From positions 186,001 to 250,000 of the forward strand of contig JAURZE010000025.1 in NCBI GenBank assembly GCA_030653545.1: a DNA stretch of 64,000 nucleotides. The letters are read 5' to 3'. A model generated the notes under the pieces. That model saw only the letters and a program-made list of their open reading frames with translations. It made no database searches and was not told the origin of the DNA. The DNA comes from Nitrospira sp. (GTDB lineage Bacteria > Nitrospirota > Nitrospiria > Nitrospirales > Nitrospiraceae). The translations under genes and the position numbers were made by a program. Below, piece after piece: positions 1 to 64,000 of this stretch (positions within the stretch are counted from its first letter, which is position 1; each line of letters begins with the position of its first letter).

Positions 1-1
1 G

Positions 2-1015
2 TTGGATTTCCCGAAGCTCATGGTGCTGTGGAAGCAGCGGTATGCCGCCGAACGGGGCGTGCGCTGGCGGGATTGGCTGCTGATCCAGACCGATCTCATT
101 GGACGGCTCTCGACGATCTCAGCCCGGCTCTCCAATTGGGCATTGAGCCTTGGGGGCGTGCGCCGGCTCATGGAAATGACGGTAGGAGTTCATCGCGACC
201 GAAAGATCATGCATTTTTCAACGGAGACGTTTTCACGTTGGTTTCAGCGCCGTCCGATACCCGCGCCGCTGCCGGGGCCGCAAAAGAAAGTGGCGCTGTT
301 TGCCAGTTGTTTGGTGAACTATCAGGCGTCCGATGTCGGGAAGGCCACGGTGCAGGTCTTGGAAAAGAACGGCGTTCAGGTGGTGGTGCCGGAGCAACAA
401 TGTTGCGGGATGCCCTCGTTCGATATCGGGGACACCGCCGCGATGCAGAAAGCGGCTCAGGCGAATCTCCGGTCGCTGCTCCCCTGGGTCGAACAGGGGT
501 ACGATGTCGTGGTGCCCGTGCCGAGTTGCAGCTTGATGTTGAAACGCGAGTATCCAGAGTTGCTTGGCGGTGAAGAGCCGAAGAAGGTTAGTGCGCGGAC
601 GTTCGATGTCTGCGAGTACCTCATGAAACTCAAGCGGGAAGGCGCGCTTGCCATGGATTTCGTCAGCAACCCAGGCCGGGTGGCCTATCAGATTCCTTGC
701 CATCTTCGCGATCAGAATATTGGCTTCAAATCAAAGGAGCTGATGGAATGTGCCGGGGCGCAGGTTGAGGTGATTGAGAAATGCTCCGGCCACGACGGAT
801 CCTGGTCGGCAAAAACGGAATTCTTCCCGCTTTCAATGACCATTGCCAAGAAGGCGGTGCGCGCAATCGAGCAGACCCCGGCCGACCTTGTGGCGTCGGA
901 CTGTCCGTTAGCCGGGCTGCAATTGGATCAAGCCGGAGCGACGGGGCATGTGGGAGGGACCGCGACCAAGCACCCGATACAGATCGTTCGCGATGCCTAC
1001 GGGCTGCCGTCATGA
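2..1015 (+). CDS. GlpC-like (Fe-S)-binding protein with two CCG domains (5' partial)
   Basis: This is the C-terminal part of a heterodisulfide-reductase-related iron-sulfur protein of the GlpC type. The frame is open to the window edge, so the true start probably lies upstream. It has two cysteine-rich CCG-type modules. The first carries CCGMP near residue 133. The second carries an IPCH motif and then KCSGHDG near residue 260; replacement of CCG by CSG is typical of GlpC proteins. Such proteins pass electrons from a flavoprotein or a reduced donor to the membrane or to a peroxide-detoxifying partner. It overlaps the DUF3501 gene by 4 bases (ATGA), so the two are translationally coupled, a pairing seen beside rubrerythrin genes. 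The electron donor cannot be told from this sequence. Confidence 0.8.
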   Translation: MDFPKLMVLWKQRYAAERGVRWRDWLLIQTDLIGRLSTISARLSNWALSLGGVRRLMEMTVGVHRDRKIMHFSTETFSRWFQRRPIPAPLPGPQKKVALFASCLVNYQASDVGKATVQVLEKNGVQVVVPEQQCCGMPSFDIGDTAAMQKAAQANLRSLLPWVEQGYDVVVPVPSCSLMLKREYPELLGGEEPKKVSARTFDVCEYLMKLKREGALAMDFVSNPGRVAYQIPCHLRDQNIGFKSKELMECAGAQVEVIEKCSGHDGSWSAKTEFFPLSMTIAKKAVRAIEQTPADLVASDCPLAGLQLDQAGATGHVGGTATKHPIQIVRDAYGLPS

Positions 1016-1596
1016 ATGCGTTGATCTCCAGCGATATTATTCCGTATGCCGACTACGAGCGGCAACGCGAAGGGTTTCGTGCCCGTATTATTGAGTTGAA
1101 GCAGCGGCGGCGGATCTCGGTCGGGCCTCTGATCACGCTGGTGTTTGAAAATCGAGAGACGCTCCTGTTTCAGATCCAGGAAATGATTCGCGTCGAGCAG
1201 ATCTTTGATCCGGCCAAAGTCCAGGAAGAGCTGGATGTGTACAATGCCTTGCTTCCTGGAACGGCCGAGTTGAGCGCGACACTGTTGATCGAAATCACCG
1301 ACGACGCCAGAATGAAAGAATGGCTCGATGCCTTCATGGGGTTGGATCATGGGCGGAAGGTGGCGATCACCATCGGCGGGGAGCGTCTCTACGCCGAGTT
1401 CGAAGGCGGCCATAGCCACGAGACGAAAATCAGCGCCGTGCATTTCGTGCGCTTCCTGGTGCCGCCCTCGGTAAAGGACGTGCTGGCGGATTTGCGTGTG
1501 CCGGTGACACTCTCCGTGCACCACGGTGTGTATCAGGCGGACGCGCCGGTTCCCGGCAGCATGCGTGAAGAATGGCTCAGGGATCTGGAGGGGTAA
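1012..1596 (+). CDS. DUF3501 family protein
   Basis: A soluble 194-residue protein recognised as DUF3501 from its overall sequence, including an N-terminal segment with IIPYADYERQR and a central LVFENRETLLFQIQEM stretch. No catalytic motif is known for the family. It starts at the ATG that overlaps the stop of the upstream Fe-S protein, and its own stop overlaps the next start (TAATG). All three genes therefore look like one transcript. Family members are found with GlpC-like Fe-S proteins and rubrerythrins, suggesting a redox or oxidative-stress accessory role. That role is inference from neighbourhood only. Confidence 0.8.
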   Translation: MNALISSDIIPYADYERQREGFRARIIELKQRRRISVGPLITLVFENRETLLFQIQEMIRVEQIFDPAKVQEELDVYNALLPGTAELSATLLIEITDDARMKEWLDAFMGLDHGRKVAITIGGERLYAEFEGGHSHETKISAVHFVRFLVPPSVKDVLADLRVPVTLSVHHGVYQADAPVPGSMREEWLRDLEG

Positions 1597-2348
1597 TGCC
1601 ATCTGTCTTATTGACCAAACGAATCGAATTCGCCGCCGCTCACCGCTATATCAAGCCCGAGTGGGATGAGGCGAAGAACCGCGCCGTCTTCGGCCCCTGC
1701 TATAACGCGCCTGCGCACGGGCACAATTACATGCTGGAAGTCACCGTCTCCGGCGAGGTGGATCCCAAGACCGGCATGGTCATCAACTTGTTCGACCTGA
1801 AGCAGGTGCTGCTCGCGGTGATCGAAGAATTCGATCATATGAACTTCAACCTCGACCTGCCCTATTTTCGCGACCGGATCCCGACGTCGGAGAACATCGC
1901 GCGCGTCCTCTGGACAAAGCTGGCCGCGCAATCGGATATCGGCACGTTGGATACTATTCGTCTCTACGAAGACGAGGATCTCTATGCGGAAATCACGGCG
2001 TCCGGCGGGCTTGATGCGGCCAGCGTCACCCGCCGGTATTCCTTTACGGCGTTGCTCGATGGCCTCCAGGGCCATACGTGGGATTGCTTCGTATCGGTCC
2101 ATGGGGGCATCGATCCGGTCACCGGTATGGTGACGGATATTGGGGCGCTGGACCGTCTGGTGCAGGAGAAGGTGGTGCAGCCTTTCGATGGACATCACTT
2201 GGGGCAGGTCCTAGGGGTGACGAGGCTGTCGGCCGAGCAGCTTGCCAAGGCGATCTGGGATCGTCTCGTCAGCCCGCTGCCCGGCGGGAAGCTCCAGAAT
2301 GTCCGCCTGGTACAGACCCGCGATCTAGTCTTCGACTACGCAGATTGA
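1596..2348 (+). CDS. Tandem-domain 6-pyruvoyl-tetrahydropterin synthase / QueD-like protein
   Basis: A 250-residue protein made of two PTPS/QueD-like halves, about twice the usual 120-140 residues. The first half keeps the metal and catalytic residues: AAHRY, a Cys five residues before HGHNY, EFDHMNFN, and an acidic RLYEDED. The second half starts around residue 148 with RRYSF. It keeps GHTWD and FDGHHL but has lost the first histidine (TALLD replaces the AAH segment), so it probably does not bind zinc. The family makes 6-pyruvoyltetrahydropterin or 6-carboxytetrahydropterin for pterin or queuosine synthesis. The start ATG at 1596 follows a good GGAGGGG ribosome site and overlaps the DUF3501 stop. 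Whether the product is a pterin or a queuosine precursor is undecided. Confidence 0.8.
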   Translation: MPSVLLTKRIEFAAAHRYIKPEWDEAKNRAVFGPCYNAPAHGHNYMLEVTVSGEVDPKTGMVINLFDLKQVLLAVIEEFDHMNFNLDLPYFRDRIPTSENIARVLWTKLAAQSDIGTLDTIRLYEDEDLYAEITASGGLDAASVTRRYSFTALLDGLQGHTWDCFVSVHGGIDPVTGMVTDIGALDRLVQEKVVQPFDGHHLGQVLGVTRLSAEQLAKAIWDRLVSPLPGGKLQNVRLVQTRDLVFDYAD

Positions 2349-2393
2349 TCGATCCGGGGGTCTGCCAGATTTCAGCTCGAAGGAGGCTGTCTG

Positions 2394-2861
2394 GTGAAAC
2401 GAGCGGTTTGTAGTGTGCTGCTGATGCTCATTGGGAGTACTGCCTGGGCGGCAGACGATGAGGCGGCTATCCGCGCGCTCCTGATCGATACCGCAAAAAC
2501 CACCAGTGAATTTTCACGGACTAGAGATTCTACCGCGGTCTTACAGTTTTACAGCAGAGACTATATGGGTATTCAGGATGGGGAGAAGGAAACGGTCGAG
2601 ACTATTCAGCAATGGCTAGCCGAATATGGAGCCGAGCTGGATAAGGGCAGCCCGGTGCGCTTCATTGGCGAGATTTACGACATTCAGATCAGGCTCTCTG
2701 GCTTCATGGCGTGGGCAACCTACGACTATGCATTCAAGATGGTTCGTGACGGAGAGATTCAAGGTCATGATCGCGGTCTCTGTACTGCCGTCTTGCGCAA
2801 GGAAGTCAGCAGTTGGTTTATCCAGCACGAGCACTGCTCCAAACCACGGCTTGCGAAATAG
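2394..2861 (+). CDS. Secreted SnoaL/NTF2-like protein
   Basis: 155 residues starting at GTG with an AAGGAGG ribosome site about 10 bases upstream. An N-terminal signal peptide ends around AWA (residues 17-19). The mature part reads like a DUF4440/SnoaL NTF2-like fold: an initial helix (DDEAAIRALLIDTAK), a Y/D-rich strand segment (LQFYSRDYMGI) and later strands with RGLCTAVLRKE. Such domains bind small ligands or are enzyme-like scaffolds, and no active site can be assigned. It is the last gene of the rightward run and faces the PAP2 gene. Confidence 0.6.
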   Translation: MKRAVCSVLLMLIGSTAWAADDEAAIRALLIDTAKTTSEFSRTRDSTAVLQFYSRDYMGIQDGEKETVETIQQWLAEYGAELDKGSPVRFIGEIYDIQIRLSGFMAWATYDYAFKMVRDGEIQGHDRGLCTAVLRKEVSSWFIQHEHCSKPRLAK

Positions 2862-2982
2862 CCCTTTCCAGGGTCAACGAGTCGGGCTGCACCAGATAGA
2901 GATGTGAATAGCCGCGTACGTGAAAATATCAGGCTGCGGTCTCGTCGCCGAGATATCAAGAGGGTAGAGGACAGGGGATTGG

Positions 2983-3705
2983 TTACCGGCCGATGAGGGC
3001 TTTTGCCGTTGCGAGGGCAAAGACCGCAACGGCCCGAATATCATTAAATAGCGCCGAGAACTCTAACGTTGTAAGAAACAGCCCGGCGTGCAGAGCGGCG
3101 GGAAACCGTTTTCCCCAGTCGAGAATGTATTGAACAGCGTTGGCGCCATATTCTCGGGAGCAGAATAGGTAGCTTGCTGCCATTCCAATGAGGGCTCCAA
3201 CGATCAGGTCACTGGCAAAGTGCAGCCCAAGGTATAAGCGCGGGAGGCACACGACGACGATGGTGTGAGTCAACGACCACAGGCCAAGGGAACGTGAGAC
3301 ATACATGAGCCCCGTAGAGATCGCGAAAAAGAGCGTGGCATGATCGCTTGGGAGCGAACTCCATCCGTCCAAGCTTTTGGGAGGCAGCGTGAGAGGTAAG
3401 GTGAACGCCAGTTCCGGAGTGTGAAGTGGACGGAGGCGGAACGGCAGTCCCACTTGGAGAATCTGCCCGAGTGTAAGGGCCACGGTGCACGCCACTAGCA
3501 TGGCAAGCAGTCGTCGTCGGTTATCGGTAACATTCCCGCCGGTTTGGAACCAAGCAAGCCAAAAAAATGACAGCGCGACCCCTCCCTTCAGGAAGTCTTG
3601 GTCGGACAGGAAGACGACAAGTGAATCGAACAGCCACGAACGTCCAGCATACTGGTTTACAAAAAGCGTGATCGATTGGTCAAACGCATTGATCATGGGT
3701 AGCAC
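2983..3705 (-). CDS. PAP2-family membrane phosphatase
   Basis: 240 residues with about six hydrophobic segments and the three PAP2 signature blocks: an RP motif at 92-93 (FRLRPLH), PSDH at 119-122, and a third block with Arg156, His162 and Asp166 (PRLYLGLHFASD). These residues form the catalytic site of lipid phosphate and undecaprenyl-pyrophosphate phosphatases facing the periplasm. Recycling of undecaprenyl pyrophosphate is plausible, since the window also holds PBP1A and an exopolysaccharide synthase, but substrate is not fixed by the motifs. An alternative start is Met4. It is convergent with the NTF2-like gene. Confidence 0.85.
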   Translation of the reverse strand: MLPMINAFDQSITLFVNQYAGRSWLFDSLVVFLSDQDFLKGGVALSFFWLAWFQTGGNVTDNRRRLLAMLVACTVALTLGQILQVGLPFRLRPLHTPELAFTLPLTLPPKSLDGWSSLPSDHATLFFAISTGLMYVSRSLGLWSLTHTIVVVCLPRLYLGLHFASDLIVGALIGMAASYLFCSREYGANAVQYILDWGKRFPAALHAGLFLTTLEFSALFNDIRAVAVFALATAKALIGR

Positions 3706-3769
3706 GGTTCTTTCGTTTTATTTGCAGGCAGTACAGGAATGCCTGTAGATATCGGTGTAATCAGCCGGC

Positions 3770-5287
3770 TCATCGTGGTGCAGCGTTCCGTAAAAGCTCC
3801 TGTACCTTGTCGATCAGCGTCGTCGGGAGGAACGGTTTCTGGAGAAAGGGCGTGTCTTCGTGTATTCCGCTGGTCTCCAGCGTCTCTCCCGCATAGCCTG
3901 ACATATAGAGGATCCGCGCCTCCGGTTGCATCGCTTTTACGCCTTCTACCAGCACCGTACTCTTCATGCGAGGCATGATCACATCCGTTACCAGTAGATG
4001 ACAGAGACCTTTGTGGAGTTGGAGTTGCTGCAGGGCTTGGATGCCGTCGCCGGCGACCAGCACGTGGTATCCCTGGTCTTGAAGAACGGTGGCCATCAGC
4101 GTGCGAATGCTGTCATCGTCTTCGACGAGGAGAATGGTTTCCCGTGTCGTTATCGGCGCCATGGCGGATCGGGTCGCCGCGAGCGAAGCGCCAGATTGTT
4201 CGACCCGAGGCAAATACACGGTGAATCGGGTCCCCTGTTCAGGCTGGCTGGTGACATCGATGTAGCCCTGGCTTTGTTTGAGAATGCCGTAGACGGTCGC
4301 CAGTCCAAGGCCGGTTCCTCTGTCAGGTCCTTTGGTTGTGAAGAAGGGTTCGAAAATATGAGACAGCGTCTCCTGGTCCATTCCGCATCCGGCGTCTTGG
4401 ACGAGAATCTTGACGAAGGAGCCTACTCTCGCGCCGGGATGAAGGCGAACGAAGTGTTCATCGAGGTCGACGCAATCGGTCTCGATATTCAGTAACCCTC
4501 CGCCCGGCATCGCATCGCGGGCGTTCACGGCCAGATTCATAAGGATTTGTTGGAGCTGGACCGGATCCATCATGGCATGTCCGGCTTCAGGATGGAGCAC
4601 GACGACCATCTGGATATGCTCACCGATGATCCGCTGCAGCAGATATTCCATCTCTCTGACGGAAGCATTGATGTCCAGTTCCTTGGGCTCGAACACCTGG
4701 CGCCGGCTGAACGTCAGAAGCTTCTTGGTAAGAGCGGCAGCGCGGAGGCCGGCTTGGCTGATCAACTCGATTTCTCGTTTCGCCGGGTGCGTGGCCAATT
4801 GCTGCAGGAGCCGATGCGCATGGCCGATGACCACCATCATCAGATTATTGAAGTCGTGGGCGATACCGCCGGCGAGTCGCCCGATGGCCTCCATCTTTTG
4901 CGACTGTTGGAGCGCCTGCGCCGTGCGCTTATGCTCGGTAATATCCGTAATTGTTTCAATGATGTGAGTCCGGCCATCGACCGTTGGCGCTTTGGCCCAG
5001 TGCACGAGGAGAAACTGGTTGCCCGGCAGAGGAACTTCGCTGGAGACGACCATGTCGCTCGTCAGCGCTTCCGGCATCCGGCAAAAAACGCAGGGGGTCC
5101 GGCACCCGGCGATCTTCTCGTAGCAGGATTTCCCCGCAACATCGCCGAATTTTTTGAGCCCGGTCTGGTTCTGGAATTGGATCTGATGTGTCGACGGGTC
5201 GATGACCGTCACGATGACGGGCTGCGAATTGAGCAGGACCTGCGCATCATACTGCGGAAATCCGGAGGCGTGAGAGGGAGAGGCCAT
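3770..5287 (-). CDS. PAS hybrid histidine kinase with C-terminal receiver
   Basis: 505 residues from the ATG at 5287, chosen because it precedes the PAS domain with no long unstructured leader; a start at 5356 is possible. Order: PAS (about 15-115) with a C-x6-C-x3-C-x2-C cluster at Cys55, 62, 66 and 69; HisKA with GIAHDFNN (His144); HATPase_c with an N box (NLAVNARDAMPGG), DAGCGM and GTGLGLATV; then a receiver with phosphoacceptor Asp near 435 (VTDVIMP) and QKPF. No membrane segment is seen, so it should be cytosolic. The receiver at the C-terminus suggests phosphatase control or relay to an unlinked HPt. The Cys cluster recurs in some PAS domains and could bind metal or sense redox. Confidence 0.9.
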   Translation of the reverse strand: MASPSHASGFPQYDAQVLLNSQPVIVTVIDPSTHQIQFQNQTGLKKFGDVAGKSCYEKIAGCRTPCVFCRMPEALTSDMVVSSEVPLPGNQFLLVHWAKAPTVDGRTHIIETITDITEHKRTAQALQQSQKMEAIGRLAGGIAHDFNNLMMVVIGHAHRLLQQLATHPAKREIELISQAGLRAAALTKKLLTFSRRQVFEPKELDINASVREMEYLLQRIIGEHIQMVVVLHPEAGHAMMDPVQLQQILMNLAVNARDAMPGGGLLNIETDCVDLDEHFVRLHPGARVGSFVKILVQDAGCGMDQETLSHIFEPFFTTKGPDRGTGLGLATVYGILKQSQGYIDVTSQPEQGTRFTVYLPRVEQSGASLAATRSAMAPITTRETILLVEDDDSIRTLMATVLQDQGYHVLVAGDGIQALQQLQLHKGLCHLLVTDVIMPRMKSTVLVEGVKAMQPEARILYMSGYAGETLETSGIHEDTPFLQKPFLPTTLIDKVQELLRNAAPR

Positions 5288-5428
5288 CGGTTCGTTCCAA
5301 TGACAGGTGTCGAGGCCGCCGGCGGTGCATGCCCCGTGACTGACTCGACAGTACACCAGACCCCGGACGAGTCAAGAAGTTCGTCGGTTCCGGTCTGTTC
5401 CTAAGGAGAACGAGGCAGGCTGTGGGAG

Positions 5429-5761
5429 CTACTTGGTAAGGTGATCTGAAATGAGTGCTGCGAGTTCAGCCGGCTCGACCACGCCTTCGCGGGTCAGGAG
5501 GAGCTTGCCGTTCGCGAAGAAGTGCGTCGTGGGGTACGTTTCAAACGTGTGAGTCTTTTTAATCTCCCGGCAGCGGCCAGGGACATGCATCTTGGCCTTG
5601 CCGACCTTGATGCCCGGAAACTTTGCCGCGGTTTCTTCGAGAATGGGGTCATAGGTCTTGCAGGGTTCGCAGGTGGCGAGTCCATAGGCGACGACGGCAC
5701 CGGGACTGTCGGTGAACTCTTTGTAGTTCTCATCTCGGACGTCTTCGACGGTTCCTGCCAT
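5429..5761 (-). CDS. Thioredoxin-like protein with CEPC motif
   Basis: 110 residues with a thioredoxin fold. The redox motif is CEPC at 31-34, and the cis-proline loop is seen in ETYPTTHFF. Met at 5761 is preferred over 5776 because a GGGAGG ribosome site lies 8 bases before it. No signal peptide is present, so it acts in the cytosol. It lies 64 bases downstream of a peroxiredoxin, on the same strand. The obvious inference is that it reduces that peroxiredoxin, though an intrinsic terminator lies between them. The proline in CEPC differs from the CGPC of classical thioredoxin and would alter redox potential. Confidence 0.85.
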   Translation of the reverse strand: MAGTVEDVRDENYKEFTDSPGAVVAYGLATCEPCKTYDPILEETAAKFPGIKVGKAKMHVPGRCREIKKTHTFETYPTTHFFANGKLLLTREGVVEPAELAALISDHLTK

Positions 5762-5781
5762 GATCCTGCCTCCCAAAATGA

Positions 5782-5812
5782 AAGGGGAGGGTTCTCTCGA
5801 ACGCCTCCCCTT
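5782..5812 (-). terminator. Intrinsic terminator or attenuator between peroxiredoxin and thioredoxin genes
   Basis: On the minus strand a perfect 9-bp stem (AAGGGGAGG at 5782-5790 pairing with CCTCCCCTT at 5804-5812) is followed by a T-rich tract. It sits inside the short gap between the two redox genes and would lower expression of the thioredoxin relative to the peroxiredoxin. Confidence 0.7.
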
Positions 5813-5825
5813 CCGGTTTCACAAA

Positions 5826-6296
5826 CTAGCTGAGCTTCGCCAGTGCGTCGAGGATATCCTTGTCCTCGCGGGCAACCTTGATTTCCTGCACTTTTGCGTA
5901 GGCCACCTTGCCGTTCTTGTCGACAATGACGGTGGCGCGCTTGGAGCAGTTCAACGGCTCGAAATAGAGGCCGTAGGCCTTGCACGTAGTCCGGTGCACG
6001 TCGGACAGCAGGCGGTGCTTGAGGTCCATGGAATCCGCCCAGGCCTTGTGCGAGAAGAAGCTGTCGCAGCTGATGCCGAAGAGTTCGGCGTTCGCGTTCT
6101 GGAACTTGGGGAAGTCATCGGTCAAGCACTTGTTCTCCCCCTGGCAAACCGGGCTCCAGTCCAGCGGGTAGAAGGCCAGCACGACGTTTTTCTTGCCGCG
6201 ATAGTCGCTCAGCTTCACGTCCTTCTGATCCTGGTCCTTCAGGTTAAAATCCGGGGCGGTATCGCCGACCTTAATTTCTGCGGCTACATCACTCAT
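5826..6296 (-). CDS. Peroxiredoxin (AhpC/TSA, AhpE-like)
   Basis: 156 residues with the peroxiredoxin core. The peroxidatic cysteine is Cys51 in [10 protein letters not shown], where a Trp-Ser replaces the usual Thr-x-x-Cys context (YPLDWSPVC). Further cysteines at 57, in GISCDSFF, in TTCKAY and in LNCSKR offer resolving partners. It reduces hydrogen peroxide and organic peroxides in the cytosol. The start ATG follows an AAGGAGG ribosome site. The thioredoxin-like gene lies just downstream and a promoter is visible upstream. Confidence 0.9.
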
Positions 6297-6381
6297 TGCT
6301 ATGCCTCCTTATGAGAATATCGCTATCTGTGGGCGTATTTGAGGTCTCAGATTGAGAGAACCCCCTGTGGAAACCTTGAAC

Positions 6382-6411
6382 TTTGTACCTTGTGGTTTGA
6401 AAGGTTGTCAA
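6382..6411 (-). promoter_or_regulatory. Candidate sigma70-type promoter of the peroxiredoxin gene
   Basis: A perfect minus-strand -35 TTGACA (6411-6406) is followed after 18 bases by TACAAA (6387-6382), about 85 bases upstream of the peroxiredoxin start. A 12-bp palindrome GGCCTTAAGGCC lies just behind it, at 6415-6426, and could be an operator or the end of the neighbouring gene's terminator. Confidence 0.5.
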
Positions 6412-6475
6412 CGGGCCTTAAGGCCTACAGCGATAGGCCTATGAGCGGTAACAGGCTGAACTTAAAGCGTTTTGC

Positions 6476-7225
6476 CTATCCCTGGAGCTCACGGAACCCG
6501 ATCATTCGGCCGGCAGGGGATGCGGTGCGGTAATTGACGATCCGGATCGTCCGGCCCAGTAACGGGAGGCGAAAGGCCGTGCCGACTTTGGGGGATTGCC
6601 CGACGCGAAGCAACTCCGTGGCGGACTCGCTCAGCAAGTCTTTCGCAGCGGTTTCGGGGATCCCTTTGCCATAGAACGTTTCGATCTCGTCCAAGCCGAA
6701 TTTGGTCAGTCCCATCGTGTGACACCAGACCTGGTCCGGTTTGGCCTGGTCGTCGTGCACGATGGCGACATGGTCGTCGGCCAGAAAGCTGGTCATCGCT
6801 CGATTCTGCCAGTCCGAGGGATTCAGATACGCTTGCGTGGTGACATCATAGGCCGTGCCCTGTGTCAGCAGCGTGAGGCCGCGCGCGAGGCGGGCCGCGA
6901 ACAAGACCAGGTCAGGCATATCCCGATTCGGCATGAGTGTCGGCGCGACGGCTCCCATCTGGTCGTGTTCCCAGGCCAGGTTCTTCATGATATCGCCGGT
7001 GTGAGTGGCCGGCAGGGGCATCACGACGTGAGCGGACCAGGGGCCGTGGGTGGCCTGCCAGGACTCTGGCGCTCCAGCCTCCGGTTGAATCGCAAGCGGG
7101 CCGCCGTATTCGCGATCGTACCAGATCGCGATTTCATCGAGTCCTGGCGCGGTGCCGCGATAGCCGATGAAATAGAGCGGCGGGCGTTTGGCTGACGGCT
7201 TGGGGATTTTTTTCTTGATACGCAT
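6476..7225 (-). CDS. Conserved hypothetical cytosolic protein
   Basis: 249 residues from the ATG at 7225 (MRIKKKIPKP). The frame extends further back into bipA, but that would overlap bipA and add a low-complexity leader. I do not recognise the family. There is no signal peptide or membrane segment. Visible features are a basic N-terminus, an aromatic-rich PPLYFIGYRG segment, and two stretches with buried Trp/His (AHVVMPLPATHTG, DQVWCHTMGLTKFG). The gene lies 13 bases after bipA on the same strand and is likely cotranscribed with it. Confidence 0.6.
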   Translation of the reverse strand: MRIKKKIPKPSAKRPPLYFIGYRGTAPGLDEIAIWYDREYGGPLAIQPEAGAPESWQATHGPWSAHVVMPLPATHTGDIMKNLAWEHDQMGAVAPTLMPNRDMPDLVLFAARLARGLTLLTQGTAYDVTTQAYLNPSDWQNRAMTSFLADDHVAIVHDDQAKPDQVWCHTMGLTKFGLDEIETFYGKGIPETAAKDLLSESATELLRVGQSPKVGTAFRLPLLGRTIRIVNYRTASPAGRMIGFRELQG

Positions 7226-7238
7226 CGTCGACGGCTCG

Positions 7239-9098
7239 CTATTTACCGGATTTCTTAGCTCGGCGGCGTTCATCCGCATTGAGCAACCGTTTGCGCAGGC
7301 GGAGGTTGAGCGGAGTAATTTCCACCAATTCATCCGGTCCGATATATTCCAAGGCGAATTCCAGACTCATCTCCCGTGGCGGGGTAAGCACCAACGCTTC
7401 ATCGGTTCCTGATGCCCGCATGTTGGAGAGGTGCTTTTCCTTGCAGACGTTCACGTCCAGATCTTCGTCCCGGCTGTTTTCGCCGATCACCATGCCGCGA
7501 TAGACCTCGACGCCCGGGCCGATGAACATGGTGCCCCGTTCCTGCGTCATGAAGATCGCGTAGCCGGTGCTGGTGCCGTCTTCGTGCGCCACGAGGGAAC
7601 CGTGCGGTGCGACCATCAAATCCCGCTCTTCGGCCGGCTCATAGGCGGCAAATACGTGATGCATGATGATCGTGCCGCGGGTTTTGGCCAGCAAGAGGTT
7701 CTTGAGGCCCATGATGCCGCGCGTCGGGATATGGTATTCGAGATGCATTTCGCTGGTGCCGACATCGGAATGGATGAGGCGCATATGGCGCAGTTCGCCT
7801 CGGCGCTTCCCCATCTCCTCGATGACCGTCCCCTGGTAGGTCTCGGGGACTTGGATCGTGAGTTCTTCGTACGGTTCCGTGGCTTTGCCGTTGGCATCGC
7901 GGTGGACGATGACCTCGGGTTGCGAGACCTGGAGTTCGTACCCTTCGCGCCGCATCTGTTCGATCAAGACGCCGAGGTGGAGTTCTCCGCGGCCGGCGAC
8001 GAGGAACCGGTCGGCGCTGTCGGTTTCATGCACGCGCAAGGACACGTTCGTTTCGAGTTCTTTGAAGAGCCGATCCCGCAAGTGGCGAGACGTCAAATAC
8101 TTTCCTTCGCGTCCAGCAAACGGGCTGTTATTGACGGAGAAGCTCATTTGGACGGTCGGTTCATCGATCGTCACGCGGGGTAAGGCAATCGGATTTTCCG
8201 CATCGGCGATCGTATCACCGATGCTCACCTCATCGAGGCCTGCGACAGCCACGATCTCTCCGGCTGCCGCCTGATCGGCATCGACCCGTTCAAGGCCGGA
8301 GTACACAGCCAGGTCGGATACCTTCCCGAGGGTTTGGGCGCCGTCTTTCCCGAGCAGCATGACGGGCTGCCGTCGGGCGATGGAGCCGGATTGAATCTTC
8401 CCGATGCCCATCTTGCCTTTGTAGGGATCCTGAACGAGCGCCAGGACCAGAATTTGGAGCGGGGCTTCGGCATTGATGGCCGGTGCGGGAATTTTTTCCA
8501 GAACCGTGTCCAGCAACGGCGTAATGTCTGTCCCGGGCTTATTCACATCCAACGTCGCCTGGCCCTTGATGGCGGCGGCATAGACGATTGGGAAGTCGAG
8601 TTGTTCGTCGGTGGCGCCCAGGTGGACGAACAGATCGAACGTGCGATTCACGACGTCGTCGATCACGGCATCGGGGCGATCGATCTTATTGATCACGACG
8701 ATGGCCTTATGCCCGAGTGCGAGCGCCTTGCGCAGCACGAACGTCGTCTGCGGCATGGGCCCTTCTTTGGCGTCGATGAGGATGAGCACGCCGTCGACCA
8801 TCCGGAGCGTACGCTCGACCTCGCCGCCGAAATCGGCATGTCCCGGCGTGTCGACGATATTGATTTTGACGCCCTTATAGACGACGCTGGCATTTTTCGC
8901 TCGGATCGTAATGCCGCGCTCACGTTCCTGATCCATCGAGTCCATGATGCGCTCGCCCATGTCGTCGATCTTGCGATGGACGTGGGTCTGTCGCAACACC
9001 GCATCGACCAGGGTGGTTTTGCCGTGGTCGACGTGTGCGATGATGGCGATGTTTCGAATATCGGTGCGACGGTCGTGAGGGGCGCGTAGCTGTGTCAT
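7239..9098 (-). CDS. typA: Ribosome-associated GTPase BipA/TypA
   Basis: 619 residues, the usual length for BipA. The GTPase motifs are clear: G1 AHVDHGKT (21-28), switch region RERGITI, G3 DTPGHADF, G4 NKID. They are followed by EF-G-like domains and the BipA-specific C-terminal domain ending in basic [18 protein letters not shown]. It acts on the 50S subunit during assembly and stress adaptation. The start lies only 20 bases after a strong intrinsic terminator, which may make expression depend on attenuation. Confidence 0.95.
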
Positions 9099-9118
9099 GG
9101 TGTTGTGGTCTCGCGGTC

Positions 9119-9146
9119 AAAAAAAGGCGCCTCGACAGTGAGGCGC
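9119..9146 (-). terminator. Strong intrinsic terminator between the GT2 gene and bipA
   Basis: On the minus strand GCGCCTC and GAGGCGC (9140-9146 and 9127-9133) form a perfect 7-bp stem with a 6-base loop, followed by seven T residues (9125-9119). It ends the GT2 transcript. Because it lies in the bipA leader, it may also act as an attenuator of bipA. Confidence 0.85.
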
Positions 9147-9154
9147 AATCGCGC

Positions 9155-9184
9155 AGTATAGCCGAAGTCTCGTCTCCGGCACAA
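9155..9184 (-). promoter_or_regulatory. Weak candidate promoter of bipA upstream of the terminator
   Basis: Minus-strand TATACT (9160-9155) is a good -10. The -35 position, 18 bases upstream, is TTGTGC (9184-9179), which is poor. If used, the transcript would begin almost at the terminator hairpin. Confidence 0.3.
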
Positions 9185-9221
9185 GACACGATCTCCAGGC
9201 CTGTTAGTTTTTTCTTCGAGG

Positions 9222-10628
9222 CTACTTACTGTGCCAGGACGCGGTTCTCGTCATGGCTCCCCACGTCGCTTTCTTGCCGATCATCCAACGATACAACCCG
9301 ATCAATTTCCAGAGGGAATTCAATTGTCGATAGCCGAAGTTCTCCAAAATCGCTCCTAGGAGGAGCAGGAGGACGTGTTGAGGTTTCGGATAGACGTGGA
9401 AGGACATCTCTTCGAGGAAAAATGCACTGACCGAGAGTAGGATGCCGAGACTGATGGCGGCCACGAGCAACACAAGCCAGACTTTAAAAGAGACGAAGCC
9501 AAAAATGAATCCGACGGTGACGAATACGTAGCCGAAGACTTCGATGGCTGGGCCCAGCCACTCAAACAGGGCCATAAAAGGAAATGCCAGCCAGCCGACA
9601 GCTCCACCCTTGGGATGAAATAAGAGATCGAGATTGTTCGTCAAGCTCTCACACAGGCCGCGCTGCCACCGGATGCGCTGATTCTTGAGTGTCGTGAGGT
9701 CTTCCGGGGCCTCGGTCCAGCAAATCGGGTCGGGAGCGAAGGTGATGCGATAGGGCTTCCCGGCGAGTCGCATGTGCCGGTGGAGCCGCACGACGAGCTC
9801 CATGTCCTCGCCGATCGTATCGTGGCGGTAGCCGCCGATCCCGATTACGGTGTCCTTATGGAAGAGCCCGAAGGCGCCGGAAATGATGAGCATCGCATTG
9901 ATCGGAGACCAGCCGAGCCGGCCGAACAGGAAGGCGCGCAGGTATTCGACGATTTGAAACAGCGCGAGGATATTGGTCGGGAGCCCCACCTTCGTGAGAA
10001 ATCCGTTCTTTACTTCGCAGCCGTTGGCGACGCGGACGGTGCCGCCGCAGGCGATGGTGTGGGGGTCGTCCAGAAAGGGCTGCGCTGCCAGCCGAAGGCT
10101 GTCACGTTGGAGGATGGAATCGGCATCGATACAGCAAAATAACGGGTACAGCGAAATGTTGATTCCGGCGTTGAGCGAGTCCGCTTTGCCGCCGTTGTCT
10201 TTATCGACGACCCGCAGATTGGGCTGTGCTGGGGCGTGGTAGACCGTTCGGATCGGCTTCGTGGCCAGCCGGGCGTCATAAGCTTCGGGAAAGGGAATCA
10301 GGCCGAATTCCTTGATCAGCACGTCCAACGTCGTGTCCTTCGATCCGTCGTTGATGACCACGATTTCAAATTCAGAATAGCTCAACTGGAGAAGGGATCT
10401 GACGGTGGTCGCGATGGTCGCTTCTTCATTGAATGCGGGAACGAGCAGCGTGATCTGCGGTTCGAATCCGGTGTAGCCGTGTGGGAGGCTGTTGAGCGAG
10501 CGCTCTTCCATGTAGCGCCGCAGATGAATGGCGGCGACCACATCCAGCATCAAGTATCCTGCGGTCAGGCCGAGAAGGTAGAGCAAGAACAGCCATTCGG
10601 AAATCGATATGAGCGTGTCTATCCACAT
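9222..10628 (-). CDS. Membrane glycosyltransferase family 2 (PgaC/cellulose-synthase-like)
   Basis: 468 residues. An N-terminal membrane helix (about 8-35) is followed by a GT2 domain with LVPAFNEE, the VINDGSKD motif, NGGKADSLNAG, IDADS, an acidic GED block (TIGEDMELV) and the processive signature QRIRW (Q-x-x-R-W). Three or four C-terminal membrane helices follow. These residues mark processive synthases that polymerise and translocate beta-linked polysaccharide such as PNAG from UDP-GlcNAc. It is divergent from, and 55 bases away from, three genes for a TIM-barrel protein, a TPR/beta-barrel protein and a deacetylase. That arrangement supports a PNAG-like exopolysaccharide. No PgaD-like partner is seen. 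Confidence 0.9.
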   Translation of the reverse strand: MWIDTLISISEWLFLLYLLGLTAGYLMLDVVAAIHLRRYMEERSLNSLPHGYTGFEPQITLLVPAFNEEATIATTVRSLLQLSYSEFEIVVINDGSKDTTLDVLIKEFGLIPFPEAYDARLATKPIRTVYHAPAQPNLRVVDKDNGGKADSLNAGINISLYPLFCCIDADSILQRDSLRLAAQPFLDDPHTIACGGTVRVANGCEVKNGFLTKVGLPTNILALFQIVEYLRAFLFGRLGWSPINAMLIISGAFGLFHKDTVIGIGGYRHDTIGEDMELVVRLHRHMRLAGKPYRITFAPDPICWTEAPEDLTTLKNQRIRWQRGLCESLTNNLDLLFHPKGGAVGWLAFPFMALFEWLGPAIEVFGYVFVTVGFIFGFVSFKVWLVLLVAAISLGILLSVSAFFLEEMSFHVYPKPQHVLLLLLGAILENFGYRQLNSLWKLIGLYRWMIGKKATWGAMTRTASWHSK

Positions 10629-10683
10629 CGGTCAGTGTCGTTCCATCCGTCTTCGGGTCTGCCGATGGAGTGGTTCCTCTATC

Positions 10684-12252
10684 ATGTGGTGGAGCTGGAC
10701 CCTTGCGGCCATGTCGGTCGTGGCCCTGCCCGTAGTCGGATACGCAGAGGACATTTCGGTACCACTCTCCATTCCCATCCCGTCCTCCGTTTCTGAGATC
10801 GAGTTGTCGTATGTCGGTGAACGCACCACTCCCGCCGTGACGCTCAGTGGTCCGCCTGCTGCCGTACCCTCTCTTCCTTATCGACCGTTTGTGCCTATTC
10901 TTGATCTGCGCGGCCTGTTCGGCGAAGCCCGCCTGTTCGGCTCCTGCCAAGGACGGCAGACTCGGGCGCAGGAGGGGATCGATCTGCAGCGGGCTCCCGG
11001 AAAGGGCCTGCGGTGCGGTCAGCGCATCCCTCTGCACCAGGCAGAAATTGCCGTGGATCTCTTGTCTTACGAGACCCTGCGGATTCGTGGGCATGCGACG
11101 GGCCGGGTCGTCGTGGCATTGGAAGATCGGGCTGCCGCGCAACGAGAAGACAATCTCCCGCTTGCGACGGTGACGGGTCCGTTCGATCTCACGCTTCCGC
11201 TCAAGGGGATCGGTCAGAAGCTGGATCTCCGTTCACTGACGGCGCTGGTGGTATCAACGGAGACGGCCGGCGCGCACATTCTGTTTGAACAGATTGAAGC
11301 CGTGCAGCCGTCAGTCGTGCCCCGAGGGCCTGTTGGGATCGGATTCTGGGTGTGGACGTATCGTGAGGCGATCCGTGACCCGAATGTCCTGCTGGCGACC
11401 TGTCGGATGCAGGGCTGCTCCAGAGTGCTGATTCAGATGCCGTCTCAGGCGGATGACGACGGGCTTTGGCGTCACTATGCCAGGCTATTGATGACGATGC
11501 AGGAGGCCGGGGTTGCGGCATTTGCGCTGGACGGATATCCCGAAGCGATTCAGGAGCCCCATAAACTCGCCGATAAGATACAGAGGCTCCTGGCCCTGGT
11601 GAAACCCGGCGGGATATCCGGGGTTCAGCTTGATATCGAACCCTATCTCCTGCCGGGCTTTCTGAAAGATGAGGCCCAACTCCGTCGCTATGTCGAGACG
11701 ATTGAGACGCTGAAGGACGTCATCGGTGGACGCGTTCGTCTCTCGATGGTGATTCCCTTTTGGCTGGCGGCGCCGACCCTGGCCGGTCGTCCGTTGGCCT
11801 ATGCCGTGATGGATCGGGTCGACGAAGTCGCGGTGATGAGTTATCGCACTGACTTGGACGAAGTGCAGGACATTGCCGAAGACATCCTGCGCTACGGCGA
11901 TCTTGTCGGGACACGGGTGTGGCTGGCGGTGGAGACGACTCCGCTCCCGGTTGAGCAGCATGTGGTGCTGCGCCGTGAGATGGACCCTGACCGGGCTGAC
12001 GTGGTGCTGGACTATGATCGGCGCTTACTGCAGTGGATGCCGCAGGCAGGGGGATCGAATCTCTCGACCCGTCGGGAGTGGTTCCGCATTCATCACCGGT
12101 TCACCGTGAGGCCGGAGCGGCTGACCTTTGCCGGCCGTTCACGCGCGGAGGTGTCCGCCTCGGTGAAGCGGATTGTGGAGATGACCTCGCATCCCAGTTT
12201 TTCGGGCGTGATCATTCACGACGTGGATGGGTTTCGAGCGCTGCCGGACTAA
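10684..12252 (+). CDS. Secreted TIM-barrel glycoside-hydrolase-like protein
   Basis: 522 residues from the ATG at 10684, which gives a normal signal peptide (hydrophobic to about residue 18, cleavage after GYA). An upstream start at 10609 would overlap the divergent GT2 gene. After a beta-rich first third, a barrel-like region begins near GIGFWVWTYREA. It contains GVQLDIEPY, similar to the acidic strand-4 motif of GH18-like barrels, and later VAVMSYRTD and WLAVET. I infer a periplasmic hydrolase or polysaccharide-binding protein, comparable to the C-terminal half of PgaB but on its own chain. Its stop lies 44 bases before the TPR gene. Confidence 0.6.
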   Translation: MWWSWTLAAMSVVALPVVGYAEDISVPLSIPIPSSVSEIELSYVGERTTPAVTLSGPPAAVPSLPYRPFVPILDLRGLFGEARLFGSCQGRQTRAQEGIDLQRAPGKGLRCGQRIPLHQAEIAVDLLSYETLRIRGHATGRVVVALEDRAAAQREDNLPLATVTGPFDLTLPLKGIGQKLDLRSLTALVVSTETAGAHILFEQIEAVQPSVVPRGPVGIGFWVWTYREAIRDPNVLLATCRMQGCSRVLIQMPSQADDDGLWRHYARLLMTMQEAGVAAFALDGYPEAIQEPHKLADKIQRLLALVKPGGISGVQLDIEPYLLPGFLKDEAQLRRYVETIETLKDVIGGRVRLSMVIPFWLAAPTLAGRPLAYAVMDRVDEVAVMSYRTDLDEVQDIAEDILRYGDLVGTRVWLAVETTPLPVEQHVVLRREMDPDRADVVLDYDRRLLQWMPQAGGSNLSTRREWFRIHHRFTVRPERLTFAGRSRAEVSASVKRIVEMTSHPSFSGVIIHDVDGFRALPD

Positions 12253-12295
12253 GGCTGTATGGCGAGAGGTTGGGCCGCCAAGGATGAGCGATTCC

Positions 12296-14143
12296 ATGGG
12301 GTGGAGATGTCTGTGCAGATCTGTTGCAGGTGTGGTGCTCGCGACGCTGTTGGCCGTGGGGTGGGTGGGCGTGGACGTTGGTCTGGTGCAGGCGAACAGC
12401 GCCGAGCCCTCGCCACGCCGGCTTCTGGAGCAGGGGAAGGCGCTGGAGCAACAGAAACAGTTCCCGAAGGCCATCGCGGTCTATCGCCGATATTTGGCAG
12501 CCCGCCCGGAGAATGACGAAGTCCGTGCCGCATTAGCGAAGCTGCTCTCCTGGCAAGAGCAATGGGACGAAGCGAGCGCCTTGTATCGGGACGTCTTGTC
12601 CCGCCATCCTCTTGATGACGAAAGCCGCGTGGCTCTGGCGCGGGTGTTGTCGTGGCAACGTCGCTACGACGAGGCCAAGCAGGAGTATGAGCGGGTTCTC
12701 CGCGATCATCCGCAACATTCTGATGCGCTGACCGGGCTCGCCGATGTGCTGGTGTGGAGCGGTCATCCGGACCAGGCGATTCCGTATTATCAACGGGTGG
12801 TGGAGGCTACGGGCGATCCGGCACTCGCGGCACGCCTCCATTCGCTAAAGGCCGAGTCCTCTCAAATAATCGACCCGCCGGCTCAACGCCCGACACTCGT
12901 GCCAACCCCGGTTCGGGAGGCCGAGTCTGTCTCTGCCGATGCGAGGCAGACAGTGGAGCGCGGGCGCCAGTTCGAGGCGGCGCGGCAGTACGGCGAGGCG
13001 GTCGCCCTCTACCGTGAAGGACTGCGCCGGTCTCCTGAAAACGATGAGGTGCGGAGTGCCTTGGCGCGCGTCCTGTCGTGGCAGGGCGCGCACTCCGAGG
13101 CGGCCTCGTTATATCGTGAGGTCTTAGCGCGCCATCCCAAGGACCAGGATATTCGGGTGGCGCTGGCGCAAGTGCTCTCGTGGCAGAAACAATTCCCCGA
13201 AGCGCAGGCCTTGTATGAGCAGGTGGTTCGGGAAGAGCCTCGCCATCTAGAGGCGCGCCGCGGGCTTGCGGAGCTGGCACACTGGCAGGGGAACCGGACA
13301 GAGGCCTTGGCGCGTTATGAGGCGCTGGTGGCCGAGACGCACGATTCGGACATCGAACAGCAGCTGCGCAACGTACGATCCGAACTGCTGGTTTCGCCGC
13401 GGGCGGCCGTGGGGCAAGGGTTGACCGGGCTCCGTCTGCCCTATCGCGACTACGCCAAGATTGGCTACGGCCACTATTCTTATACGCGAAACCAGCCGGA
13501 TGAGCGGGATCTCCTCTTTGAGGTGGCCAAGCCGATCGGCGATCAGACGCTGGTGGTTCGGGCCGAGCCGATCAATCGCTTTGGCTCGCACGACACGCCG
13601 CTGTCGGCCGAATTGTACAGTCCGCTCTGGAAGCGGGCCTGGGGCTACGTTGCGGCACAAGGGACCATCAATCCGCATTTCGCCCCCAACTATTCGTTCG
13701 TCGGCGAGATGGCACAGGGGTTGGGCGGCGTCCATGCCGCGCTGGCTCCGTTCGAAGTGTCATTCGGCTATCGTCGTTTGAATTACAAGAAAGACGACAT
13801 CGATCTCCTCATGCCTGGATTGACCATCTTCCTGCCGTTCGATCTCTGGCTGACCGAGAAGGTGTATCTGATCCCCAATACCGGGGCCTTCACATTGTCC
13901 TCGCAATTGACCTGGCGGCCGACGGAGCGGGTGCAGGTCTTCGCGTCGGGGTCGTTCGGAACGTCGGGCGAACGGATCGTGGCCACGCAAGATTTTACCC
14001 GGGTGCAGAGCCGGACGCTCCAAGGGGGAGTGACGGTCCCCGTGAATGATCGATTTTCGGTTGAGGTGTCGGGCTATTACGAAGACCGCGGATTTCTCTA
14101 TGTCAGACGGGGCGGCAACCTGAGTCTGATCTATCACTGGTAG
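12296..14143 (+). CDS. TPR protein with C-terminal YaiO-type outer-membrane beta-barrel
   Basis: About 615 residues. The start at 12296 gives a typical signal peptide and has AAGGA 11 bases upstream; 12284 is an alternative. At least seven TPR-like repeats follow in two blocks with the recurring signature L-S-W-Q (KLLSWQ, RVLSWQ, QVLSWQ), separated by a proline-rich linker. The last 230 residues are amphipathic strands ending in an aromatic residue (LSLIYHW), as expected for an outer-membrane barrel of the YaiO family. The layout parallels PgaA, which passes de-acetylated PNAG through the outer membrane. It is 3 bases from the deacetylase gene. Confidence 0.8.
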   Translation: MGWRCLCRSVAGVVLATLLAVGWVGVDVGLVQANSAEPSPRRLLEQGKALEQQKQFPKAIAVYRRYLAARPENDEVRAALAKLLSWQEQWDEASALYRDVLSRHPLDDESRVALARVLSWQRRYDEAKQEYERVLRDHPQHSDALTGLADVLVWSGHPDQAIPYYQRVVEATGDPALAARLHSLKAESSQIIDPPAQRPTLVPTPVREAESVSADARQTVERGRQFEAARQYGEAVALYREGLRRSPENDEVRSALARVLSWQGAHSEAASLYREVLARHPKDQDIRVALAQVLSWQKQFPEAQALYEQVVREEPRHLEARRGLAELAHWQGNRTEALARYEALVAETHDSDIEQQLRNVRSELLVSPRAAVGQGLTGLRLPYRDYAKIGYGHYSYTRNQPDERDLLFEVAKPIGDQTLVVRAEPINRFGSHDTPLSAELYSPLWKRAWGYVAAQGTINPHFAPNYSFVGEMAQGLGGVHAALAPFEVSFGYRRLNYKKDDIDLLMPGLTIFLPFDLWLTEKVYLIPNTGAFTLSSQLTWRPTERVQVFASGSFGTSGERIVATQDFTRVQSRTLQGGVTVPVNDRFSVEVSGYYEDRGFLYVRRGGNLSLIYHW

Positions 14144-14146
14144 GGT

Positions 14147-16045
14147 ATGGAACGATCAATCCTCATCCGTCTGACTGCAGTCGCAACCCTTTTTCTGTCG
14201 ATCGTCATCGGCTCGTGGGTCTTGTTCGGCCCGCGATCTATTCAGCACATCGACCTTCCCGATCAGGCCTTCCATCGTTTCCCCGGCGTCTCAGGTCCCG
14301 ATCATGCCACCGTTGTGCCTCCGCGCGTGTCGACGGCGTGGACGACCTATGCAGAAGGGGCGAAGAGCCGCCTGGCGATCTTATTGACCGATCCGGATTC
14401 CTCCTGGCTGGGATTGGCGCATGGGCTCAAATCCATCGGCGTCCCCTTTCGCATCACGCGCGATGTTCGCGAAGCCCTGACGCATCAGGTGGTGTTGGTC
14501 TACCCGATGATCTCGGGGAAGGTGCTCAGTTCCCAAGAGCTACAGGCGCTGGCCGAGTTTCCCCAAGCCGGCGGGACGTTGATCGGGGTACAGGTATTGG
14601 GCGGCGGGTTGAATGAGACCTTCGGTTTTCGCGAGGCAGTGGTCTCGCGGGAGCGCTATGACCTGCACCTGGCGGAGTCCGATCCGTTGCTGGCGGAGTT
14701 GACCGAGCTGCGCGAGCGGCATCTCCGTGTCGGCATTCGAGACAAAGGGATCGAGGTGATGGGAACCTACGGTTATACGGAGAGTGAGGCCCCGCTCGCC
14801 CGATTTGACGACGGCACTGCGGCCGTCACGCAGAAAACCTACGGTAAAGGCCGAGCCTATGCAATCGGGCTTGATCTCGGCTTCCTGCTGCTCAAAGGGT
14901 ACAACAATCGCGGAGAGGAACTTGTTCAGACGTTCGACAATCAGTTTGATCCGACGCTCGATGTCTGGCTGCGGCTGCTGAAGTCGATCTATCGCACCGC
15001 CCAGGCAGGCGCGGTGACGCTGGGAACGGTGCCCTTCGGCAAGTCGCTGTCGGTCATGCTCACACACGATGTGGATTTTACGGAGTCCATTAAAAACGCG
15101 GTGGATTATGCGGAGTATGAAAAAAGCCAGGGGTTGATTGGCACGTACTTTATCCAGGTGAAATACATTCGCGACTACAACGATGATATTTTCTTCAATG
15201 ACGAAGGGATGCGGTATCTCGCGCGTCTTGCAGGTCTCGGCATGGAGCTGGGGAGTCACACGATCGCCCACTCGAGGGTCTTCAACCGGTTTCCGATGGG
15301 GACGGGGCGCGAAGCCTATCCCGCCTATGCGCCGTTCGTGAAGGATCGGACGACGGCCTTGAACGCGAGCATCCTCGGCGAATTGCGGGTCAGCAAGTTC
15401 TTGATCGATCACTTTTCAGGCCAGTCCATCGTGTCATTCAGGCCGGGCGAGTTGTCCAATCCCTTCAGTCTGCCTCAAGCCCTGCTGGCGACCGGATATC
15501 GATATAGCTCAACGGCCACTGCGAACAATTCGCTGACCCATCTGCCGTATCAGCTGAACTACGATCGCTTGACGGACAGCGAAGTCGAACTGTTCGAGTT
15601 CCCCGTCACGATTGAAGACGAGGAGCTGCCGAAGATGGGCGACCGGCTGCCGGAAGCCTTGGAGGTCGCGCGCCAGATCAGCCGGTACGGTGGCTCAATG
15701 GTTGTGCTCATCCATCCCAACATCCTCGATCATAAACTGGCCTTTGAGAAAGGGTTTGTCGAAGGCGTGCGGCCCTACGCCTGGTTCGGCTCGATACGAG
15801 AATTCGGCCGCTGGTGGGCGGTGCGCAATCAAGTGCAGCTTGATGTGACGCAAAACGGGCGAGGCGGGACCGTCACGATCACGGCTCCCGATTCGGTGAC
15901 TGGCTTGACGTTTGAAGCGCCGGGTGGTTGGCGATTGGATGCATCACGATCATCCGTGAAGGGGATTGAACAACGCGGGGCCATCGTCGTTCTTCCCGAG
16001 CTGGAAGGGACTCATACGCTCGTATTTGTTCCCGGATCCCGGTAA
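14147..16045 (+). CDS. NodB-family polysaccharide deacetylase, membrane anchored
   Basis: 632 residues with an N-terminal anchor (about 8-28). The N-terminal half resembles a class-I glutamine-amidotransferase-like or ThuA-like fold. The NodB homology region follows: motif 1 LTHDVDF near 305-311 (catalytic base Asp and metal Asp), motif 2 HTIAHS near 371 (H-x3-H metal ligands), and a later FRPGE and LIHPN. It would remove N-acetyl groups from a polymer in the periplasm, as the N-terminal half of PgaB does. It follows the TPR/barrel gene by 3 bases, so they are one operon. Confidence 0.85.
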   Translation: MERSILIRLTAVATLFLSIVIGSWVLFGPRSIQHIDLPDQAFHRFPGVSGPDHATVVPPRVSTAWTTYAEGAKSRLAILLTDPDSSWLGLAHGLKSIGVPFRITRDVREALTHQVVLVYPMISGKVLSSQELQALAEFPQAGGTLIGVQVLGGGLNETFGFREAVVSRERYDLHLAESDPLLAELTELRERHLRVGIRDKGIEVMGTYGYTESEAPLARFDDGTAAVTQKTYGKGRAYAIGLDLGFLLLKGYNNRGEELVQTFDNQFDPTLDVWLRLLKSIYRTAQAGAVTLGTVPFGKSLSVMLTHDVDFTESIKNAVDYAEYEKSQGLIGTYFIQVKYIRDYNDDIFFNDEGMRYLARLAGLGMELGSHTIAHSRVFNRFPMGTGREAYPAYAPFVKDRTTALNASILGELRVSKFLIDHFSGQSIVSFRPGELSNPFSLPQALLATGYRYSSTATANNSLTHLPYQLNYDRLTDSEVELFEFPVTIEDEELPKMGDRLPEALEVARQISRYGGSMVVLIHPNILDHKLAFEKGFVEGVRPYAWFGSIREFGRWWAVRNQVQLDVTQNGRGGTVTITAPDSVTGLTFEAPGGWRLDASRSSVKGIEQRGAIVVLPELEGTHTLVFVPGSR

Positions 16046-16058
16046 AGCGACCGCGCGA

Positions 16059-17168
16059 TCAGGCGGCAGACAGGCCGGACGTGTGAGCAAGCGAATCCTC
16101 GAACCGCTTGGCAACAAAGGGCGTCAGGATGTGACGCTCCTCGCCAGGGGGCAGGGTTTGTACGAGCAAGGATAACTTATCATCGGTCATTGTGGGGAGG
16201 ACGGACAAGGCTTCAGCGGCCCGGTAGCGTACCCACCAGTGAACGTCATTGAGCAGCCCGATCAAGATAGCGGCATCTTCTTCCACTCCCATTTTCCCCA
16301 GTGCGGTGGCAGCTTGGACGCGGATGAACCAGGTTGGATGGGCCGAGTACTGGCGAACGACCGGAAGATCTCGCGGGTCGCTGCATTGCCCAAAGAGGGA
16401 CAGGCAACTGGCCAGCACATCTTCGTGCAGCGGATGCCGGACCAGCAGAGGCCGAATCAGCGGCAAGGCGCGATGACTTCTGATCGAGGCGAGAAAGCGG
16501 ATTAGCCGGGCGGCAATAAGCGGTTCTGCTTTTACGGCGGCTTCGCCCAGTGCGTGAGCAACGTGCTCATCCCCCGCGCCCTGTAAGATGGCGAGTACTT
16601 TAAGAGGGGACCAATCGGCGCGTTGGGAGATCAATGGGACCAACACAGGAATGGCTTGCGGGGCATCGATGCGCACAAGGGCGCGGGCGGCCTCAAGAGA
16701 GCGAAACGCATTTGCGTCATGCGCGAGTTCGACGAGGCGCAGCCACGCGGAGGAGTCTTTCAAGTGGCCGAGCGTGACGATCGCCAGGAGTTGTTGCCGC
16801 GGCGTCCCTTTGGCCAAATAGTGGTGCACGACGTGATCCATGCCGGTCCGCCGCATCACCGCGCACAACTCGTCCGACGACTCTCCCTTGATGGATTCTT
16901 GAAGGTGATTCCATAGATAGAGAAACAGCACCCGGTCGCGCGGGTGGATCGGCGGGAGGGTGTCAGGGGCTTCGATCAAGCTCTGGGCCAGGATCGGACG
17001 CCAGACAGTTACCATCCGTTGGCGCCGTCGGTCGGTCGAAAGACGCAGCCGACGGATGATGAGTGTCCATCCGAGGAGGAGCAGAATGAGACCATGAATG
17101 GTGAAGGTGGCCAGCCATCCGACGTCGACAATTGACTGGGAGAGAATGTTTCCAACCACGCCTGTCAC
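16059..17168 (-). CDS. Membrane-anchored HEAT-repeat protein
   Basis: 369 residues with one strong N-terminal membrane helix (about 20-38), a basic stop-transfer segment, and then six or more HEAT-like helical pairs (for example EAARALVRIDAPQAIPVLVPL and RVQAATALGKMGVEEDAAILIGLL split across residues 170-330). HEAT repeats are protein-binding scaffolds. Its stop lies 13 bases from the deacetylase stop, in convergent orientation, and it leads into the receiver genes 13 bases away on its own strand. It may link signalling proteins to the exopolysaccharide machine. That is inference. Confidence 0.7.
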   Translation of the reverse strand: MTGVVGNILSQSIVDVGWLATFTIHGLILLLLGWTLIIRRLRLSTDRRRQRMVTVWRPILAQSLIEAPDTLPPIHPRDRVLFLYLWNHLQESIKGESSDELCAVMRRTGMDHVVHHYLAKGTPRQQLLAIVTLGHLKDSSAWLRLVELAHDANAFRSLEAARALVRIDAPQAIPVLVPLISQRADWSPLKVLAILQGAGDEHVAHALGEAAVKAEPLIAARLIRFLASIRSHRALPLIRPLLVRHPLHEDVLASCLSLFGQCSDPRDLPVVRQYSAHPTWFIRVQAATALGKMGVEEDAAILIGLLNDVHWWVRYRAAEALSVLPTMTDDKLSLLVQTLPPGEERHILTPFVAKRFEDSLAHTSGLSAA

Positions 17169-17181
17169 CCGCTGTCCCCGG

Positions 17182-17580
17182 CTAGGCCGCGACTTTGAGA
17201 AAGCGACTCAGCCGTGCGGTCAGCTCCCGCGGGTTGAACGGTTTCACCATGTAGTCGTTCGCGCCTGCGGCCAGGGCCTGCTGGATGTCATGCTCGCTTG
17301 AATCTGCAGTGAGCATGACGATGGGGACCCGCTGCCATGCAGTCTTGTTCCGAATATACGGGAGTAGCTGCAGGCCGCTCACGTGGGGCAACATGATGTC
17401 GAGCAGGATCAAGCTGGGCGGTGCCATGGTGTCGATTAGCTGTTGAGCCTGGTGGCCGTCGGGTGCATGGACGACATGGTACCCGGCGCGTTCCAGGAGG
17501 AATTTCAGCAGGCTCGCCGTGTCTTCTTCATCTTCTGCCATGAACAGGGTCGGCTTCCCTGTCGCCTCTGCCGTGCTCAT
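17182..17580 (-). CDS. Stand-alone response regulator receiver
   Basis: 132 residues, a single REC domain. The acidic pocket (EDEED), phosphoacceptor Asp61 (LILLDIMLP), the switch Thr (VMLTAD) and Lys in VKPF are all intact. There is no output domain, so it works as a phosphorelay intermediate or by protein contact, as CheY and SpoF do. Its start overlaps the stop of the next receiver by 4 bases. Confidence 0.9.
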   Translation of the reverse strand: MSTAEATGKPTLFMAEDEEDTASLLKFLLERAGYHVVHAPDGHQAQQLIDTMAPPSLILLDIMLPHVSGLQLLPYIRNKTAWQRVPIVMLTADSSEHDIQQALAAGANDYMVKPFNPRELTARLSRFLKVAA

Positions 17581-18086
17581 ACGTGATCTCCTTTGTCATG
17601 AATCATCTCTGATCCCCTTGGCCGATTGCCCCGATGAGGGACAATCGGGGTAGCGCCGTGGTCGGGGTTCGTGCTTTTATCGGCACGTTGGTGCGGTTCC
17701 GACAGGAATCGCCGCACGGATGCAAGCAGGCGTTCCGCCGCAAAGGGTTTCTGCAGGTATTCGGTGGCGCCGAGATGGGCCGCGGCGATCATCGTTTCGG
17801 AGCGGGTGTCGGCTGTCAGGAGAAGAACCGGGATCCACTGCCATTCAGGCGTCGTCCGGATAACGCGGAGCAGGTCCAGCCCCGTCATGTCCGGAAGCCC
17901 GATGTCGAGCAGGACCACCTGCGGCGGTATCGCCGATGTTATCATGCGTTGGGCCGCTCGGCCGTTCGGCAGGCATGTGACGGCGTACCCTTCCCGTTCA
18001 AGGACGAATTGCACCAGACATGCGGTGTCTTCGTGATCTTCCACAATGAGTATCGAAGGTCGTTCTGATTGATGGCTTGTGCTCAT
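17577..18086 (-). CDS. Stand-alone response regulator with basic C-terminal tail
   Basis: 169 residues from the ATG at 18086, which has GGAC spaced suitably upstream. An in-frame ATG at 18131 would overlap the HPt stop. A complete receiver (EDHED pocket, Asp61 in VVLLDIGLP, LLLTAD, QKPF) is followed by about 45 residues of charged, probably disordered tail without a recognisable output domain. It overlaps the following receiver gene by 4 bases. Confidence 0.88.
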   Translation of the reverse strand: MSTSHQSERPSILIVEDHEDTACLVQFVLEREGYAVTCLPNGRAAQRMITSAIPPQVVLLDIGLPDMTGLDLLRVIRTTPEWQWIPVLLLTADTRSETMIAAAHLGATEYLQKPFAAERLLASVRRFLSEPHQRADKSTNPDHGATPIVPHRGNRPRGSEMIHDKGDHV

Positions 18087-18123
18087 CGCCTGTCCTTTTC
18101 GTCCTCGTGAGCTTGGTCTCTCC

Positions 18124-18462
18124 TCACTCATCGAACACCACTTGCACTCGATCCAGATAGGTCCCGAGAAGCTCTAATTCTGTCGCGATGGTCGGCGCGG
18201 TGGCTGTCTTCGCGGCTTGTTCGATCGTCGCGGCCATGGCGGTGACGAGATCGAATCCGTAGCTGCCGCCCGCGCCCTTCATGCCATGGGCGACTTTTCG
18301 CACGGTGTCAAAATCTTGCCGGCCGAGGGCCTCGCGCATCGTCACCACCTCTTTCTTCCGGTTCGTCATGAATTTTGGCAGCAGGGGTTCGAAGTCCTGC
18401 TCCACATGGACGATCGGCAGATCGGGGTGCGCAACGGGTTGGTCGGGGGAGGGCTGGTTCAT
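18124..18462 (-). CDS. HPt histidine phosphotransfer protein
   Basis: 112 residues. The phosphorylatable histidine is His59 in VAHGMKGAGGSYGF, the canonical HPt site, set in a four-helix bundle. It has a GAGGAG ribosome site. It lies among three single-domain receivers and downstream of two hybrid kinases whose C-terminal receivers need an HPt partner. It is therefore the likely hub of a multistep relay. Confidence 0.88.
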   Translation of the reverse strand: MNQPSPDQPVAHPDLPIVHVEQDFEPLLPKFMTNRKKEVVTMREALGRQDFDTVRKVAHGMKGAGGSYGFDLVTAMAATIEQAAKTATAPTIATELELLGTYLDRVQVVFDE

Positions 18463-18506
18463 GTGTCAGGCTCCTCATGCATCGACAATGGAGTGAGGGT
18501 GATGTG

Positions 18507-19010
18507 TCATGCCGCTTTCTTTCGGTTCCTGGCTCGTACCCCTGGCGGTTGCATCGACGGACGCTGACGCGGCCGTTTTACCAGGAGGGCGTCGGGACCG
18601 GGCCCTGTAGGGTCGGCTAGGGTCTGCTTGGCGGCCGAAGCGGGGACGAGGATGCGGTCCAGCGTCTGGATGAGCTCCTGAAATCCTTGTTGCTTGACGA
18701 CATAGGCAGTGGCGCCATTGTTCAGCGCGCGTTGGATGTCCGGCCCGTAGGAATCGGCGCTGAGCATGACGATCGGGATATGCCCCCAGTCGGGATTGGC
18801 ACGCAAACCGGTCAAGAGCTCAAACCCATTGACGTAGGGGACGACGACATCCAGCAGAATCAACGCGGGAGGGAGCATCGTTTCTATGAGGCAGATGGCC
18901 TGGCGACCGTCGGAGGCTCGTACGACGTGGTAGCCCTCGCGTTCTAGGATCGCTTGTAGAAGATCCCCGGTGTCTTGTTCGTCTTCAACGCATAAGATGG
19001 TTCGGGACAT
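18507..19010 (-). CDS. Stand-alone receiver with altered lysine region
   Basis: 167 residues from the ATG at 19010, which has GGAGG five bases upstream. The acidic pocket (CVEDEQD), Asp54 (LILLDVVVP) and the conserved Lys (YVVKQQG) are present. The usual Lys-Pro-Phe is Lys-Gln-Gln, however, and the switch Thr is Ser (VMLSAD). The last 45 residues are basic and proline-rich (KRPRQRPSMQPP), without a known output fold. It is likely phosphorylated, with altered dynamics. Confidence 0.85.
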   Translation of the reverse strand: MSRTILCVEDEQDTGDLLQAILEREGYHVVRASDGRQAICLIETMLPPALILLDVVVPYVNGFELLTGLRANPDWGHIPIVMLSADSYGPDIQRALNNGATAYVVKQQGFQELIQTLDRILVPASAAKQTLADPTGPGPDALLVKRPRQRPSMQPPGVRARNRKKAA

Positions 19011-19138
19011 GGGAGCCTCCTCGTGGGTTCTGAAACCAGAACAGCCGAGATTCATCGAATCCTGTAACGGCACCGAATATGTGGATGTCCCTCTCCTTCA
19101 GGGGAGCGCGCCTGGTCGAACATTGCGCTGAACCGTCC

Positions 19139-22100
19139 TTAGGCCGCCTGTTCTCCCGGTTGAACACGGGTGTACGAACGGATGGCTTCCAGCAAGACCT
19201 TCTTCTTTATCGGCTTAATCAGGTGTCCGGTACAGCCCGCCGCCAGGCTTTTGTCGATTTCCTCCTGGAAGGCGTGTGCCGTGAGGGCGACGATGGGCGT
19301 TGGTGTCCGTTGCTGCGCGTTCTCCCAGGCGCGAATCGTCCGGGTCGCCGTGAGTCCGTCCATGACGGGCATCTGCATGTCCATTAAGACGAGATCGTAG
19401 GGGCCGGATTGGAAGCGCTCGACGGCGAGGGCTCCGTTTTCGGCGTAGGTCAGGACATAGCCTGAGCCTTTTAGGAACAACGTCACGACATCGCGGTTGT
19501 CTTCAAGGTCCTCTGCCAAGAGTATCCGGCCGCCAGCCGACGGGGCCGGCGTCTCGGCGGAGTTGGGCTGAGGAGCGGACGGCAGTGAGTGACCGGAGCC
19601 GGCCTGACGTTGACCGAAGAGAGCGCTTTCGACAGTGGAGAGTAAAGCCGATCGGCGAACCGGCTTGTTCAGCGATTTCAGGACGCCCAACTCTCTCACG
19701 CGGGCGGCCTCCCTGCGCCGTAAGTCCGAGGTCAGCATGATGACCGGTGTGGCAGCCAGGTCGGGAGAGGCGCGCATGGCTTCGATGACAGCAAATCCAT
19801 CCATGTCGGGCATTCGACCGTCCATGATGACGAGGTGAACCGGGATCGCTTTGTGGTGGAAGTCCCGGAGGATCGTGAGCGCTTCGGGTCCGCTGCCCGC
19901 TTCCACCAGAGTGGCCCCGGCTTGCGCGAGCATCTTGCGGAGGACCAGGCGGTTTGTTTCATTATCATCGACCAGCAGGATTTGTTGTCCGGCGAACTGT
20001 GGGGTCGTCTTCGTGGTCGACTCGGACTGTGCCGCTGTCTCTGGAATCCGGACGTCCAGGTGCATCGTGGTGCCTCTGCCGAGTGTGCTCTCCGCCCAGA
20101 TGTGCCCCCCCATCAGTTCGGCTAGACGTTGGGAGATGCTGAGGCCCAGGCCGGTGCCTCCATACTTGCGGGTGGTCGAAGAGTCGACTTGGGTGAAGCT
20201 CTCGAAGATGGAGTCCAGCTTGTCTTTCGGAATCCCAATCCCTGTGTCGGTCACAGAAAGATGTAGCAGGGCAGAGTCGGTCTCATCCCGGCGCACGTGC
20301 ACCACCACTTCGCCACGCTCGGTAAACTTGATGGCGTTGCCTAGGAGATTGATGAGGACTTGCTGCAGGCGTGCAGGGTCGCCCAGAACACACTGGGGGG
20401 TACCGTTGTCAATGTGGACGATCAATTCGAGCTGCTTCGCGTTGGCTCGCACTGCCATCAGCTCTCCCGTGGTCTCAACAAGTTCAAGGAGGTCGAAAGG
20501 AATCGATTCAAGCTCCAGATGCCCGGCTTCGATCTTCGAAAGGTCCAGGATATCGTTGATCAATCCCAACAGTGAGTTCGCGGCGCGGCTGAAGCGGTTG
20601 ACGTAATCCTGCTGCTCCTCAGTTAAGGCCGTCTCCAGGAGGAGATCGGCCATCCCGATGATGGCATTCATCGGCGTGCGAATCTCGTGGCTCATGCCTG
20701 CGAGGAACTCACTCTTCGCCTGCGTGGCTCTCACCGCATGATCGCGGGCCTCCGCCAGTTCTAAATTCTGGCGCGCCATTTCTTGTGAGGCCTGTTCAAG
20801 CTGCGACTCGACGGCTTTCCGTTCAGTGATGTCATGGATGATTCCGGTGAACAACAGCTGGTCCCCGAGGCGAACCTCCCCGACGCTCAATTCGATCGGG
20901 AACACGGCGCCATCTTTGCGACGCCCGACGGCTTCCCGCCAGGTGCCGATGATCTTGGCCATGCCGGTTCGTCGATAATTGGCTATGTAGCCGTCGTGTT
21001 CGCTGCGATAGGGTTCGGGCATCAGGAGGCTCACATTCTGACCCAAGATCTCGGCGGCCGAGTACCCGAACAAGTGTTCGGCAGCTGGGTTGAACGATTC
21101 GATGCATCCGCGCGCGTCAATCGTGACGATGCCGTCGACCGCATGGTCGACGATTGCACGCAGACGCGTTTCCTGCTCCTCCCGCTCCGCTTCGGCCTGC
21201 TTGCGGGAGGTGATGTCGACGACAGACGCGAGGACCTGGAGACCATCCGGCGTTTCGAGGGGATTGAGGCCCAGCTCGACGGGGAATTCGGTGCCGTCCT
21301 TGCGCCGACCGTAGAGCTCGCGGCCCGCTCCCATGGCGCGGGTGGTCGGGGTGCGGAAGAACGCGGTCCGCAGGCCAGGATGCTGGGGGCGGAAACGGTC
21401 GGGGATCAGCAGCTCAATGGGCTGGCCGAGTAATTCTTCGCGGGAGTAGCCGAACTGCTGTTCGATCTGTGCATTGACCAGACTGATGGTGCCGTCTTGG
21501 CGCACGATCAGCATGCCGTTCGGTGCGGATTCCACGATCCGGTCCTGGTTGTTGGCCAGGAGGATTTTCTCGTCTTGAATCCGGCGAACGTTGGATAGAT
21601 GACGTTTGAAGCGGATGGCCAGGAATACTGCGATACCAATCAGGACGACGGCGATGGTTCGATTAACCATGGCAAACCAGGGGGTAGTCCCGGGAGGGGA
21701 AAGGAAGAATTCTGCAATGGTAAGACCTATACAGAGCAGTCCGATCAGTCTGCTGGCCCGGCGTCCGGGAATTCCTATAGTCAGGGATACGGGGATAAGG
21801 TAGAGCGCAGGAATGACGATACCCAAGGGGACGACGAGATCCAGCAGGGCGATCGCGAAGCAGAGGCTGCCGATTGTCCATGGGAGCCATCGGGGAGCCA
21901 CGTCATTCGGGGTCAGCGCCGTCAGGTGCAGACGGTGCTCGATCAGTCTCACGACCTGCCGTCCCAAGACGGTCAGGGTCTGCCGTTGATCGTCTGTTAG
22001 CTGCCGGGGCACGCGATCGATGACGCAGAGTGTTCCCAGGGCGTGCCCTTCAGAGGTGACGAGGGGAACCCCGGCGTAGAATCGAATGAAAGGGTCTCCG

Positions 22101-22411
22101 GTGACGAGCGGATTGTCCGCAAAGCGAGGATCTGTAAGCGCGTCCGGCACCTCAAAGATCCCGTTCTGAAGAATGGCGTGGGCGCAGAATGCGATGTCGC
22201 GCGAGGTTTCGCAGGCCGTCACGCCCACCTTCGCTTTGAACCATTGTCGCAGGGGATCGATCAGGCTGACCAAGGCGATCGGGGTCTGGCAGATCTTGGC
22301 GGCCAGGCCGACGAGCTCGTCGAAGGCTGCTTCCGCCTCGGTGTCCAGGATGTCGTAACGACGGAGGGCGTCAAGTCGCCGTGATTCGTTTTCCGGAAGT
22401 GGCGCAATCAT
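19139..22411 (-). CDS. Membrane hybrid histidine kinase: GAF-TM-PAS-PAS-HisKA-HATPase-REC-REC
   Basis: 1090 residues from the ATG at 22411 (GGAGA six bases upstream). Order: GAF (about 20-160) of the type found in cytosolic sensors, three or four hydrophobic segments (about 180-275), two PAS domains with a PAC end (DITSRKQAEAE, DITERKAVE), HisKA with SHEIRTP, HATPase_c with [10 protein letters not shown] and GTGLGLSIS, and two receivers (Asp in VIMDGRMP and in VLMDMQMP). A GAF upstream of the membrane block is unusual. It is paralogous to the next kinase. It ends 128 bases before the receiver gene and presumably signals through the adjacent HPt. Confidence 0.92.
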   Translation of the reverse strand: MIAPLPENESRRLDALRRYDILDTEAEAAFDELVGLAAKICQTPIALVSLIDPLRQWFKAKVGVTACETSRDIAFCAHAILQNGIFEVPDALTDPRFADNPLVTGDPFIRFYAGVPLVTSEGHALGTLCVIDRVPRQLTDDQRQTLTVLGRQVVRLIEHRLHLTALTPNDVAPRWLPWTIGSLCFAIALLDLVVPLGIVIPALYLIPVSLTIGIPGRRASRLIGLLCIGLTIAEFFLSPPGTTPWFAMVNRTIAVVLIGIAVFLAIRFKRHLSNVRRIQDEKILLANNQDRIVESAPNGMLIVRQDGTISLVNAQIEQQFGYSREELLGQPIELLIPDRFRPQHPGLRTAFFRTPTTRAMGAGRELYGRRKDGTEFPVELGLNPLETPDGLQVLASVVDITSRKQAEAEREEQETRLRAIVDHAVDGIVTIDARGCIESFNPAAEHLFGYSAAEILGQNVSLLMPEPYRSEHDGYIANYRRTGMAKIIGTWREAVGRRKDGAVFPIELSVGEVRLGDQLLFTGIIHDITERKAVESQLEQASQEMARQNLELAEARDHAVRATQAKSEFLAGMSHEIRTPMNAIIGMADLLLETALTEEQQDYVNRFSRAANSLLGLINDILDLSKIEAGHLELESIPFDLLELVETTGELMAVRANAKQLELIVHIDNGTPQCVLGDPARLQQVLINLLGNAIKFTERGEVVVHVRRDETDSALLHLSVTDTGIGIPKDKLDSIFESFTQVDSSTTRKYGGTGLGLSISQRLAELMGGHIWAESTLGRGTTMHLDVRIPETAAQSESTTKTTPQFAGQQILLVDDNETNRLVLRKMLAQAGATLVEAGSGPEALTILRDFHHKAIPVHLVIMDGRMPDMDGFAVIEAMRASPDLAATPVIMLTSDLRRREAARVRELGVLKSLNKPVRRSALLSTVESALFGQRQAGSGHSLPSAPQPNSAETPAPSAGGRILLAEDLEDNRDVVTLFLKGSGYVLTYAENGALAVERFQSGPYDLVLMDMQMPVMDGLTATRTIRAWENAQQRTPTPIVALTAHAFQEEIDKSLAAGCTGHLIKPIKKKVLLEAIRSYTRVQPGEQAA

Positions 22412-22445
22412 AGGACTCTCCAATCAGCTGTGGATCGAGTCTCCA

Positions 22446-25400
22446 TCAGGCAGCCTCCTGCTTCGGAGGTGTATGCGTGTAGGTGTGGATGGCTTCCAGC
22501 AGCGTTTTCTTCTTGATCGGCTTAGTGAGGTGCGCGGTGCAGCCTGCCGCCAGGCTTTTCTCCACTTCCTCTTTAAATGCGTTGGCTGAAAGCGCCAAGA
22601 TCGGCGTCGGCAGACGTTGTTGGAGCCGTTCCCAGTCACGAATGGCGGCCGTGGCGGCATATCCGTCCATGACCGGCATCTGCATATCCATCAGCACAAG
22701 ATCGAATGGTTCTGACTGGAAATGCTCGACGGCCACGGCGCCATTTTCGGCATAGACCAGTTCGTAGGCCGTGCCTTTCAGGAACAGGGTAACGACCTCT
22801 CGATTGTCTTCGAGGTCTTCCGCCAGCAGGATTCGCCTGGTGGAACACGGTTCGGCTTGCCGGCGGGACTCCAGCGGCGGCGTGGCCGAGATGGGGCCGG
22901 CCAGGTGGTCCGGCGCGGAGCCGTCGCTGCTGAGCGCGGCACTGACGAGCTTGAGCAAGGCGGTTCGGCGGATGGGTTTGCTGATGTGCGTCATGATTCC
23001 CAACGCCTTCGCGCGCGCGGCATTCCCGTTCCTGAAATCCGATGTGAGCATGACGGTCGGGGTGTCGGCGAAATGGGGAGCAGCCTGGATCGTCTCTGCG
23101 ACGGAGAAGCCATCCATCGTGGGCATATCACAATCGAGAATCACGAGGTGAATCGGTGTCCCGTTGCTGTAGGCGGTCTGCATCGCGGCCAGCGCGGCAG
23201 GACCATCGGAGGCTTCGACGATCTGCGCGCCCGATCCGCTGAGGCTGTCGCGGCAGACAAGACGATTGGTCTCGTGATCGTCGACCACCAGAATCCGCTT
23301 TCCGGTCAAGAGCGGAGCGGTTTCGCCCCCCACGGCGGTGTTCGACAGGACCTGCGGGAGGCGTACGATGACATGCATGGTGCTCCCCGCGCCCAGCGTG
23401 CTCTCAGCCCAGATCCGTCCGCCCATCAGTTCGGCGAGGCGCCGGCAGATGCTGAGTCCGAGGCCGGTGCCGCCGTACTTTCTCGTGGTGGAGGAATCGA
23501 CTTGTATGAAGTTCTCAAAAATCGTGTCCAGCTTGTCTTTCGGAATCCCGATCCCGCTGTCCGCGACGCTGAGATGGAGCTGTTCCTCCGGAGACCTCTC
23601 GTTGCGTTGTACGCGGAGAATGACGTCGCCGTGATCGGTAAACTTGATGGCGTTGCCGAGGAGGTTGATCAGGATCTGCCTGAGGCGTGTCGGGTCCCCG
23701 TTCACGATGTGTGGAGCGTTGGAGTCTATGTGGATGATGAGTTCGAGGCCTTTGGTGTGCGCGCGTTCCGCCATGAGTTCACCGGTGGTTTCCACGAGCT
23801 CCCGAAGGTCGAAGGGGATATCTTCCAGTTTGAGATGGCCGGACTCGATTTTCGAAATGTCCAGGATGTCATTGATCAGGGCCAGCAATGAGTTTGTCGC
23901 ACGGTTGAAGCGGTGAACGTAATCGGCCTGTTCCTCGGTCAGCTGTGTTTCCAACAACAACTCGGCCATACCGATGATGGCATTCATGGGCGTGCGGATT
24001 TCGTGGCTCATCGTGGCGAGGAACGCGCTCTTGGCCTGTGTAGCCGCCAGAGCCTGATCGCGGGCCCGCTGGAGTTCATGGTTTTGCGCTTCCAGATTCT
24101 GCGCCGCGATGCGTAACGCGCCTTCTGCTTCCTTTCGCTGGAGCGTGTTCCGGTAGGACTGGAGGATGTTGGCGCAGGTCTGGACCAACGGGTCCAGATA
24201 CTCGATCAAGAGCGGCGGATATCCATCCGGTCGACCGGTCAGGCCGATGAAGCCGATGACACGATTGCCTTCAAGTAGCGGAAGGCCGAGAAATGAGTGG
24301 CGCGCCTGGTCGCTCGCCCTCGGGTTGGCAGCAATCAGAGGCTGTGGGGCTTCGTTGACGAGCAAGGGCTCGCCTTTTGTGAGCACGTGGTCGACGTGGC
24401 GTTTGAGGCGTGGGTCTTGAAAGACGCTGATGAGTCCCTGTTCGGAGTGTCCCAGCGTGTCTTGCTGTAGGGGCGACGTCGACGCGAGGAAATGCAACGC
24501 CGGGGGGAGGTCTTGCCGAGGCTGAAGCTCCCCGATCACGCCGCCTGCGCTGCGGGTGAGCGTGCAAAATCGATTGAGCAGACTGGTGAATACTTTCTGG
24601 GTGCTGGATTCCTCGATGAAGGCTTCCTGCACCTCGGAGATCGCGGACAACAGGGCCTGCTGGGCTTCGGTCTGGAGTGCTGCCTGTTTGAGCGCGGTGA
24701 CGTCTTTCGCAATGCCGAGAAATCCCGTGAGCGTGCCGTTGGGCCCTCGCACGGCCGTGACGACCAGACTGACGGTGATGCTGTCGCCGTCTTTGCGAAG
24801 GTAGGTCCATTCCCGTTCTTCGTAGCCTCCCATACGCGCCGCTTCAACCAGGACATCGGAACCGGCCAGCGGACGTCCGAATCGTTCAGACAGCTGCTGC
24901 CCACGAACTGCTATTTCCGACGGGAGGTGGAAAGAGTCGAGGGTGCGCTGTCCGATGACCTCATCGGCCTGGTACCCCAGCAGGCGCTCGGCGCCGAAGT
25001 TAAAGAGCGTAATAATGCCCTGCGGATTGGTGGCGATGATGCCGATTTCCGTGGCGGAATCCAGGACTGTTTGCAGGCGTGCCCGAGTGTCGGCGATTTC
25101 CTCCAGCGCCTGTTTTTGCGCGGTGATGTTGCTGCAGGTCCAGATCAGCCACTGTTCTTCATGATGCCGCTCCGGGAGCGTCTTCAAGGAGGCTTCGACC
25201 CAGATGGACTCGCCGGATTTTGTGCGGCCGATCAGATCCCCCCGCCAGGTGCCGTGCTGTCGGAGGAGGGGGAAAAAAATGTCTTCGAGTTTCGCGACCC
25301 ATTCGGGTGGATAGAGCGTCGTCCAGGATTGTCCGATGAGGTCGATGGGACGAAAGCCATGCATGGCGGCAAAGGCGTCGTTGACGAACGTATAGCGGCC

Positions 25401-26018
25401 TTCCTTGGTCAGGAGGGCGACGCCCTCGGTGCTATGTCCCAATGCCAGGAGCAGTCGCTCATGCATCGCCTCGGTTTGCCGTTGGGCCTGCGCGCTCTGG
25501 GCGAGTTGCTTCGTGCGTTGCCGGAGCTCCAATTGGCTCATGGCTTGCCGCGCTAGGGCGGTGAGGGCCTGCTCCTGCTTTGGGCTGACATGGCGGGGAT
25601 GACGGTCGAGCACGCAGAGGGTGCCGATCGCATCGCCATCGGCAGTGAGGAGTGGAATGCCTGCGTAGAAGCGAATGAACGGCTCTCCCGTGACCATGGG
25701 ATGATTCGCAAATCGAAGATCGGCCAAGGCATTCGGCAGCACGATGGGGTGCGATTGCATGATGGTATGGGCGCAGAGCGAGCGATCTCTCGGTAGTTCG
25801 GTGTGGGGGATTCCGATGCTGGATTTGAACCAGAGGCGGGTGCGATCCATGAAGCCGATGTAGGCCATGGGTGCTCCGCAGATCTGTGTTGCGAGCTGGC
25901 ATAGGTCGTCGAAGGCCGGCTCAGCTTGGGAGTCCAGAATGCCAAAGCGCAGCAGAGCGTCGTGGCGTCGGTATTCATCTTGCGGCTGCATGAAAGGCTT
26001 CATCACGCTCGGTGGCAT
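22446..26018 (-). CDS. Cytosolic hybrid histidine kinase: GAF-PAS-PAS-GAF-HisKA-HATPase-REC-REC
   Basis: 1190 residues with no membrane segment. Order: GAF (about 20-170), PAS (185-310), PAS (315-440), a second GAF (450-600), a coiled segment, HisKA with SHEIRTP, HATPase_c ([19 protein letters not shown]) and two receivers (Asp in VILDCDMP and VLMDMQMP, the second with TKPIKKK). The GAF, kinase core and receivers match the downstream kinase closely, so the two arose by tandem duplication with exchange of the middle sensor modules. In-frame starts at 26003 and 25991 are possible. It is the first gene of the leftward signalling operon. Confidence 0.92.
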
Positions 26019-26231
26019 CCGGTCAGGAATGCAATGGTTCAGTTCGTTAGGCGATAACCCTTAGACAAGGATGGACCGCCGGAGCGCAGAACAATGCACA
26101 TCTCCGGCTATCTTCTCGGTAAATTCCCGTGCAATCTTGAGCGGTTGATGAGCGGGGTGGTCTGTAGGCCTCCGCTCCACGCCTTCCGGGAAGACGGCCT
26201 CTGGTGTAACGGGTCTGATTGCCTGGTCTGC

Positions 26232-26260
26232 TTGAGTTTTGGGGGGATGCATTGTAAGGT
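26232..26260 (+). promoter_or_regulatory. Candidate promoter of the PBP1A gene
   Basis: TTGAGT (26232-26237) and TAAGGT (26255-26260) are 17 bases apart and 48 bases upstream of the PBP1A start. The -10 is weak. Nothing else was found in the 289-base intergenic gap at 26019-26307. Confidence 0.35.
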
Positions 26261-26307
26261 GACGAGGCGACCCTGCCAGATTCTTTTTCCCTTTGGAGCG
26301 TGCCTGA

Positions 26308-28716
26308 ATGACTGGTGACGACCGGTTCGTTGAAATACAGCAGCCTTCGCGTCGTCCCTGGCGTTGGTGGCAGATCACCCTCTTGACGCTGTGTGCCCTC
26401 GGTATTGTGGGCGTCACGGCTGCGGCTGGCGTGATCTGGCATTTGGCTCAGGATCTTCCCCCCTTGGACCTCTTGCAGGGGTATCAACCGAGTTTGGTTA
26501 CGACGGTCTATGCCGACGATCGGCAGCCGATTGGCCAGTTCTTTATCGAGCGGCGGACGCTGACTCCTCTGGACCACATTCCGAAGACATTGACGCAGGC
26601 CGTGATTGCGACGGAAGACGTGCGGTTCTTCGAACATCCGGGGCTGGACTATATCGGGATTCTGCGAGCTGCTTGGACCAATATCCGTCACGGCGGGAAG
26701 AAGGTGGAAGGGGCGAGCACGATTACGCAGCAACTGGCGCGGTCCCTCTTCTTGTCCGCGGAGCGATCGTATGATCGGAAGCTGCGGGAGTTGATCCTGG
26801 CCTATAAGATGGAAGCGGTGTCCACGAAAGAGCAGATTCTTGAAACCTATTTGAACCAGATCTATTTCGGTCAGGGGTCCTACGGAGTGGCGTCCGCGGC
26901 CCAATCGTATTTCGGGAAAGAGATCGAAAAACTCACGCTAGCCGAGTCGGCGTTTCTCGGGGGACTGCCGAAGTCGCCGAGCCGGTTCTCCCCGTTCACG
27001 AACTACGAGCGGGCCAAAAAGCGTCAGGAGCATGTGCTCGCACGTATGGAAGAGGCGGGGTTCATTTCCGTCGCTGAGCGCGATGCCGCGATCGCAGAGG
27101 AGTTGAAGTTCCGCCGGCCTGGTAGTGAGCACATTGCGCCGTATTTCGTGGAACATGTGCGGCAGCAGCTGGTCGCAAAATACGGCGAATCGATGGTGTA
27201 CAAGGGCGGGCTGCAGATTTTCACCACGCTGAATCTGGAAATGCAGCGAGCTGCAGAGAGTGCGTTTCTTGCGGGCGTGCGGGATCTCGATAAACGCCAA
27301 GGGTGGCGTGGTCCGAAGAAGACGGTGGATCTTGCGACGGTGCAAATCCCCGGGGCTCCGCTTTCGGATCAACCGATCAAGGCCGGAGATTTTCTTGAGG
27401 GCATCGTGCTGAAGCAGGCGAAGGATCACTATGTCGTCCAACTCGGGGATCAGACGGCCAAGCTTCTATTCGACGACATGGCCTGGGCCAAACGTGTGTT
27501 GAAAGGGACTGATCCGACACAGGATGCGGTGGTGACGCCTGACGTCAAGAAAACCTTGAAGCCGGGCGATGTGATTGAGGTCAGCGTCAAGAAACTCGCC
27601 AAGGACGGGATGCAATTGACTCTGGAGCAGACGCCGATTGTCGAAGGCGGGCTGGTCGCGGTTGACCCTCGGACGGGGTCTATTCGTGCCATGGTGGGTG
27701 GCTACGATTTTTCCCGCAGCGAATATAACCGCGCGGTCCAGGCCCGCCGGCAGCCCGGCTCAGCGTTTAAGCCGGTGATCTACGCCACGGCGATGGCGCA
27801 GGGGATGAGTCCTGCGACGCAAATTCTCGATGCGCCGGTGGTGTACGAGCAGGAAGCCGACGATAAAATCTGGAAGCCGGAGAACTACGGACGGAAATTC
27901 CACGGGATGGTGACGCTGCGCGATGCCCTGGCGCACTCACATAATCTGGCCACCGTGCGATTGCTGGACAAGGTGGGCATCAAGAATGTCATTGAGTTTG
28001 CGCGAACGGTCGGCGTCACAAGTCCGCTTCCCGCAGATTTATCCCTGGGGTTGGGATCGTCCTCTATCGGGCTGCTGGAACTGACCTCGGTCTACGGCGT
28101 GTTTCTGAACAAGGGGACGAGAGCCGAGCCCTTTGCGATTAAGGTGGCCAAGGACAGTACCGGCAAGACACTTGAAGCCATGGAGGATCAGCCGCACGAA
28201 CTCATCGCGAAGGAGACGGCCTATCTGATCACCAACATGATGGAAGATGTGATTCAGAAAGGGACCGGTCAGGCGGCGAAGGTGATCGATCGACCGATCG
28301 CCGGCAAGACCGGCACAACGAACGAATACATCAATGCCTGGTTTATCGGCGGAGCTCCGAACTTGGTAACGGGGGTATATGTCGGGTTTGACGATCGCCG
28401 GCCCTTGGGAGAAAGCGAGACCGGTGCCCGTTCGGCGCTGCCGATTTGGATTCAATTCATGAAGGAGGCCTTGCTCCAATTGCCGGTGGTGCCGTTTGAA
28501 ATTCCTGAAGGCATCACCTATGTAAAAGTCGATCCGACCACCGGGCTGCTGGAGTCGGAGCAGGATGGGGACGGAGGAAAAGGCTCGGTCGAGCTGTTCG
28601 CCAAAGGAAGCGAACCCACCCAATCGGCTGCGCGCCGTCTCGGGCCGACAGATTTCTATAAGCTGGATCAGATTCCTGAAGGGGGGCCTGTCGGGGAGGG
28701 TATCGCTTCGCCGTGA
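26308..28716 (+). CDS. mrcA: Bifunctional penicillin-binding protein 1A
   Basis: 802 residues with an N-terminal membrane anchor (about 22-45). A GT51 glycosyltransferase domain has the catalytic ATEDVRFFEHPG motif, GASTITQQLAR and KLRELILAYKMEA. An OB-like insert follows. The transpeptidase domain has the nucleophile Ser in PGSAFKP (S-x-x-K), SHN in AHSHNLAT, and KTGTT. It polymerises and cross-links peptidoglycan in the periplasm. A GGAG ribosome site precedes the ATG. It is convergent with iscX, with only 4 bases between the stops. Confidence 0.95.
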   Translation: MTGDDRFVEIQQPSRRPWRWWQITLLTLCALGIVGVTAAAGVIWHLAQDLPPLDLLQGYQPSLVTTVYADDRQPIGQFFIERRTLTPLDHIPKTLTQAVIATEDVRFFEHPGLDYIGILRAAWTNIRHGGKKVEGASTITQQLARSLFLSAERSYDRKLRELILAYKMEAVSTKEQILETYLNQIYFGQGSYGVASAAQSYFGKEIEKLTLAESAFLGGLPKSPSRFSPFTNYERAKKRQEHVLARMEEAGFISVAERDAAIAEELKFRRPGSEHIAPYFVEHVRQQLVAKYGESMVYKGGLQIFTTLNLEMQRAAESAFLAGVRDLDKRQGWRGPKKTVDLATVQIPGAPLSDQPIKAGDFLEGIVLKQAKDHYVVQLGDQTAKLLFDDMAWAKRVLKGTDPTQDAVVTPDVKKTLKPGDVIEVSVKKLAKDGMQLTLEQTPIVEGGLVAVDPRTGSIRAMVGGYDFSRSEYNRAVQARRQPGSAFKPVIYATAMAQGMSPATQILDAPVVYEQEADDKIWKPENYGRKFHGMVTLRDALAHSHNLATVRLLDKVGIKNVIEFARTVGVTSPLPADLSLGLGSSSIGLLELTSVYGVFLNKGTRAEPFAIKVAKDSTGKTLEAMEDQPHELIAKETAYLITNMMEDVIQKGTGQAAKVIDRPIAGKTGTTNEYINAWFIGGAPNLVTGVYVGFDDRRPLGESETGARSALPIWIQFMKEALLQLPVVPFEIPEGITYVKVDPTTGLLESEQDGDGGKGSVELFAKGSEPTQSAARRLGPTDFYKLDQIPEGGPVGEGIASP

Positions 28717-28720
28717 GTTG

Positions 28721-28933
28721 TTAGGATTGTGAGTCCTGGTATTCCTCATGCCAGGCCATCTGAATCGCTTCGAGGATCTTCTCGTTCGACTTCTTGGGGT
28801 CATCCTTAAAATCAGGCAGTGCCACGATCCAGGCGTGCATGTCCGTGAATCGAACGGCCAGCGGATCCGCGTCCGGGTGCTCCTCGACCAGTCGAATCGC
28901 AATATCTTCCGTATTCTGCCACTTCAAATCCAT
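28721..28933 (-). CDS. iscX: Fe-S assembly protein IscX
   Basis: 70 residues matching IscX/YfhJ throughout: the initial WQNTEDIA, the acidic VEEHPDADPLAVRFTDMH segment, and DDPKKSNEKILEAI. It binds IscS and iron and tunes sulfur transfer. It closes the isc operon, 22 bases after hscA. Confidence 0.93.
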   Translation of the reverse strand: MDLKWQNTEDIAIRLVEEHPDADPLAVRFTDMHAWIVALPDFKDDPKKSNEKILEAIQMAWHEEYQDSQS

Positions 28934-28955
28934 CGGGTGTCCTCGTTATCAGGGA

Positions 28956-30776
28956 TTACGTAACTTCAGAGACCTTTTTGCCTTGCAGTCCTCGCTTGAG
29001 GGAATCGTCCAACATGGCTACAGTCAGGCCTTTCGCGGCTTGTTCAAGCTCGGCCATGCGAGCGCGGATGGCGCGCGGGTCGTTCCCATCCTTGGCCGCA
29101 GCCAGTGCCGAGAGTACTTGGCGAATGGCGGTGATCTCGGCGGCGGAGATGAGCTGCCCGCCGTCGGTTAAGGACTTTTCCGTGGTGATGATCAAGGCTC
29201 CGGCGTCGAGCCGGGCTTCAATCAACTTTCGCGCGCTGACATCGTCTGCGGCGAACTTGAATGAGTCTTCGATCATCTTCTCCACTTCTTGATCCGACAA
29301 CCCGTAGGAGGGTTTGACCTCGATCGACTGGGTTTCACCGGTGCGCATGTCTTTGGCCATGACGTTCAGAATGCCGTTGGCATCGATCAGGAAGGTCACT
29401 TCGATGCGCGGCACTCCCGCTGGCAGCGGCGGGACTTTCAGCCGGAATCGGGCCAGGCTGCGGTTGTCTTTCGCCAGTTCCCGTTCGCCTTGGAGAATGT
29501 GGATGTCTACGCCGGTCTGTCCGTCCACATAGGTTGTAAACATCTCCTTGGCGCTGGCGGGAATTGTCGTGTTGCGGCGGATCAGGCTGCTCATGACCCC
29601 GCCCATCGTTTCGATGCCCAGCGAAAGAGGCGTCACGTCGAGGAGGAGCATGTCGGTCGTGCCGCCGCTCAGAATGTCGGCCTGCACGGCGGCGCCGAGG
29701 GCCACGACTTCGTCCGGGTTGAGCTCGCAATGCGGTTGCGTGCCAAAGAGAGCCTGCACGCGTTGACGGACCAGCGGCATGCGGGTCGAGCCGCCGACGA
29801 GCACAACTTCGTCGATGTCGGCTGCAGTCAGCTCCGCATCCTTGAGGGCGAGACGGCAGGGTCCCAGGGTACGTTCCACCAGGGCGTTGCAGAGCGACTC
29901 CAGGTGTTCGCGCGTGAGTTCGCGGGTGAACAGACCCTTGCCGTCAGGAAGTTCGAGGTTCACGGTGGTCTTGAGTTCATCCGAGAGGCGGATTTTTGCC
30001 CGCTCGGCTTCAAGCCGGATTCCCTGCATATGATCGGGATGAGCCTTGAGGTCGAGCCCGAACTGCTGGCGAATGTCTGCGACAAAGATGTCGGCGATCA
30101 ACTGGTCGAAGTCGTCGCCGCCCAGGTGGGTATCTCCGTTGGTGGCAAGCACTTCGAAGATACCGTTCTTCAACTTCAAGATTGATATATCGAAAGTCCC
30201 GCCGCCGAGATCGTAGACCGCGATCGTTCCCTGCGTCTTTTCTTGGAGCCCATAAGCCAACGAGGCCGCGGTTGGCTCATTGATGATGCGCAGAACCTCA
30301 AGCCCCGCGATCATACCGGCGTCCTTGGTGGCCTGGCGCTGGCTGTCGTTGAAGTAGGCGGGGACGGTGATGACGGCTTTGGTGATGCTCTCACCGAGAA
30401 AGGCTTCCGCCCGGAGCTTCAACTCCTTCAGGATCATGGCGGAGATCTGCGGCGGCGAATAGGTTTTCTCGCCGAGCTTGATCCGGATAACTCCGCCTTT
30501 CTCGGTGAGCGTATAGGGAAAGTAGGCCAGTTCGTCCTGAACGTCGGCCAGGCCCTTGCCCATGAACCGCTTGACGGAATAGACGGTCCGCTCGGGGTTT
30601 CTGGTCAGGTGTTCTTTCGCCGGATCGCCGACGATGAGCCCGTTATCGGTCAGCGCAACGACGGAGGGGACCATGGCCCGTTCGTGGCGTCCTGCGATGA
30701 CACGGGGCGTGCCCTCGTCCATATAGGCGACAAGGGAGTTCGTTGTTCCGAGGTCTATGCCGACGATGCGTGCCAT
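28956..30776 (-). CDS. hscA: Hsp70-family Fe-S chaperone HscA
   Basis: 606 residues. The ATP-binding domain starts with GIDLGTTNS and has AVITVPAYFNDSQRQATKDA and DLGGGTFDIS. The substrate-binding domain has DVTPLSLGIE and the interdomain linker LLLDV. The start at 30776 is 5 bases after the hscB stop; upstream in-frame codons lie inside hscB. HscA with HscB releases the cluster from IscU to acceptors using ATP. The flanking isc genes separate it from DnaK. Confidence 0.95.
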   Translation of the reverse strand: MARIVGIDLGTTNSLVAYMDEGTPRVIAGRHERAMVPSVVALTDNGLIVGDPAKEHLTRNPERTVYSVKRFMGKGLADVQDELAYFPYTLTEKGGVIRIKLGEKTYSPPQISAMILKELKLRAEAFLGESITKAVITVPAYFNDSQRQATKDAGMIAGLEVLRIINEPTAASLAYGLQEKTQGTIAVYDLGGGTFDISILKLKNGIFEVLATNGDTHLGGDDFDQLIADIFVADIRQQFGLDLKAHPDHMQGIRLEAERAKIRLSDELKTTVNLELPDGKGLFTRELTREHLESLCNALVERTLGPCRLALKDAELTAADIDEVVLVGGSTRMPLVRQRVQALFGTQPHCELNPDEVVALGAAVQADILSGGTTDMLLLDVTPLSLGIETMGGVMSSLIRRNTTIPASAKEMFTTYVDGQTGVDIHILQGERELAKDNRSLARFRLKVPPLPAGVPRIEVTFLIDANGILNVMAKDMRTGETQSIEVKPSYGLSDQEVEKMIEDSFKFAADDVSARKLIEARLDAGALIITTEKSLTDGGQLISAAEITAIRQVLSALAAAKDGNDPRAIRARMAELEQAAKGLTVAMLDDSLKRGLQGKKVSEVT

Positions 30777-30781
30777 GGTGA

Positions 30782-31504
30782 TTATGCGATGGTGGCGACG
30801 AGGTCGTTGACGATGTTCTTGACGTAGGTGCGGTTGGAGAGGATGTCCCGCATATCTTTCAGAATACGGTCCCGTTCGGTGCGCGCCTGTTCGGTGGCTT
30901 CGCCGCGGTCTTGTAGCCCATCCCACCGGCCGAAGAGTTGGTGAAGTTGGGTTTCCATATCTCGTTGCCGACCCTCAAGCGTGGTGCGTTCGGATTGGAG
31001 CTGTGAACGGAGCGCAGCGGCCGCGTCGGAGGTCCGGTCACTGGCGCGGAATTCATCGAGCGTGTCCTGGAGTTCGAGGATTTCTTCGAAGAGGTCAGCG
31101 GGCGGTGTCGTCCGGATCTCTTTCACCGAGCCGGCTTCGAGGTCCAGCAGATATTCGGCTCGCTGAATCGGATCCCGCAGCGTGCGATAGGCGGTATTCA
31201 GCATGGCCGAGTTGCCGAGGCTGATGGTCTGCTCCGCATCGCTCTTATTCTGGTAAAAGTCGGGATGGAACGCCCGGCTCAATTCGTAGAATTTGGTTTC
31301 CAGCTGTTGCTGATCGAGGGCCAATCGGCGGGGAATGCCGAAGCAGGTGAAGTAATCCAATTCCTTCGACACCGGCTGGACCTTCACGCAGCGATCGCAG
31401 AAGTATTCTCCCGAGACCTCGGATTGGCAGTGCCAGCACATACTGCGAGCCATTTGCAGCTCGCGCCGGTCACCGGTGCTATGGGTATGGTTGTGTCCAT
31501 CCAT
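30782..31504 (-). CDS. hscB: J-protein co-chaperone HscB with N-terminal tetracysteine domain
   Basis: 240 residues. The J domain has AFHPDFY (HPD), and a C-terminal helical bundle binds IscU. Before it lies a C-x2-C-x9-C-x2-C module (Cys23, 26, 36, 39; CWHC and CDRC). Proteobacterial HscB lacks this, but eukaryotic HSC20 has a comparable one that binds metal. The first 17 residues are His-rich (DGHNHTHS). Starts at Met18 or Met22 are possible and keep the cysteines. It is cotranscribed with iscA and hscA. Confidence 0.92.
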   Translation of the reverse strand: MDGHNHTHSTGDRRELQMARSMCWHCQSEVSGEYFCDRCVKVQPVSKELDYFTCFGIPRRLALDQQQLETKFYELSRAFHPDFYQNKSDAEQTISLGNSAMLNTAYRTLRDPIQRAEYLLDLEAGSVKEIRTTPPADLFEEILELQDTLDEFRASDRTSDAAAALRSQLQSERTTLEGRQRDMETQLHQLFGRWDGLQDRGEATEQARTERDRILKDMRDILSNRTYVKNIVNDLVATIA

Positions 31505-31517
31505 GGGCGGTACTCGT

Positions 31518-31874
31518 TTAAGCCGAAAAAGACTCTCCGCAGCCGCAGGTTTTGTTGGCGTTCGGATTCACGAACTTGAAATTCCCGCCCATCAGGTCCT
31601 TGTGAAAGTCCAGCTGGGTGCCTTGCAGGTAGATCGCACTCTTGGCGTCCACAATGATCTTCACGCCGTCGAAGTCATAGACCTGGTCGTATTGGCCGAT
31701 CTTTTCGTCGAAGTTGATGGTATAGCTCAGACCGGAGCAGCCGCCCCCTTTGACGCCGAGGCGGAGGCCGCCTTCTTCGATGCCTTGGACATTGATCAGG
31801 CGCTTCACTTCCTTAATCGCTGCATCGGTGAGCGAAATGACCGGGGTCTGGGCTTCCGTATTCGTGGCGTCCAT
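31518..31874 (-). CDS. iscA: A-type Fe-S carrier IscA
   Basis: 118 residues from the ATG at 31874. The three family cysteines are present: Cys46 in GGGCSGL, and Cys110 and Cys112 in TCGCGESF. It holds Fe-S clusters or iron and delivers them to targets. It is in the canonical position after iscU, 19 bases downstream. Confidence 0.93.
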   Translation of the reverse strand: MDATNTEAQTPVISLTDAAIKEVKRLINVQGIEEGGLRLGVKGGGCSGLSYTINFDEKIGQYDQVYDFDGVKIIVDAKSAIYLQGTQLDFHKDLMGGNFKFVNPNANKTCGCGESFSA

Positions 31875-31893
31875 AGTGCGTTCCCTTCTGCCG

Positions 31894-32277
31894 TTACTTT
31901 GTGTCGGCTTTCTTCTGATAGTCGGCCAGTGCCGCCTTGATCGCATCCTCAGCCAGAACCGAACAGTGGATCTTGACCGGCGGCAGGTTCAATTCATGAA
32001 CGATGTCGGTGTTCTTAATCTTTTGGGCCTCTTCGATGGTCTTACCCTTGAGCCATTCAGTGGCCAGGCTGGAGCTGGCAATGGCTGAGCCGCAGCCGAA
32101 GGTTTTGAACTTGGCATCGACGATCGTATCGTTCTGGACCTTGATCTGCAGCTTCATGACGTCGCCGCACTCGGGCGCACCAACCATCCCGGTTCCTACG
32201 CCCTCTTCGTCTTTCTTGAAGCTCCCCATGTTCCGGGGATTATTGAAATGATCAACGACTTTGTCACTGTATGCCAT
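31894..32277 (-). CDS. iscU: Fe-S scaffold IscU
   Basis: 127 residues. Scaffold ligands are Cys37 (APECGD, with Asp39), Cys62 (FGCGSA) and Cys105 (KIHCS). The chaperone-recognition motif is LPPVK just before Cys105. It builds [2Fe-2S] and [4Fe-4S] clusters on sulfur from IscS. It lies 40 bases after iscS. Confidence 0.96.
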   Translation of the reverse strand: MAYSDKVVDHFNNPRNMGSFKKDEEGVGTGMVGAPECGDVMKLQIKVQNDTIVDAKFKTFGCGSAIASSSLATEWLKGKTIEEAQKIKNTDIVHELNLPPVKIHCSVLAEDAIKAALADYQKKADTK

Positions 32278-32317
32278 GGTGCGTCCTCCTCGTGTCTATC
32301 TGAGTCAGTGGGCTGGA

Positions 32318-33535
32318 TCAGTGGGCCGCCCACTGAACGGATTTCAAATCGACCCCTTCTTTGGCCATTTCGTACAATGGCGACATTTCACGCAGCTTCG
32401 TGACGATCTCAATAACCTTCTTGATCGTGTAGTCAATCTCTTCATCCGTATTGAAGCGGCCCAGGCCGAAGCGGATGGACGAATGGGCGAGCTCCACGCC
32501 GACGCCCAAAGCCCGCAGGACGTAGGACGGTTCCAGTGTCGCCGAGGTGCAGGCCGAGCCGGACGAGAGCGCGATGTCCTTCATGCCCATCAGGAGCGAT
32601 TCGCCTTCGACGTAGGCGAAGGAAATATTTAGGTTATGCGGCAAGCGCTGAGTCGCATGGCCGTTGAGATAGGCTTCGTCAATCTCTTTCATGATGCCGG
32701 CCTGCAGGCGATCGCGCATCGCAGCCAGACGTACCGATTCCGTAGCCATTTCCTGCTCGCACAATTCGCAGGCTTTGCCGAATCCGACGATCATCGGCAC
32801 CGGCAGAGTGCCGGAGCGCATGCCGCGCTCGTGTCCGCCGCCGTCCATTTGCGCGGCGATCCGCACGCGGGGGTTCTTCTTTCGGACATAGAGGGCGCCG
32901 ACACCTTTCGGGCCATAGATCTTATGGGCCGAAAACGACATCAGGTCGATCCCCATATCCTGCACATCGACCGGGATTTTGCCGACGCCTTGCGTCGCAT
33001 CGCAATGGAAGAGCACGCCCTTTTCCTTGGCGATCTTGCCGATTTCCTTCACCGGGTTAATCGTGCCGATTTCATTGTTGGCGAGCATCACGGAAATCAG
33101 GACCGTCTTGTCCGTGATCGCCTTCCGCACATCTTCCGGATTCACCATGCCGAATTTATCCACCGGGAGATAGGTCACCGTCGCTTTGCCCTTCGCTTCG
33201 AGGGCCTTGGCGGTGTCAATGACTGCGCGGTGTTCGGTCGAGGAGGTGATGATATGATCGCCCTTCTCCTTGTACATCTCCAGCACGCCCTTGATCGCCA
33301 GATTGTCCGATTCAGTCGCGCCGCTGGTGAAGACGATTTCCTTGGAATCAGCCCTGATCAGCTTCGCGATCTGCTTGCGGGCATTTTCAACCGCTTCTTC
33401 TGCCGCCCAGCCGAAGGCATGGTTGCGGCTGGCGGCGTTGCCGAACTTCTCGATGAAGTAGGGCAGCATGGCCTCCAGCACCCGGGGATCCATCGGGGAG
33501 GTTGAATGATTATCCAGGAAAATAGGGAGCTTCAT
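32318..33535 (-). CDS. iscS: Cysteine desulfurase IscS
   Basis: 405 residues of the group I (NifS/IscS) class. The PLP lysine is in [10 protein letters not shown]. The substrate-binding STEHRAV segment is present, and the persulfide cysteine lies on the mobile loop in [14 protein letters not shown]. It supplies sulfur to IscU and to tRNA thiolation. Its start overlaps the iscR stop by 4 bases. Confidence 0.97.
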
Positions 33536-34005
33536 TGTGCGACTCCTTGTGCCGTGGGAGACTGAATCGTGATGAGAGGTGTTCCGCCCATCATGTCTTG
33601 CAACGTCATATTGTTGAGAAGCTGATAAATGCTGTCTTGCACCTTGAGCAGCGGTGTGCGGATGTTGCAGTGCTCGCGCTGGAGGCAGAGTTCGCCTTCT
33701 TTTTCATGCGAGCAATCCGTAATGCCCAGCGGCCCTTCGATACCTTCGAGAATCTGCGCGATCGTAATCTGTCTGGTGCTGCGGGCCAGGACGTAACCGC
33801 CCTTGGGACCGTTATGACTTTCGATCAACCCGTTCTTCGCCAAGGTCTGAAGCACCTTGGCTAAGAGTTCGAGCGGGATGTGGTACTCTTCTGCGATTTC
33901 TTTCGTATTCACAACCCGGCCCGGAGTCACGTCACCGAATTGCACCGAGGCGATGTGCTGGAGGGCCATGAGGGCGTAGTCAGCTTTTTTTGAAATCTTC
34001 AACAT
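33532..34005 (-). CDS. iscR: Rrf2-family Fe-S regulator IscR
   Basis: 157 residues. An N-terminal winged helix ([17 protein letters not shown], then [11 protein letters not shown]) is followed by the cluster-binding cysteines C-x8-C-x5-C ([10 protein letters not shown], then LQREHC). The E. coli spacing is C-x5-C-x5-C, so the loop here is longer. When holding [2Fe-2S] it represses its own operon. A palindromic site is present right upstream. Confidence 0.94.
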
Positions 34006-34010
34006 GCCTA

Positions 34011-34051
34011 TTGCCGATCATTGAGATCGGAGACTATAATGATCTCCGATC
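34011..34051. promoter_or_regulatory. Shared divergent promoter and palindromic operator of iscR and fdx
   Basis: A perfect 9-bp inverted repeat (GATCGGAGA 34025-34033, TCTCCGATC 34043-34051) encloses CTATAATGA. Rightward, TTGCCG (34011-34016) and TATAAT (34035-34040) are 18 bases apart and serve fdx. Leftward, the same bases read TATAGT as an iscR -10. A further CCGATC at 34014 adds a third half-site. I infer autoregulation by IscR. Confidence 0.65.
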
Positions 34052-34137
34052 AATAAGGTCGGACTAAAGATACCACGCAACTTTTAGAGCTGTCAACAAC
34101 GGAATCCAGCATTTTCCGGAGAGAAAGGATCAAGCAT

Positions 34138-34554
34138 ATGGGAGGCACCAACCCTTATATCGAAAAGACGGAATATGAGCTTCCCCGATCCTCCTATACC
34201 ATTACGTTTATCGAGCCGGACGGCACCGTGACCAAGGTCGCCGTTGATCCGGCAAAGATTCCCTATGGCCCAACCGGATTGCCGGGAAGCATTCTTGACA
34301 TAGCGATGGCCAACGGGGTGGATCTGGAGCATGTGTGTGGGGGGGTCTGTGCCTGCTCGACCTGCCATGTGATCGTCAAGCAAGGGCTTGAGAGCTGCAG
34401 CGAAGGGACTGACGATGAATTCGATCAGCTAGACGAGGCTCCGATTACGACATTGCAGTCTCGACTCGGTTGCCAATGTGTGCCGAACGGCACAAAGGAC
34501 ATAGTGGTGGAGATTCCCGCCGTGAACAAGAATCTCGTCAGGGAAGGGCATTAG
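34138..34554 (+). CDS. fdx: Adrenodoxin-type [2Fe-2S] ferredoxin of the ISC system
   Basis: 138 residues. Cluster ligands are Cys67, Cys73 and Cys76 in CGGVCACSTC (C-x5-C-x2-C), and Cys112 or 114 in LGCQC. It has a 20-residue N-terminal extension compared with E. coli Fdx. It donates electrons during cluster assembly on IscU. In Proteobacteria fdx sits between hscA and iscX. Here it is divergent from iscR and shares its control region. Confidence 0.9.
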   Translation: MGGTNPYIEKTEYELPRSSYTITFIEPDGTVTKVAVDPAKIPYGPTGLPGSILDIAMANGVDLEHVCGGVCACSTCHVIVKQGLESCSEGTDDEFDQLDEAPITTLQSRLGCQCVPNGTKDIVVEIPAVNKNLVREGH

Positions 34555-34627
34555 CAGGCGGTGGAAACCCCTTTTTGCCTTTGCCGTCGTCAGAGTTACA
34601 GGTGGCCACACGAGAGAACACGACCAC

Positions 34628-34750
34628 CAGGATGCTCAAAATGGCCGTCCAGCAAGGCCGCAGCCATCGACGAGGCGAGGCATACTCTCGCTGTATGTTG
34701 AGCCTCGGAGTGCCGCGAGAACGCTGCTGGCGGACGTTTTCAGCATCCTG
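34628..34750. repeat. Long imperfect palindrome, MITE- or REP-like
   Basis: A 123-bp sequence able to fold end to end. The left end (CAGGATGCTCAAAATG onward) and the inverted right end (CAGGATGCTGAAAACG onward) agree at about 23 of 27 bases. Inner arms CGAGGC/GCCTCG and CATAC/GTATG continue the stem. It fills the gap between fdx and the flavin reductase and abuts the reductase stop codon. I recall similar sequences in Nitrospira genomes but cannot verify it here. Confidence 0.7.
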
Positions 34751-35455
34751 CTAATCGAAGGTTTCTGTCTTCACGTCCTTCCGGTCGTATCCGTATTCCA
34801 TCAACGCTGCGCGTAAGGGCCGGACAAATCCCTTGGTGCCGCTGATCATCGGGATGACTTTCGGCTGTCCTTCCACGAGGGGACGCAACATCGTCGCTGT
34901 TTGCGCGACCGCCTCTGCTTCTCCGCCCGGTGCGACTAGGGGCAAGTAGCGGAAGGAAGGGGAATGAACGGCCATGGTGAGCAATTCTTGATGGAACAAC
35001 AGCTCGTCCTCCGACGGAGCCACTGCGATGAGGAGCACTGAGGTGATCGCGTGGGCGGCGACCAGTTGTTTCAAGAGGCAGCGAATCGGGACGAGACCGG
35101 TATAGCGGGCGATGAAGAGCAGTTCTCGATCCAGGGGCATCGGCAGCACAAAGTTCCCGTAAGGGCCTGAGAGCGGAATCTCGTCGCCGGATTTCAGCTG
35201 ATAGAGGTAATTCGAGCCAATCCCCTCAGGGATGCGGTCAAACACCAGCGTCAACTCACCGTAGGGAGAAGAAGGATCGGCCATTGAGTAGGCGCGATTG
35301 AGCGGGGGCTTGGCTCCAACCGGCAACTTGACCGAGACCCATTGTCCCGGCTGAAACACAATCTTCTGCTGGAGCGGGCGAAGGACCAGTTGCCGCACGT
35401 GGGGTGTGAGATCGAGCGTGGAGAGCACGACGGCTGGTTGGGTAAGTTCTGCCAT
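34751..35455 (-). CDS. Ferredoxin-NADP reductase-like FAD oxidoreductase
   Basis: 234 residues from Met at 35455; Met at 35476 is equally possible because neither has a clear ribosome site. The FAD-binding barrel has NRAYSMAD and GPYGNF. An NAD(P)-binding half follows but is weakly conserved: the usual G-x-G-x-x-P becomes ARYTGLVPIR, and the C-terminal SGTKGF is kept. It has no Fe-S domain of its own. Its neighbour fdx suggests that it could reduce that ferredoxin, although it is on the opposite strand. Confidence 0.75.
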   Translation of the reverse strand: MAELTQPAVVLSTLDLTPHVRQLVLRPLQQKIVFQPGQWVSVKLPVGAKPPLNRAYSMADPSSPYGELTLVFDRIPEGIGSNYLYQLKSGDEIPLSGPYGNFVLPMPLDRELLFIARYTGLVPIRCLLKQLVAAHAITSVLLIAVAPSEDELLFHQELLTMAVHSPSFRYLPLVAPGGEAEAVAQTATMLRPLVEGQPKVIPMISGTKGFVRPLRAALMEYGYDRKDVKTETFD

Positions 35456-35560
35456 ACGACCGGTGTCTATCCTCATAGCAGAACCGGCCTGATTCTGTAC
35501 AACACTTTTCCCTGCGTGCTATAGATACCGGCCTTTCCACCCCACTAATGAGATGAATGC

Positions 35561-36976
35561 ATGACCCAAGTACGTGTCCGCTTCGCACCCAGTCCGACCG
35601 GGTTCCTTCATATCGGGGGAGTCCGGACTGCGCTATTCAATTGGCTCTATGCGCGCCAACAAAACGGGATCTTTGTCCTGCGGATTGAAGACACGGACCA
35701 GGATCGTTCGACTGACGAGTCTATTCAGGCTATCGTCGAAGGCCTGAAATGGGTGGGGCTGGATTGGGACGAAGGACCGTTTCGTCAAACGAAGCGCATG
35801 GAGCTGTATCGCAGCCATGCCCTGGCGCTGCTGGACAAAGGCCAGGCCTACTGGTGTGTGTGCAAGGCTGAGGAACTGGAAGCCCGCCGCAAAGAAGCCG
35901 AGGCGAAAGGGCTGTCGCCTCGATACGACGGGCGCTGCCGGACTCTCGGGCTCACAAATCCCCCGGGCGATGCCGCGCTGCGATTCAAGGCGCCCCAAGA
36001 AGGCCAGATCGTGGTGGACGATTTGATCAAAGGAAAGATCACGTTTGACAATAGTGCGGCAGATGATCTGATCATCCTCCGCTCGAACGGCTATCCGACC
36101 TACAATTTCTCCGTCGTGGTCGACGATGCACTCATGCACATCACCCACGTCATCCGCGGGGACGATCATTTGACCAACACGCCGCGCCAAATCCCAATCT
36201 TTCAGGCCTTGGGGTTTCCCGTCCCGCAGTTCGGCCACTTGCCGATGATTCTGGGGTCGGACAAGTCCCGGCTTTCCAAGCGACACGGGGCCACATCGAT
36301 CATGGCCTACAAAGACATGGGCTACCTGCCCGAGGCGATGGTGAACTACCTCGTCCGGCTGGGCTGGTCGCATGGGGACCAGGAGTTGTTTACCCGGCAG
36401 GAACTTATTGAAAAGTTTTCCTGGAAGAATGTCCAATCCTCTCCGGCCGTGTTCAATCCCGAGAAACTGCTCTGGATCAACGCCGAATACATCAAGACCA
36501 GCCCGCCGAGCCAGGTGGCGCAGGCACTCGTTCCGCTGTTAGAGCAGGCCGGTCTGCAGGAACAGGTCAAGGCGATGTCACCCGAATGGTTGGCTCAGCT
36601 GGTGGTCCTGGTGAAGGAACGGGCGAAGACCCTGGTCGAGATGGTGGACTGGGTGCGGCCTTACTTCGGCGAGTCGGTCCTCCTCGAAGAGGAAGCCGCC
36701 AAGAAATTTCTCACGCCGGCCATCGCGCCGGTGCTCGGTAAGCTGATCGCACGGTTCGAGGCCTTTCCCGCGTTTTCGAAGCAGGTATGGGAAGAGTCGT
36801 TCAAGAAGTTCGCGGAAGAAGAAGGCCTCAAAATGGGCCAGATCGCTCAGCCAGTGCGTGTCGCCTTGACCGGCAGGACCGCCAGCCCCGGGTTGTTTGA
36901 GGTCATGGAGGTCCTGGGGCGAGACCGGACGCTCCTCCGCCTCCGGCGAGGACTTGAACGGGCCACAGCTTCATAA
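35561..36976 (+). CDS. gltX: Glutamyl-tRNA synthetase
   Basis: 471 residues, a class I synthetase. The HIGH-like signature is SPTGFLHIGG (9-18) and the KMSKS-like loop is KSRLSKRHG. A zinc-less insert region and the helical anticodon-binding domain follow. It charges tRNA-Glu with glutamate. Two tRNA-Gln genes lie 71 bases downstream, which often hints at a GatCAB pathway. A true GlnRS gene is present 8 kb away, however, so mischarging of tRNA-Gln need not be invoked. Confidence 0.95.
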   Translation: MTQVRVRFAPSPTGFLHIGGVRTALFNWLYARQQNGIFVLRIEDTDQDRSTDESIQAIVEGLKWVGLDWDEGPFRQTKRMELYRSHALALLDKGQAYWCVCKAEELEARRKEAEAKGLSPRYDGRCRTLGLTNPPGDAALRFKAPQEGQIVVDDLIKGKITFDNSAADDLIILRSNGYPTYNFSVVVDDALMHITHVIRGDDHLTNTPRQIPIFQALGFPVPQFGHLPMILGSDKSRLSKRHGATSIMAYKDMGYLPEAMVNYLVRLGWSHGDQELFTRQELIEKFSWKNVQSSPAVFNPEKLLWINAEYIKTSPPSQVAQALVPLLEQAGLQEQVKAMSPEWLAQLVVLVKERAKTLVEMVDWVRPYFGESVLLEEEAAKKFLTPAIAPVLGKLIARFEAFPAFSKQVWEESFKKFAEEEGLKMGQIAQPVRVALTGRTASPGLFEVMEVLGRDRTLLRLRRGLERATAS

Positions 36977-37007
36977 GACGAATTCTGTCAATAAATTCGC
37001 GACGATC

Positions 37008-37035
37008 TTGACGGAGTCACGATCCGTATATTACT
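37008..37035 (+). promoter_or_regulatory. Candidate promoter of the tRNA-Gln pair
   Basis: TTGACG (37008-37013) and ATTACT (37030-37035) with a 16-base spacer end 12 bases before the first tRNA, the expected distance for transcription to begin just ahead of it. Confidence 0.45.
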
Positions 37036-37047
37036 GTGTGCGTCGGT

Positions 37048-37121
37048 TGGGGGATCGTCTAGCGGTAGGACGTCAGTCTCTGGATCTGACTACCTAGGTT
37101 CGATTCCTAGTCCCCCAGCCA
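37048..37121 (+). tRNA. tRNA-Gln (anticodon CTG)
   Basis: A 74-base cloverleaf with encoded CCA. The acceptor begins with T opposite A, as in bacterial tRNA-Gln. The anticodon loop CTCTGGA carries CTG, decoding CAG. The T-arm is GGTTCGATTCC. The last anticodon-stem pair is a T-T mismatch, unlike in the second copy. The body is otherwise almost identical to the neighbouring tRNA. Confidence 0.93.
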
Positions 37122-37175
37122 AAAATTCTTTCCCACGCCGTACTCTCAGGCCGACGTCTTCGTTTCGTACCGCGC

Positions 37176-37249
37176 TGGGGGATCGTCTAGCGGTAGGACG
37201 CCGGCCTTTGGAGCCGGCTACCTAGGTTCGATTCCTAGTCCCCCAGCCA
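37176..37249 (+). tRNA. tRNA-Gln (anticodon TTG)
   Basis: A 74-base cloverleaf with encoded CCA. The anticodon stem CCGGC/GCCGG is fully paired and the loop CTTTGGA carries TTG, decoding CAA and, by wobble, CAG. It differs from the upstream copy only in and around the anticodon arm, indicating tandem duplication. The spacer is 54 bases. Confidence 0.95.
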
Positions 37250-37331
37250 ATTTCTCTTTCTATCTCTTGATAAAAATCAGCGGTGTGCGGTTGATCGAAT
37301 GTTGCGGAGGCCGCCTGGGCCGATCGGCGGA

Positions 37332-37997
37332 TTACTGTCCCCCGTGGGGCGACTGCCGGTTGCTGCTGCTCTGCAGATCCATTTCCAAGACGACGGGGCC
37401 GTTGGGATTCTTCGGATCCACGCGATGCGGCATCTGATCGACTGCCAATTTGCTGAGGGGAACGGCGACGATATGTGGGGCCTTCTCGGTGGGGTTGGAG
37501 TAGAGCGCCAGCCGGATATTTTTAGGGCGCAGTTGTGGGGTCAGTAACGGCTTTAAGTCCGCGCTGGCGAATCCCACCACCAAGGCGCTGCCATCGGCCA
37601 ATTTGTGGATTTCGTAAGCGTTGGCGGCAGGCGCTGCACGCTCTAACACCATGTCCGGACTCTGTGAGACCAAGGCCAACCCGAGGCCTTGCTGAGGGAC
37701 GAACCCGAAGCTGCCGACCGGCGCCACGGAATAGCGGGTCTGCGGAAGCTCGGCGCCGAGCTCCGCCACACCGGTCTTGAGCCGCAGCTGCCGGCGCAAG
37801 TCGGCCTCAGTCCCCTGGGCATCGAGAAACACCGCGGCCGGGGCCGCCTTCTGGGACGGCAACACCTCCATCTTGCCGCTATTTCCACCGCGTGGCGCGG
37901 CATGCAGGGAAGCAGGCAAGAGGCTCAGGAGTAACAGGCTCAATAGCGCATGAGTCAGGACGCGGCGGTCGGTGCGAAGGGGAAGTCGGGATGACAT
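37332..37997 (-). CDS. Hypothetical secreted protein
   Basis: 221 residues from the ATG at 37997, giving a classic signal peptide (basic start, LLSLLLLSLLPASLHA). The mature part has no family I recognise. It is Pro/Ala/Leu-rich with strand-like segments (YEIHKLADGSALVVGFAS, IVAVPLSKLAV) and lacks cysteine. It lies downstream of, and in the same direction as, the ECF sigma gene, 86 bases away, and may be part of its regulon. That is inference. Confidence 0.6.
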   Translation of the reverse strand: MSSRLPLRTDRRVLTHALLSLLLLSLLPASLHAAPRGGNSGKMEVLPSQKAAPAAVFLDAQGTEADLRRQLRLKTGVAELGAELPQTRYSVAPVGSFGFVPQQGLGLALVSQSPDMVLERAAPAANAYEIHKLADGSALVVGFASADLKPLLTPQLRPKNIRLALYSNPTEKAPHIVAVPLSKLAVDQMPHRVDPKNPNGPVVLEMDLQSSSNRQSPHGGQ

Positions 37998-38083
37998 GGT
38001 TGTACGGTACTCCGGTAAAGAATCTATTAGCTTCATCTTTATCAAGCCCGGCCTGTCTGGCGCAATGGGCATCAGTCCGGTTT

Positions 38084-38701
38084 TCATTCCAGTCTGCGGG
38101 GCGGCATTATTCTGGCCGGTGAGGCGCAGGGGTTCGTCGTAGGATCGCGGAGGGCTACGTCGGCGACCCCGTGCCGCGCATCAAGTTGAATCAGACAACA
38201 GGTGTGCAGCATGGCCTTCAACTGTCGACGGCCCCGTTGTACCCGTGACTTCATGCCGGAGAGGGAGAGGCCCAGCTTGGTGGCGGCGACCTGTTGGGTG
38301 AGCCCGTCTAGCTCGACAAGCCTCAGGGCGTCCCGGTATTCCGGCGCCAGCTGATCCACCATGGGGCGGAGGCAGCTCGCGAGCTGGATGCGAGGCTCGC
38401 CTGGCTCATCCTCCGGCTCTCCCGCCGTCAGCAGAGCTGCAACGTCCGTCGCCAGCCCTGCCGGGAGTTCACGATGCCGGTGTGAAGTCCGGTAATAATC
38501 GATAACCACATGGCGCGTGACGGTGAAGATCCAGGAGACCAGGCGGCGGGGATCCTGCACCTGGTCGATCTTGTCATGGATCTTCAGAAAGACTTCCTGG
38601 AGTAGATCGTCCACCGCCGCATCGTCTGCGACTCGTTTGGCGATGAAGGCGCGCAGTCGCCCGCGCACCTCCATCCAGACGTCTTGTCTATCCTGTGTCA
38701 T
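38084..38701 (-). CDS. ECF RNA polymerase sigma factor, SigZ-like
   Basis: 205 residues. The ATG at 38701 has GGAG eight bases upstream; the ATG at 38707 is too close to it. Region 2 has DDLLQEVFLKIH and SWIFTVTRHVVIDYYR. Region 4 has LAPEYRDALRLVELDGLTQQ and GLSLSGMKSRVQRGRRQL. The C-terminal TCCLIQLDARHGV resembles SigZ-type factors. No anti-sigma gene is adjacent; the next gene in line encodes a secreted protein. An ArsI-like gene lies just upstream on the same strand. Confidence 0.85.
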   Translation of the reverse strand: MTQDRQDVWMEVRGRLRAFIAKRVADDAAVDDLLQEVFLKIHDKIDQVQDPRRLVSWIFTVTRHVVIDYYRTSHRHRELPAGLATDVAALLTAGEPEDEPGEPRIQLASCLRPMVDQLAPEYRDALRLVELDGLTQQVAATKLGLSLSGMKSRVQRGRRQLKAMLHTCCLIQLDARHGVADVALRDPTTNPCASPARIMPPRRLE

Positions 38702-38741
38702 GGTCATGTCTCCGAACGGAGCCCTTCTACGGTACCGCGCA

Positions 38742-39188
38742 TCAAGACGCTGCGCAAGTTGCCGCTCGGGTCGCGCCGGGATGGGCCGGGACGCAGCAGC
38801 CTGTCTGGCTGAGCGGCCCGTCGACGGCTAATTGCTCGTGCACGAGGAAGATTTCCCAGGCATTCCCGTCGGGATCCGTGAACCAGAGTTTGTCCTGTCT
38901 GGCAAAGCAGCAGGCGGTGTTGTCTTCGACTCGCTCCAGCACACCGGCGGTTTGCAACCGCGATTTCCACTGGGCGATCTCTTCGAGCGAATCCACCTCG
39001 ATGCCGAGATGGTCGACCGAACTGATTCTGCCCGTTGACGAGACCAGCGACAAATTCAGCGCCGGGGTTGTCAGGTCGAATTTCGCATAGTCGTCTGACT
39101 GTTTCTGCGGCGACACGCCGAACACCTTCCGATAGAATTCGACCGATGCCGGGACGTGACGAACATCGAGAGAAAGATGCGGTCTCAT
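38742..39188 (-). CDS. ArsI/CadI-type vicinal-oxygen-chelate protein
   Basis: 148 residues from the ATG at 39188 with GGAGG upstream. The VOC fold is seen in MRPHLSLDVRHVPASVEFYRKVFG and DHLGIEVDS. A vicinal cysteine pair (TACCFARQDK) followed by WFTDPDGNAWEIF is the hallmark of ArsI C-As lyases and CadI proteins; the metal ligands are His/His/Glu. Such enzymes demethylate trivalent organoarsenicals. A further Cys pair (GCCVP) lies in the C-terminal tail. No ars operon is present, so cadmium- or arsenic-linked function is inference. Confidence 0.8.
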   Translation of the reverse strand: MRPHLSLDVRHVPASVEFYRKVFGVSPQKQSDDYAKFDLTTPALNLSLVSSTGRISSVDHLGIEVDSLEEIAQWKSRLQTAGVLERVEDNTACCFARQDKLWFTDPDGNAWEIFLVHEQLAVDGPLSQTGCCVPAHPGATRAATCAAS

Positions 39189-39292
39189 GGGAACCTCCTG
39201 GATAAGCGGCAGAAGAGAATTCACCTGCCTATCCCTAGAGACGGAGCATCCGTTGAAAGGACGCAGGATAGGGGAGGGAGCTAGGGAGACCG

Positions 39293-39412
39293 TTATTTAA
39301 AGAGAATTATGACGAGGAGATCGCCGCACGAAGAGGGCAGTTGAAAGACGTCGGTCACTTTCGACTCGAGAGACTTGTCGTGCTGGTTGGAAAAGAACGG
39401 CTCAATCGCCAT
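39293..39412 (-). pseudogene. Truncated, diverged copy of the adjacent small membrane-protein gene
   Basis: A 39-codon reading frame whose start (MAIEPFFSNQHDKSLES) parallels the internal MAAVELFSSNTHDKSMEA segment of the next gene. The C-terminal membrane part has decayed after a few residues. The two DNA segments (about 39370-39412 and 39517-39562) are clearly similar. I read this as the remnant of a tandem duplication. Confidence 0.6.
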
Positions 39413-39419
39413 GCGCGGT

Positions 39420-39629
39420 CTACGGAGTCCGCTTTCGTCTTAGGGCGAGGATCACAATCACGGAGATAATCGCTATCAATGGCCCACCCGCAAAGGCGCC
39501 GGTCATCGCCGCTTCCATGGACTTGTCGTGAGTGTTGGAAGAGAAGAGCTCAACCGCGGCCATCGTCCCGAACAAGCCGACGACGTAACCGAGGATCGCC
39601 GCCAGCAGAGCCACTCCAAAGGTTTTCAT
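39420..39629 (-). CDS. Small two-helix membrane protein
   Basis: 69 residues from the ATG at 39629; a TTG at 39665 would add 12. Two hydrophobic helices (about 4-24 and 48-64) flank a polar loop with SSNTHDKSMEAAMTGAF. The tail is basic (RRKRTP). No family is recognised. A degenerate copy of its middle lies immediately downstream. Confidence 0.55.
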   Translation of the reverse strand: MKTFGVALLAAILGYVVGLFGTMAAVELFSSNTHDKSMEAAMTGAFAGGPLIAIISVIVILALRRKRTP

Positions 39630-39706
39630 GTGGACTAAGTTACGGCGCCAATTAAACAGAGTCAATCGCCGCGCACCGCGAATTCTGGATTTATATTCTT
39701 GGCAGG

Positions 39707-40135
39707 TTATCTGGCCCTAGGCGATATGGGCTCGACAAATAGCGCTGGCGGATGAAGAGGATCGATATGCGCCGGCATAGGTTCACCCGGTAGGAGTAAG
39801 TAGACCGCTCCGCTCGACTCGATCTGGCAGCGAATCTTTGAGGCACTAAATCCCCAGCCCCAATAGTCTCGAGGAACCATGGGCATCTGACTGATGTCAT
39901 ACTCCCATTGGACTTGCCCATCGCTAATTTCTATCTTTCTGCCTAAATGGCCCACTGAAACAACGTCGTTCGATCGGACAGAATAGCTCTCGCTGTGCGT
40001 CACAAGCGTTAAGTCTCTGCTGCTGTGGTTATAGAAAATATATTCGAATTGGGGAACGCAACTTGTGAAACAGAGGAGGACCATCGCACTAAACAATCCG
40101 CCAAGGGTGAAATATTTCTGATAGCCGTTCATCAA
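39707..40135 (-). CDS. Hypothetical lipoprotein
   Basis: 142 residues. The N-terminal hydrophobic stretch ends in LCFTSC, an acceptable lipobox with Cys26. The mature part is beta-rich (FEYIFYNHSSRDLTLVTHSE) and ends in a proline-rich tail. Base composition is more AT-rich than most neighbours, as in the next gene, which hints at recent acquisition. Function unknown. Confidence 0.5.
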   Translation of the reverse strand: MMNGYQKYFTLGGLFSAMVLLCFTSCVPQFEYIFYNHSSRDLTLVTHSESYSVRSNDVVSVGHLGRKIEISDGQVQWEYDISQMPMVPRDYWGWGFSASKIRCQIESSGAVYLLLPGEPMPAHIDPLHPPALFVEPISPRAR

Positions 40136-40177
40136 TTCAACTCGGAATAGATCGCCGCGCGTCGCAAAACGGAGCAG

Positions 40178-40465
40178 TTAGCGGCTCCAAAACGGAATCT
40201 CCTGACTCCATTCTTGACCGTACCACTCGGTCGCTAAGTGTTTAAACTCATCACGAGTAATAGTCTCCCACTCTGAAGAAGAACAAGCCGAGTACTTCGG
40301 ACCAAAGCGTCTGAATGGCCCCTTCCCATAAATTCCCCCTTCAAGATTTCGCGATGCCTTGCATTTGAAATAAGCATGGTCAATCACCTCGTGAGGCGGC
40401 GATGCGCTGCATCCGACTCCGATTATAATTGCAAACACGACACTGTGTAGTGAAAAGGTTTTCAT
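40178..40465 (-). CDS. Small hypothetical lipoprotein
   Basis: 95 residues. The signal segment ends in IIGVGC, a clear lipobox with Cys19. The mature part has two more cysteines (FKCKAS, SACSSSE) that could form a disulfide, and ends in Trp-rich WYGQEWSQEIPFW. No family recognised. AT-rich relative to the window. Confidence 0.5.
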   Translation of the reverse strand: MKTFSLHSVVFAIIIGVGCSASPPHEVIDHAYFKCKASRNLEGGIYGKGPFRRFGPKYSACSSSEWETITRDEFKHLATEWYGQEWSQEIPFWSR

Positions 40466-40581
40466 GGTGTGCTAGTCAACGTTTCAAAGCAGAAGGTGTC
40501 GATTCTCATCGTATTGTATTCAAGTGGGGCGATTCTGCCGGTACGGACGGCTCAGCCAGCAGGGATCGAGGTCTAGTCTTG

Positions 40582-41625
40582 CTAGCGCAGCGAAGCCAGA
40601 TCGATCACGAAGCGAAATCGCACGTCTCCCTTGAGGACCCGTTCGTAGGCGTCGTTGACCTGCTGGACCGGAATCACTTCGACGTCGGACTCGATGTGGT
40701 GTTCCGCGCAGAAGTCGAGCATTTCCTGGGTTTCCCGGATGCCGCCGATCACGGAGCCGGCGATGCTCCTCCGATGCAAAATCAAAGGGAAGGGCTCGAG
40801 CGGCGCCGGCTTCTCCGGTGCACCGACAAGGATCAACGTTCCGTCAGTTTTCAGCAAATCCACTAAAGCATTGTAGTCATGCGGGGCCGAGACGGTATCG
40901 ATAATGAAATCGAAGTGCCGCTGTAGCTTCGTAAAAGTTTCGGGCTGCGAGGTGATCTCAAAGTGATTAGCCCCCAGTCGCAAGGCATCCTGCCGCTTCT
41001 TCTCCGAGGTGCTCAAGACGGTGACTTCGGTGCCGAGTGCCCGCGCGATCTTCACCGCCATGTGGCCCAGTCCGCCCAATCCCACCACCGCGAGCTTGTG
41101 ATACTTGCCGACGCCCCAGTGACGGAGCGGTGAATAGGTCGTGATGCCTGCGCACAGGAGCGGCGCGGCGCCGGCCGGTGAGAGCGCGTCGGGAATCCGC
41201 AACGCATACTGCGCATCGACCACGATCTGAGTGGAGTAGCCGCCCTGGGTGATGTGGCCGGCCTGATCGCGCGCACTGTAGGTGAACAGCATGCCGGCTT
41301 CGCAATATTGCTCCTGCCCTTCCCGACAGGCGGCACAGCTTCGGCAGGAATCGACAAAACAGCCCACGCCGGCCCGGTCGCCTGTCTTGAACGTCTTGAC
41401 CTCTTTCCCAACGCGCGCCACGGTTCCGACGATTTCATGCCCCGGCACCATGGGGAAGAGCGAGCCGCCCCATTCGTCCCGGGCTTGGTGGATGTCGGAG
41501 TGGCAGATGCCGCAATGGGTGATGGTGATCAAAATGTCGTGAGGGCCAACCTCGCGCCGTTCGAATGAGAAGGGAGTCAGCGCCGCTTTGGCGGTCATCG
41601 CAGCGTAGCCTTTGGTCTGTAGCAT
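40582..41625 (-). CDS. Zinc-dependent alcohol dehydrogenase (YahK/AdhA-like)
   Basis: 347 residues from the ATG at 41625, which has AGGAG nine bases upstream. Catalytic zinc ligands are in CGICHSD and GHE. The structural zinc loop is CRSCAACREGQEQYC. The Rossmann motif GLGGLGHMAVKIA and a following serine-rich strand (VLSTSEKK) favour NADPH. It reduces aldehydes to alcohols. It stands alone, divergent from the DUF1800 gene. Confidence 0.9.
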   Translation of the reverse strand: MLQTKGYAAMTAKAALTPFSFERREVGPHDILITITHCGICHSDIHQARDEWGGSLFPMVPGHEIVGTVARVGKEVKTFKTGDRAGVGCFVDSCRSCAACREGQEQYCEAGMLFTYSARDQAGHITQGGYSTQIVVDAQYALRIPDALSPAGAAPLLCAGITTYSPLRHWGVGKYHKLAVVGLGGLGHMAVKIARALGTEVTVLSTSEKKRQDALRLGANHFEITSQPETFTKLQRHFDFIIDTVSAPHDYNALVDLLKTDGTLILVGAPEKPAPLEPFPLILHRRSIAGSVIGGIRETQEMLDFCAEHHIESDVEVIPVQQVNDAYERVLKGDVRFRFVIDLASLR

Positions 41626-41793
41626 AGTAGGTGCTCCTGGTCCTGAAAAATAAGCAGGAGGCACGATGACCTTAGCAAGACGGCATACGGATGCCAACTG
41701 GGAAATGTTCATGAGCTATCGGCCCGTCAACCAGGGAGGTGTTCGTTCGTTGTAAGATGCAGCTGCCTGGTTTGATTTGAAGGAGCGTACGCG

Positions 41794-43122
41794 ATGCCCA
41801 TGACCTTTCAGGACGCGCGGCATCTCTTGGCCCGAACGGGATTCGGCGGGACTCCCGCAGAAATTCGCGAACTGGCCAGGCTCGATCGTGAGGCCGCCGT
41901 TGATCGGCTTCTCGCCGGAGTCGGCACGACAGCCAGGACGAGTCCTCCCTCCCAAGTGCTCAATGCACTGCCGCCGGTCGAGGGGATGAAGGGGTTGAGC
42001 GTTGAGCAGAAGAAGGCGTTTAAACAGGAGCGGCGAGAGGACGCCTTCGAGCTGAAGGGCTGGTGGTATCAGGAATTGCTCACCACGCCGTCCCCCTTGA
42101 CCGAACGCTTGACGCTGTTCTGGCACAACCACTTCACGTCCAGCTTCCACAAGGTGAAATGGCCGGCGCTGCTGTACCATCAGAACGTACTGCTTCGCCA
42201 TCATGCGCTGGGATCATTCCGGGATCTGCTCTTTCAGATTGCGAAGGATCCGGCGATGGTGCTGTATCTGGATACGCAGACCAACCATAAGGATCATCCC
42301 AACGAGAATTTCGCCCGAGAGCTCTTCGAGCTGTTCACGCTCGGGGAAGGGCATTACACCGAGGTCGACATCAAGGAAGCGGCGCGCGCGTTTACCGGCT
42401 GGCATGTTGCCCTGCATCACGGCGGAGGGTTCGCGTTCAACCGGCGTCAGCATGATAGTGGGGTGAAGCATGTGTTGGGGAAGACCGGTGCCTTCGGTGG
42501 TGACGAGATTCTGGCGATCGCGCTTGATCAACCAGCCTGCGCGACGTATGTGACCGCCAAGCTGTGGCGGGAGTTTGTTTCAGATGAGCCGGATGCGCGC
42601 GAGGTCGAGCGGCTTGCAGTGCTGTTTCGGAACAGCGGCTATCAGATCAAGCCGCTCCTGCGCGGGCTGTTGACCCTGCCGCAGTTCTGGGCACCCGAGA
42701 CGCGCGGAGTGCTCGTGAAGTCGCCGGTCGAATTGCTGGTTGGTACCGTCCGCCTCCTGAATCTGCCGATCAAAGACACGACCATACTCGCGAAATATGG
42801 AAAGCGCCTGGGGCAGGATCTCTTCGATCCGCCCAACGTGAAGGGCTGGCCTGGGGGGACTCGCTGGATTACCAGCGCGACCCTGCTGAATCGTTGGCAA
42901 CTCTTACAGCGGGGCCTGCGGGGTGCTGACATGGGCGGACCTATGCATACCCATGCAGGCATGGGAGAGATGCACGGCGCCGCCTGGATTACGGAGGAAG
43001 CGGCGGAGACCGTGCAGGCGGTCTTGGCACCGGTGCCGCCGGTGAATCCGATTCCGACGGGAGAAGACCGATGGCAGATGGTGTTTCATCTGGTGATGGA
43101 TCCGACCTTCCAACTGAAGTAA
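41794..43122 (+). CDS. DUF1800 domain protein
   Basis: 442 residues covering the DUF1800 domain from the start (DARHLLARTGFGGTPAEI) through LFWHNHFTSS, NENFARELFELFTLGEGHY and FDPPNVKGWPGG. The ATG follows AAGGAG. The conserved His/Asn/Glu blocks suggest an enzyme, but none is established. It is followed after 10 bases by a DUF1501 gene, its common partner. A Met/His-rich stretch (MGGPMHTHAGMGEMHG) near residue 380 could bind metal. No clear signal peptide. Confidence 0.88.
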   Translation: MPMTFQDARHLLARTGFGGTPAEIRELARLDREAAVDRLLAGVGTTARTSPPSQVLNALPPVEGMKGLSVEQKKAFKQERREDAFELKGWWYQELLTTPSPLTERLTLFWHNHFTSSFHKVKWPALLYHQNVLLRHHALGSFRDLLFQIAKDPAMVLYLDTQTNHKDHPNENFARELFELFTLGEGHYTEVDIKEAARAFTGWHVALHHGGGFAFNRRQHDSGVKHVLGKTGAFGGDEILAIALDQPACATYVTAKLWREFVSDEPDAREVERLAVLFRNSGYQIKPLLRGLLTLPQFWAPETRGVLVKSPVELLVGTVRLLNLPIKDTTILAKYGKRLGQDLFDPPNVKGWPGGTRWITSATLLNRWQLLQRGLRGADMGGPMHTHAGMGEMHGAAWITEEAAETVQAVLAPVPPVNPIPTGEDRWQMVFHLVMDPTFQLK

Positions 43123-43132
43123 GGGGCGAGCC

Positions 43133-44317
43133 ATGCTTCGTCGAGACTTGTTGAAATTCGTCGCGACGTTGCCACTACTGTGGTTGGCTCCGCGGCCGTT
43201 TGATCTTCTCGCAGCTTCGTCTGCGCCGGTCCGGGGCCGCTGGGATCGCATCCTGATCCTGGTCGAACTGCATGGAGGCAATGACGGCCTCAACACGCTC
43301 GTGCCGTATTCCGACGAACGGTATTATCAGGCCCGTCCTCATCTGGCGATTCCCCGCGAGCGAGTGCTGCAGCTCTCGCCATCGGTCGGTTTGCACTATG
43401 CGCTGGAGCCGCTGATGCCTTTGTGGGAGAAGCAGCAGTTGGCGATTATCCAGGGTGTAGGCTATCCCGATCCGAACCGGTCGCATTTCCGGTCGATCGA
43501 AATATGGGATACGGCCTCGGCCAGCCAGCAAGTACTGGATGAGGGCTGGCTCGCCCGTTTGTTTGAGGCGTATCCGTTGCCAGAGACATTTGCCGCCGAC
43601 GGAATACTGCTTGGCCCGCGGGACGGCGGGCCGTTGAGTGGAAAGACGGTCCGGACGGTCGCGCTGCACGATCCGCAACAGTTTCTTCAGCAGGCCGGTC
43701 ACGTGAAGGCGGTGGAACAATCGAGTACCAACCGCGCGCTGGCTCACATCCTTCAGGTGCAACGGGAACTCACCCATGCAGCAGGCGATCTGGCTGTGCG
43801 CCTGCAACAAGCCCCGCCGTTGCAGGTGCTCTTTCCTCCATCGCCGATCGGACGTCAGCTTGAAACGGCAGCGCAGCTGCTGACGGCTAAGGTGCCGGCG
43901 GCGGTGATGAAAGTCTCGCAGACAGGTTTCGATACCCATGCCGGTCAGTTGGGGCACCATGAGCGGTTGTTGAAGGAGCTGGCCGAAGGTCTGGCAGCGT
44001 TCCGTCAGGCGATGGTTCAAGCCGGGCTCTGGGACCGAGTTTTGCTGATGACCTATTCAGAATTCGGACGGCGGGTTGGTGAGAACGCCAGTGCGGGCAC
44101 GGATCATGGGACTGCGGCTCCGCATCTGTTCCTGGGCGGATCTGTGAAGGGGGGATTGTATGGAAGCATGCCGTCGCTGAACGATCTTCAAGAAGGGGAT
44201 CTGAAATATCGGATCGACTACCGGAGCCTGTATGCCACGGTGATGCGATTGTGGTGGGGGATTCCAGAAACCACGATCGTGGGGCCGGAGTACCAGGCGA
44301 TCAATTGTCTGGCGTGA
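43133..44317 (+). CDS. DUF1501 protein with Tat-type leader
   Basis: 394 residues. The leader MLRRDLLKFVATLPLLWLA has a twin-arginine motif, predicting folded export. The DUF1501 core shows LVELHGGNDGLNTLVPY, NRSHFRSIEIWDTA, TGFDTHAGQLGHHERL and SEFGRRVGENASAGTDHG, blocks shared with sulfatase- and alkaline-phosphatase-like folds. The pair may process an extracellular substrate, but none is known. Its last 17 bases overlap yacG on the opposite strand. Confidence 0.88.
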   Translation: MLRRDLLKFVATLPLLWLAPRPFDLLAASSAPVRGRWDRILILVELHGGNDGLNTLVPYSDERYYQARPHLAIPRERVLQLSPSVGLHYALEPLMPLWEKQQLAIIQGVGYPDPNRSHFRSIEIWDTASASQQVLDEGWLARLFEAYPLPETFAADGILLGPRDGGPLSGKTVRTVALHDPQQFLQQAGHVKAVEQSSTNRALAHILQVQRELTHAAGDLAVRLQQAPPLQVLFPPSPIGRQLETAAQLLTAKVPAAVMKVSQTGFDTHAGQLGHHERLLKELAEGLAAFRQAMVQAGLWDRVLLMTYSEFGRRVGENASAGTDHGTAAPHLFLGGSVKGGLYGSMPSLNDLQEGDLKYRIDYRSLYATVMRLWWGIPETTIVGPEYQAINCLA

Positions 44318-44510
44318 TGGATCCGGTTCGTGATGAGTCCGGGTCCTCGTCTGTCGGGTTGTCCGGATCGATCGTCAGCGGCGTGCCCGGGATACGATAG
44401 CCTCCCGTGGCCCAAGTGCCCAGGTCCGTGAGCTGACAGCGTTCTGAACAGAACGGACGCCAGTGATTGTCTTTCCACTCGGTGGGAGTTCGGCAGACCG
44501 GGCATTTCAT
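44301..44510 (-). CDS. yacG: YacG, zinc-binding DNA gyrase inhibitor
   Basis: 69 residues. The treble-clef zinc site is CPVC (3-6) with a second pair in FCSERCQLTDLG, the family hallmark. It binds GyrB and blocks DNA binding. The gene converges on and overlaps DUF1501 by 17 bases, so the two transcripts are antisense at their ends. Confidence 0.9.
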   Translation of the reverse strand: MKCPVCRTPTEWKDNHWRPFCSERCQLTDLGTWATGGYRIPGTPLTIDPDNPTDEDPDSSRTGSITPDN

Positions 44511-44564
44511 GCCGGAAGTCTACCATTCTCCCGGTCCGGTTGGGCAAGAGGGGCGGGCGCTTCG

Positions 44565-44894
44565 CTAGGAATTTGGCTGAGGCTTGGCGACGTGCAGAAA
44601 ACGTTGCAGGCGGCTGCGATCCAGGTCGGACAGATTCAAGAACTCGACGCCGAATTCACCATGATTGGCCCAGCGGACGGCGGCAGAGTGGACGGTAATC
44701 GGCGAACCCAGGTCGGTGGCCCGAATGAGGAGCCGTACACCTGACCCGGGATTGATCGGGGCCGTGCTGGTCACGGCGCAGCCTCCGGCGGAGATGTCGA
44801 ACATGGTGCCTTCGCTGATCTCGGTCTGATTGGTTGTGGAGAAGAAGACTTGGAGCTCGACAGGAATGCGACGATGCTCGCGGCACTCGATCAT
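44565..44894 (-). CDS. Single-domain PilZ protein
   Basis: 109 residues from the ATG at 44894. The PilZ domain has EHRRIPVELQ (the R-x-x-R region binding c-di-GMP) and DISAGGCAVTS (D-x-S-x-x-G). It probably acts as a cytosolic c-di-GMP receptor. Since the window holds an exopolysaccharide synthase, a link to biofilm control is plausible but 34 kb away. It lies 20 bases after the mlaC remnant. Confidence 0.85.
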   Translation of the reverse strand: MIECREHRRIPVELQVFFSTTNQTEISEGTMFDISAGGCAVTSTAPINPGSGVRLLIRATDLGSPITVHSAAVRWANHGEFGVEFLNLSDLDRSRLQRFLHVAKPQPNS

Positions 44895-44914
44895 GACGGC
44901 CTCCCGGTGGTGGA

Positions 44915-45109
44915 TTAGCGGGTGGAGGGGTGTTCGAAGAACTTTACCGAGACGGCGTTCTGCTTCATCTTCTTGACGAGTCCGACATAGGACACGTCGC
45001 GAATGATGTTTGTGAACTGTGCTCGGTAGTTGCTCACGATGCTGGCTCCATCCACAACCACATCGTAGACCAGCCATTCCTCCGATTGAAGGAATAACCG
45101 AAAATCCAC
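44915..45109 (-). pseudogene. C-terminal fragment of an MlaC/Ttg2D-type lipid-binding protein
   Basis: The readable frame (64 codons from a GTG, open to about 45150) matches the end of MlaC proteins: DFRLF, then EEWLVYDVVVDGASIVSNY, RAQFTNII and a GL-x-K-x-M helix. The usual N-terminal two thirds (about 120-130 residues and the signal peptide) are missing because the glnS stop lies at 45162. No mlaABDEF genes are near. The rest was probably lost in a deletion or rearrangement. Confidence 0.75.
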
Positions 45110-45161
45110 CCGGGCGTTATGTGTGTTGAGGAAGGAGCGGGAGGGGAAGCCCGGACTGGCC

Positions 45162-46862
45162 TTAGCCGGGTTTCTGCGCTTTTTCGAGCTTGGCCCAGGC
45201 GTCTTTCAATGACACGGTTCGATTGAATACGAGGCGGCTCGGTGAGGTGTCCGGGTCGACACAGAAGTAGCCGGTTCGTTCGAACTGAAAGCGCGCGCCT
45301 GCTGGAGCCTCCTTCAGGCTGGGTTCGACCAGGCATCCAGTCAATCGTTCGAGTGACTGCGGGTTGAGCGATTGTGTCCAGTCCTGGTCCGGAGACACTT
45401 TCGCCAGGTCGGTCGTCAATAACGGATTGTACAGGCGCACTTCGGCAGGGACCGCGTGCGCGGCGGACACCCAATGAATGGTCGCTTTGACCTTTCGCTG
45501 TTCCTGGGACGATCCGCTCTTGGTGTCGGGATCGTAGGTGCAGCGCAATTCGGTGATGGCGCCGGTCTGCGGATCTTTCACGACGCCGGTACATTTCACA
45601 ATGTAGGCGTAGCGCAGGCGGACTTCGCGCCCGGGTGCCAGACGAAAGAATTGCTTGGGGGGATCTTCGCGGAAATCATCTTGTTCGATATACAGCACGC
45701 GTGAAAAGGGCACGTGACGGGTCCCCGCTGCGGGGTCTTCCGGATTGTTGACGGCCTCCATGTCTTCGGCCGTTCCCTCGGGATAATTCTCGATGACGAC
45801 TTTGAGCGGGTTCAGGACGGCCATCACGCGCGGCGACCGCTTATTCAAGTCTTCGCGAATGAAAAATTCAAGCAGTTGCATCTCCACGATCGCATCGCGC
45901 TTGGCCACGCCGATGTGGTCGCAAAAGGCGCGAATGGCTTCAGCCGTATAGCCGCGCCGCCGTAATCCCTTGATCGTGGGGATGCGGGGATCGTCCCAGC
46001 CTGCGACCAATTTTTTGGTCACGAGTTCCAGCAACTTGCGTTTACTCATGACGGCGAAAGTCAGGTTCAGCCGGGCGAATTCGATCTGTCTTGGCCGGTG
46101 GACCGCGCCTGATTCTGCGACGACCCAGTCGTACAGCGGGCGGTGATCTTCAAACTCTAAGGTGCAGATCGAATGGGTGATGCCTTCAATGGCGTCTGAC
46201 AGCGGGTGGGCGTAGTCGTAAGCCGGATAGATGCACCACTTGGTTCCGGTCCGGTAGTGGGCGGCATGGCGGATGCGATAGAGCACAGGATCGCGCAGAT
46301 TGATGTTCGGCGAAGCCATGTCGATCTTGGCCCGCAGGACATGCGCGCCGTCGGGGAATTCGCCTGCCCGCATCCGGCGAAAGAGATCCAGATTTTCATC
46401 GACCGGTCTGGTTCGGCACGGGCTATTCTTGCCGGGCTCGGTGAGCGTGCCCCGATATTCGCGCATCTGATCGGCCGTCAGGCTATCGACATAGGCTTTG
46501 CCTTTTTGAATGAGGACTACGGCAAATTCGTAGAGTTGCTCGAAATAGTCCGAGGCGTAAAACTTCTTGCCGTGCCAGTCGAATCCCAGCCAGCGCACGT
46601 CGTCCTGAATGGATTCGACAAATTCCGGATCTTCTGTGGTGGGGTTCGTGTCGTCGAAGCGCAGGTGGCAGACTCCCCCGGGATTTTCGTTGGCGATGCC
46701 GAAATTGAGGCAAATGGATTTCGCATGGCCGATATGGAGATAGCCGTTCGGTTCCGGTGGAAAGCGGGTCACGACGCGGCCGCCGTGCTTGCCGGTGGCT
46801 TGATCTGCAGCCACGATCTCACGAATGAAATCTGATGGTCCTGTGGATGCTGGGTCAGTCAT
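45162..46862 (-). CDS. glnS: Glutaminyl-tRNA synthetase
   Basis: 566 residues, class I. The HIGH motif is in [14 protein letters not shown] and the KMSKS-like motif is VMSKRK. The GlnRS-specific LRFDDTNP and [10 protein letters not shown] are present, and the two C-terminal anticodon-binding barrels follow. It charges tRNA-Gln directly. GlnRS is sporadic in bacteria outside Proteobacteria and was spread by transfer. Both tRNA-Gln genes of the window are likely substrates. Confidence 0.96.
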
Positions 46863-46968
46863 TGGCTTGTCGCTCGTGGTTCAAACAGTTATGCGCAGGG
46901 CAGTTGGATTGCGGCGTAGTTGTACCACAGTCCGGTGTGTACGAGAAACGGGGAGGGGGAGCAGTTGA

Positions 46969-47412
46969 TTAGGAGAGCGGCCCGGAGGGTTCCGGGGCCT
47001 CATGGGAGGACATCTGAATGACGTTGAAATCTTTTTGTGCGATGAGGTGCCCCTCCATTCGAAGCCGGAATTCGTAGCGGCCGGGAGCGGGAAACATCAG
47101 TGAAGGAATATTGATGCCGAAATCGGAGATCTGCAACCGGTCGGCGATGACGATATTAGGGAGCGTGGCCCGACAGACCAGCTGCTCCGTATTGATGTAT
47201 GCCAGGTCGATATCGAAGTGGTACGTGCCTTCTGCGTCGGTGAGGCAGAAATACAGGCCCATCTGATTGTGCTGAAACGGGAAGGAGGCGGCCTGTAAGT
47301 GGGTGAAGATGCCGATGAGGCTTTTCTTCTTGGTCTGACTGTCTTCGATGACTTGGTCGCACACCAAGAAGGCTTGCACGCTGGGTGTGTGGATGTCCGG
47401 CATGAATGTCAT
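46969..47412 (-). CDS. DUF6941-like hypothetical protein
   Basis: 147 residues from the ATG at 47412; Met at 47403 is also possible. The start PSVQAFLVCDQVIED followed by KKSLIGIFTHLQA is the pattern I associate with DUF6941. The rest is beta-rich (YHFDIDLAYI, RYEFRLRMEGHLI), suggesting a sandwich fold. No signal peptide, no known function. Confidence 0.6.
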   Translation of the reverse strand: MTFMPDIHTPSVQAFLVCDQVIEDSQTKKKSLIGIFTHLQAASFPFQHNQMGLYFCLTDAEGTYHFDIDLAYINTEQLVCRATLPNIVIADRLQISDFGINIPSLMFPAPGRYEFRLRMEGHLIAQKDFNVIQMSSHEAPEPSGPLS

Positions 47413-47544
47413 TCTACGAGATGAGGGAAGATTCTCAAAGGACTCTTCCAAATTGCGGAAGAGTCGCTGTGGAGCCGAAGTTTGAGTAGTGTATCGTTTC
47501 GATTCGAAGGGGGGAGGAACACGCGCGGATTGATCAGTGCAACG

Positions 47545-48081
47545 TCAGCCAAGCACCACGGTCCCGCCTTTGTTTTCACTGACGTCACCGAAGAGGGTCG
47601 TGCCGGAGCCAATGCGGCAGTAATGGGGTGTGATGTCCACGAGTATCCCCTTATGCGAATAGAATTTCCCCAGCGCTACCTGGATTTTCTTGTGAGCCAC
47701 GACGCAGGCTTCCAGCACTGTTTGGCCTGTGGATTGATCGGTCACGCGGACCCACGGATGGTCGGCGGTCGCGCCGGCGTCCGCACGGTGCACGTCGACG
47801 CTGAATTGATTGGTCGGATTCAATACCAGGACGTTGCGGCGAAGATGGCCGATGTGTGTGCCCGTATCACCGTACAGATCGATCGTCACGAGAAGTAAGC
47901 CCTGGTCCGGTTTCGACTCCAAAAACAGCTGTTCTTTCCCCTGGATCCGAACCACCCCGTTGGTGTTGCGAAACTTATTTGAGCCGATGAGCAGTTCGAG
48001 GCCTAGCCGCGAGGATTCTGTCTCGGTTGGATCGGGCGTGGAGGCGCCGATTGTGCGTTGTGGGGCAAGGGATTCTGACAT
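47545..48081 (-). CDS. Hypothetical cytosolic beta-rich protein
   Basis: 178 residues, not recognised. After a polar first 25 residues it runs as alternating strands (LELLIGSNKF, LLLVTIDLYGD, HLRRNVLVLNPTNQFSVDVH) and ends with GSGTTLFGDVSENKGGTVVLG. No membrane segment or signal peptide. It lies close to the DUF6941 gene, in the same direction, with a gap of 132 bases. Confidence 0.5.
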   Translation of the reverse strand: MSESLAPQRTIGASTPDPTETESSRLGLELLIGSNKFRNTNGVVRIQGKEQLFLESKPDQGLLLVTIDLYGDTGTHIGHLRRNVLVLNPTNQFSVDVHRADAGATADHPWVRVTDQSTGQTVLEACVVAHKKIQVALGKFYSHKGILVDITPHYCRIGSGTTLFGDVSENKGGTVVLG

Positions 48082-48409
48082 CGTGATCCTCGTTCCGGTA
48101 CGTCCTCAAGTAGGCGTAGGTGCATCCTGATGGGAAGGTGAGAGGCTAGGCTTTGGGTCCCCCCTCTGTCAAGACTTTCCATAGGAATATGGGCGGCTCG
48201 GTTTGAGTCGGTGATGCCCCGGCCGGTTGTGAAGCCCAGAGCGGTACTTCTCACGGGTTGGCCCTTCCCTCGGACGCCAGGCGAGCGCGGATGCGCCGGG
48301 TACGTTTGCAAACCAGAAAGTCTCTGTGATACCGTTCCACCCTCGATTTGGCAGTCCTGCAGGCGTGCGTTGTATCGGGAGCGTGCAGGAGGGCCGATAT
48401 GTTCCGGAT
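48082..48409. other. Non-coding gap before tRNA-Glu, with a weak promoter
   Basis: 328 bases with no convincing gene. TTGGCA (48348-48353) and TGTATC (48371-48376), 17 bases apart, could promote the tRNA, with a start about 27 bases upstream of it. The rest shows nothing I can name. Confidence 0.4.
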
Positions 48410-48487
48410 GGTCCCATCGTCTAGCCTGGCCTAGGACGGAGCCCTCTCAAGGCTTAAACACGGGTTCAAATCCCGTTGGGACCACCA
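48410..48487 (+). tRNA. tRNA-Glu (anticodon CTC), integration target
   Basis: A 78-base cloverleaf with encoded CCA. The acceptor GGTCCCA pairs with TGGGACC. The anticodon loop CTCTCAA carries CTC, decoding GAG. The T-arm is GGGTTCAAATCCC. Its last 34 bases, plus two following ones, recur exactly at 54594-54629. The intact gene was therefore kept when an element inserted at its 3' end. Confidence 0.95.
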
Positions 48488-48489
48488 CC
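48454..48489. repeat. attL (36-bp direct repeat in tRNA-Glu)
   Basis: Identical to 54594-54629. It starts with TTAAACACGGG, covers the T-arm, acceptor strand and CCA, and extends two bases past the tRNA. Confidence 0.92.
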
Positions 48490-48495
48490 TTGATT

Positions 48496-49512
48496 TTATT
48501 GAAGTTTTAGACTCCGTGTTTGAGGAACATACGAATGTTCCTCGAACATGGAATTCTTGTCACTCGGAAAACCCGCCATCATCTGCCGCGCGGACTCTTC
48601 GTAAAACGACACGGCTTGTTTCAGTTGTGCCGGACGAATCATCGTATAGATCTGCGTGGTATCAATGCGCGCATGTCCAAGCAGCGCGCGCACTTGCTCC
48701 AGGTCGTGCCGCTGTTCCAGCACTTCCATAGCAACGCCATGGCGGAGATCATGCGGCTTCAACATGGGATAGCCGATCATCCGTCCATAGAGTTTGCACA
48801 ATCGCCAGATGTTTTTTCCGGTCATCGGTGCTCGCTGTTTTCCGAGTGACCTCCGTCCCCACACAGACCAAAAGAGTGGCGTCTCCGGTGTGACCGTCGT
48901 GACAGACGGCGTGACCACCTGCGCGACGTAGGCGTGCAGATACCGCATGACGGGTTCGGGCAGCGGAATGTCTCTCGTATGACCGCCCTTGACCCGGACA
49001 CGGCGCAATCCCCATAGCGCATCCAAGTGTCTCGCTTGAAGCGTTGCCACGGACTCTCGACGCATGCCGGTAAAGCGCAGGATCAGGAAGACAGCCACAT
49101 CACGAGGCCGCTGTCGGCTTCTGGCCGCTTCAATCAATGCATCCATCAGGGCCGGTGTCGGCACCTGTTTGGGAGGCTCGATCCGATGCGGAGGCCGATC
49201 CATTCCGGCAATGGGATTCGCCTGCAACGCTTCCCGCTTCACCAGCCAATTACAAAAGCTGGAAAGCGCCGACTGGCGACTCCTGATCGTGCCCAGTGTG
49301 AGATCACGTGCGGCCATCTCATCCATCCAGTCCTGAATCACCGCCTTGGACAAGTCTGAGAGTCGCGCCACTCGTCCGAAGCGCCCGCGCCCGAACACTA
49401 AGAACTGCTCTAACACCCAGCGATAGGCCTGCACCCCTCCTTCCGTTTTCCCTCGCTGTTTGAGTTGGTACTGACAAAACTGCTCCACCAATTCTACTAA
49501 GGGTCGTGTCAT
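48496..49512 (-). CDS. int: Tyrosine recombinase (integrase) of the tRNA-Glu element
   Basis: 338 residues from the ATG at 49512; the frame extends upstream to 49647 without homology. The SAM-like N-terminal DNA-binding domain (about 5-100) is followed by the catalytic domain. Its residues are Arg in FTGMRRESV, the HDLRH box, GHARIDTT and the Tyr nucleophile in QIYT. It should integrate and excise by site-specific recombination at the 36-bp att core. The C-terminus ends 6 bases from attL and overlaps a palindromic array. The gene reads toward the tRNA. Confidence 0.93.
   Translation of the reverse strand: MTRPLVELVEQFCQYQLKQRGKTEGGVQAYRWVLEQFLVFGRGRFGRVARLSDLSKAVIQDWMDEMAARDLTLGTIRSRQSALSSFCNWLVKREALQANPIAGMDRPPHRIEPPKQVPTPALMDALIEAARSRQRPRDVAVFLILRFTGMRRESVATLQARHLDALWGLRRVRVKGGHTRDIPLPEPVMRYLHAYVAQVVTPSVTTVTPETPLFWSVWGRRSLGKQRAPMTGKNIWRLCKLYGRMIGYPMLKPHDLRHGVAMEVLEQRHDLEQVRALLGHARIDTTQIYTMIRPAQLKQAVSFYEESARQMMAGFPSDKNSMFEEHSYVPQTRSLKLQ
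48522..48549. repeat. GAACAT palindromic array next to attL
   Basis: Three alternating half-sites: GAACAT (48525-48530), ATGTTC (48535-48540) and GAACAT (48544-48549). The first two lie in a perfect 9-bp inverted repeat (GAGGAACAT/ATGTTCCTC). The array lies inside the last codons of the integrase, 33 bases from attL, so it may be an arm-type or excisionase site. It could equally serve as a hairpin terminator. Confidence 0.5.
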
Positions 49513-49863
49513 GACAGTGCCTTTCCGGTCCCCGCCACAACTACGACTTCGCCGGGAGGAAGTATGCGGAGGCACCAGCCAGCCGTCAAGCCGTGTCGGA
49601 GACTCTTGGGCCTTGTCAGTGACGATCAGTTCCGTATCCATGCTCACATCATCGAATGATCAAATCGGGGGAGTCTTGCGACACCCCCGCACCCCCCAGA
49701 TGCGCCCGCGCGTCCGCCGGCGCCGGAAGGGGGGCTGGGCGGCCCTCAGAGCATCGGCCTGGCCTTCCTGCGGCCCTTCAGGCCCGCCCGCTGCACGAAG
49801 TGCCGTCCAGCACCTCAGAATTGTCCCTGCCCCGGACTGTGGCGGGGGGCAGGAACTGAATTG
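49513..49863. other. GC-rich gap with one hairpin
   Basis: 351 bases between the integrase start and the zinc-ribbon gene. The only structure seen is CCTGCCCC (49826-49833) pairing with GGGGCAGG (49846-49853) just after the zinc-ribbon stop, without a U-tract. Runs of C and G at 49680-49740 are notable. No gene is supported. Confidence 0.5.
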
Positions 49864-50313
49864 TTATCGAACAAGCGCCTTCAGTTGGTCTTTATCCAAT
49901 CGTGTCCCGAATTCCCGTTCGACCCGTTCGGCCATCTCCTGCCAGGTTCGTCCGGCGGCTTTCATCTCTTTGAGGACATCGAGCGCTTTTACTAACGAGC
50001 GGTCCGCCAGGCCCCCGGGTTCTGGTTGGCGTATCCCCAATGCCTTGCCCAGATCTTTCCGTAACGAGTCTTGGAGTGCCGCTCGACTGAATGAGGTGAC
50101 GACGGGAGCAGGAGCCGGTTTCGGTTTGCGTGGCCGATCCCAATAGGGGCTTTTGCAACTGGGGCAGCGGAGTGGCTTCTTAGGGCGACGGGGCCACCAC
50201 CTGTTCGCGCACCGCAGGCAGGTCTGCTGTTGGAGCACTGCCGAGTCGGGTCTTCCCGATGCGAGTGCTCCCTTGATAGCAGCATCTGCTCGTAATCTGT
50301 TGAAATCCCTCAT
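49864..50313 (-). CDS. Zinc-ribbon protein of the mobile element
   Basis: 149 residues. A four-cysteine ribbon (CLRC, 13 residues, CPSC) near residue 32 is embedded in basic sequence (RWWPRRPKKPLR). A Pro-rich linker and a helical C-terminal domain ending TWQEMAERVEREFG and LDKDQLKALVR follow; this resembles small helix-turn-helix modules of mobilisation proteins. I infer DNA binding. No start context is decisive. It lies beyond paired hairpins from the ribbon-helix-helix gene and is probably in the same unit. Confidence 0.6.
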   Translation of the reverse strand: MRDFNRLRADAAIKGALASGRPDSAVLQQQTCLRCANRWWPRRPKKPLRCPSCKSPYWDRPRKPKPAPAPVVTSFSRAALQDSLRKDLGKALGIRQPEPGGLADRSLVKALDVLKEMKAAGRTWQEMAERVEREFGTRLDKDQLKALVR

Positions 50314-50333
50314 CTTACGTCCCTGGAATTAGC

Positions 50334-50389
50334 GCCCCCGTTTTACTAAGCGGGGGCTTTCTGCCCGCCGGGCGTAGCCGGCGGGGCAG
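50334..50389. repeat. Two adjacent strong hairpins
   Basis: GCCCCCG (50334-50340) pairs with CGGGGGC (50351-50357) around a 10-base loop. Next, CTGCCCGCCGG (50361-50371) pairs with CCGGCGGGGCAG (50378-50389) with one bulged G. They lie between two leftward element genes: terminators, mRNA processing sites, or a transfer-origin fold. Confidence 0.6.
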
Positions 50390-50399
50390 CACGCCTCGC

Positions 50400-50630
50400 T
50401 TAGTCCATCGTTGGTTTGGCCTTGAGTCGGCGACTCAGGGCATCCATCGCCTTCATCCCGATCGTCCGTCCGACGATCCTCAAGGCTTGCAACTCCCCAT
50501 CCACGACCATTTCCATCAGCATGCAGGCCCGGATGTACTCCGAGACGGTCATCCCCGCTTTCTTGGCGCACTTCTCGATCAGTGCCTTTTCTTCCTCGTT
50601 CACGCGAAACTGCATCATTTGAGTTTTCAT
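50400..50630 (-). CDS. Ribbon-helix-helix protein (MobC-like or antitoxin-like)
   Basis: 76 residues from the ATG at 50630, which has GGAGGG six bases upstream. The ribbon strand MMQFRVNEEE, helix EKALIEKCAKKAG and helix MTVSEYIRACML form a clear RHH DNA-binding fold of the kind seen in MobC relaxosome proteins and antitoxins. No toxin is adjacent, which favours a mobilisation or copy-control role. A good promoter with repeated GCATGACA motifs lies upstream, so autoregulation is likely. Confidence 0.75.
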   Translation of the reverse strand: MKTQMMQFRVNEEEKALIEKCAKKAGMTVSEYIRACMLMEMVVDGELQALRIVGRTIGMKAMDALSRRLKAKPTMD

Positions 50631-50654
50631 AAGCCCTCCGGTGTATTTCACAAT

Positions 50655-50693
50655 GCATGACAGAACTGTACGTCGTATCGCATGACACGTCAA
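50655..50693 (-). promoter_or_regulatory. Promoter and direct repeats of the RHH gene
   Basis: Minus-strand TTGACG (50693-50688) and TACAGT (50670-50665) are 17 bases apart. GCATGACA occurs at 50655-50662 and 50680-50687, one copy in the spacer and one just past the -10. This spacing suits an RHH operator. Confidence 0.6.
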
Positions 50694-50876
50694 GGATTAT
50701 CAAGGTACGTAGGCCCTCTTAAATATACGGCGATGATATACTTGCCAGTTCTTGCTCAAAGTGAATAGTTGCAAGCCTTTTTAGGATTCAGCATACTTTT
50801 GGTAGGCCTGGAATGCGGTCGCTTCCTTCTTAACCAATGAATAGGTCTGTCTCGACAAGGAAAGTAGGATAGTTTC

Positions 50877-52214
50877 ATGGAAATCCTCATGCTCATCTCT
50901 CTCGTGCTGCTCAATGGCATGCTGGCCATGTCCGAAATCGCCCTCGTGACGGCACGGCGTAGCCGATTGGCGGATCTTGCAGCCGAGGGCGATCACTCCT
51001 CTGAGGTTGCTCTGCATCTTGGCGCAGAGCCGACACAGTTTTTGTCCACGATCCAAATTGGGATCACCGCGATTGGCATACTGAACGGTATTGTCGGTGA
51101 ATCGGCATTGGCCGCGCCACTTGCCATCTGGTTGCAACGATTCGGGATTGAGCAACAGTCGAGCGAAATAGGCGCGACGATACTGGTGGTATGTATCATC
51201 ACCTATGTCTCTATCGTTGTTGGGGAATTGGTGCCTAAACGTATAGGTCAATTCAATGCTGAGGGCATTGCCAGACTTGTGGCTCGCCCGATCTCAGTCT
51301 TAGCTAGAGTGTCGCGACCGTTCGTGCACCTTCTGTCGTACTCGACTGATGGCATACTGCAATTACTGGGAAAACGCGATTTGGGGAGTGCCAATATGAC
51401 CGAGGACGATATCCACGCTGTGCTTAAGGAGGGTTCAGAATCCGGAGTTATCGAAAAGCAGGAGCATGACATGGTGCGCAATGTGTTTCGTCTGGATGAT
51501 CGTCACGTCGGCTCTCTGATGATCCCGAGTAGCAACATCGACTATCTAGACATCCATCAACCTCTTGAAATGAACCTCAAGCATGTCGCAGAGTCTGTAC
51601 ACTCACGTTTTCCAGTGTGCCGGGGAGGCCTCCAGGAAATTTTAGGAGTCCTTACGGCCAAGCAATTGTTCAACCAGCTACATACTAATGGCGTGACTGA
51701 TCTTGCGACACAACTTCAGCCGTGCGTCTACGTGCCAGAATCGCTGACTGGAATGGAGCTTTTGGAACAGTTCCGTGTTTCCGGGACCGATATGGTATTT
51801 GTAATCGACGAATATGCCGAAGTACAGGGATTAGTTACCTTGCAGGACGTCCTGGAAGCGGTGACTGGCGAATTTCAGCCCCATAATCCCGAGGACGCAT
51901 GGGCAGTCCAACGTGAAGATGGTTCATGGCTGTTAGACGGTCTTATTCCAATTCCTGAGCTGAAAGACCGCCTGGAACTAAGAACCGCCCCGGAGGATGA
52001 CAAGGGGAGATATCACACGCTCGGTGGCATGATGATGTGGCTGCTTGGTCATATGCCACGCGTCGGTGATAGAAGTGAATGGGAACAGTGGCGGTTTGAA
52101 ATTATCGATTTAGATGGTAGGCGGGTTGACAAGGTACTGGCGAGCCGGGTAGCAGAGCAGTCGAACTTCCACAGTAACGTGGACTCCTCCCAATCGCAGG
52201 AAAATGAACACTGA
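50877..52214 (+). CDS. CNNM/CorC-type membrane protein (DUF21-CBS-CBS-CorC_HlyC)
   Basis: 445 residues. A DUF21 membrane domain has four hydrophobic segments and the conserved NGMLAMSEIALV and VGELVPKRIGQ. Two CBS domains follow (MIPSSNIDYLD..., VFVIDEYAEVQGLVTLQDVLEAVTGE), then a C-terminal CorC_HlyC domain (WLLDGLIPIPEL, HTLGGMMMWLLGHMPRVGD). The family exports or senses Mg2+ and related metals. Composition is more AT-rich than the chromosomal genes, consistent with arrival on the element. It is the largest cargo gene and the only metabolic-type one. Confidence 0.88.
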   Translation: MEILMLISLVLLNGMLAMSEIALVTARRSRLADLAAEGDHSSEVALHLGAEPTQFLSTIQIGITAIGILNGIVGESALAAPLAIWLQRFGIEQQSSEIGATILVVCIITYVSIVVGELVPKRIGQFNAEGIARLVARPISVLARVSRPFVHLLSYSTDGILQLLGKRDLGSANMTEDDIHAVLKEGSESGVIEKQEHDMVRNVFRLDDRHVGSLMIPSSNIDYLDIHQPLEMNLKHVAESVHSRFPVCRGGLQEILGVLTAKQLFNQLHTNGVTDLATQLQPCVYVPESLTGMELLEQFRVSGTDMVFVIDEYAEVQGLVTLQDVLEAVTGEFQPHNPEDAWAVQREDGSWLLDGLIPIPELKDRLELRTAPEDDKGRYHTLGGMMMWLLGHMPRVGDRSEWEQWRFEIIDLDGRRVDKVLASRVAEQSNFHSNVDSSQSQENEH

Positions 52215-52705
52215 ATGCCATGAGCCATGCACTATACCCTGAAGGGATAGTTGCGATTAAGCATAATTAGGTCTTCAACAGATTTCAGCAGTTACAGAAG
52301 ACCCCTTGTGCTAAAAGTTGTTCGAATCTATACGAACAGCTGAAATCAGTAGAACTGCAGGAACGTTCCTAAGCTTCGGCATTCAAATAGGAAACGGGGA
52401 AACCATTTGAAACACCGAGTCTTTTTAAATGCACCTTACTCACATTCCTAAACCGCTGGCTGCATAAGCTCCCCGTATTTCTTCACACATCTCCCAGACC
52501 CGCAGAATTGTCTCAATTGCAGAATGTCCCGATTCTATTCGCCTAGTTCACATTGCGCGTTGTCGGGGGAGTGCAATGCCTGAAGCGTTGCATCGGAAAT
52601 GCAGAATGTCCCCGATTCTCCGGCCCCTCTTTTGAAAGACGATTGCCTTGACCTAATGCGTAAGACGGTACTATGATCGATACGATAAATGTAAGGAGGT
52701 AGGTT
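52215..52705. other. 491-base AT-rich gap with short direct repeats
   Basis: No gene is supported. TGCAGAATGTCCCGATTCT (52518-52536) recurs with one extra C at 52600-52620, and a partial GCAGAATTGTCTC precedes them at 52502. The vapBC promoter is at the right end. Confidence 0.55.
52648..52677 (+). promoter_or_regulatory. vapBC promoter
   Basis: TTGACC (52648-52653) and TATGAT (52672-52677) are separated by 18 bases and lie 28 bases before the antitoxin. AAGGAGG (52693-52699) is the ribosome site. Confidence 0.6.
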
Positions 52706-52915
52706 ATGGCGACAACGACGATCTCGTCCAAGTTCCAAGTCGTGATCCCGAAGGAAGTTCGGGACAAGCTCCATCTCGCCCCCAGCCAGCGGTTGCAGGT
52801 GGTGGAAAAGGGAGGCGTCATTACGCTGGTGCCGGAAGTGCCGCTGAAATCGCTGAAGGGTGCGCTCAAGGGCATGCCCGCGACAGATCTCCGCGAGAAG
52901 AAGGACCGGGTGTGA
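52706..52915 (+). CDS. vapB: AbrB/SpoVT-type antitoxin VapB
   Basis: 69 residues. The swapped-hairpin DNA-binding domain has TISSKFQVVIPKEVRDKL and the G-G-V strand (VVEKGGVITLVP). The C-terminal tail (LKSLKGALKGMPATD) should wrap the toxin. It overlaps vapC by 4 bases (GTGA), a normal coupling for toxin-antitoxin pairs, and likely represses its own promoter. Confidence 0.9.
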   Translation: MATTTISSKFQVVIPKEVRDKLHLAPSQRLQVVEKGGVITLVPEVPLKSLKGALKGMPATDLREKKDRV

Positions 52916-53283
52916 AGGTCTTATTGGATTCCAGCGGGTGGATTGAATTCTTCACCGATGGTCCTCTGGCCGACCGCTATGCGGCCTATCTCACCCCTCG
53001 GTATCAGCTCATTACGCCGACCATCGTGCTGTATGAGGTCTACAAGAAGATCAAACGAGAGCGGGGCGAAGAGACGGCGTTATTGTTTGCGGGCCGGCTC
53101 AATGCCACCGAGGTCGTTCAACTGACAGAATCGATCGCCCTTCTCGCCGCTGATGTGAGTTTGCGGCACGGGTTAGCCATGGCCGACGCGATTGTCTACG
53201 CGACGGCAAGAGATCAGGAAGCTGAAGTTGTTACGGGGGATGCGGATCTCAAGGATTTACCAGGGGTCGTGTACATCAGGTAG
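52912..53283 (+). CDS. vapC: PIN-domain toxin VapC
   Basis: 123 residues. The four acidic metal-binding residues are visible: Asp6 (LLDSSGW), Glu in YEVYKKI, Asp in MADAIVYATA and Asp in TGDADL. The protein starts with GTG. VapC toxins cut tRNA or rRNA and are held by VapB. The intact pair on the element should stabilise it after integration. Confidence 0.93.
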   Translation: MKVLLDSSGWIEFFTDGPLADRYAAYLTPRYQLITPTIVLYEVYKKIKRERGEETALLFAGRLNATEVVQLTESIALLAADVSLRHGLAMADAIVYATARDQEAEVVTGDADLKDLPGVVYIR

Positions 53284-53504
53284 GGAGCCATCACCTTCAT
53301 CTCTTTCAGGCTTCCACGCACTTCCGGTCCCTTGTAGAGTCCTCCGGGGGCATGGAGGCTTGTGAGCAGAGAAGAGGCGCACAGGACCAAGGTATTGATA
53401 CAGCTTCTTTTATGAAAGGCTTGAGGCGTCCGACAAATTGCAAGCCAATCTTCGACGCGTGAGGCGACTCGTTGGCCTGTGTTCGAGCCTGAGATCGAGA
53501 ATGG

Positions 53505-53573
53505 TCAACTCCGCCCTTCCCTTGCAAGTTCCTCCTCTTCCGGCGTCAGTGCTGGTATGGGATCAGTGTTCAT
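53505..53573 (-). pseudogene. Truncated small gene coupled to the UDG-like gene
   Basis: An ATG at 53573 overlaps the UDG-like stop (ATGA) and reads 22 residues (MNTDPIPALTPEEEELAREG) before a stop. Another frame continues with charged coding-like sequence (LDLRLEHRPTS). This looks like a translationally coupled gene broken by a frameshift; remains may reach about 53306. Confidence 0.4.
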
Positions 53574-54226
53574 GTCAGTGATCGGGCCTGACTGACGAAC
53601 AAAGGTATGTGGCCTTGCCAGAAACGTCGCCAAAACCGTCCGTTGCCTGAAGGAAGGTAAGTGGCTGAAAGGAGTGGCTGGCCTTGCTCCTGGAACATCT
53701 TACCCTGGACGGAAGAAATATTGCCTCTCTCAAACGTGCGGGCGAACGAAGACTCAGGAAAGAGCATTGAGAGGGCAGCGGATGCCGGTCTGCCTAATGC
53801 AAGGATAGCGGCTGGTGAAAAGAAGGCGATCTGGTCCTTCAGATGAGATTCCGCCGGATGCTGTAATAACATTCTAAGCCCGTCTGTTTTGACATTGCCG
53901 ATGGGGTTCTTTAGTGGGCGAGGGAAAGATTGGAGCAGAAAGTAGCCGGCATCACGAAAGGAAACAAGGCCGCGGTCAGGACCGTCGGAGGATAGTTTGA
54001 GCAGAAGCAGGAGCTTTTCCCGCAAGTCATCTTGCTTGCTGGTTTTATCCTGAACAGTCCAGAACCCACCATCTTGTGGTGGCGCTTCTGAGATGAACAA
54101 GATTGATCGTGGTCGTGGCTGAGGTATCTCGGGCCACCCTCCACGAAAGGGAGCAAAGAATGCTCCATTCTGGCTCTCGCACCGGCGACAAGTTCGAATC
54201 GTGTCCTGGATGTCTTCCCAATTCAT
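53570..54226 (-). CDS. Uracil-DNA-glycosylase-superfamily-like protein
   Basis: 218 residues from the ATG at 54226 (MNWEDIQDTIRTCRRC). An N-terminal CRRC pair, ILFISEAPPQDGGFW (position of UDG motif A, normally GEAPG) and ALGRPA followed by an ATYLPSGNGRFW segment (position of motif B) resemble family 4/5 UDG proteins. The Fe-S set of four cysteines is incomplete, and the catalytic residues are not certain. It may be a DNA-repair or defence gene of the element, or a divergent protein with the fold only. Confidence 0.5.
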   Translation of the reverse strand: MNWEDIQDTIRTCRRCESQNGAFFAPFRGGWPEIPQPRPRSILFISEAPPQDGGFWTVQDKTSKQDDLREKLLLLLKLSSDGPDRGLVSFRDAGYFLLQSFPRPLKNPIGNVKTDGLRMLLQHPAESHLKDQIAFFSPAAILALGRPASAALSMLFPESSFARTFERGNISSVQGKMFQEQGQPLLSATYLPSGNGRFWRRFWQGHIPLFVSQARSLT

Positions 54227-54593
54227 TATATGAGAACCTATCTCCGTCTTAGATAGGAATGAGTTTATTTGTTTCGAACAGCATTTTTTAGCATTCAGCT
54301 GCTTTACCTCTTTTATATGAACTAATGCCCTGAGTCTCCAGAGGCTAGGCGGACCGTAGGAAGGTATCAAGGTTTATGGGAGCGTCGGAGATGCCAAAGG
54401 AAGCCAGTTCCAGTTGTATCGGTTCGATCTGGATTAGCGACTTGAGACATTCTGAGAGACCGCGAAGTATTCTGGACAGAACCTAGTCTGCTCCAGTGTA
54501 TTTCTCTAGCCTTCGTGTTTTAGTCGTACCCATTTCTGACCTGTGTGAAATCATCGAAGCTCGCGAAAATAAAGGGCGAAGTCGTAGTCGTCT
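54227..54593. other. Right end of the element, no gene seen
   Basis: 367 AT-rich bases between the UDG-like start and attR. It contains no supported gene, and I see no clear promoter for the leftward UDG-like gene. Confidence 0.4.
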
Positions 54594-54629
54594 TTAAACA
54601 CGGGTTCAAATCCCGTTGGGACCACCACC
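54594..54629. repeat. attR (36-bp direct repeat)
   Basis: Exact copy of 48454-48489, a remnant of tRNA-Glu 3' sequence that lacks the 5' half of the tRNA. It marks the right end of the integrated element. Confidence 0.92.
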
Positions 54630-54938
54630 ATGTTTTCTTGCACTGCCCTCCCATCGTCCCATCCCCTTCCTTCATGCGGTTGCCTGTCACGTGCGTGATC
54701 GGGCGGTACTTCTCTGGGACGGATGATGATCCACCTAATGGAATCATCTGATCGCTTTCCTTCGATGCCGTGGCGCACTCGTGTCCGAGCACGCATGTGC
54801 GGAGCGAGAATGTGCTCAGCAGCGGGTATGTCGAACGCGCGTACCTCGTGTCCGGCGCGCGCTTCATTGACGCCTCTAGCGCCGGTTGTGTATAAGGAAT
54901 GCGCCTTTTGTAATCATATTCTTGGACGGTGATGGGTT
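54630..54938. other. Chromosomal gap between attR and the polyamine genes
   Basis: 309 bases with no supported gene. It would have followed tRNA-Glu directly before insertion. Small open frames here lack homology or a ribosome site. Confidence 0.4.
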
Positions 54939-56045
54939 ATGGCGACACGTGAATTTCATGACGGCGGGCAAGACGGCTTAGAAGCCCTCGAGCCGCTCGA
55001 CCCGGACAAAATCGGCTCCTTCAACGATCTGCTGGTCGCGATGGGCAAGACAGCGTTCGGCGGCCGTCGGTTGGGCGAAGCGTTCGAAGTCCTCAATGCG
55101 ATGATCGAGGATGCCGACTGCAAGGTGGTATTGACGCTCTCCGGAGCCATGACTATCGCCAAGATGGGCAAGATCATCAGCACGATGGTGGATCGCGGCA
55201 TGGTCCACTGCATCATCTCCACCGGCGCACTGATCGCGCATGGCTTGAGCGAGTCAATCGGAAAGACGCATTATCGTGTCAATCCGGCGGTGTCTGATGA
55301 GGAGCTCTTCGAGAAGGGCTACAATCGCGTCTACGATACGTTGGAGATGGAGTCGAATCTCAACTATGTCGAGCAGGTGGTTTCGCAGACGCTGAAGCGC
55401 GTGAACTATGATGCGCCGCTCTCGTCTGAAATCCTGACGCGCGAGTTGGGTAAGACGTTGGCTGAAGAGTACGAGGGAGACGGGATTCTCAAAAGCGCGT
55501 ATCTGAAGAAAGTGCCGGTCTATATTCCGGCCTACACCGATTCGGAGATGGGATTGGATGTGGGTACCTGGGCCATGGGAAGGGCGATTGCCCAGGCCCG
55601 TTCTCAAGCGAAGCCCGGAGACGATTTGGGCTTGCTGCGCAGTCTCCATCAGTCACTCCCGTCCTTTAATCCCTACCTGGACCTCAATAGCTATGCCGGC
55701 CAGATCTTGTCCGCCAAGAAGATCGGGATTTTTACGATCGGCGGCGGGGTGCCGAGAAATTGGGCGCAACAGGTCGGACCCTATATCGAAATCGGCAATC
55801 ATCGGCTGGGCCTCTCGGTGAAGCCGCCACGGTTCCACTATGGCGTGCGGATCTGCCCCGAGCCGGATTATTGGGGCGGCTTGAGCGGGTGCACCTACCA
55901 AGAAGGAATTTCGTGGGGCAAGTTTGTTCCTCCGGCCGAGGGGGGGCGGTTTGCCGAAGTGCTCAGCGATGCGACGGTGGTGTGGCCTCTGCTGATGATG
56001 GGCCTGTTGGAGCGGCAGCGGATGCGGGATAAGCAACCATCATGA
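54939..56045 (+). CDS. Deoxyhypusine-synthase-family protein (possible homospermidine synthase)
   Basis: 368 residues spanning the DHS fold. The NAD-binding TLSGAMTIAKMGKII and the catalytic-lysine loop ISWGKF are clear; Lys328 matches human DHS Lys329. The human VKHH loop, which holds an active-site His, reads GGGVPRNW here (268-275), so the eIF5A acceptor chemistry is unlikely. Bacteria lack eIF5A, and relatives of DHS make homospermidine. With arginine decarboxylase and agmatinase downstream, a polyamine aminobutyl-transfer role is the best inference. It is coupled to the DsbA-like gene by ATGA. Confidence 0.8.
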   Translation: MATREFHDGGQDGLEALEPLDPDKIGSFNDLLVAMGKTAFGGRRLGEAFEVLNAMIEDADCKVVLTLSGAMTIAKMGKIISTMVDRGMVHCIISTGALIAHGLSESIGKTHYRVNPAVSDEELFEKGYNRVYDTLEMESNLNYVEQVVSQTLKRVNYDAPLSSEILTRELGKTLAEEYEGDGILKSAYLKKVPVYIPAYTDSEMGLDVGTWAMGRAIAQARSQAKPGDDLGLLRSLHQSLPSFNPYLDLNSYAGQILSAKKIGIFTIGGGVPRNWAQQVGPYIEIGNHRLGLSVKPPRFHYGVRICPEPDYWGGLSGCTYQEGISWGKFVPPAEGGRFAEVLSDATVVWPLLMMGLLERQRMRDKQPS

Positions 56046-56782
56046 ATAGTTCGCGGCGTGGCATCATGATCGCGGGTTGGGCGATGGCCTGCTGTGTCGC
56101 GCTCTTCCCCTCCCTGTCCGGTGCCAAGGACGAGCCCGGTCAAGCGGAGACTCGCATGCGGGGCCAGGCCAATGCGCCGGTCACGCTGATCGAGTATTCG
56201 GATTTCACCTGCGGCTACTGTTTGAAATTTTTTCGCGAGACCTGGCCGAGAATCCAAGCCCGGTATGTGGATACCGGTAAAGTGAAGTTTCTCTACCGCG
56301 ACTATCCGCGCGCTGACCAGGGACCCGGTCTCGATGCGGCGTTGGCGGCGCGTTGTGCCGGGGGCCAGGGGAAGTATTGGGCCATGCACGATCGCCTGTT
56401 TGCAGAGGGCGGGCGCATCGATCAAGCGGTTATTCTGCGGCATGCCGTCGCCATCGGGTTGACCCAATCCGTGTTTGAGCGCTGTCTCAAGGAAAAATCG
56501 CACGTCGCGTCAATTTTTGCAGATCGGGAAGAGGCCAATCGCTGGGGATTTCACGGAACCCCTGGGTTCATTCTTGTGCGGACGGCGAGCGGCCCTACGG
56601 AGAAAGAGCCTGCGATCGCGATCCCCGGAGCGTTTCCGTTCGAAATGTTTGCCGAAGAAATCGATCGGCTGCTCGCGAGTACTCCGCATTCACGCGGAGG
56701 AACAGAGCGTGAGTCTCTCATTCGACCCGTGCGGTCTGTTGAACGCTCCAGGCCGCTTGTCCGCGATCCACACGTGCCATAA
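56042..56782 (+). CDS. DsbA-family thiol oxidoreductase
   Basis: 246 residues with a signal peptide (cleavage near SGA, about 28). The thioredoxin-fold active site is CGYC (57-60) in EYSDFTCGYC, and the cis-Pro is in GTPGF. It matches the DsbA/ScsC-like group that forms or isomerises disulfides in the periplasm. The C-terminal 25 residues are Arg-rich and unusual. Its link to the polyamine genes is only positional. Confidence 0.88.
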   Translation: MNSSRRGIMIAGWAMACCVALFPSLSGAKDEPGQAETRMRGQANAPVTLIEYSDFTCGYCLKFFRETWPRIQARYVDTGKVKFLYRDYPRADQGPGLDAALAARCAGGQGKYWAMHDRLFAEGGRIDQAVILRHAVAIGLTQSVFERCLKEKSHVASIFADREEANRWGFHGTPGFILVRTASGPTEKEPAIAIPGAFPFEMFAEEIDRLLASTPHSRGGTERESLIRPVRSVERSRPLVRDPHVP

Positions 56783-56795
56783 CGTAGGAGTAACT

Positions 56796-57059
56796 ATGGC
56801 TTCCACGCAATCATTCTGGTCAGTGCCTCAGCATGAGGGGACGGCTGAGTTTTGGGTGTGCATGTCCTGTCTGGGGGAAGTGTTTTACCGAAAAGTGCCG
56901 ATGCCTGACTGTCCGTCCTGCCACGGGGTGTCCACGTATGAAAGCTTTACGTTGGAAGCCGTGCGCGATTGGGGAACGGACGAACTCATTGCGAAGGCTG
57001 CGGCTGAACAACAGGCCGCCGAGGCGGATCAGCCTGCCTCCATTCCTGCCTCGTCCTAG
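56796..57059 (+). CDS. Small zinc-ribbon protein
   Basis: 87 residues, with TAGGAG nine bases before the ATG. Two knuckles (CMSC and CPSC) frame about 20 residues, as in zinc ribbons. The C-terminal half is helical and Ala/Glu-rich. No family name known. It is cotranscribed with the aldehyde dehydrogenase, 15 bases away. Confidence 0.65.
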   Translation: MASTQSFWSVPQHEGTAEFWVCMSCLGEVFYRKVPMPDCPSCHGVSTYESFTLEAVRDWGTDELIAKAAAEQQAAEADQPASIPASS

Positions 57060-57074
57060 AGGGAGATCGCGCGT

Positions 57075-58508
57075 TTGCAGGAACCACGTCCGTTTCTCGT
57101 CCATGGAGTTTGGAAGCGCAACGCTCTCACGGCTGGCGTGACTAATCCGTTTACGGGACACGTCTTTGCGGAAGTCTGTCAGGCCGGTGAGAGCGATGTT
57201 GAAGAGGCGATTGCCTCCTCAGTGGCGGCCGCGCCCGTTATGGCGAAGCTGGCTTCCCATGCCCGCTATAATATTCTGCAGGATATGGCGGCGCTGCTCT
57301 ATCGCCGCCGCGATGAATTCGCTCAAACGATCACGGCCGAAGCCGGCAAGCCGATTGCCGACGCGAAGCGCGAGGTCAATCGCGCGGTACAGACCTTGAC
57401 GATTGCGGCTGAAGAGGCCAAGCGTATCCCCGGCGAAGTCGTGCCGCTCGATTGGACGCCCCAGACCGAATCCTATCTGGGGATGGTTCGCCGGTTTCCG
57501 CTGGGTCCGATTGTCGGCATCACGCCATTCAATTTTCCGCTCAATCTGGTCGTGCACAAGGTCGCGCCGGCGCTGGCCGCCGGCAATCCGATCCTCATCA
57601 AGCCCGCACCGCAGACCCCGCTGACCTCATTGCTCCTGGGTGAAGTGGCCTTGGAGGCCGGACTCCCTGCCGGCGGGCTGAATGTGGTGCCCTGTGACAA
57701 TGCGCTTGCGGAACGGCTGGTGATTGATCCCCGCTTCAAGTTGCTGAGTTTTACCGGCAGCGCGCCGGTCGGTTGGATGCTGAAAGCCAAGTGCGGCAAG
57801 AAGAAGGTGACGCTCGAACTCGGAGGCAATGCCGGCGTGATCATCGAGCCGGACGCCGATCTTGATCTGGCTGCCAAGCGGTGCGCCAGCGGCGGGTTTG
57901 GCTATGCCGGGCAAACGTGCATTTCGGTCCAGCGCATCCTCGTGCATCATTCGGTGGCCGATACGTTTACGACCAAACTGCTGCTGCAAGTCGCCAGGCT
58001 GAAAGCCGGTGATCCGACGGATGAGACGACGACCGTTGGTCCGTTGATCGATCCGGGGGCCACGCAGCGGGTCGAGAGATGGATTGAAGAGGCAGTGGCG
58101 CAAGGAGCCCGGGTGTTGCTGGGCGGAAAGCGCCTGGGAACGGTCTTGGAAGCCACGGTGCTCACCAATGTGAAGCCGGAGATGAAAGTGTCTTGCCAGG
58201 AAGTGTTCGGCCCCGTGGTCACGGTGTCGTCCTATCGGCAGTTCAGCGACGCCATTGCGGCGTTGAATCAATCCGACTATGGATTGCAGGCCGGCGTGTT
58301 CACGCAGGATATCAACAAGGTCTTTCACGCTTTCCGTCATTTGGAAGTGGGCGCCGTGTTAGCCAACGAGATTCCCACGTTTCGGGCGGATCACATGCCT
58401 TATGGGGGCGTAAAGGATTCCGGGTTGGGGAGAGAGGGCGTACGAGCGGCCATTGAGGATATGACTGAGCCGCGCCTGTTGGTCCTGAACCTGAAAGAGC
58501 CGGTCTGA
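57075..58508 (+). CDS. NAD(P)-dependent aldehyde dehydrogenase
   Basis: 477 residues, starting at TTG with GAGGGAG upstream. Catalytic Cys lies near 281 in GYAGQTCISVQR and the general base Glu in TLELGGN. The cofactor site is in ITPFNFPLN and SFTGSAPVG. It is closest in outline to lactaldehyde/succinate-semialdehyde and non-phosphorylating GAPDH types. In a polyamine locus it could oxidise aminoaldehydes, but the specificity is not visible in the sequence. Confidence 0.85.
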   Translation: MQEPRPFLVHGVWKRNALTAGVTNPFTGHVFAEVCQAGESDVEEAIASSVAAAPVMAKLASHARYNILQDMAALLYRRRDEFAQTITAEAGKPIADAKREVNRAVQTLTIAAEEAKRIPGEVVPLDWTPQTESYLGMVRRFPLGPIVGITPFNFPLNLVVHKVAPALAAGNPILIKPAPQTPLTSLLLGEVALEAGLPAGGLNVVPCDNALAERLVIDPRFKLLSFTGSAPVGWMLKAKCGKKKVTLELGGNAGVIIEPDADLDLAAKRCASGGFGYAGQTCISVQRILVHHSVADTFTTKLLLQVARLKAGDPTDETTTVGPLIDPGATQRVERWIEEAVAQGARVLLGGKRLGTVLEATVLTNVKPEMKVSCQEVFGPVVTVSSYRQFSDAIAALNQSDYGLQAGVFTQDINKVFHAFRHLEVGAVLANEIPTFRADHMPYGGVKDSGLGREGVRAAIEDMTEPRLLVLNLKEPV

Positions 58509-58536
58509 GGATCGTAGAAATAATCCTGTGAGGATA

Positions 58537-58565
58537 TTGCGAACCCCGGACAATCTTGGTACAAC
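58537..58565 (+). promoter_or_regulatory. Candidate promoter of the arginine decarboxylase gene
   Basis: TTGCGA (58537-58542) and TACAAC (58560-58565) are 17 bases apart, 70 bases before the start. Both boxes are moderate matches. Confidence 0.35.
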
Positions 58566-58634
58566 AGCGGCCCAATACAACGCATTGTCAATGTAGTGCA
58601 GTCAGCCTGCGGATAGACAAGGGAGACGACGACG

Positions 58635-59204
58635 ATGGTACCTACACAGATGTTTCTGACGCGAGGAGTGGGAGTTCATAAGGAGAAGCTGGCTTCTTTT
58701 GAACAAGCCCTCCGCAGTGCCGGTGTGGCTTACTGCAATCTGGTGACGGTCTCGTCGATCCTTCCGCCTAACTGCAAAATCATCCCACGCAAGCGGGGTG
58801 AAAAGCTGCTGAACCCCGGCGAAATCACTTTCTGCGTCATGGCCCGGTCAGAGACCAATGAACGCAACCGTCTCGTGTCCGCATCCATCGGACTTGCCAT
58901 TCCAACGGATCGTCAGACCTACGGCTATCTCTCCGAGCACCATGCGCACGGCGAAACCGATGAGGAGACCGGCGAATATACCGAAGATCTCGCCGCACAG
59001 ATGCTGGCGACCACCTTGGGAGTGGAGTTCGATCCGAATATTGCCTGGAAAGAGCGCGAGCAGGTCTTCAAGATGGCCGGACAAATCGTGCGCACGTTGA
59101 ATATCACCCAGTCGGCCGTCGGCAAGCCGGACCGATGGACGACGGTCATCGCATTGGCCGTCTTTATTCCCGAGGAAAATATCCCCAAGCGCTCTCGCCG
59201 CTAA
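58635..59204 (+). CDS. Pyruvoyl-dependent arginine decarboxylase
   Basis: 189 residues. The self-cleavage site is Ser40-Ser41 in [13 protein letters not shown]. Cleavage yields a beta chain (1-40) and an alpha chain whose N-terminal serine becomes the pyruvoyl cofactor. It turns arginine into agmatine. GGGAGACG precedes the ATG. This archaeal-type enzyme replaces the PLP-dependent SpeA. Agmatinase follows after 61 bases. Confidence 0.93.
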
Positions 59205-59265
59205 TCAGCGTGAGTATGTTGTCCCGCAGCACGCACACCATGCCAGCCTCTATGGTGGAACAGGT

Positions 59266-60198
59266 ATGACACTTCCTGCTGGGTGGGAAGGCCAGGACCA
59301 CAATTTCCTGGGGATCGATGAGCCCTGGTGCCATCCCGAGCAGGCGGGCGTCTATATCCTGCCGGCTCCGTACGAACACACCTCCAGCTATATTCTCGGA
59401 TCAGACCGCGGACCTTCCGCCATTCTTGAGGCGTCCGCTCAGGTAGAGTTTTACGATGAGCAGCTCGGATGCGAGCCGTTTCGTGAATGGGGCGGCATCG
59501 CGACCGCGACTACGCTCGATCTTCAAGGGCGCGTGGACGGGCCTGCGGTTGACGCGATTCAGTCATTTGTCGCCCCGCATGTCGGGACCGGGCGATTTCT
59601 TGTGACCCTCACAGGCGAGCATACAGGCGCACTCGGGGCAATTCGGGCCCATGCGAAGCGCTACCCCGATCTATGCGTGGTGCAAATCGACGCGCATGGC
59701 GATTTGCGCCAGGCCTATGGGGGAAATCCGTTTAGCCACGCGAGCGTGATGGCCCGAGTCGTCGATGATGGACATCGGCTCGTCCAGGTCGGGATTCGCT
59801 CAATCTGTCCTGAGGAAATCCAACGGATCAATACGACCAAGAGCATTGCCACGTTCTTTGCTGCGTCGATTCTCGATCCATCCGGTCCCTATGAGGGGCG
59901 GGCGGCACGGTGGGTGCCTGAAGTGGTTGCGGCCTGTACCGGACCCGTGTATCTGACGTTCGATTGCGACGGGCTGGATAGCGCCATTATCCCAGCCCTG
60001 GGTACGCCGGAACCAGGCGGACTCGGATGGTATGATACGTTGCATTTGGTCACGGCGTTGGCCAACGGTCCGGGGATTGTCGGTATGGATATCAGTGAGA
60101 TCGCTCCGATCGACGGGTTCGTGGCGCCGCAATTTGCCATCGCCCGCTTGATCTATCGCATGCTCGGCCGGATCAAAGCCGGCCGCCGGGTTCATTGA
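59266..60198 (+). CDS. speB: Agmatinase (ureohydrolase)
   Basis: 310 residues of the arginase/agmatinase family. Manganese ligands are in LTGEHTGALG (here GEHT replaces the usual GGDHS), QIDAHGDLR and TFDCDGLDSA. It hydrolyses agmatine to putrescine and urea. It follows the arginine decarboxylase in the same direction. The product could feed the DHS-like enzyme. The Gly-to-Thr and Asp-to-Glu changes in the first motif deserve notice but occur in relatives. Confidence 0.9.
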   Translation: MTLPAGWEGQDHNFLGIDEPWCHPEQAGVYILPAPYEHTSSYILGSDRGPSAILEASAQVEFYDEQLGCEPFREWGGIATATTLDLQGRVDGPAVDAIQSFVAPHVGTGRFLVTLTGEHTGALGAIRAHAKRYPDLCVVQIDAHGDLRQAYGGNPFSHASVMARVVDDGHRLVQVGIRSICPEEIQRINTTKSIATFFAASILDPSGPYEGRAARWVPEVVAACTGPVYLTFDCDGLDSAIIPALGTPEPGGLGWYDTLHLVTALANGPGIVGMDISEIAPIDGFVAPQFAIARLIYRMLGRIKAGRRVH

Positions 60199-60211
60199 GG
60201 CGTTCGCCACG

Positions 60212-60949
60212 ATGACGCGCGACGTTCAGCCCGCGCCTTCTTCTCCCATCCGCATCAATAAGTTTTTTACCGAGCATGGCATTTGTTCCAGGCGCGAGGC
60301 GGATCAGCGCGTCGAAGCGGGACGCGTGACCGTCAACGGGGTTGTCGCGACGCTGGGTGACCGGGTGAGTCGGACGGATGTCGTCGCCTGCGACGGGACT
60401 GTGATTCCCTGGGGCCAGGCTTTTCTTTACATCAAGTACCACAAACCGGTCGGGGTGACGACGACGAGCGAGTCGCACGTGCCTCGGAATATCATCGCCG
60501 AAATCGGACATCCCGACCGGATCTTCCCGATCGGGCGGCTGGATAAGGATTCATCCGGTCTGATTCTGCTGACGAATGACGGAAATATTGTGAACGATAT
60601 CCTGCGCGTGGAATTCGGCCACGAACGGGAATATGTGGTGGATGTCGATCGACCGTTCGACGAGGCCTTCCTCAGGCAGATGGCAGAGGGGGTGGTTATT
60701 CTCGGCAGCAAGACAAGGCCGTGCCGCATGGAGCGCGTGCGGCCCCACCGGTTTCGTATCATCTTGACGGAGGGGCGCAATCGCCAGATCCGGCGGATGT
60801 GTCAGGCGTTGGGCTATCGAGTGACGGGGCTACACCGTGTCCGGATCATGCACATCGGCATTACCGGTTTGGGGGCGGGAAGCTGGAAGGAACTCTCGGC
60901 TGACGAACGGGTTGAGCTTTTTCGGGCAGTCGGGCGTCCGCCGGGTTAG
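60212..60949 (+). CDS. rluF: RluF/RluB-type 23S rRNA pseudouridine synthase
   Basis: 245 residues. An S4 RNA-binding domain (RINKFFTEHGICSRREADQ) is followed by the catalytic domain with Asp in GRLDKDSSGLILLTNDG and the EGRNRQIRRMC block. The subfamily RluF is favoured by the lack of a long linker, but RluB or RluE is possible. It is 13 bases after agmatinase and overlaps the next convergent gene by 4 bases. Confidence 0.9.
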   Translation: MTRDVQPAPSSPIRINKFFTEHGICSRREADQRVEAGRVTVNGVVATLGDRVSRTDVVACDGTVIPWGQAFLYIKYHKPVGVTTTSESHVPRNIIAEIGHPDRIFPIGRLDKDSSGLILLTNDGNIVNDILRVEFGHEREYVVDVDRPFDEAFLRQMAEGVVILGSKTRPCRMERVRPHRFRIILTEGRNRQIRRMCQALGYRVTGLHRVRIMHIGITGLGAGSWKELSADERVELFRAVGRPPG

Positions 60950-61734
60950 TGGGTCTCGCTTGGGATGGGCGAAGCGGATGGTCCGCCGACATGCGCCCGG
61001 TCGGTCGCGCCTGAAGGAAGATCATCTGCCGCATCATTGTCGTCGTCGACCGGCTTTCTGCGTTGGCCCAGGAAGAGGTTGAGCAGCGCAATGAAGAAGC
61101 TCCCGCCCACTAATGTCATGCTGCTGGCCTGAATCGTCTTTGTTCCCTCATCGCGCATATCCTTCGCCACATCGGCAACGGTATCCAACAGATGGTCTAA
61201 GGCCAAGCTCACCTGAATCATTTTGGGGCCGGCATTGTCGGAGGCATGCTCTTCTGCTTTTCTCCGGAGCGCTTCGCGTTCGGCCGGAGAATTGGCCGTC
61301 CATTCCTGTGTCAGGAGCTGAACGGTCGTGCTGGCTGCGGAGAAGTATTGATCGAGGCTGCGTCGAACGGATTCGATGTCCTCCGGTTCGCTCCGTCCGC
61401 TTCGGGAGACGCGCAGGCCTGCCGCCGCGTACCGGTCGATGGCATGTTGAATCTTCGCCCGCTGAACGGGGAGCGATTCCGTGATGCGTTCGAAGTCCTT
61501 TTGACTGTCGGCTTCCAGGGCTCGAATAATCGTATTGCGGTAGCGCATGGTGTCGGCCGAAATATGCGCGAGGTCGGTCGCGCCGAGTGTGTATTCCGTA
61601 TACATGATGCGCAGGTCCTGGTCGACCTGGCTCAGGGTCTGTCCGCTATACCAGCCGATCCCGGCGATGAGCACGCTGATCAGCAGTTGGGCGCCGGTCG
61701 GTTTAGGGATAGGAAGACGATCGAGCAGTCCCAC
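60946..61734 (-). CDS. Membrane protein with a periplasmic four-helix bundle sensor fold
   Basis: 262 residues: a first membrane helix (about 15-34), about 160 residues of amphipathic helices (QVDQDLRIMYTEYT..., MRYRNTIIRALEADSQKDFERI) like the 4HB_MCP domain, a second membrane helix (about 205-225), and a short acidic, disordered tail. No methyl-accepting, kinase or cyclase output is present, so it may sense without direct output or serve as a scaffold. It lies 14 bases after the ABC gene. Confidence 0.7.
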   Translation of the reverse strand: MGLLDRLPIPKPTGAQLLISVLIAGIGWYSGQTLSQVDQDLRIMYTEYTLGATDLAHISADTMRYRNTIIRALEADSQKDFERITESLPVQRAKIQHAIDRYAAAGLRVSRSGRSEPEDIESVRRSLDQYFSAASTTVQLLTQEWTANSPAEREALRRKAEEHASDNAGPKMIQVSLALDHLLDTVADVAKDMRDEGTKTIQASSMTLVGGSFFIALLNLFLGQRRKPVDDDNDAADDLPSGATDRAHVGGPSASPIPSETH

Positions 61735-61748
61735 AACAGTGTCCTTGG

Positions 61749-63416
61749 TTAATCGATGATGATTCGGCGGTCGACGTGAGGCGTCAGATTGGGATCGTTG
61801 GAGACGAAGACGACCGACCAGGGCTCGTCTTTCGAGCAGAGACGCCGGAGAATGGTCTCCCGCATCGTCGGGTGCATGTTGTGAATGATCCCGTCAAAAA
61901 TAAGAATCTGCGGCCTGGCGAGGATGGCGCGCGCGAGCAGGATTCTCATAATGTGGGTCGGAGCCAGCACTTTGCCGGGTGTCCGTACGTGGGACTTGAT
62001 GCCTTGTGGTAAGGCATCGATCTCTTCTTCCAGTTCCGTGAAGCGGAGCGCCCAGCGGACATCGCTGTAAGGCACATAGGACCGGCCTAATACGATGTTT
62101 TCTTCGATCGTGCCCTCGAACAGGGTGAGTTGGGAGTCGAGCATGAATCCACGGCAGCGGTTGACGGTCGTTCGATCCAGGTGTCGGAGATCCACCCCGT
62201 TGTAGCGGAGGACGCCATGGGTTGGAGCTTCCAATCCTGCGAGGACTCGGGCGAGAGCCGTTTTCGCGACGGTGGTGCTGGCATAGATGCCGACTTTTTC
62301 ACCCGGCATGACTTCCAGATCGAAGTTGGAAAAAATGGAAGAGGTTCCAGGATGCGCAACCGCCAGGTCTTTGCACGTGAGCCGAATTCCGTGGATAGTG
62401 GGGTCCGGCAAGGGGACGGACAGTGTCGCCGATTCCTGGTCTTTCGGGAGCGCAAAGAACTCGTCGAGCTCTGTCAACGCGGTCATAAAGTAATAGACGT
62501 GGCCCATCCGCTTGACGACGCCGTCGAAGCTCGTGAGGATTCCTGCTACCACCACTTCGGCGGCTACCAATTGTCCGATCGTCAATTGACCGATCGAGAG
62601 GAGCCACCCGGCGGTGGCAATGAGGCTGCTGTGGCCAATAGCCTGCCATCCGACTGAGCTCAGGTATTGCCGTGCTAGCACGGCAAAGCGTTCTCGTCTA
62701 GTGGCGACATAGTTGTCGACCAGCTGATCGGACTTCTGCATGAGCAGCGGTTGGCTATCGGTCGCTTTGAAATGCAGGAGGTTGTAAGAGATTTCCTGCA
62801 TCCAATGCAGCGTCTCATATTTGGCATGGGATACGGCGATGGTGGTTCGTAAGCCGCCGTGCGAGAGCAGGAAGAAGATCACGTTGAAGCCCGCGAGCAA
62901 CAGGGCGTCGTACAGCAGGAAATAGGGATGGTAGAACACCAGAATGGACATTCCCACCGCTCCGCCGACGACCACGTTGATCAAGTCGACGAGCAAGACG
63001 GAGAGGGCGCGCTGCATTAACACTGTTTCGAGAAAATAGTTGGCGTAGCGCGGCTTGAACTTCTGATATTGCATGAGCGGAAGTTGTTGCGTCATGGCGA
63101 GCGTCACGCGCGCGAACACCCGTCGCTCCAGCACTTCGACGGCATAATACTGGAGGGTTTTGAAGACGCCGACAAAGGCCAGGGCCGATGCCATGATGAC
63201 CGCCAGAGTCACAATGGTGATGGGCTGAATCGCGAAGGCGAAGGTGTTAACGAGTTCCTGAACCGTCAACGGCACAATCAGTGAGAAGAGTCCGATCGCA
63301 AGCGAATAGGAAAAGATGAGCCCGAGGACTTTCTTCTCGAGGCGGAAGAGGAGCCCCAGGTGTCCCAGCATGGCCTGGAAAAGGTTCGGCTGCGTATCAG
63401 AATGGCCTTGGGCCAT
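61749..63416 (-). CDS. ABC exporter (membrane domain + degenerate ATPase)
   Basis: 555 residues. The N-terminal membrane domain has about six hydrophobic helices. The nucleotide-binding domain aligns well, but nearly all catalytic motifs are damaged. Walker A reads GIYASTTVAKTAL (no glycine loop, Lys and Thr kept), the Q-loop Gln is Asp (FMLDSQL), LSGGQ is LAPTH, Walker B is ILIFDG with Glu missing, and the switch His is Asn (VSNDPN). It lies 142 bases from a TolC-family gene. It probably cannot hydrolyse ATP alone and may pair with an active subunit or have become a scaffold. Confidence 0.85.
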   Translation of the reverse strand: MAQGHSDTQPNLFQAMLGHLGLLFRLEKKVLGLIFSYSLAIGLFSLIVPLTVQELVNTFAFAIQPITIVTLAVIMASALAFVGVFKTLQYYAVEVLERRVFARVTLAMTQQLPLMQYQKFKPRYANYFLETVLMQRALSVLLVDLINVVVGGAVGMSILVFYHPYFLLYDALLLAGFNVIFFLLSHGGLRTTIAVSHAKYETLHWMQEISYNLLHFKATDSQPLLMQKSDQLVDNYVATRRERFAVLARQYLSSVGWQAIGHSSLIATAGWLLSIGQLTIGQLVAAEVVVAGILTSFDGVVKRMGHVYYFMTALTELDEFFALPKDQESATLSVPLPDPTIHGIRLTCKDLAVAHPGTSSIFSNFDLEVMPGEKVGIYASTTVAKTALARVLAGLEAPTHGVLRYNGVDLRHLDRTTVNRCRGFMLDSQLTLFEGTIEENIVLGRSYVPYSDVRWALRFTELEEEIDALPQGIKSHVRTPGKVLAPTHIMRILLARAILARPQILIFDGIIHNMHPTMRETILRRLCSKDEPWSVVFVSNDPNLTPHVDRRIIID

Positions 63417-63558
63417 ATCTTTCAGGTCCTTACGCTAAATCGCCGAGGCGCGGTGCAGAGAGGAATCCCGTCACCAGGCTCACCCGTGACACTGCCGAAT
63501 CGATGTCGGTACGGTCACCCTAGCAAATATCATCTGCAAATTCCACGTTTACACGGAC

Positions 63559-64000
63559 TTAGTCACGAGACCGGTAATTGACCGGGACTGCGCTCGGGTT
63601 GCTTTTGGCCCAGGCGCCGATGGCCCATTGGTACAGAGCCTGGGCTTTCTGGTAGTCGGCCTTGGCGCGAATCACCTGCGCTTCGGAGTCCACCGAATTG
63701 CGCTCGCGAAGATTCACGAAGAGAACGCTGGTGGCGCCCAACCCAAAGCGGAATCGTTCGCCTTCTTCGAGTGTTTTGGCGAGGCGCAAGGATTGGACGG
63801 CAGCCTCCATTCGCTCTTTGGCTCGCTCGATCGCCGAAAGGGCGTTATCGACATCGACGACCACCTGCTGTTCACGGAATTTTTGGACCATGACGAAGCG
63901 GTCTGCTTTGCCCTGCGCTTCAAGTACTTCGCCGCGGCTCCGACGTTGGAGAATGGGGATTCTGAGTTCAAGGCCAAAGCGGTACCCGAGGCCGAGCACG
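63559..64000 (-). CDS. TolC-family outer-membrane efflux protein (N-terminus beyond window)
   Basis: The last 146 or so residues of a TolC/OprM-type protein; the frame is open to the window edge. The long alpha-helical repeats typical of the second half are seen: REQQVVVDVDNALSAIERAKERM and the later EEGERFRFGLGATSVLFV, then AQALYQWAIG. It forms an outer-membrane channel for efflux or type I secretion with the adjacent ABC protein. No HlyD-like adaptor lies between them. Confidence 0.85.
   Translation of the reverse strand, partial: VLGLGYRFGLELRIPILQRRSRGEVLEAQGKADRFVMVQKFREQQVVVDVDNALSAIERAKERMEAAVQSLRLAKTLEEGERFRFGLGATSVLFVNLRERNSVDSEAQVIRAKADYQKAQALYQWAIGAWAKSNPSAVPVNYRSRD

Follow-up and report, generated by a model that had tools for sequence, protein, structure and literature searches.

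A HlyB-like ABC exporter with degenerate ATP-site motifs, conserved beside HlyD and TolC genes in Nitrospirales

ATP-driven transport is the defining property of ABC exporters. In the solved HlyB/HlyD complex, three HlyB dimers are associated with six HlyD (PMC11026475), and an RxxxLxxxxxxS/T motif has been shown to bind TolC in HlyD, MacA and AcrA (PMC3391258). A missing catalytic Glu is a hallmark of a degenerate site (PMC7544095), and in the degenerate heterodimers that are known one composite site remains complete (PMC7756269). In SbmA/BacA (SLiPT), proton-driven peptide transport takes place on an ABC-exporter transmembrane domain (TMD), and SLiPTs have been proposed as descendants of full ABC transporters (PMC13316013). 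Loci encoding HlyD and OEP together with SecA_DEAD, which have type I secretion-like adaptors and are devoid of any ABC protein, have also been described, Nitrospirae included (Kamneva 2015, PMC4452313).

The gene studied here, hereafter copy A, is found in a stretch of 64,000 nucleotides (the window; bases 186001-250000 of contig C25) from a Nitrospira genome of 3.94 Mb. The original prediction, made from the letters of the window, regarded it as an ABC exporter of unbroken frame and preserved fold but with nearly all its ATPase motifs changed, lying next to a TolC gene, and proposed either selection for a non-catalytic role or a heterodimer. The features of the gene and its neighbours are collected in Table 1.

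Table 1. Features of the copy A locus, in window positions; those past 64000 are window-equivalent positions on the contig.
Feature	Position	Strand	Remarks
4HB_MCP_1/TarH-like membrane protein	60946..61734	(-)	without matched HAMP or signalling output domain
Pseudo-ABC exporter, copy A (TMD and degenerate NBD)	61749..63416	(-)	555 aa, ATG start, open ORF
Degenerate nucleotide-binding domain (NBD), ~residues 343-555	61752..62390	(-)	Pfam match, AF2 model, alignment
Switch His position, Asn540	61797..61799	(-)	alignment
Walker B remnant ILIFDG, residues 504-509	61890..61907	(-)	Gly for catalytic Glu; alignment
Signature remnant LAPTH, residues 484-488	61953..61967	(-)	alignment
Q-loop position, Ser428 for Gln	62133..62135	(-)	Gln at 429; alignment
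Walker A remnant ASTTVAKTA, residues 379-387	62256..62282	(-)	glycines gone, Lys and Thr remain
Transmembrane domain, ~residues 20-335	62412..63359	(-)	AF2 model secondary structure
Arg243, long TM5 helix	62688..62690	(-)	95/95 Nitrospirales; His in intact and Bacteroidota relatives
Glu54, TM1	63255..63257	(-)	95/95 Nitrospirales; absent from intact and Bacteroidota relatives (mostly Ala)
TolC-type outer-membrane efflux protein, C-terminal part	63559..64000	(-)	complete on contig to 65040, 493 aa
HlyD, 494 aa	65167-66651		past window end; adjoins TolC on contig

The reading frame is indeed intact, and copy A is a single chain with the type IV ABC exporter fold, in which the TMD precedes the NBD, according to its AF2 model and to profile alignment. 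The model (pLDDT 81.9) predicts the NBD fold with confidence and has HlyB (8dck) as its top structural match (TMq 0.89; Z 29.0, 2.7 A across 537 residues), and HlyB aligns with the profile of the copy A family over nearly its full length (E 1.7e-54), so that the fold was rightly described as kept. Among family models, Pfam ABC_tran recognises copy A with a modest excess (37.3 bits, cut-off 25) and the ABC_membrane cut-off is not reached, while under TIGR03375, a curated model for type I secretion, it falls short (122.9 bits against a cut-off of 693); type I secretion exporters are among its best NCBIfam matches, all of them far under their cut-offs.

Alignment confirmed every change originally reported for the ATP site, from the glycine loop of Walker A to the Q-loop, LSGGQ, the catalytic Glu and the switch His, and added the D-loop, which reads HNMH where the canonical sequence is SALD. 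GxxGxGKS/T has been replaced by ASTTVAKT, LSGGQ by LAPTH and LDE by FDG; the loss of the Q-loop depends on the alignment, because a Gln stands one residue off that column (LDSQ). Four of 16 canonical ATP-site residues are kept (Lys and Thr in Walker A, Asp in Walker B and the leading Leu of the signature); three intact exporters of this genome have 15-16 of them, and four near-intact relatives 14. No functional Walker A, Walker B with its Glu, signature or switch His was found in copy A, which is a HlyB-type exporter by its fold and partner genes that fails the ATPase feature defining the family. Judged from its sequence, the protein would be devoid of ATPase activity.

A family scan of 59 genomes, followed by one of 245 genomes of the phylum, gave strong matches only inside Nitrospirales, the order of the source genome. 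Among 95 distinct near-full-length members from this order, none has the catalytic Glu (94 Gly, 1 Ser) or the switch His, the first two glycines of Walker A are absent from all and the third is present in 10, and between 1 and 7 of the 16 canonical residues remain. Conservation extends to the motifs that stand in for the canonical ones (DSQ/DSH, DG, and SNDP or STDP). When the comparison is confined to those NBD columns at which canonical and intact sequences are conserved, 2 of 13 catalytic columns are kept in most Nitrospirales versus 27 of 43 others, with a Fisher p of 0.004 that is rough because alignment columns are not independent. The Walker A Lys persists in 81/95 members, and 77/95 retain the Walker B Asp, so that an unorthodox site in the family may still bind nucleotide or hydrolyse it slowly. 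On a tree built from the TMD only, the fewest changes required are one for the Glu, one for the His, two for the Walker A Lys, three for the Walker B Asp and five for the Walker A S/T, and such repeated changes of Lys, S/T and Asp are as would be expected if the ATP site had been freed after one early event.

Stop-free, full-length frames are the rule among family members. In four groups, the ABC gene as a whole had a dN/dS of 0.07-0.12 and its NBD one of 0.045-0.22, with 0.045 for TolC and 0.042 for HlyD as comparison genes; these NG86 pairwise values are rough where dS exceeds 1, yet nowhere near 1. By this measure the NBDs of the copy A family are under purifying selection, which, together with degeneracy in 95/95 Nitrospirales members, bears out the proposal of selection for a non-catalytic role. 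Intact orthologues, which would have pointed to a decaying copy, were absent from the orthologue alignment of the order, and near-intact members occur only in other phyla.

These near-intact relatives belong to Melainabacteria, other MAGs labelled Cyanobacteria, Armatimonadota and one acidobacterium (Blastocatellia, Acidobacteriota). They possess Walker A, an LSRGQ-type signature, the Glu and the His, and are without the Q-loop Gln; in L047-L054, L075, L081, L087 and L088, a VGDxN-like stretch replaces VPQD at this position. The loss of the Q-loop may predate the loss of catalysis, because the near-intact relatives share it. Bacteroidota relatives are intermediate, keeping most of Walker A and an Asp or Glu at the catalytic position, with signature and His mostly lost. 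Some Flavobacteriaceae sequences (L072, L073, L076, L080, L082, L083) show a Walker B of the form LLLLEDP, in which the Glu and Asp positions are swapped, and an Asp at the switch His, and this NBD type is distinct and non-canonical. Four other sequences from Bacteroidota, Gemmatimonadota and Chlorobi-type bacteria (L055, L062, L071, L090) are longer at the N-terminus by ~180-200 residues, for which Pfam gives no matching family, with Walker A mostly kept and the signature lost or altered. HlyD and TolC adjoin nearly all of these outside relatives, whether near-intact or from Bacteroidota, where the flanking sequence suffices. The Nitrospirales branch is starred at 100 in the tree, in which the deep branch order and the direction of stepwise erosion are unsure because it was built by a quick method and has long branches.

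The source locus runs in the order HlyD, TolC, pseudo-ABC and 4HB_MCP/TarH-like protein, and is flanked by what we take to be purEK-like and rsuA-like genes, one on each side. Neighbouring ORFs in 54939-60198 resemble a deoxyhypusine synthase-like protein, a pyruvoyl-dependent arginine decarboxylase and an agmatinase-like protein, presumably a polyamine-type cluster. The TolC gene noticed at the outset is cut by the end of the window and complete on the contig. Beyond that end, where HlyD and an intact partner ABC were to be sought, HlyD was found just past the border and no intact ABC occurs in the operon. Copy A is linked in this way to a HlyD-type adaptor and a TolC-type outer-membrane factor in the loci with sufficient flank, and the set of pseudo-ABC, TolC and HlyD is conserved beside purEK in most loci. 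In the main Nitrospira clade (L137:3355-11517 and others), three tandem TolC genes are followed by the pseudo-ABC and HlyD. A divergent LysR regulator of the NhaR type (245 bits, cut-off 219) accompanies the seven main-clade loci checked, and small ORFs in their rsuA-TolC and HlyD-purE gaps yielded no clear conserved peptide gene as a substrate candidate, only this regulator and overlapping antisense or frame-shifted ORFs. All 57 Nitrospirales HlyDs carry the RxxxLxxxxxxS/T pattern of TolC docking (RHKQLAEQGLVS from residue 226 in the source HlyD); this loose pattern turns up in ~15% of shuffled windows, so that its constancy is what counts. With the motif in 57/57 proteins, the machine's outer part thus appears to be in working order.

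Taking together the clade-wide degeneracy, the purifying selection, the gene partnership, the fold and the docking motif of HlyD, we consider it probable that copy A is a pseudo-ATPase HlyB-type inner-membrane subunit that is retained to work within a HlyD-TolC complex of the type I secretion-like kind; the assembly of this complex, its source of energy and the very existence of transport are what we infer. Copy A would probably form a homodimer in the source genome, and either a homodimer or a heterodimer with an equally dead paralogue in those genomes with tandem copies. HlyD would assemble on the pseudo-ABC dimer and dock TolC, with the pseudo-ABC holding or gating the resulting conduit. 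The NBDs could act as a dimer clamp or an allosteric platform, since no nucleotide site would hydrolyse ATP in the ordinary manner, and any transport would be driven by something other than the NBD of copy A, an ion or proton gradient or the binding of substrate being the likeliest candidates.

A different division of labour, in which the pseudo-ABC serves as a scaffold and takes up some of the places in a HlyB-like ring while a canonical exporter encoded elsewhere hydrolyses the ATP, is unlikely. The stoichiometry of three dimers and six adaptors leaves space for non-catalytic members, and the source genome encodes six other exporters whose motifs all look intact. However, all six stand in gene contexts of another kind and none adjoins a HlyD of copy A's family, of which the genome holds one clear copy, several of them belong to other pathways by gene context, and no intact partner is linked to copy A in any Nitrospirales locus examined.

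Under the preferred reading of a pseudo-ATPase subunit, some residues and neighbours offer a clue to ion coupling, and no more than a clue: Glu54 and Arg243, the NhaR-type regulator, and the gene context of a paralogue. This degenerate paralogue, copy B, is 46% identical to copy A, lies 83 kb upstream (L117:7836-9518; G000:C25:163841-165475) and adjoins a CPA2-type cation:proton antiporter of the Na+/H+-exchanger family, an arrangement conserved in near relatives; no HlyD or TolC homologue was found near it. A Glu ladder like that of SbmA is absent from the TMD of copy A, where Glu54 is the only clade-specific membrane acid. As a tentative and rather doubtful proposal, the family could represent an ABC-derived secondary transporter within a HlyD-TolC machine, whose loss of hydrolysis became fixed in the family's Nitrospirales ancestor. 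The TM1 Glu and the TM5 Arg would have been gained together with that loss, a proton or sodium gradient would drive transport, and the NBD would have been kept only as a clamp. If this were true, the family would stand midway in evolution between ABC exporters and transporters of the SbmA type.

The pseudo-ABC might instead belong to a device that transports nothing actively and that senses, together with the 4HB_MCP-like protein, a ligand or ion state in order to gate HlyD-TolC, which we judge improbable. The 4HB_MCP/TarH-like gene, whose product has no matched output domain, is a conserved operon neighbour in the source clade and sister genera, and the divergent NhaR-type regulator would suit such a role, but the main Nitrospira clade yielded no 4HB homologue at its locus.

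The heterodimer of the original prediction, which would pair a dead NBD with an intact one in the manner of TM287/288, TmrAB or TAP, is not supported and is very improbable. Many genomes of sister genera (~18 by position) do carry a tandem second ABC gene, ~52% identical to the window gene, immediately next to copy A, but in 10/10 of the loci read, one of them frame-broken, the partner has Gly for the catalytic Glu and lacks both the switch His and LSGGQ; therefore, the pair encoded by such a locus is dead plus dead. In some of these pairs the partner has Asn for the Walker B Asp, and the adjoining copy A has Glu at the same position. The source operon contains no second ABC gene, and its genome offers only the unlinked and equally dead copy B. 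A linked partner able to complete one composite site is absent at the source locus and degenerate elsewhere, which leaves room for an unlinked one; yet both composite sites would lack elements, as a copy A-type subunit would spoil the two of them even beside an intact partner, because its own site and its signature are both lost (composite-site geometry, PMC7756269). Finally, a gene heading for loss or an assembly artefact can hardly be entertained, for although broken copies exist (G002, G015 and one tandem copy in G191) and near-complete genomes of the genus without the gene are known (G021, G157), the number of distinct members and a synteny conserved across genera speak against it, and dN/dS far under 1 with conserved replacement motifs led us to reject it for the family as a whole.

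In the open-access literature, most subscription journals being outside the scope of the search, we found no description of the copy A family. Nitrospira are major nitrite oxidisers in soils and water treatment, and these bacteria seem to share, in the copy A locus, an envelope system that is so far unexplored. Much of Nitrospirales keeps an ABC exporter, with several duplications and with a linked type I adaptor and channel, in which both possible ATP sites are dead. Together with the near-intact relatives from other phyla and the half-eroded ones from Bacteroidota, it offers a natural series on the purpose of an NBD after the loss of hydrolysis and on how ABC transporters can switch their energy source.

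Among the known systems, HlyB of hemolysin type I secretion (PDB 8dck, 7sgr) resembles copy A in fold, in profile alignment and in its HlyD and TolC gene partners. Unlike HlyB, copy A has no N-terminal C39-like domain, the alignment starting at about HlyB residue 135-140, has lost the catalytic Glu, the switch His, the signature and the Walker A glycines, and has no recognised substrate gene adjoining it. The loci described by Kamneva encode a SecA_DEAD ATPase and a peptidase_M50 with no ABC homologue, and neither protein was recognised at the source locus; a locus of this type (PMC4452313) was rejected, as no SecA-like gene was recognised among the neighbours read. TM287/288, TmrAB, TAP, CFTR and the ABCC family share with copy A the missing catalytic Glu, but they keep one consensus composite site, whereas in copy A neither site would be canonical and the tandem partner of sister genera is degenerate too. 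With SbmA, copy A would share an ABC-exporter TMD that runs without ATP hydrolysis, which has been demonstrated for SbmA and is conjectural for copy A; SbmA has lost the NBD and the coupling helices and bears a ladder of six Glu, whereas copy A has kept its NBD and carries a single clade-specific transmembrane Glu.
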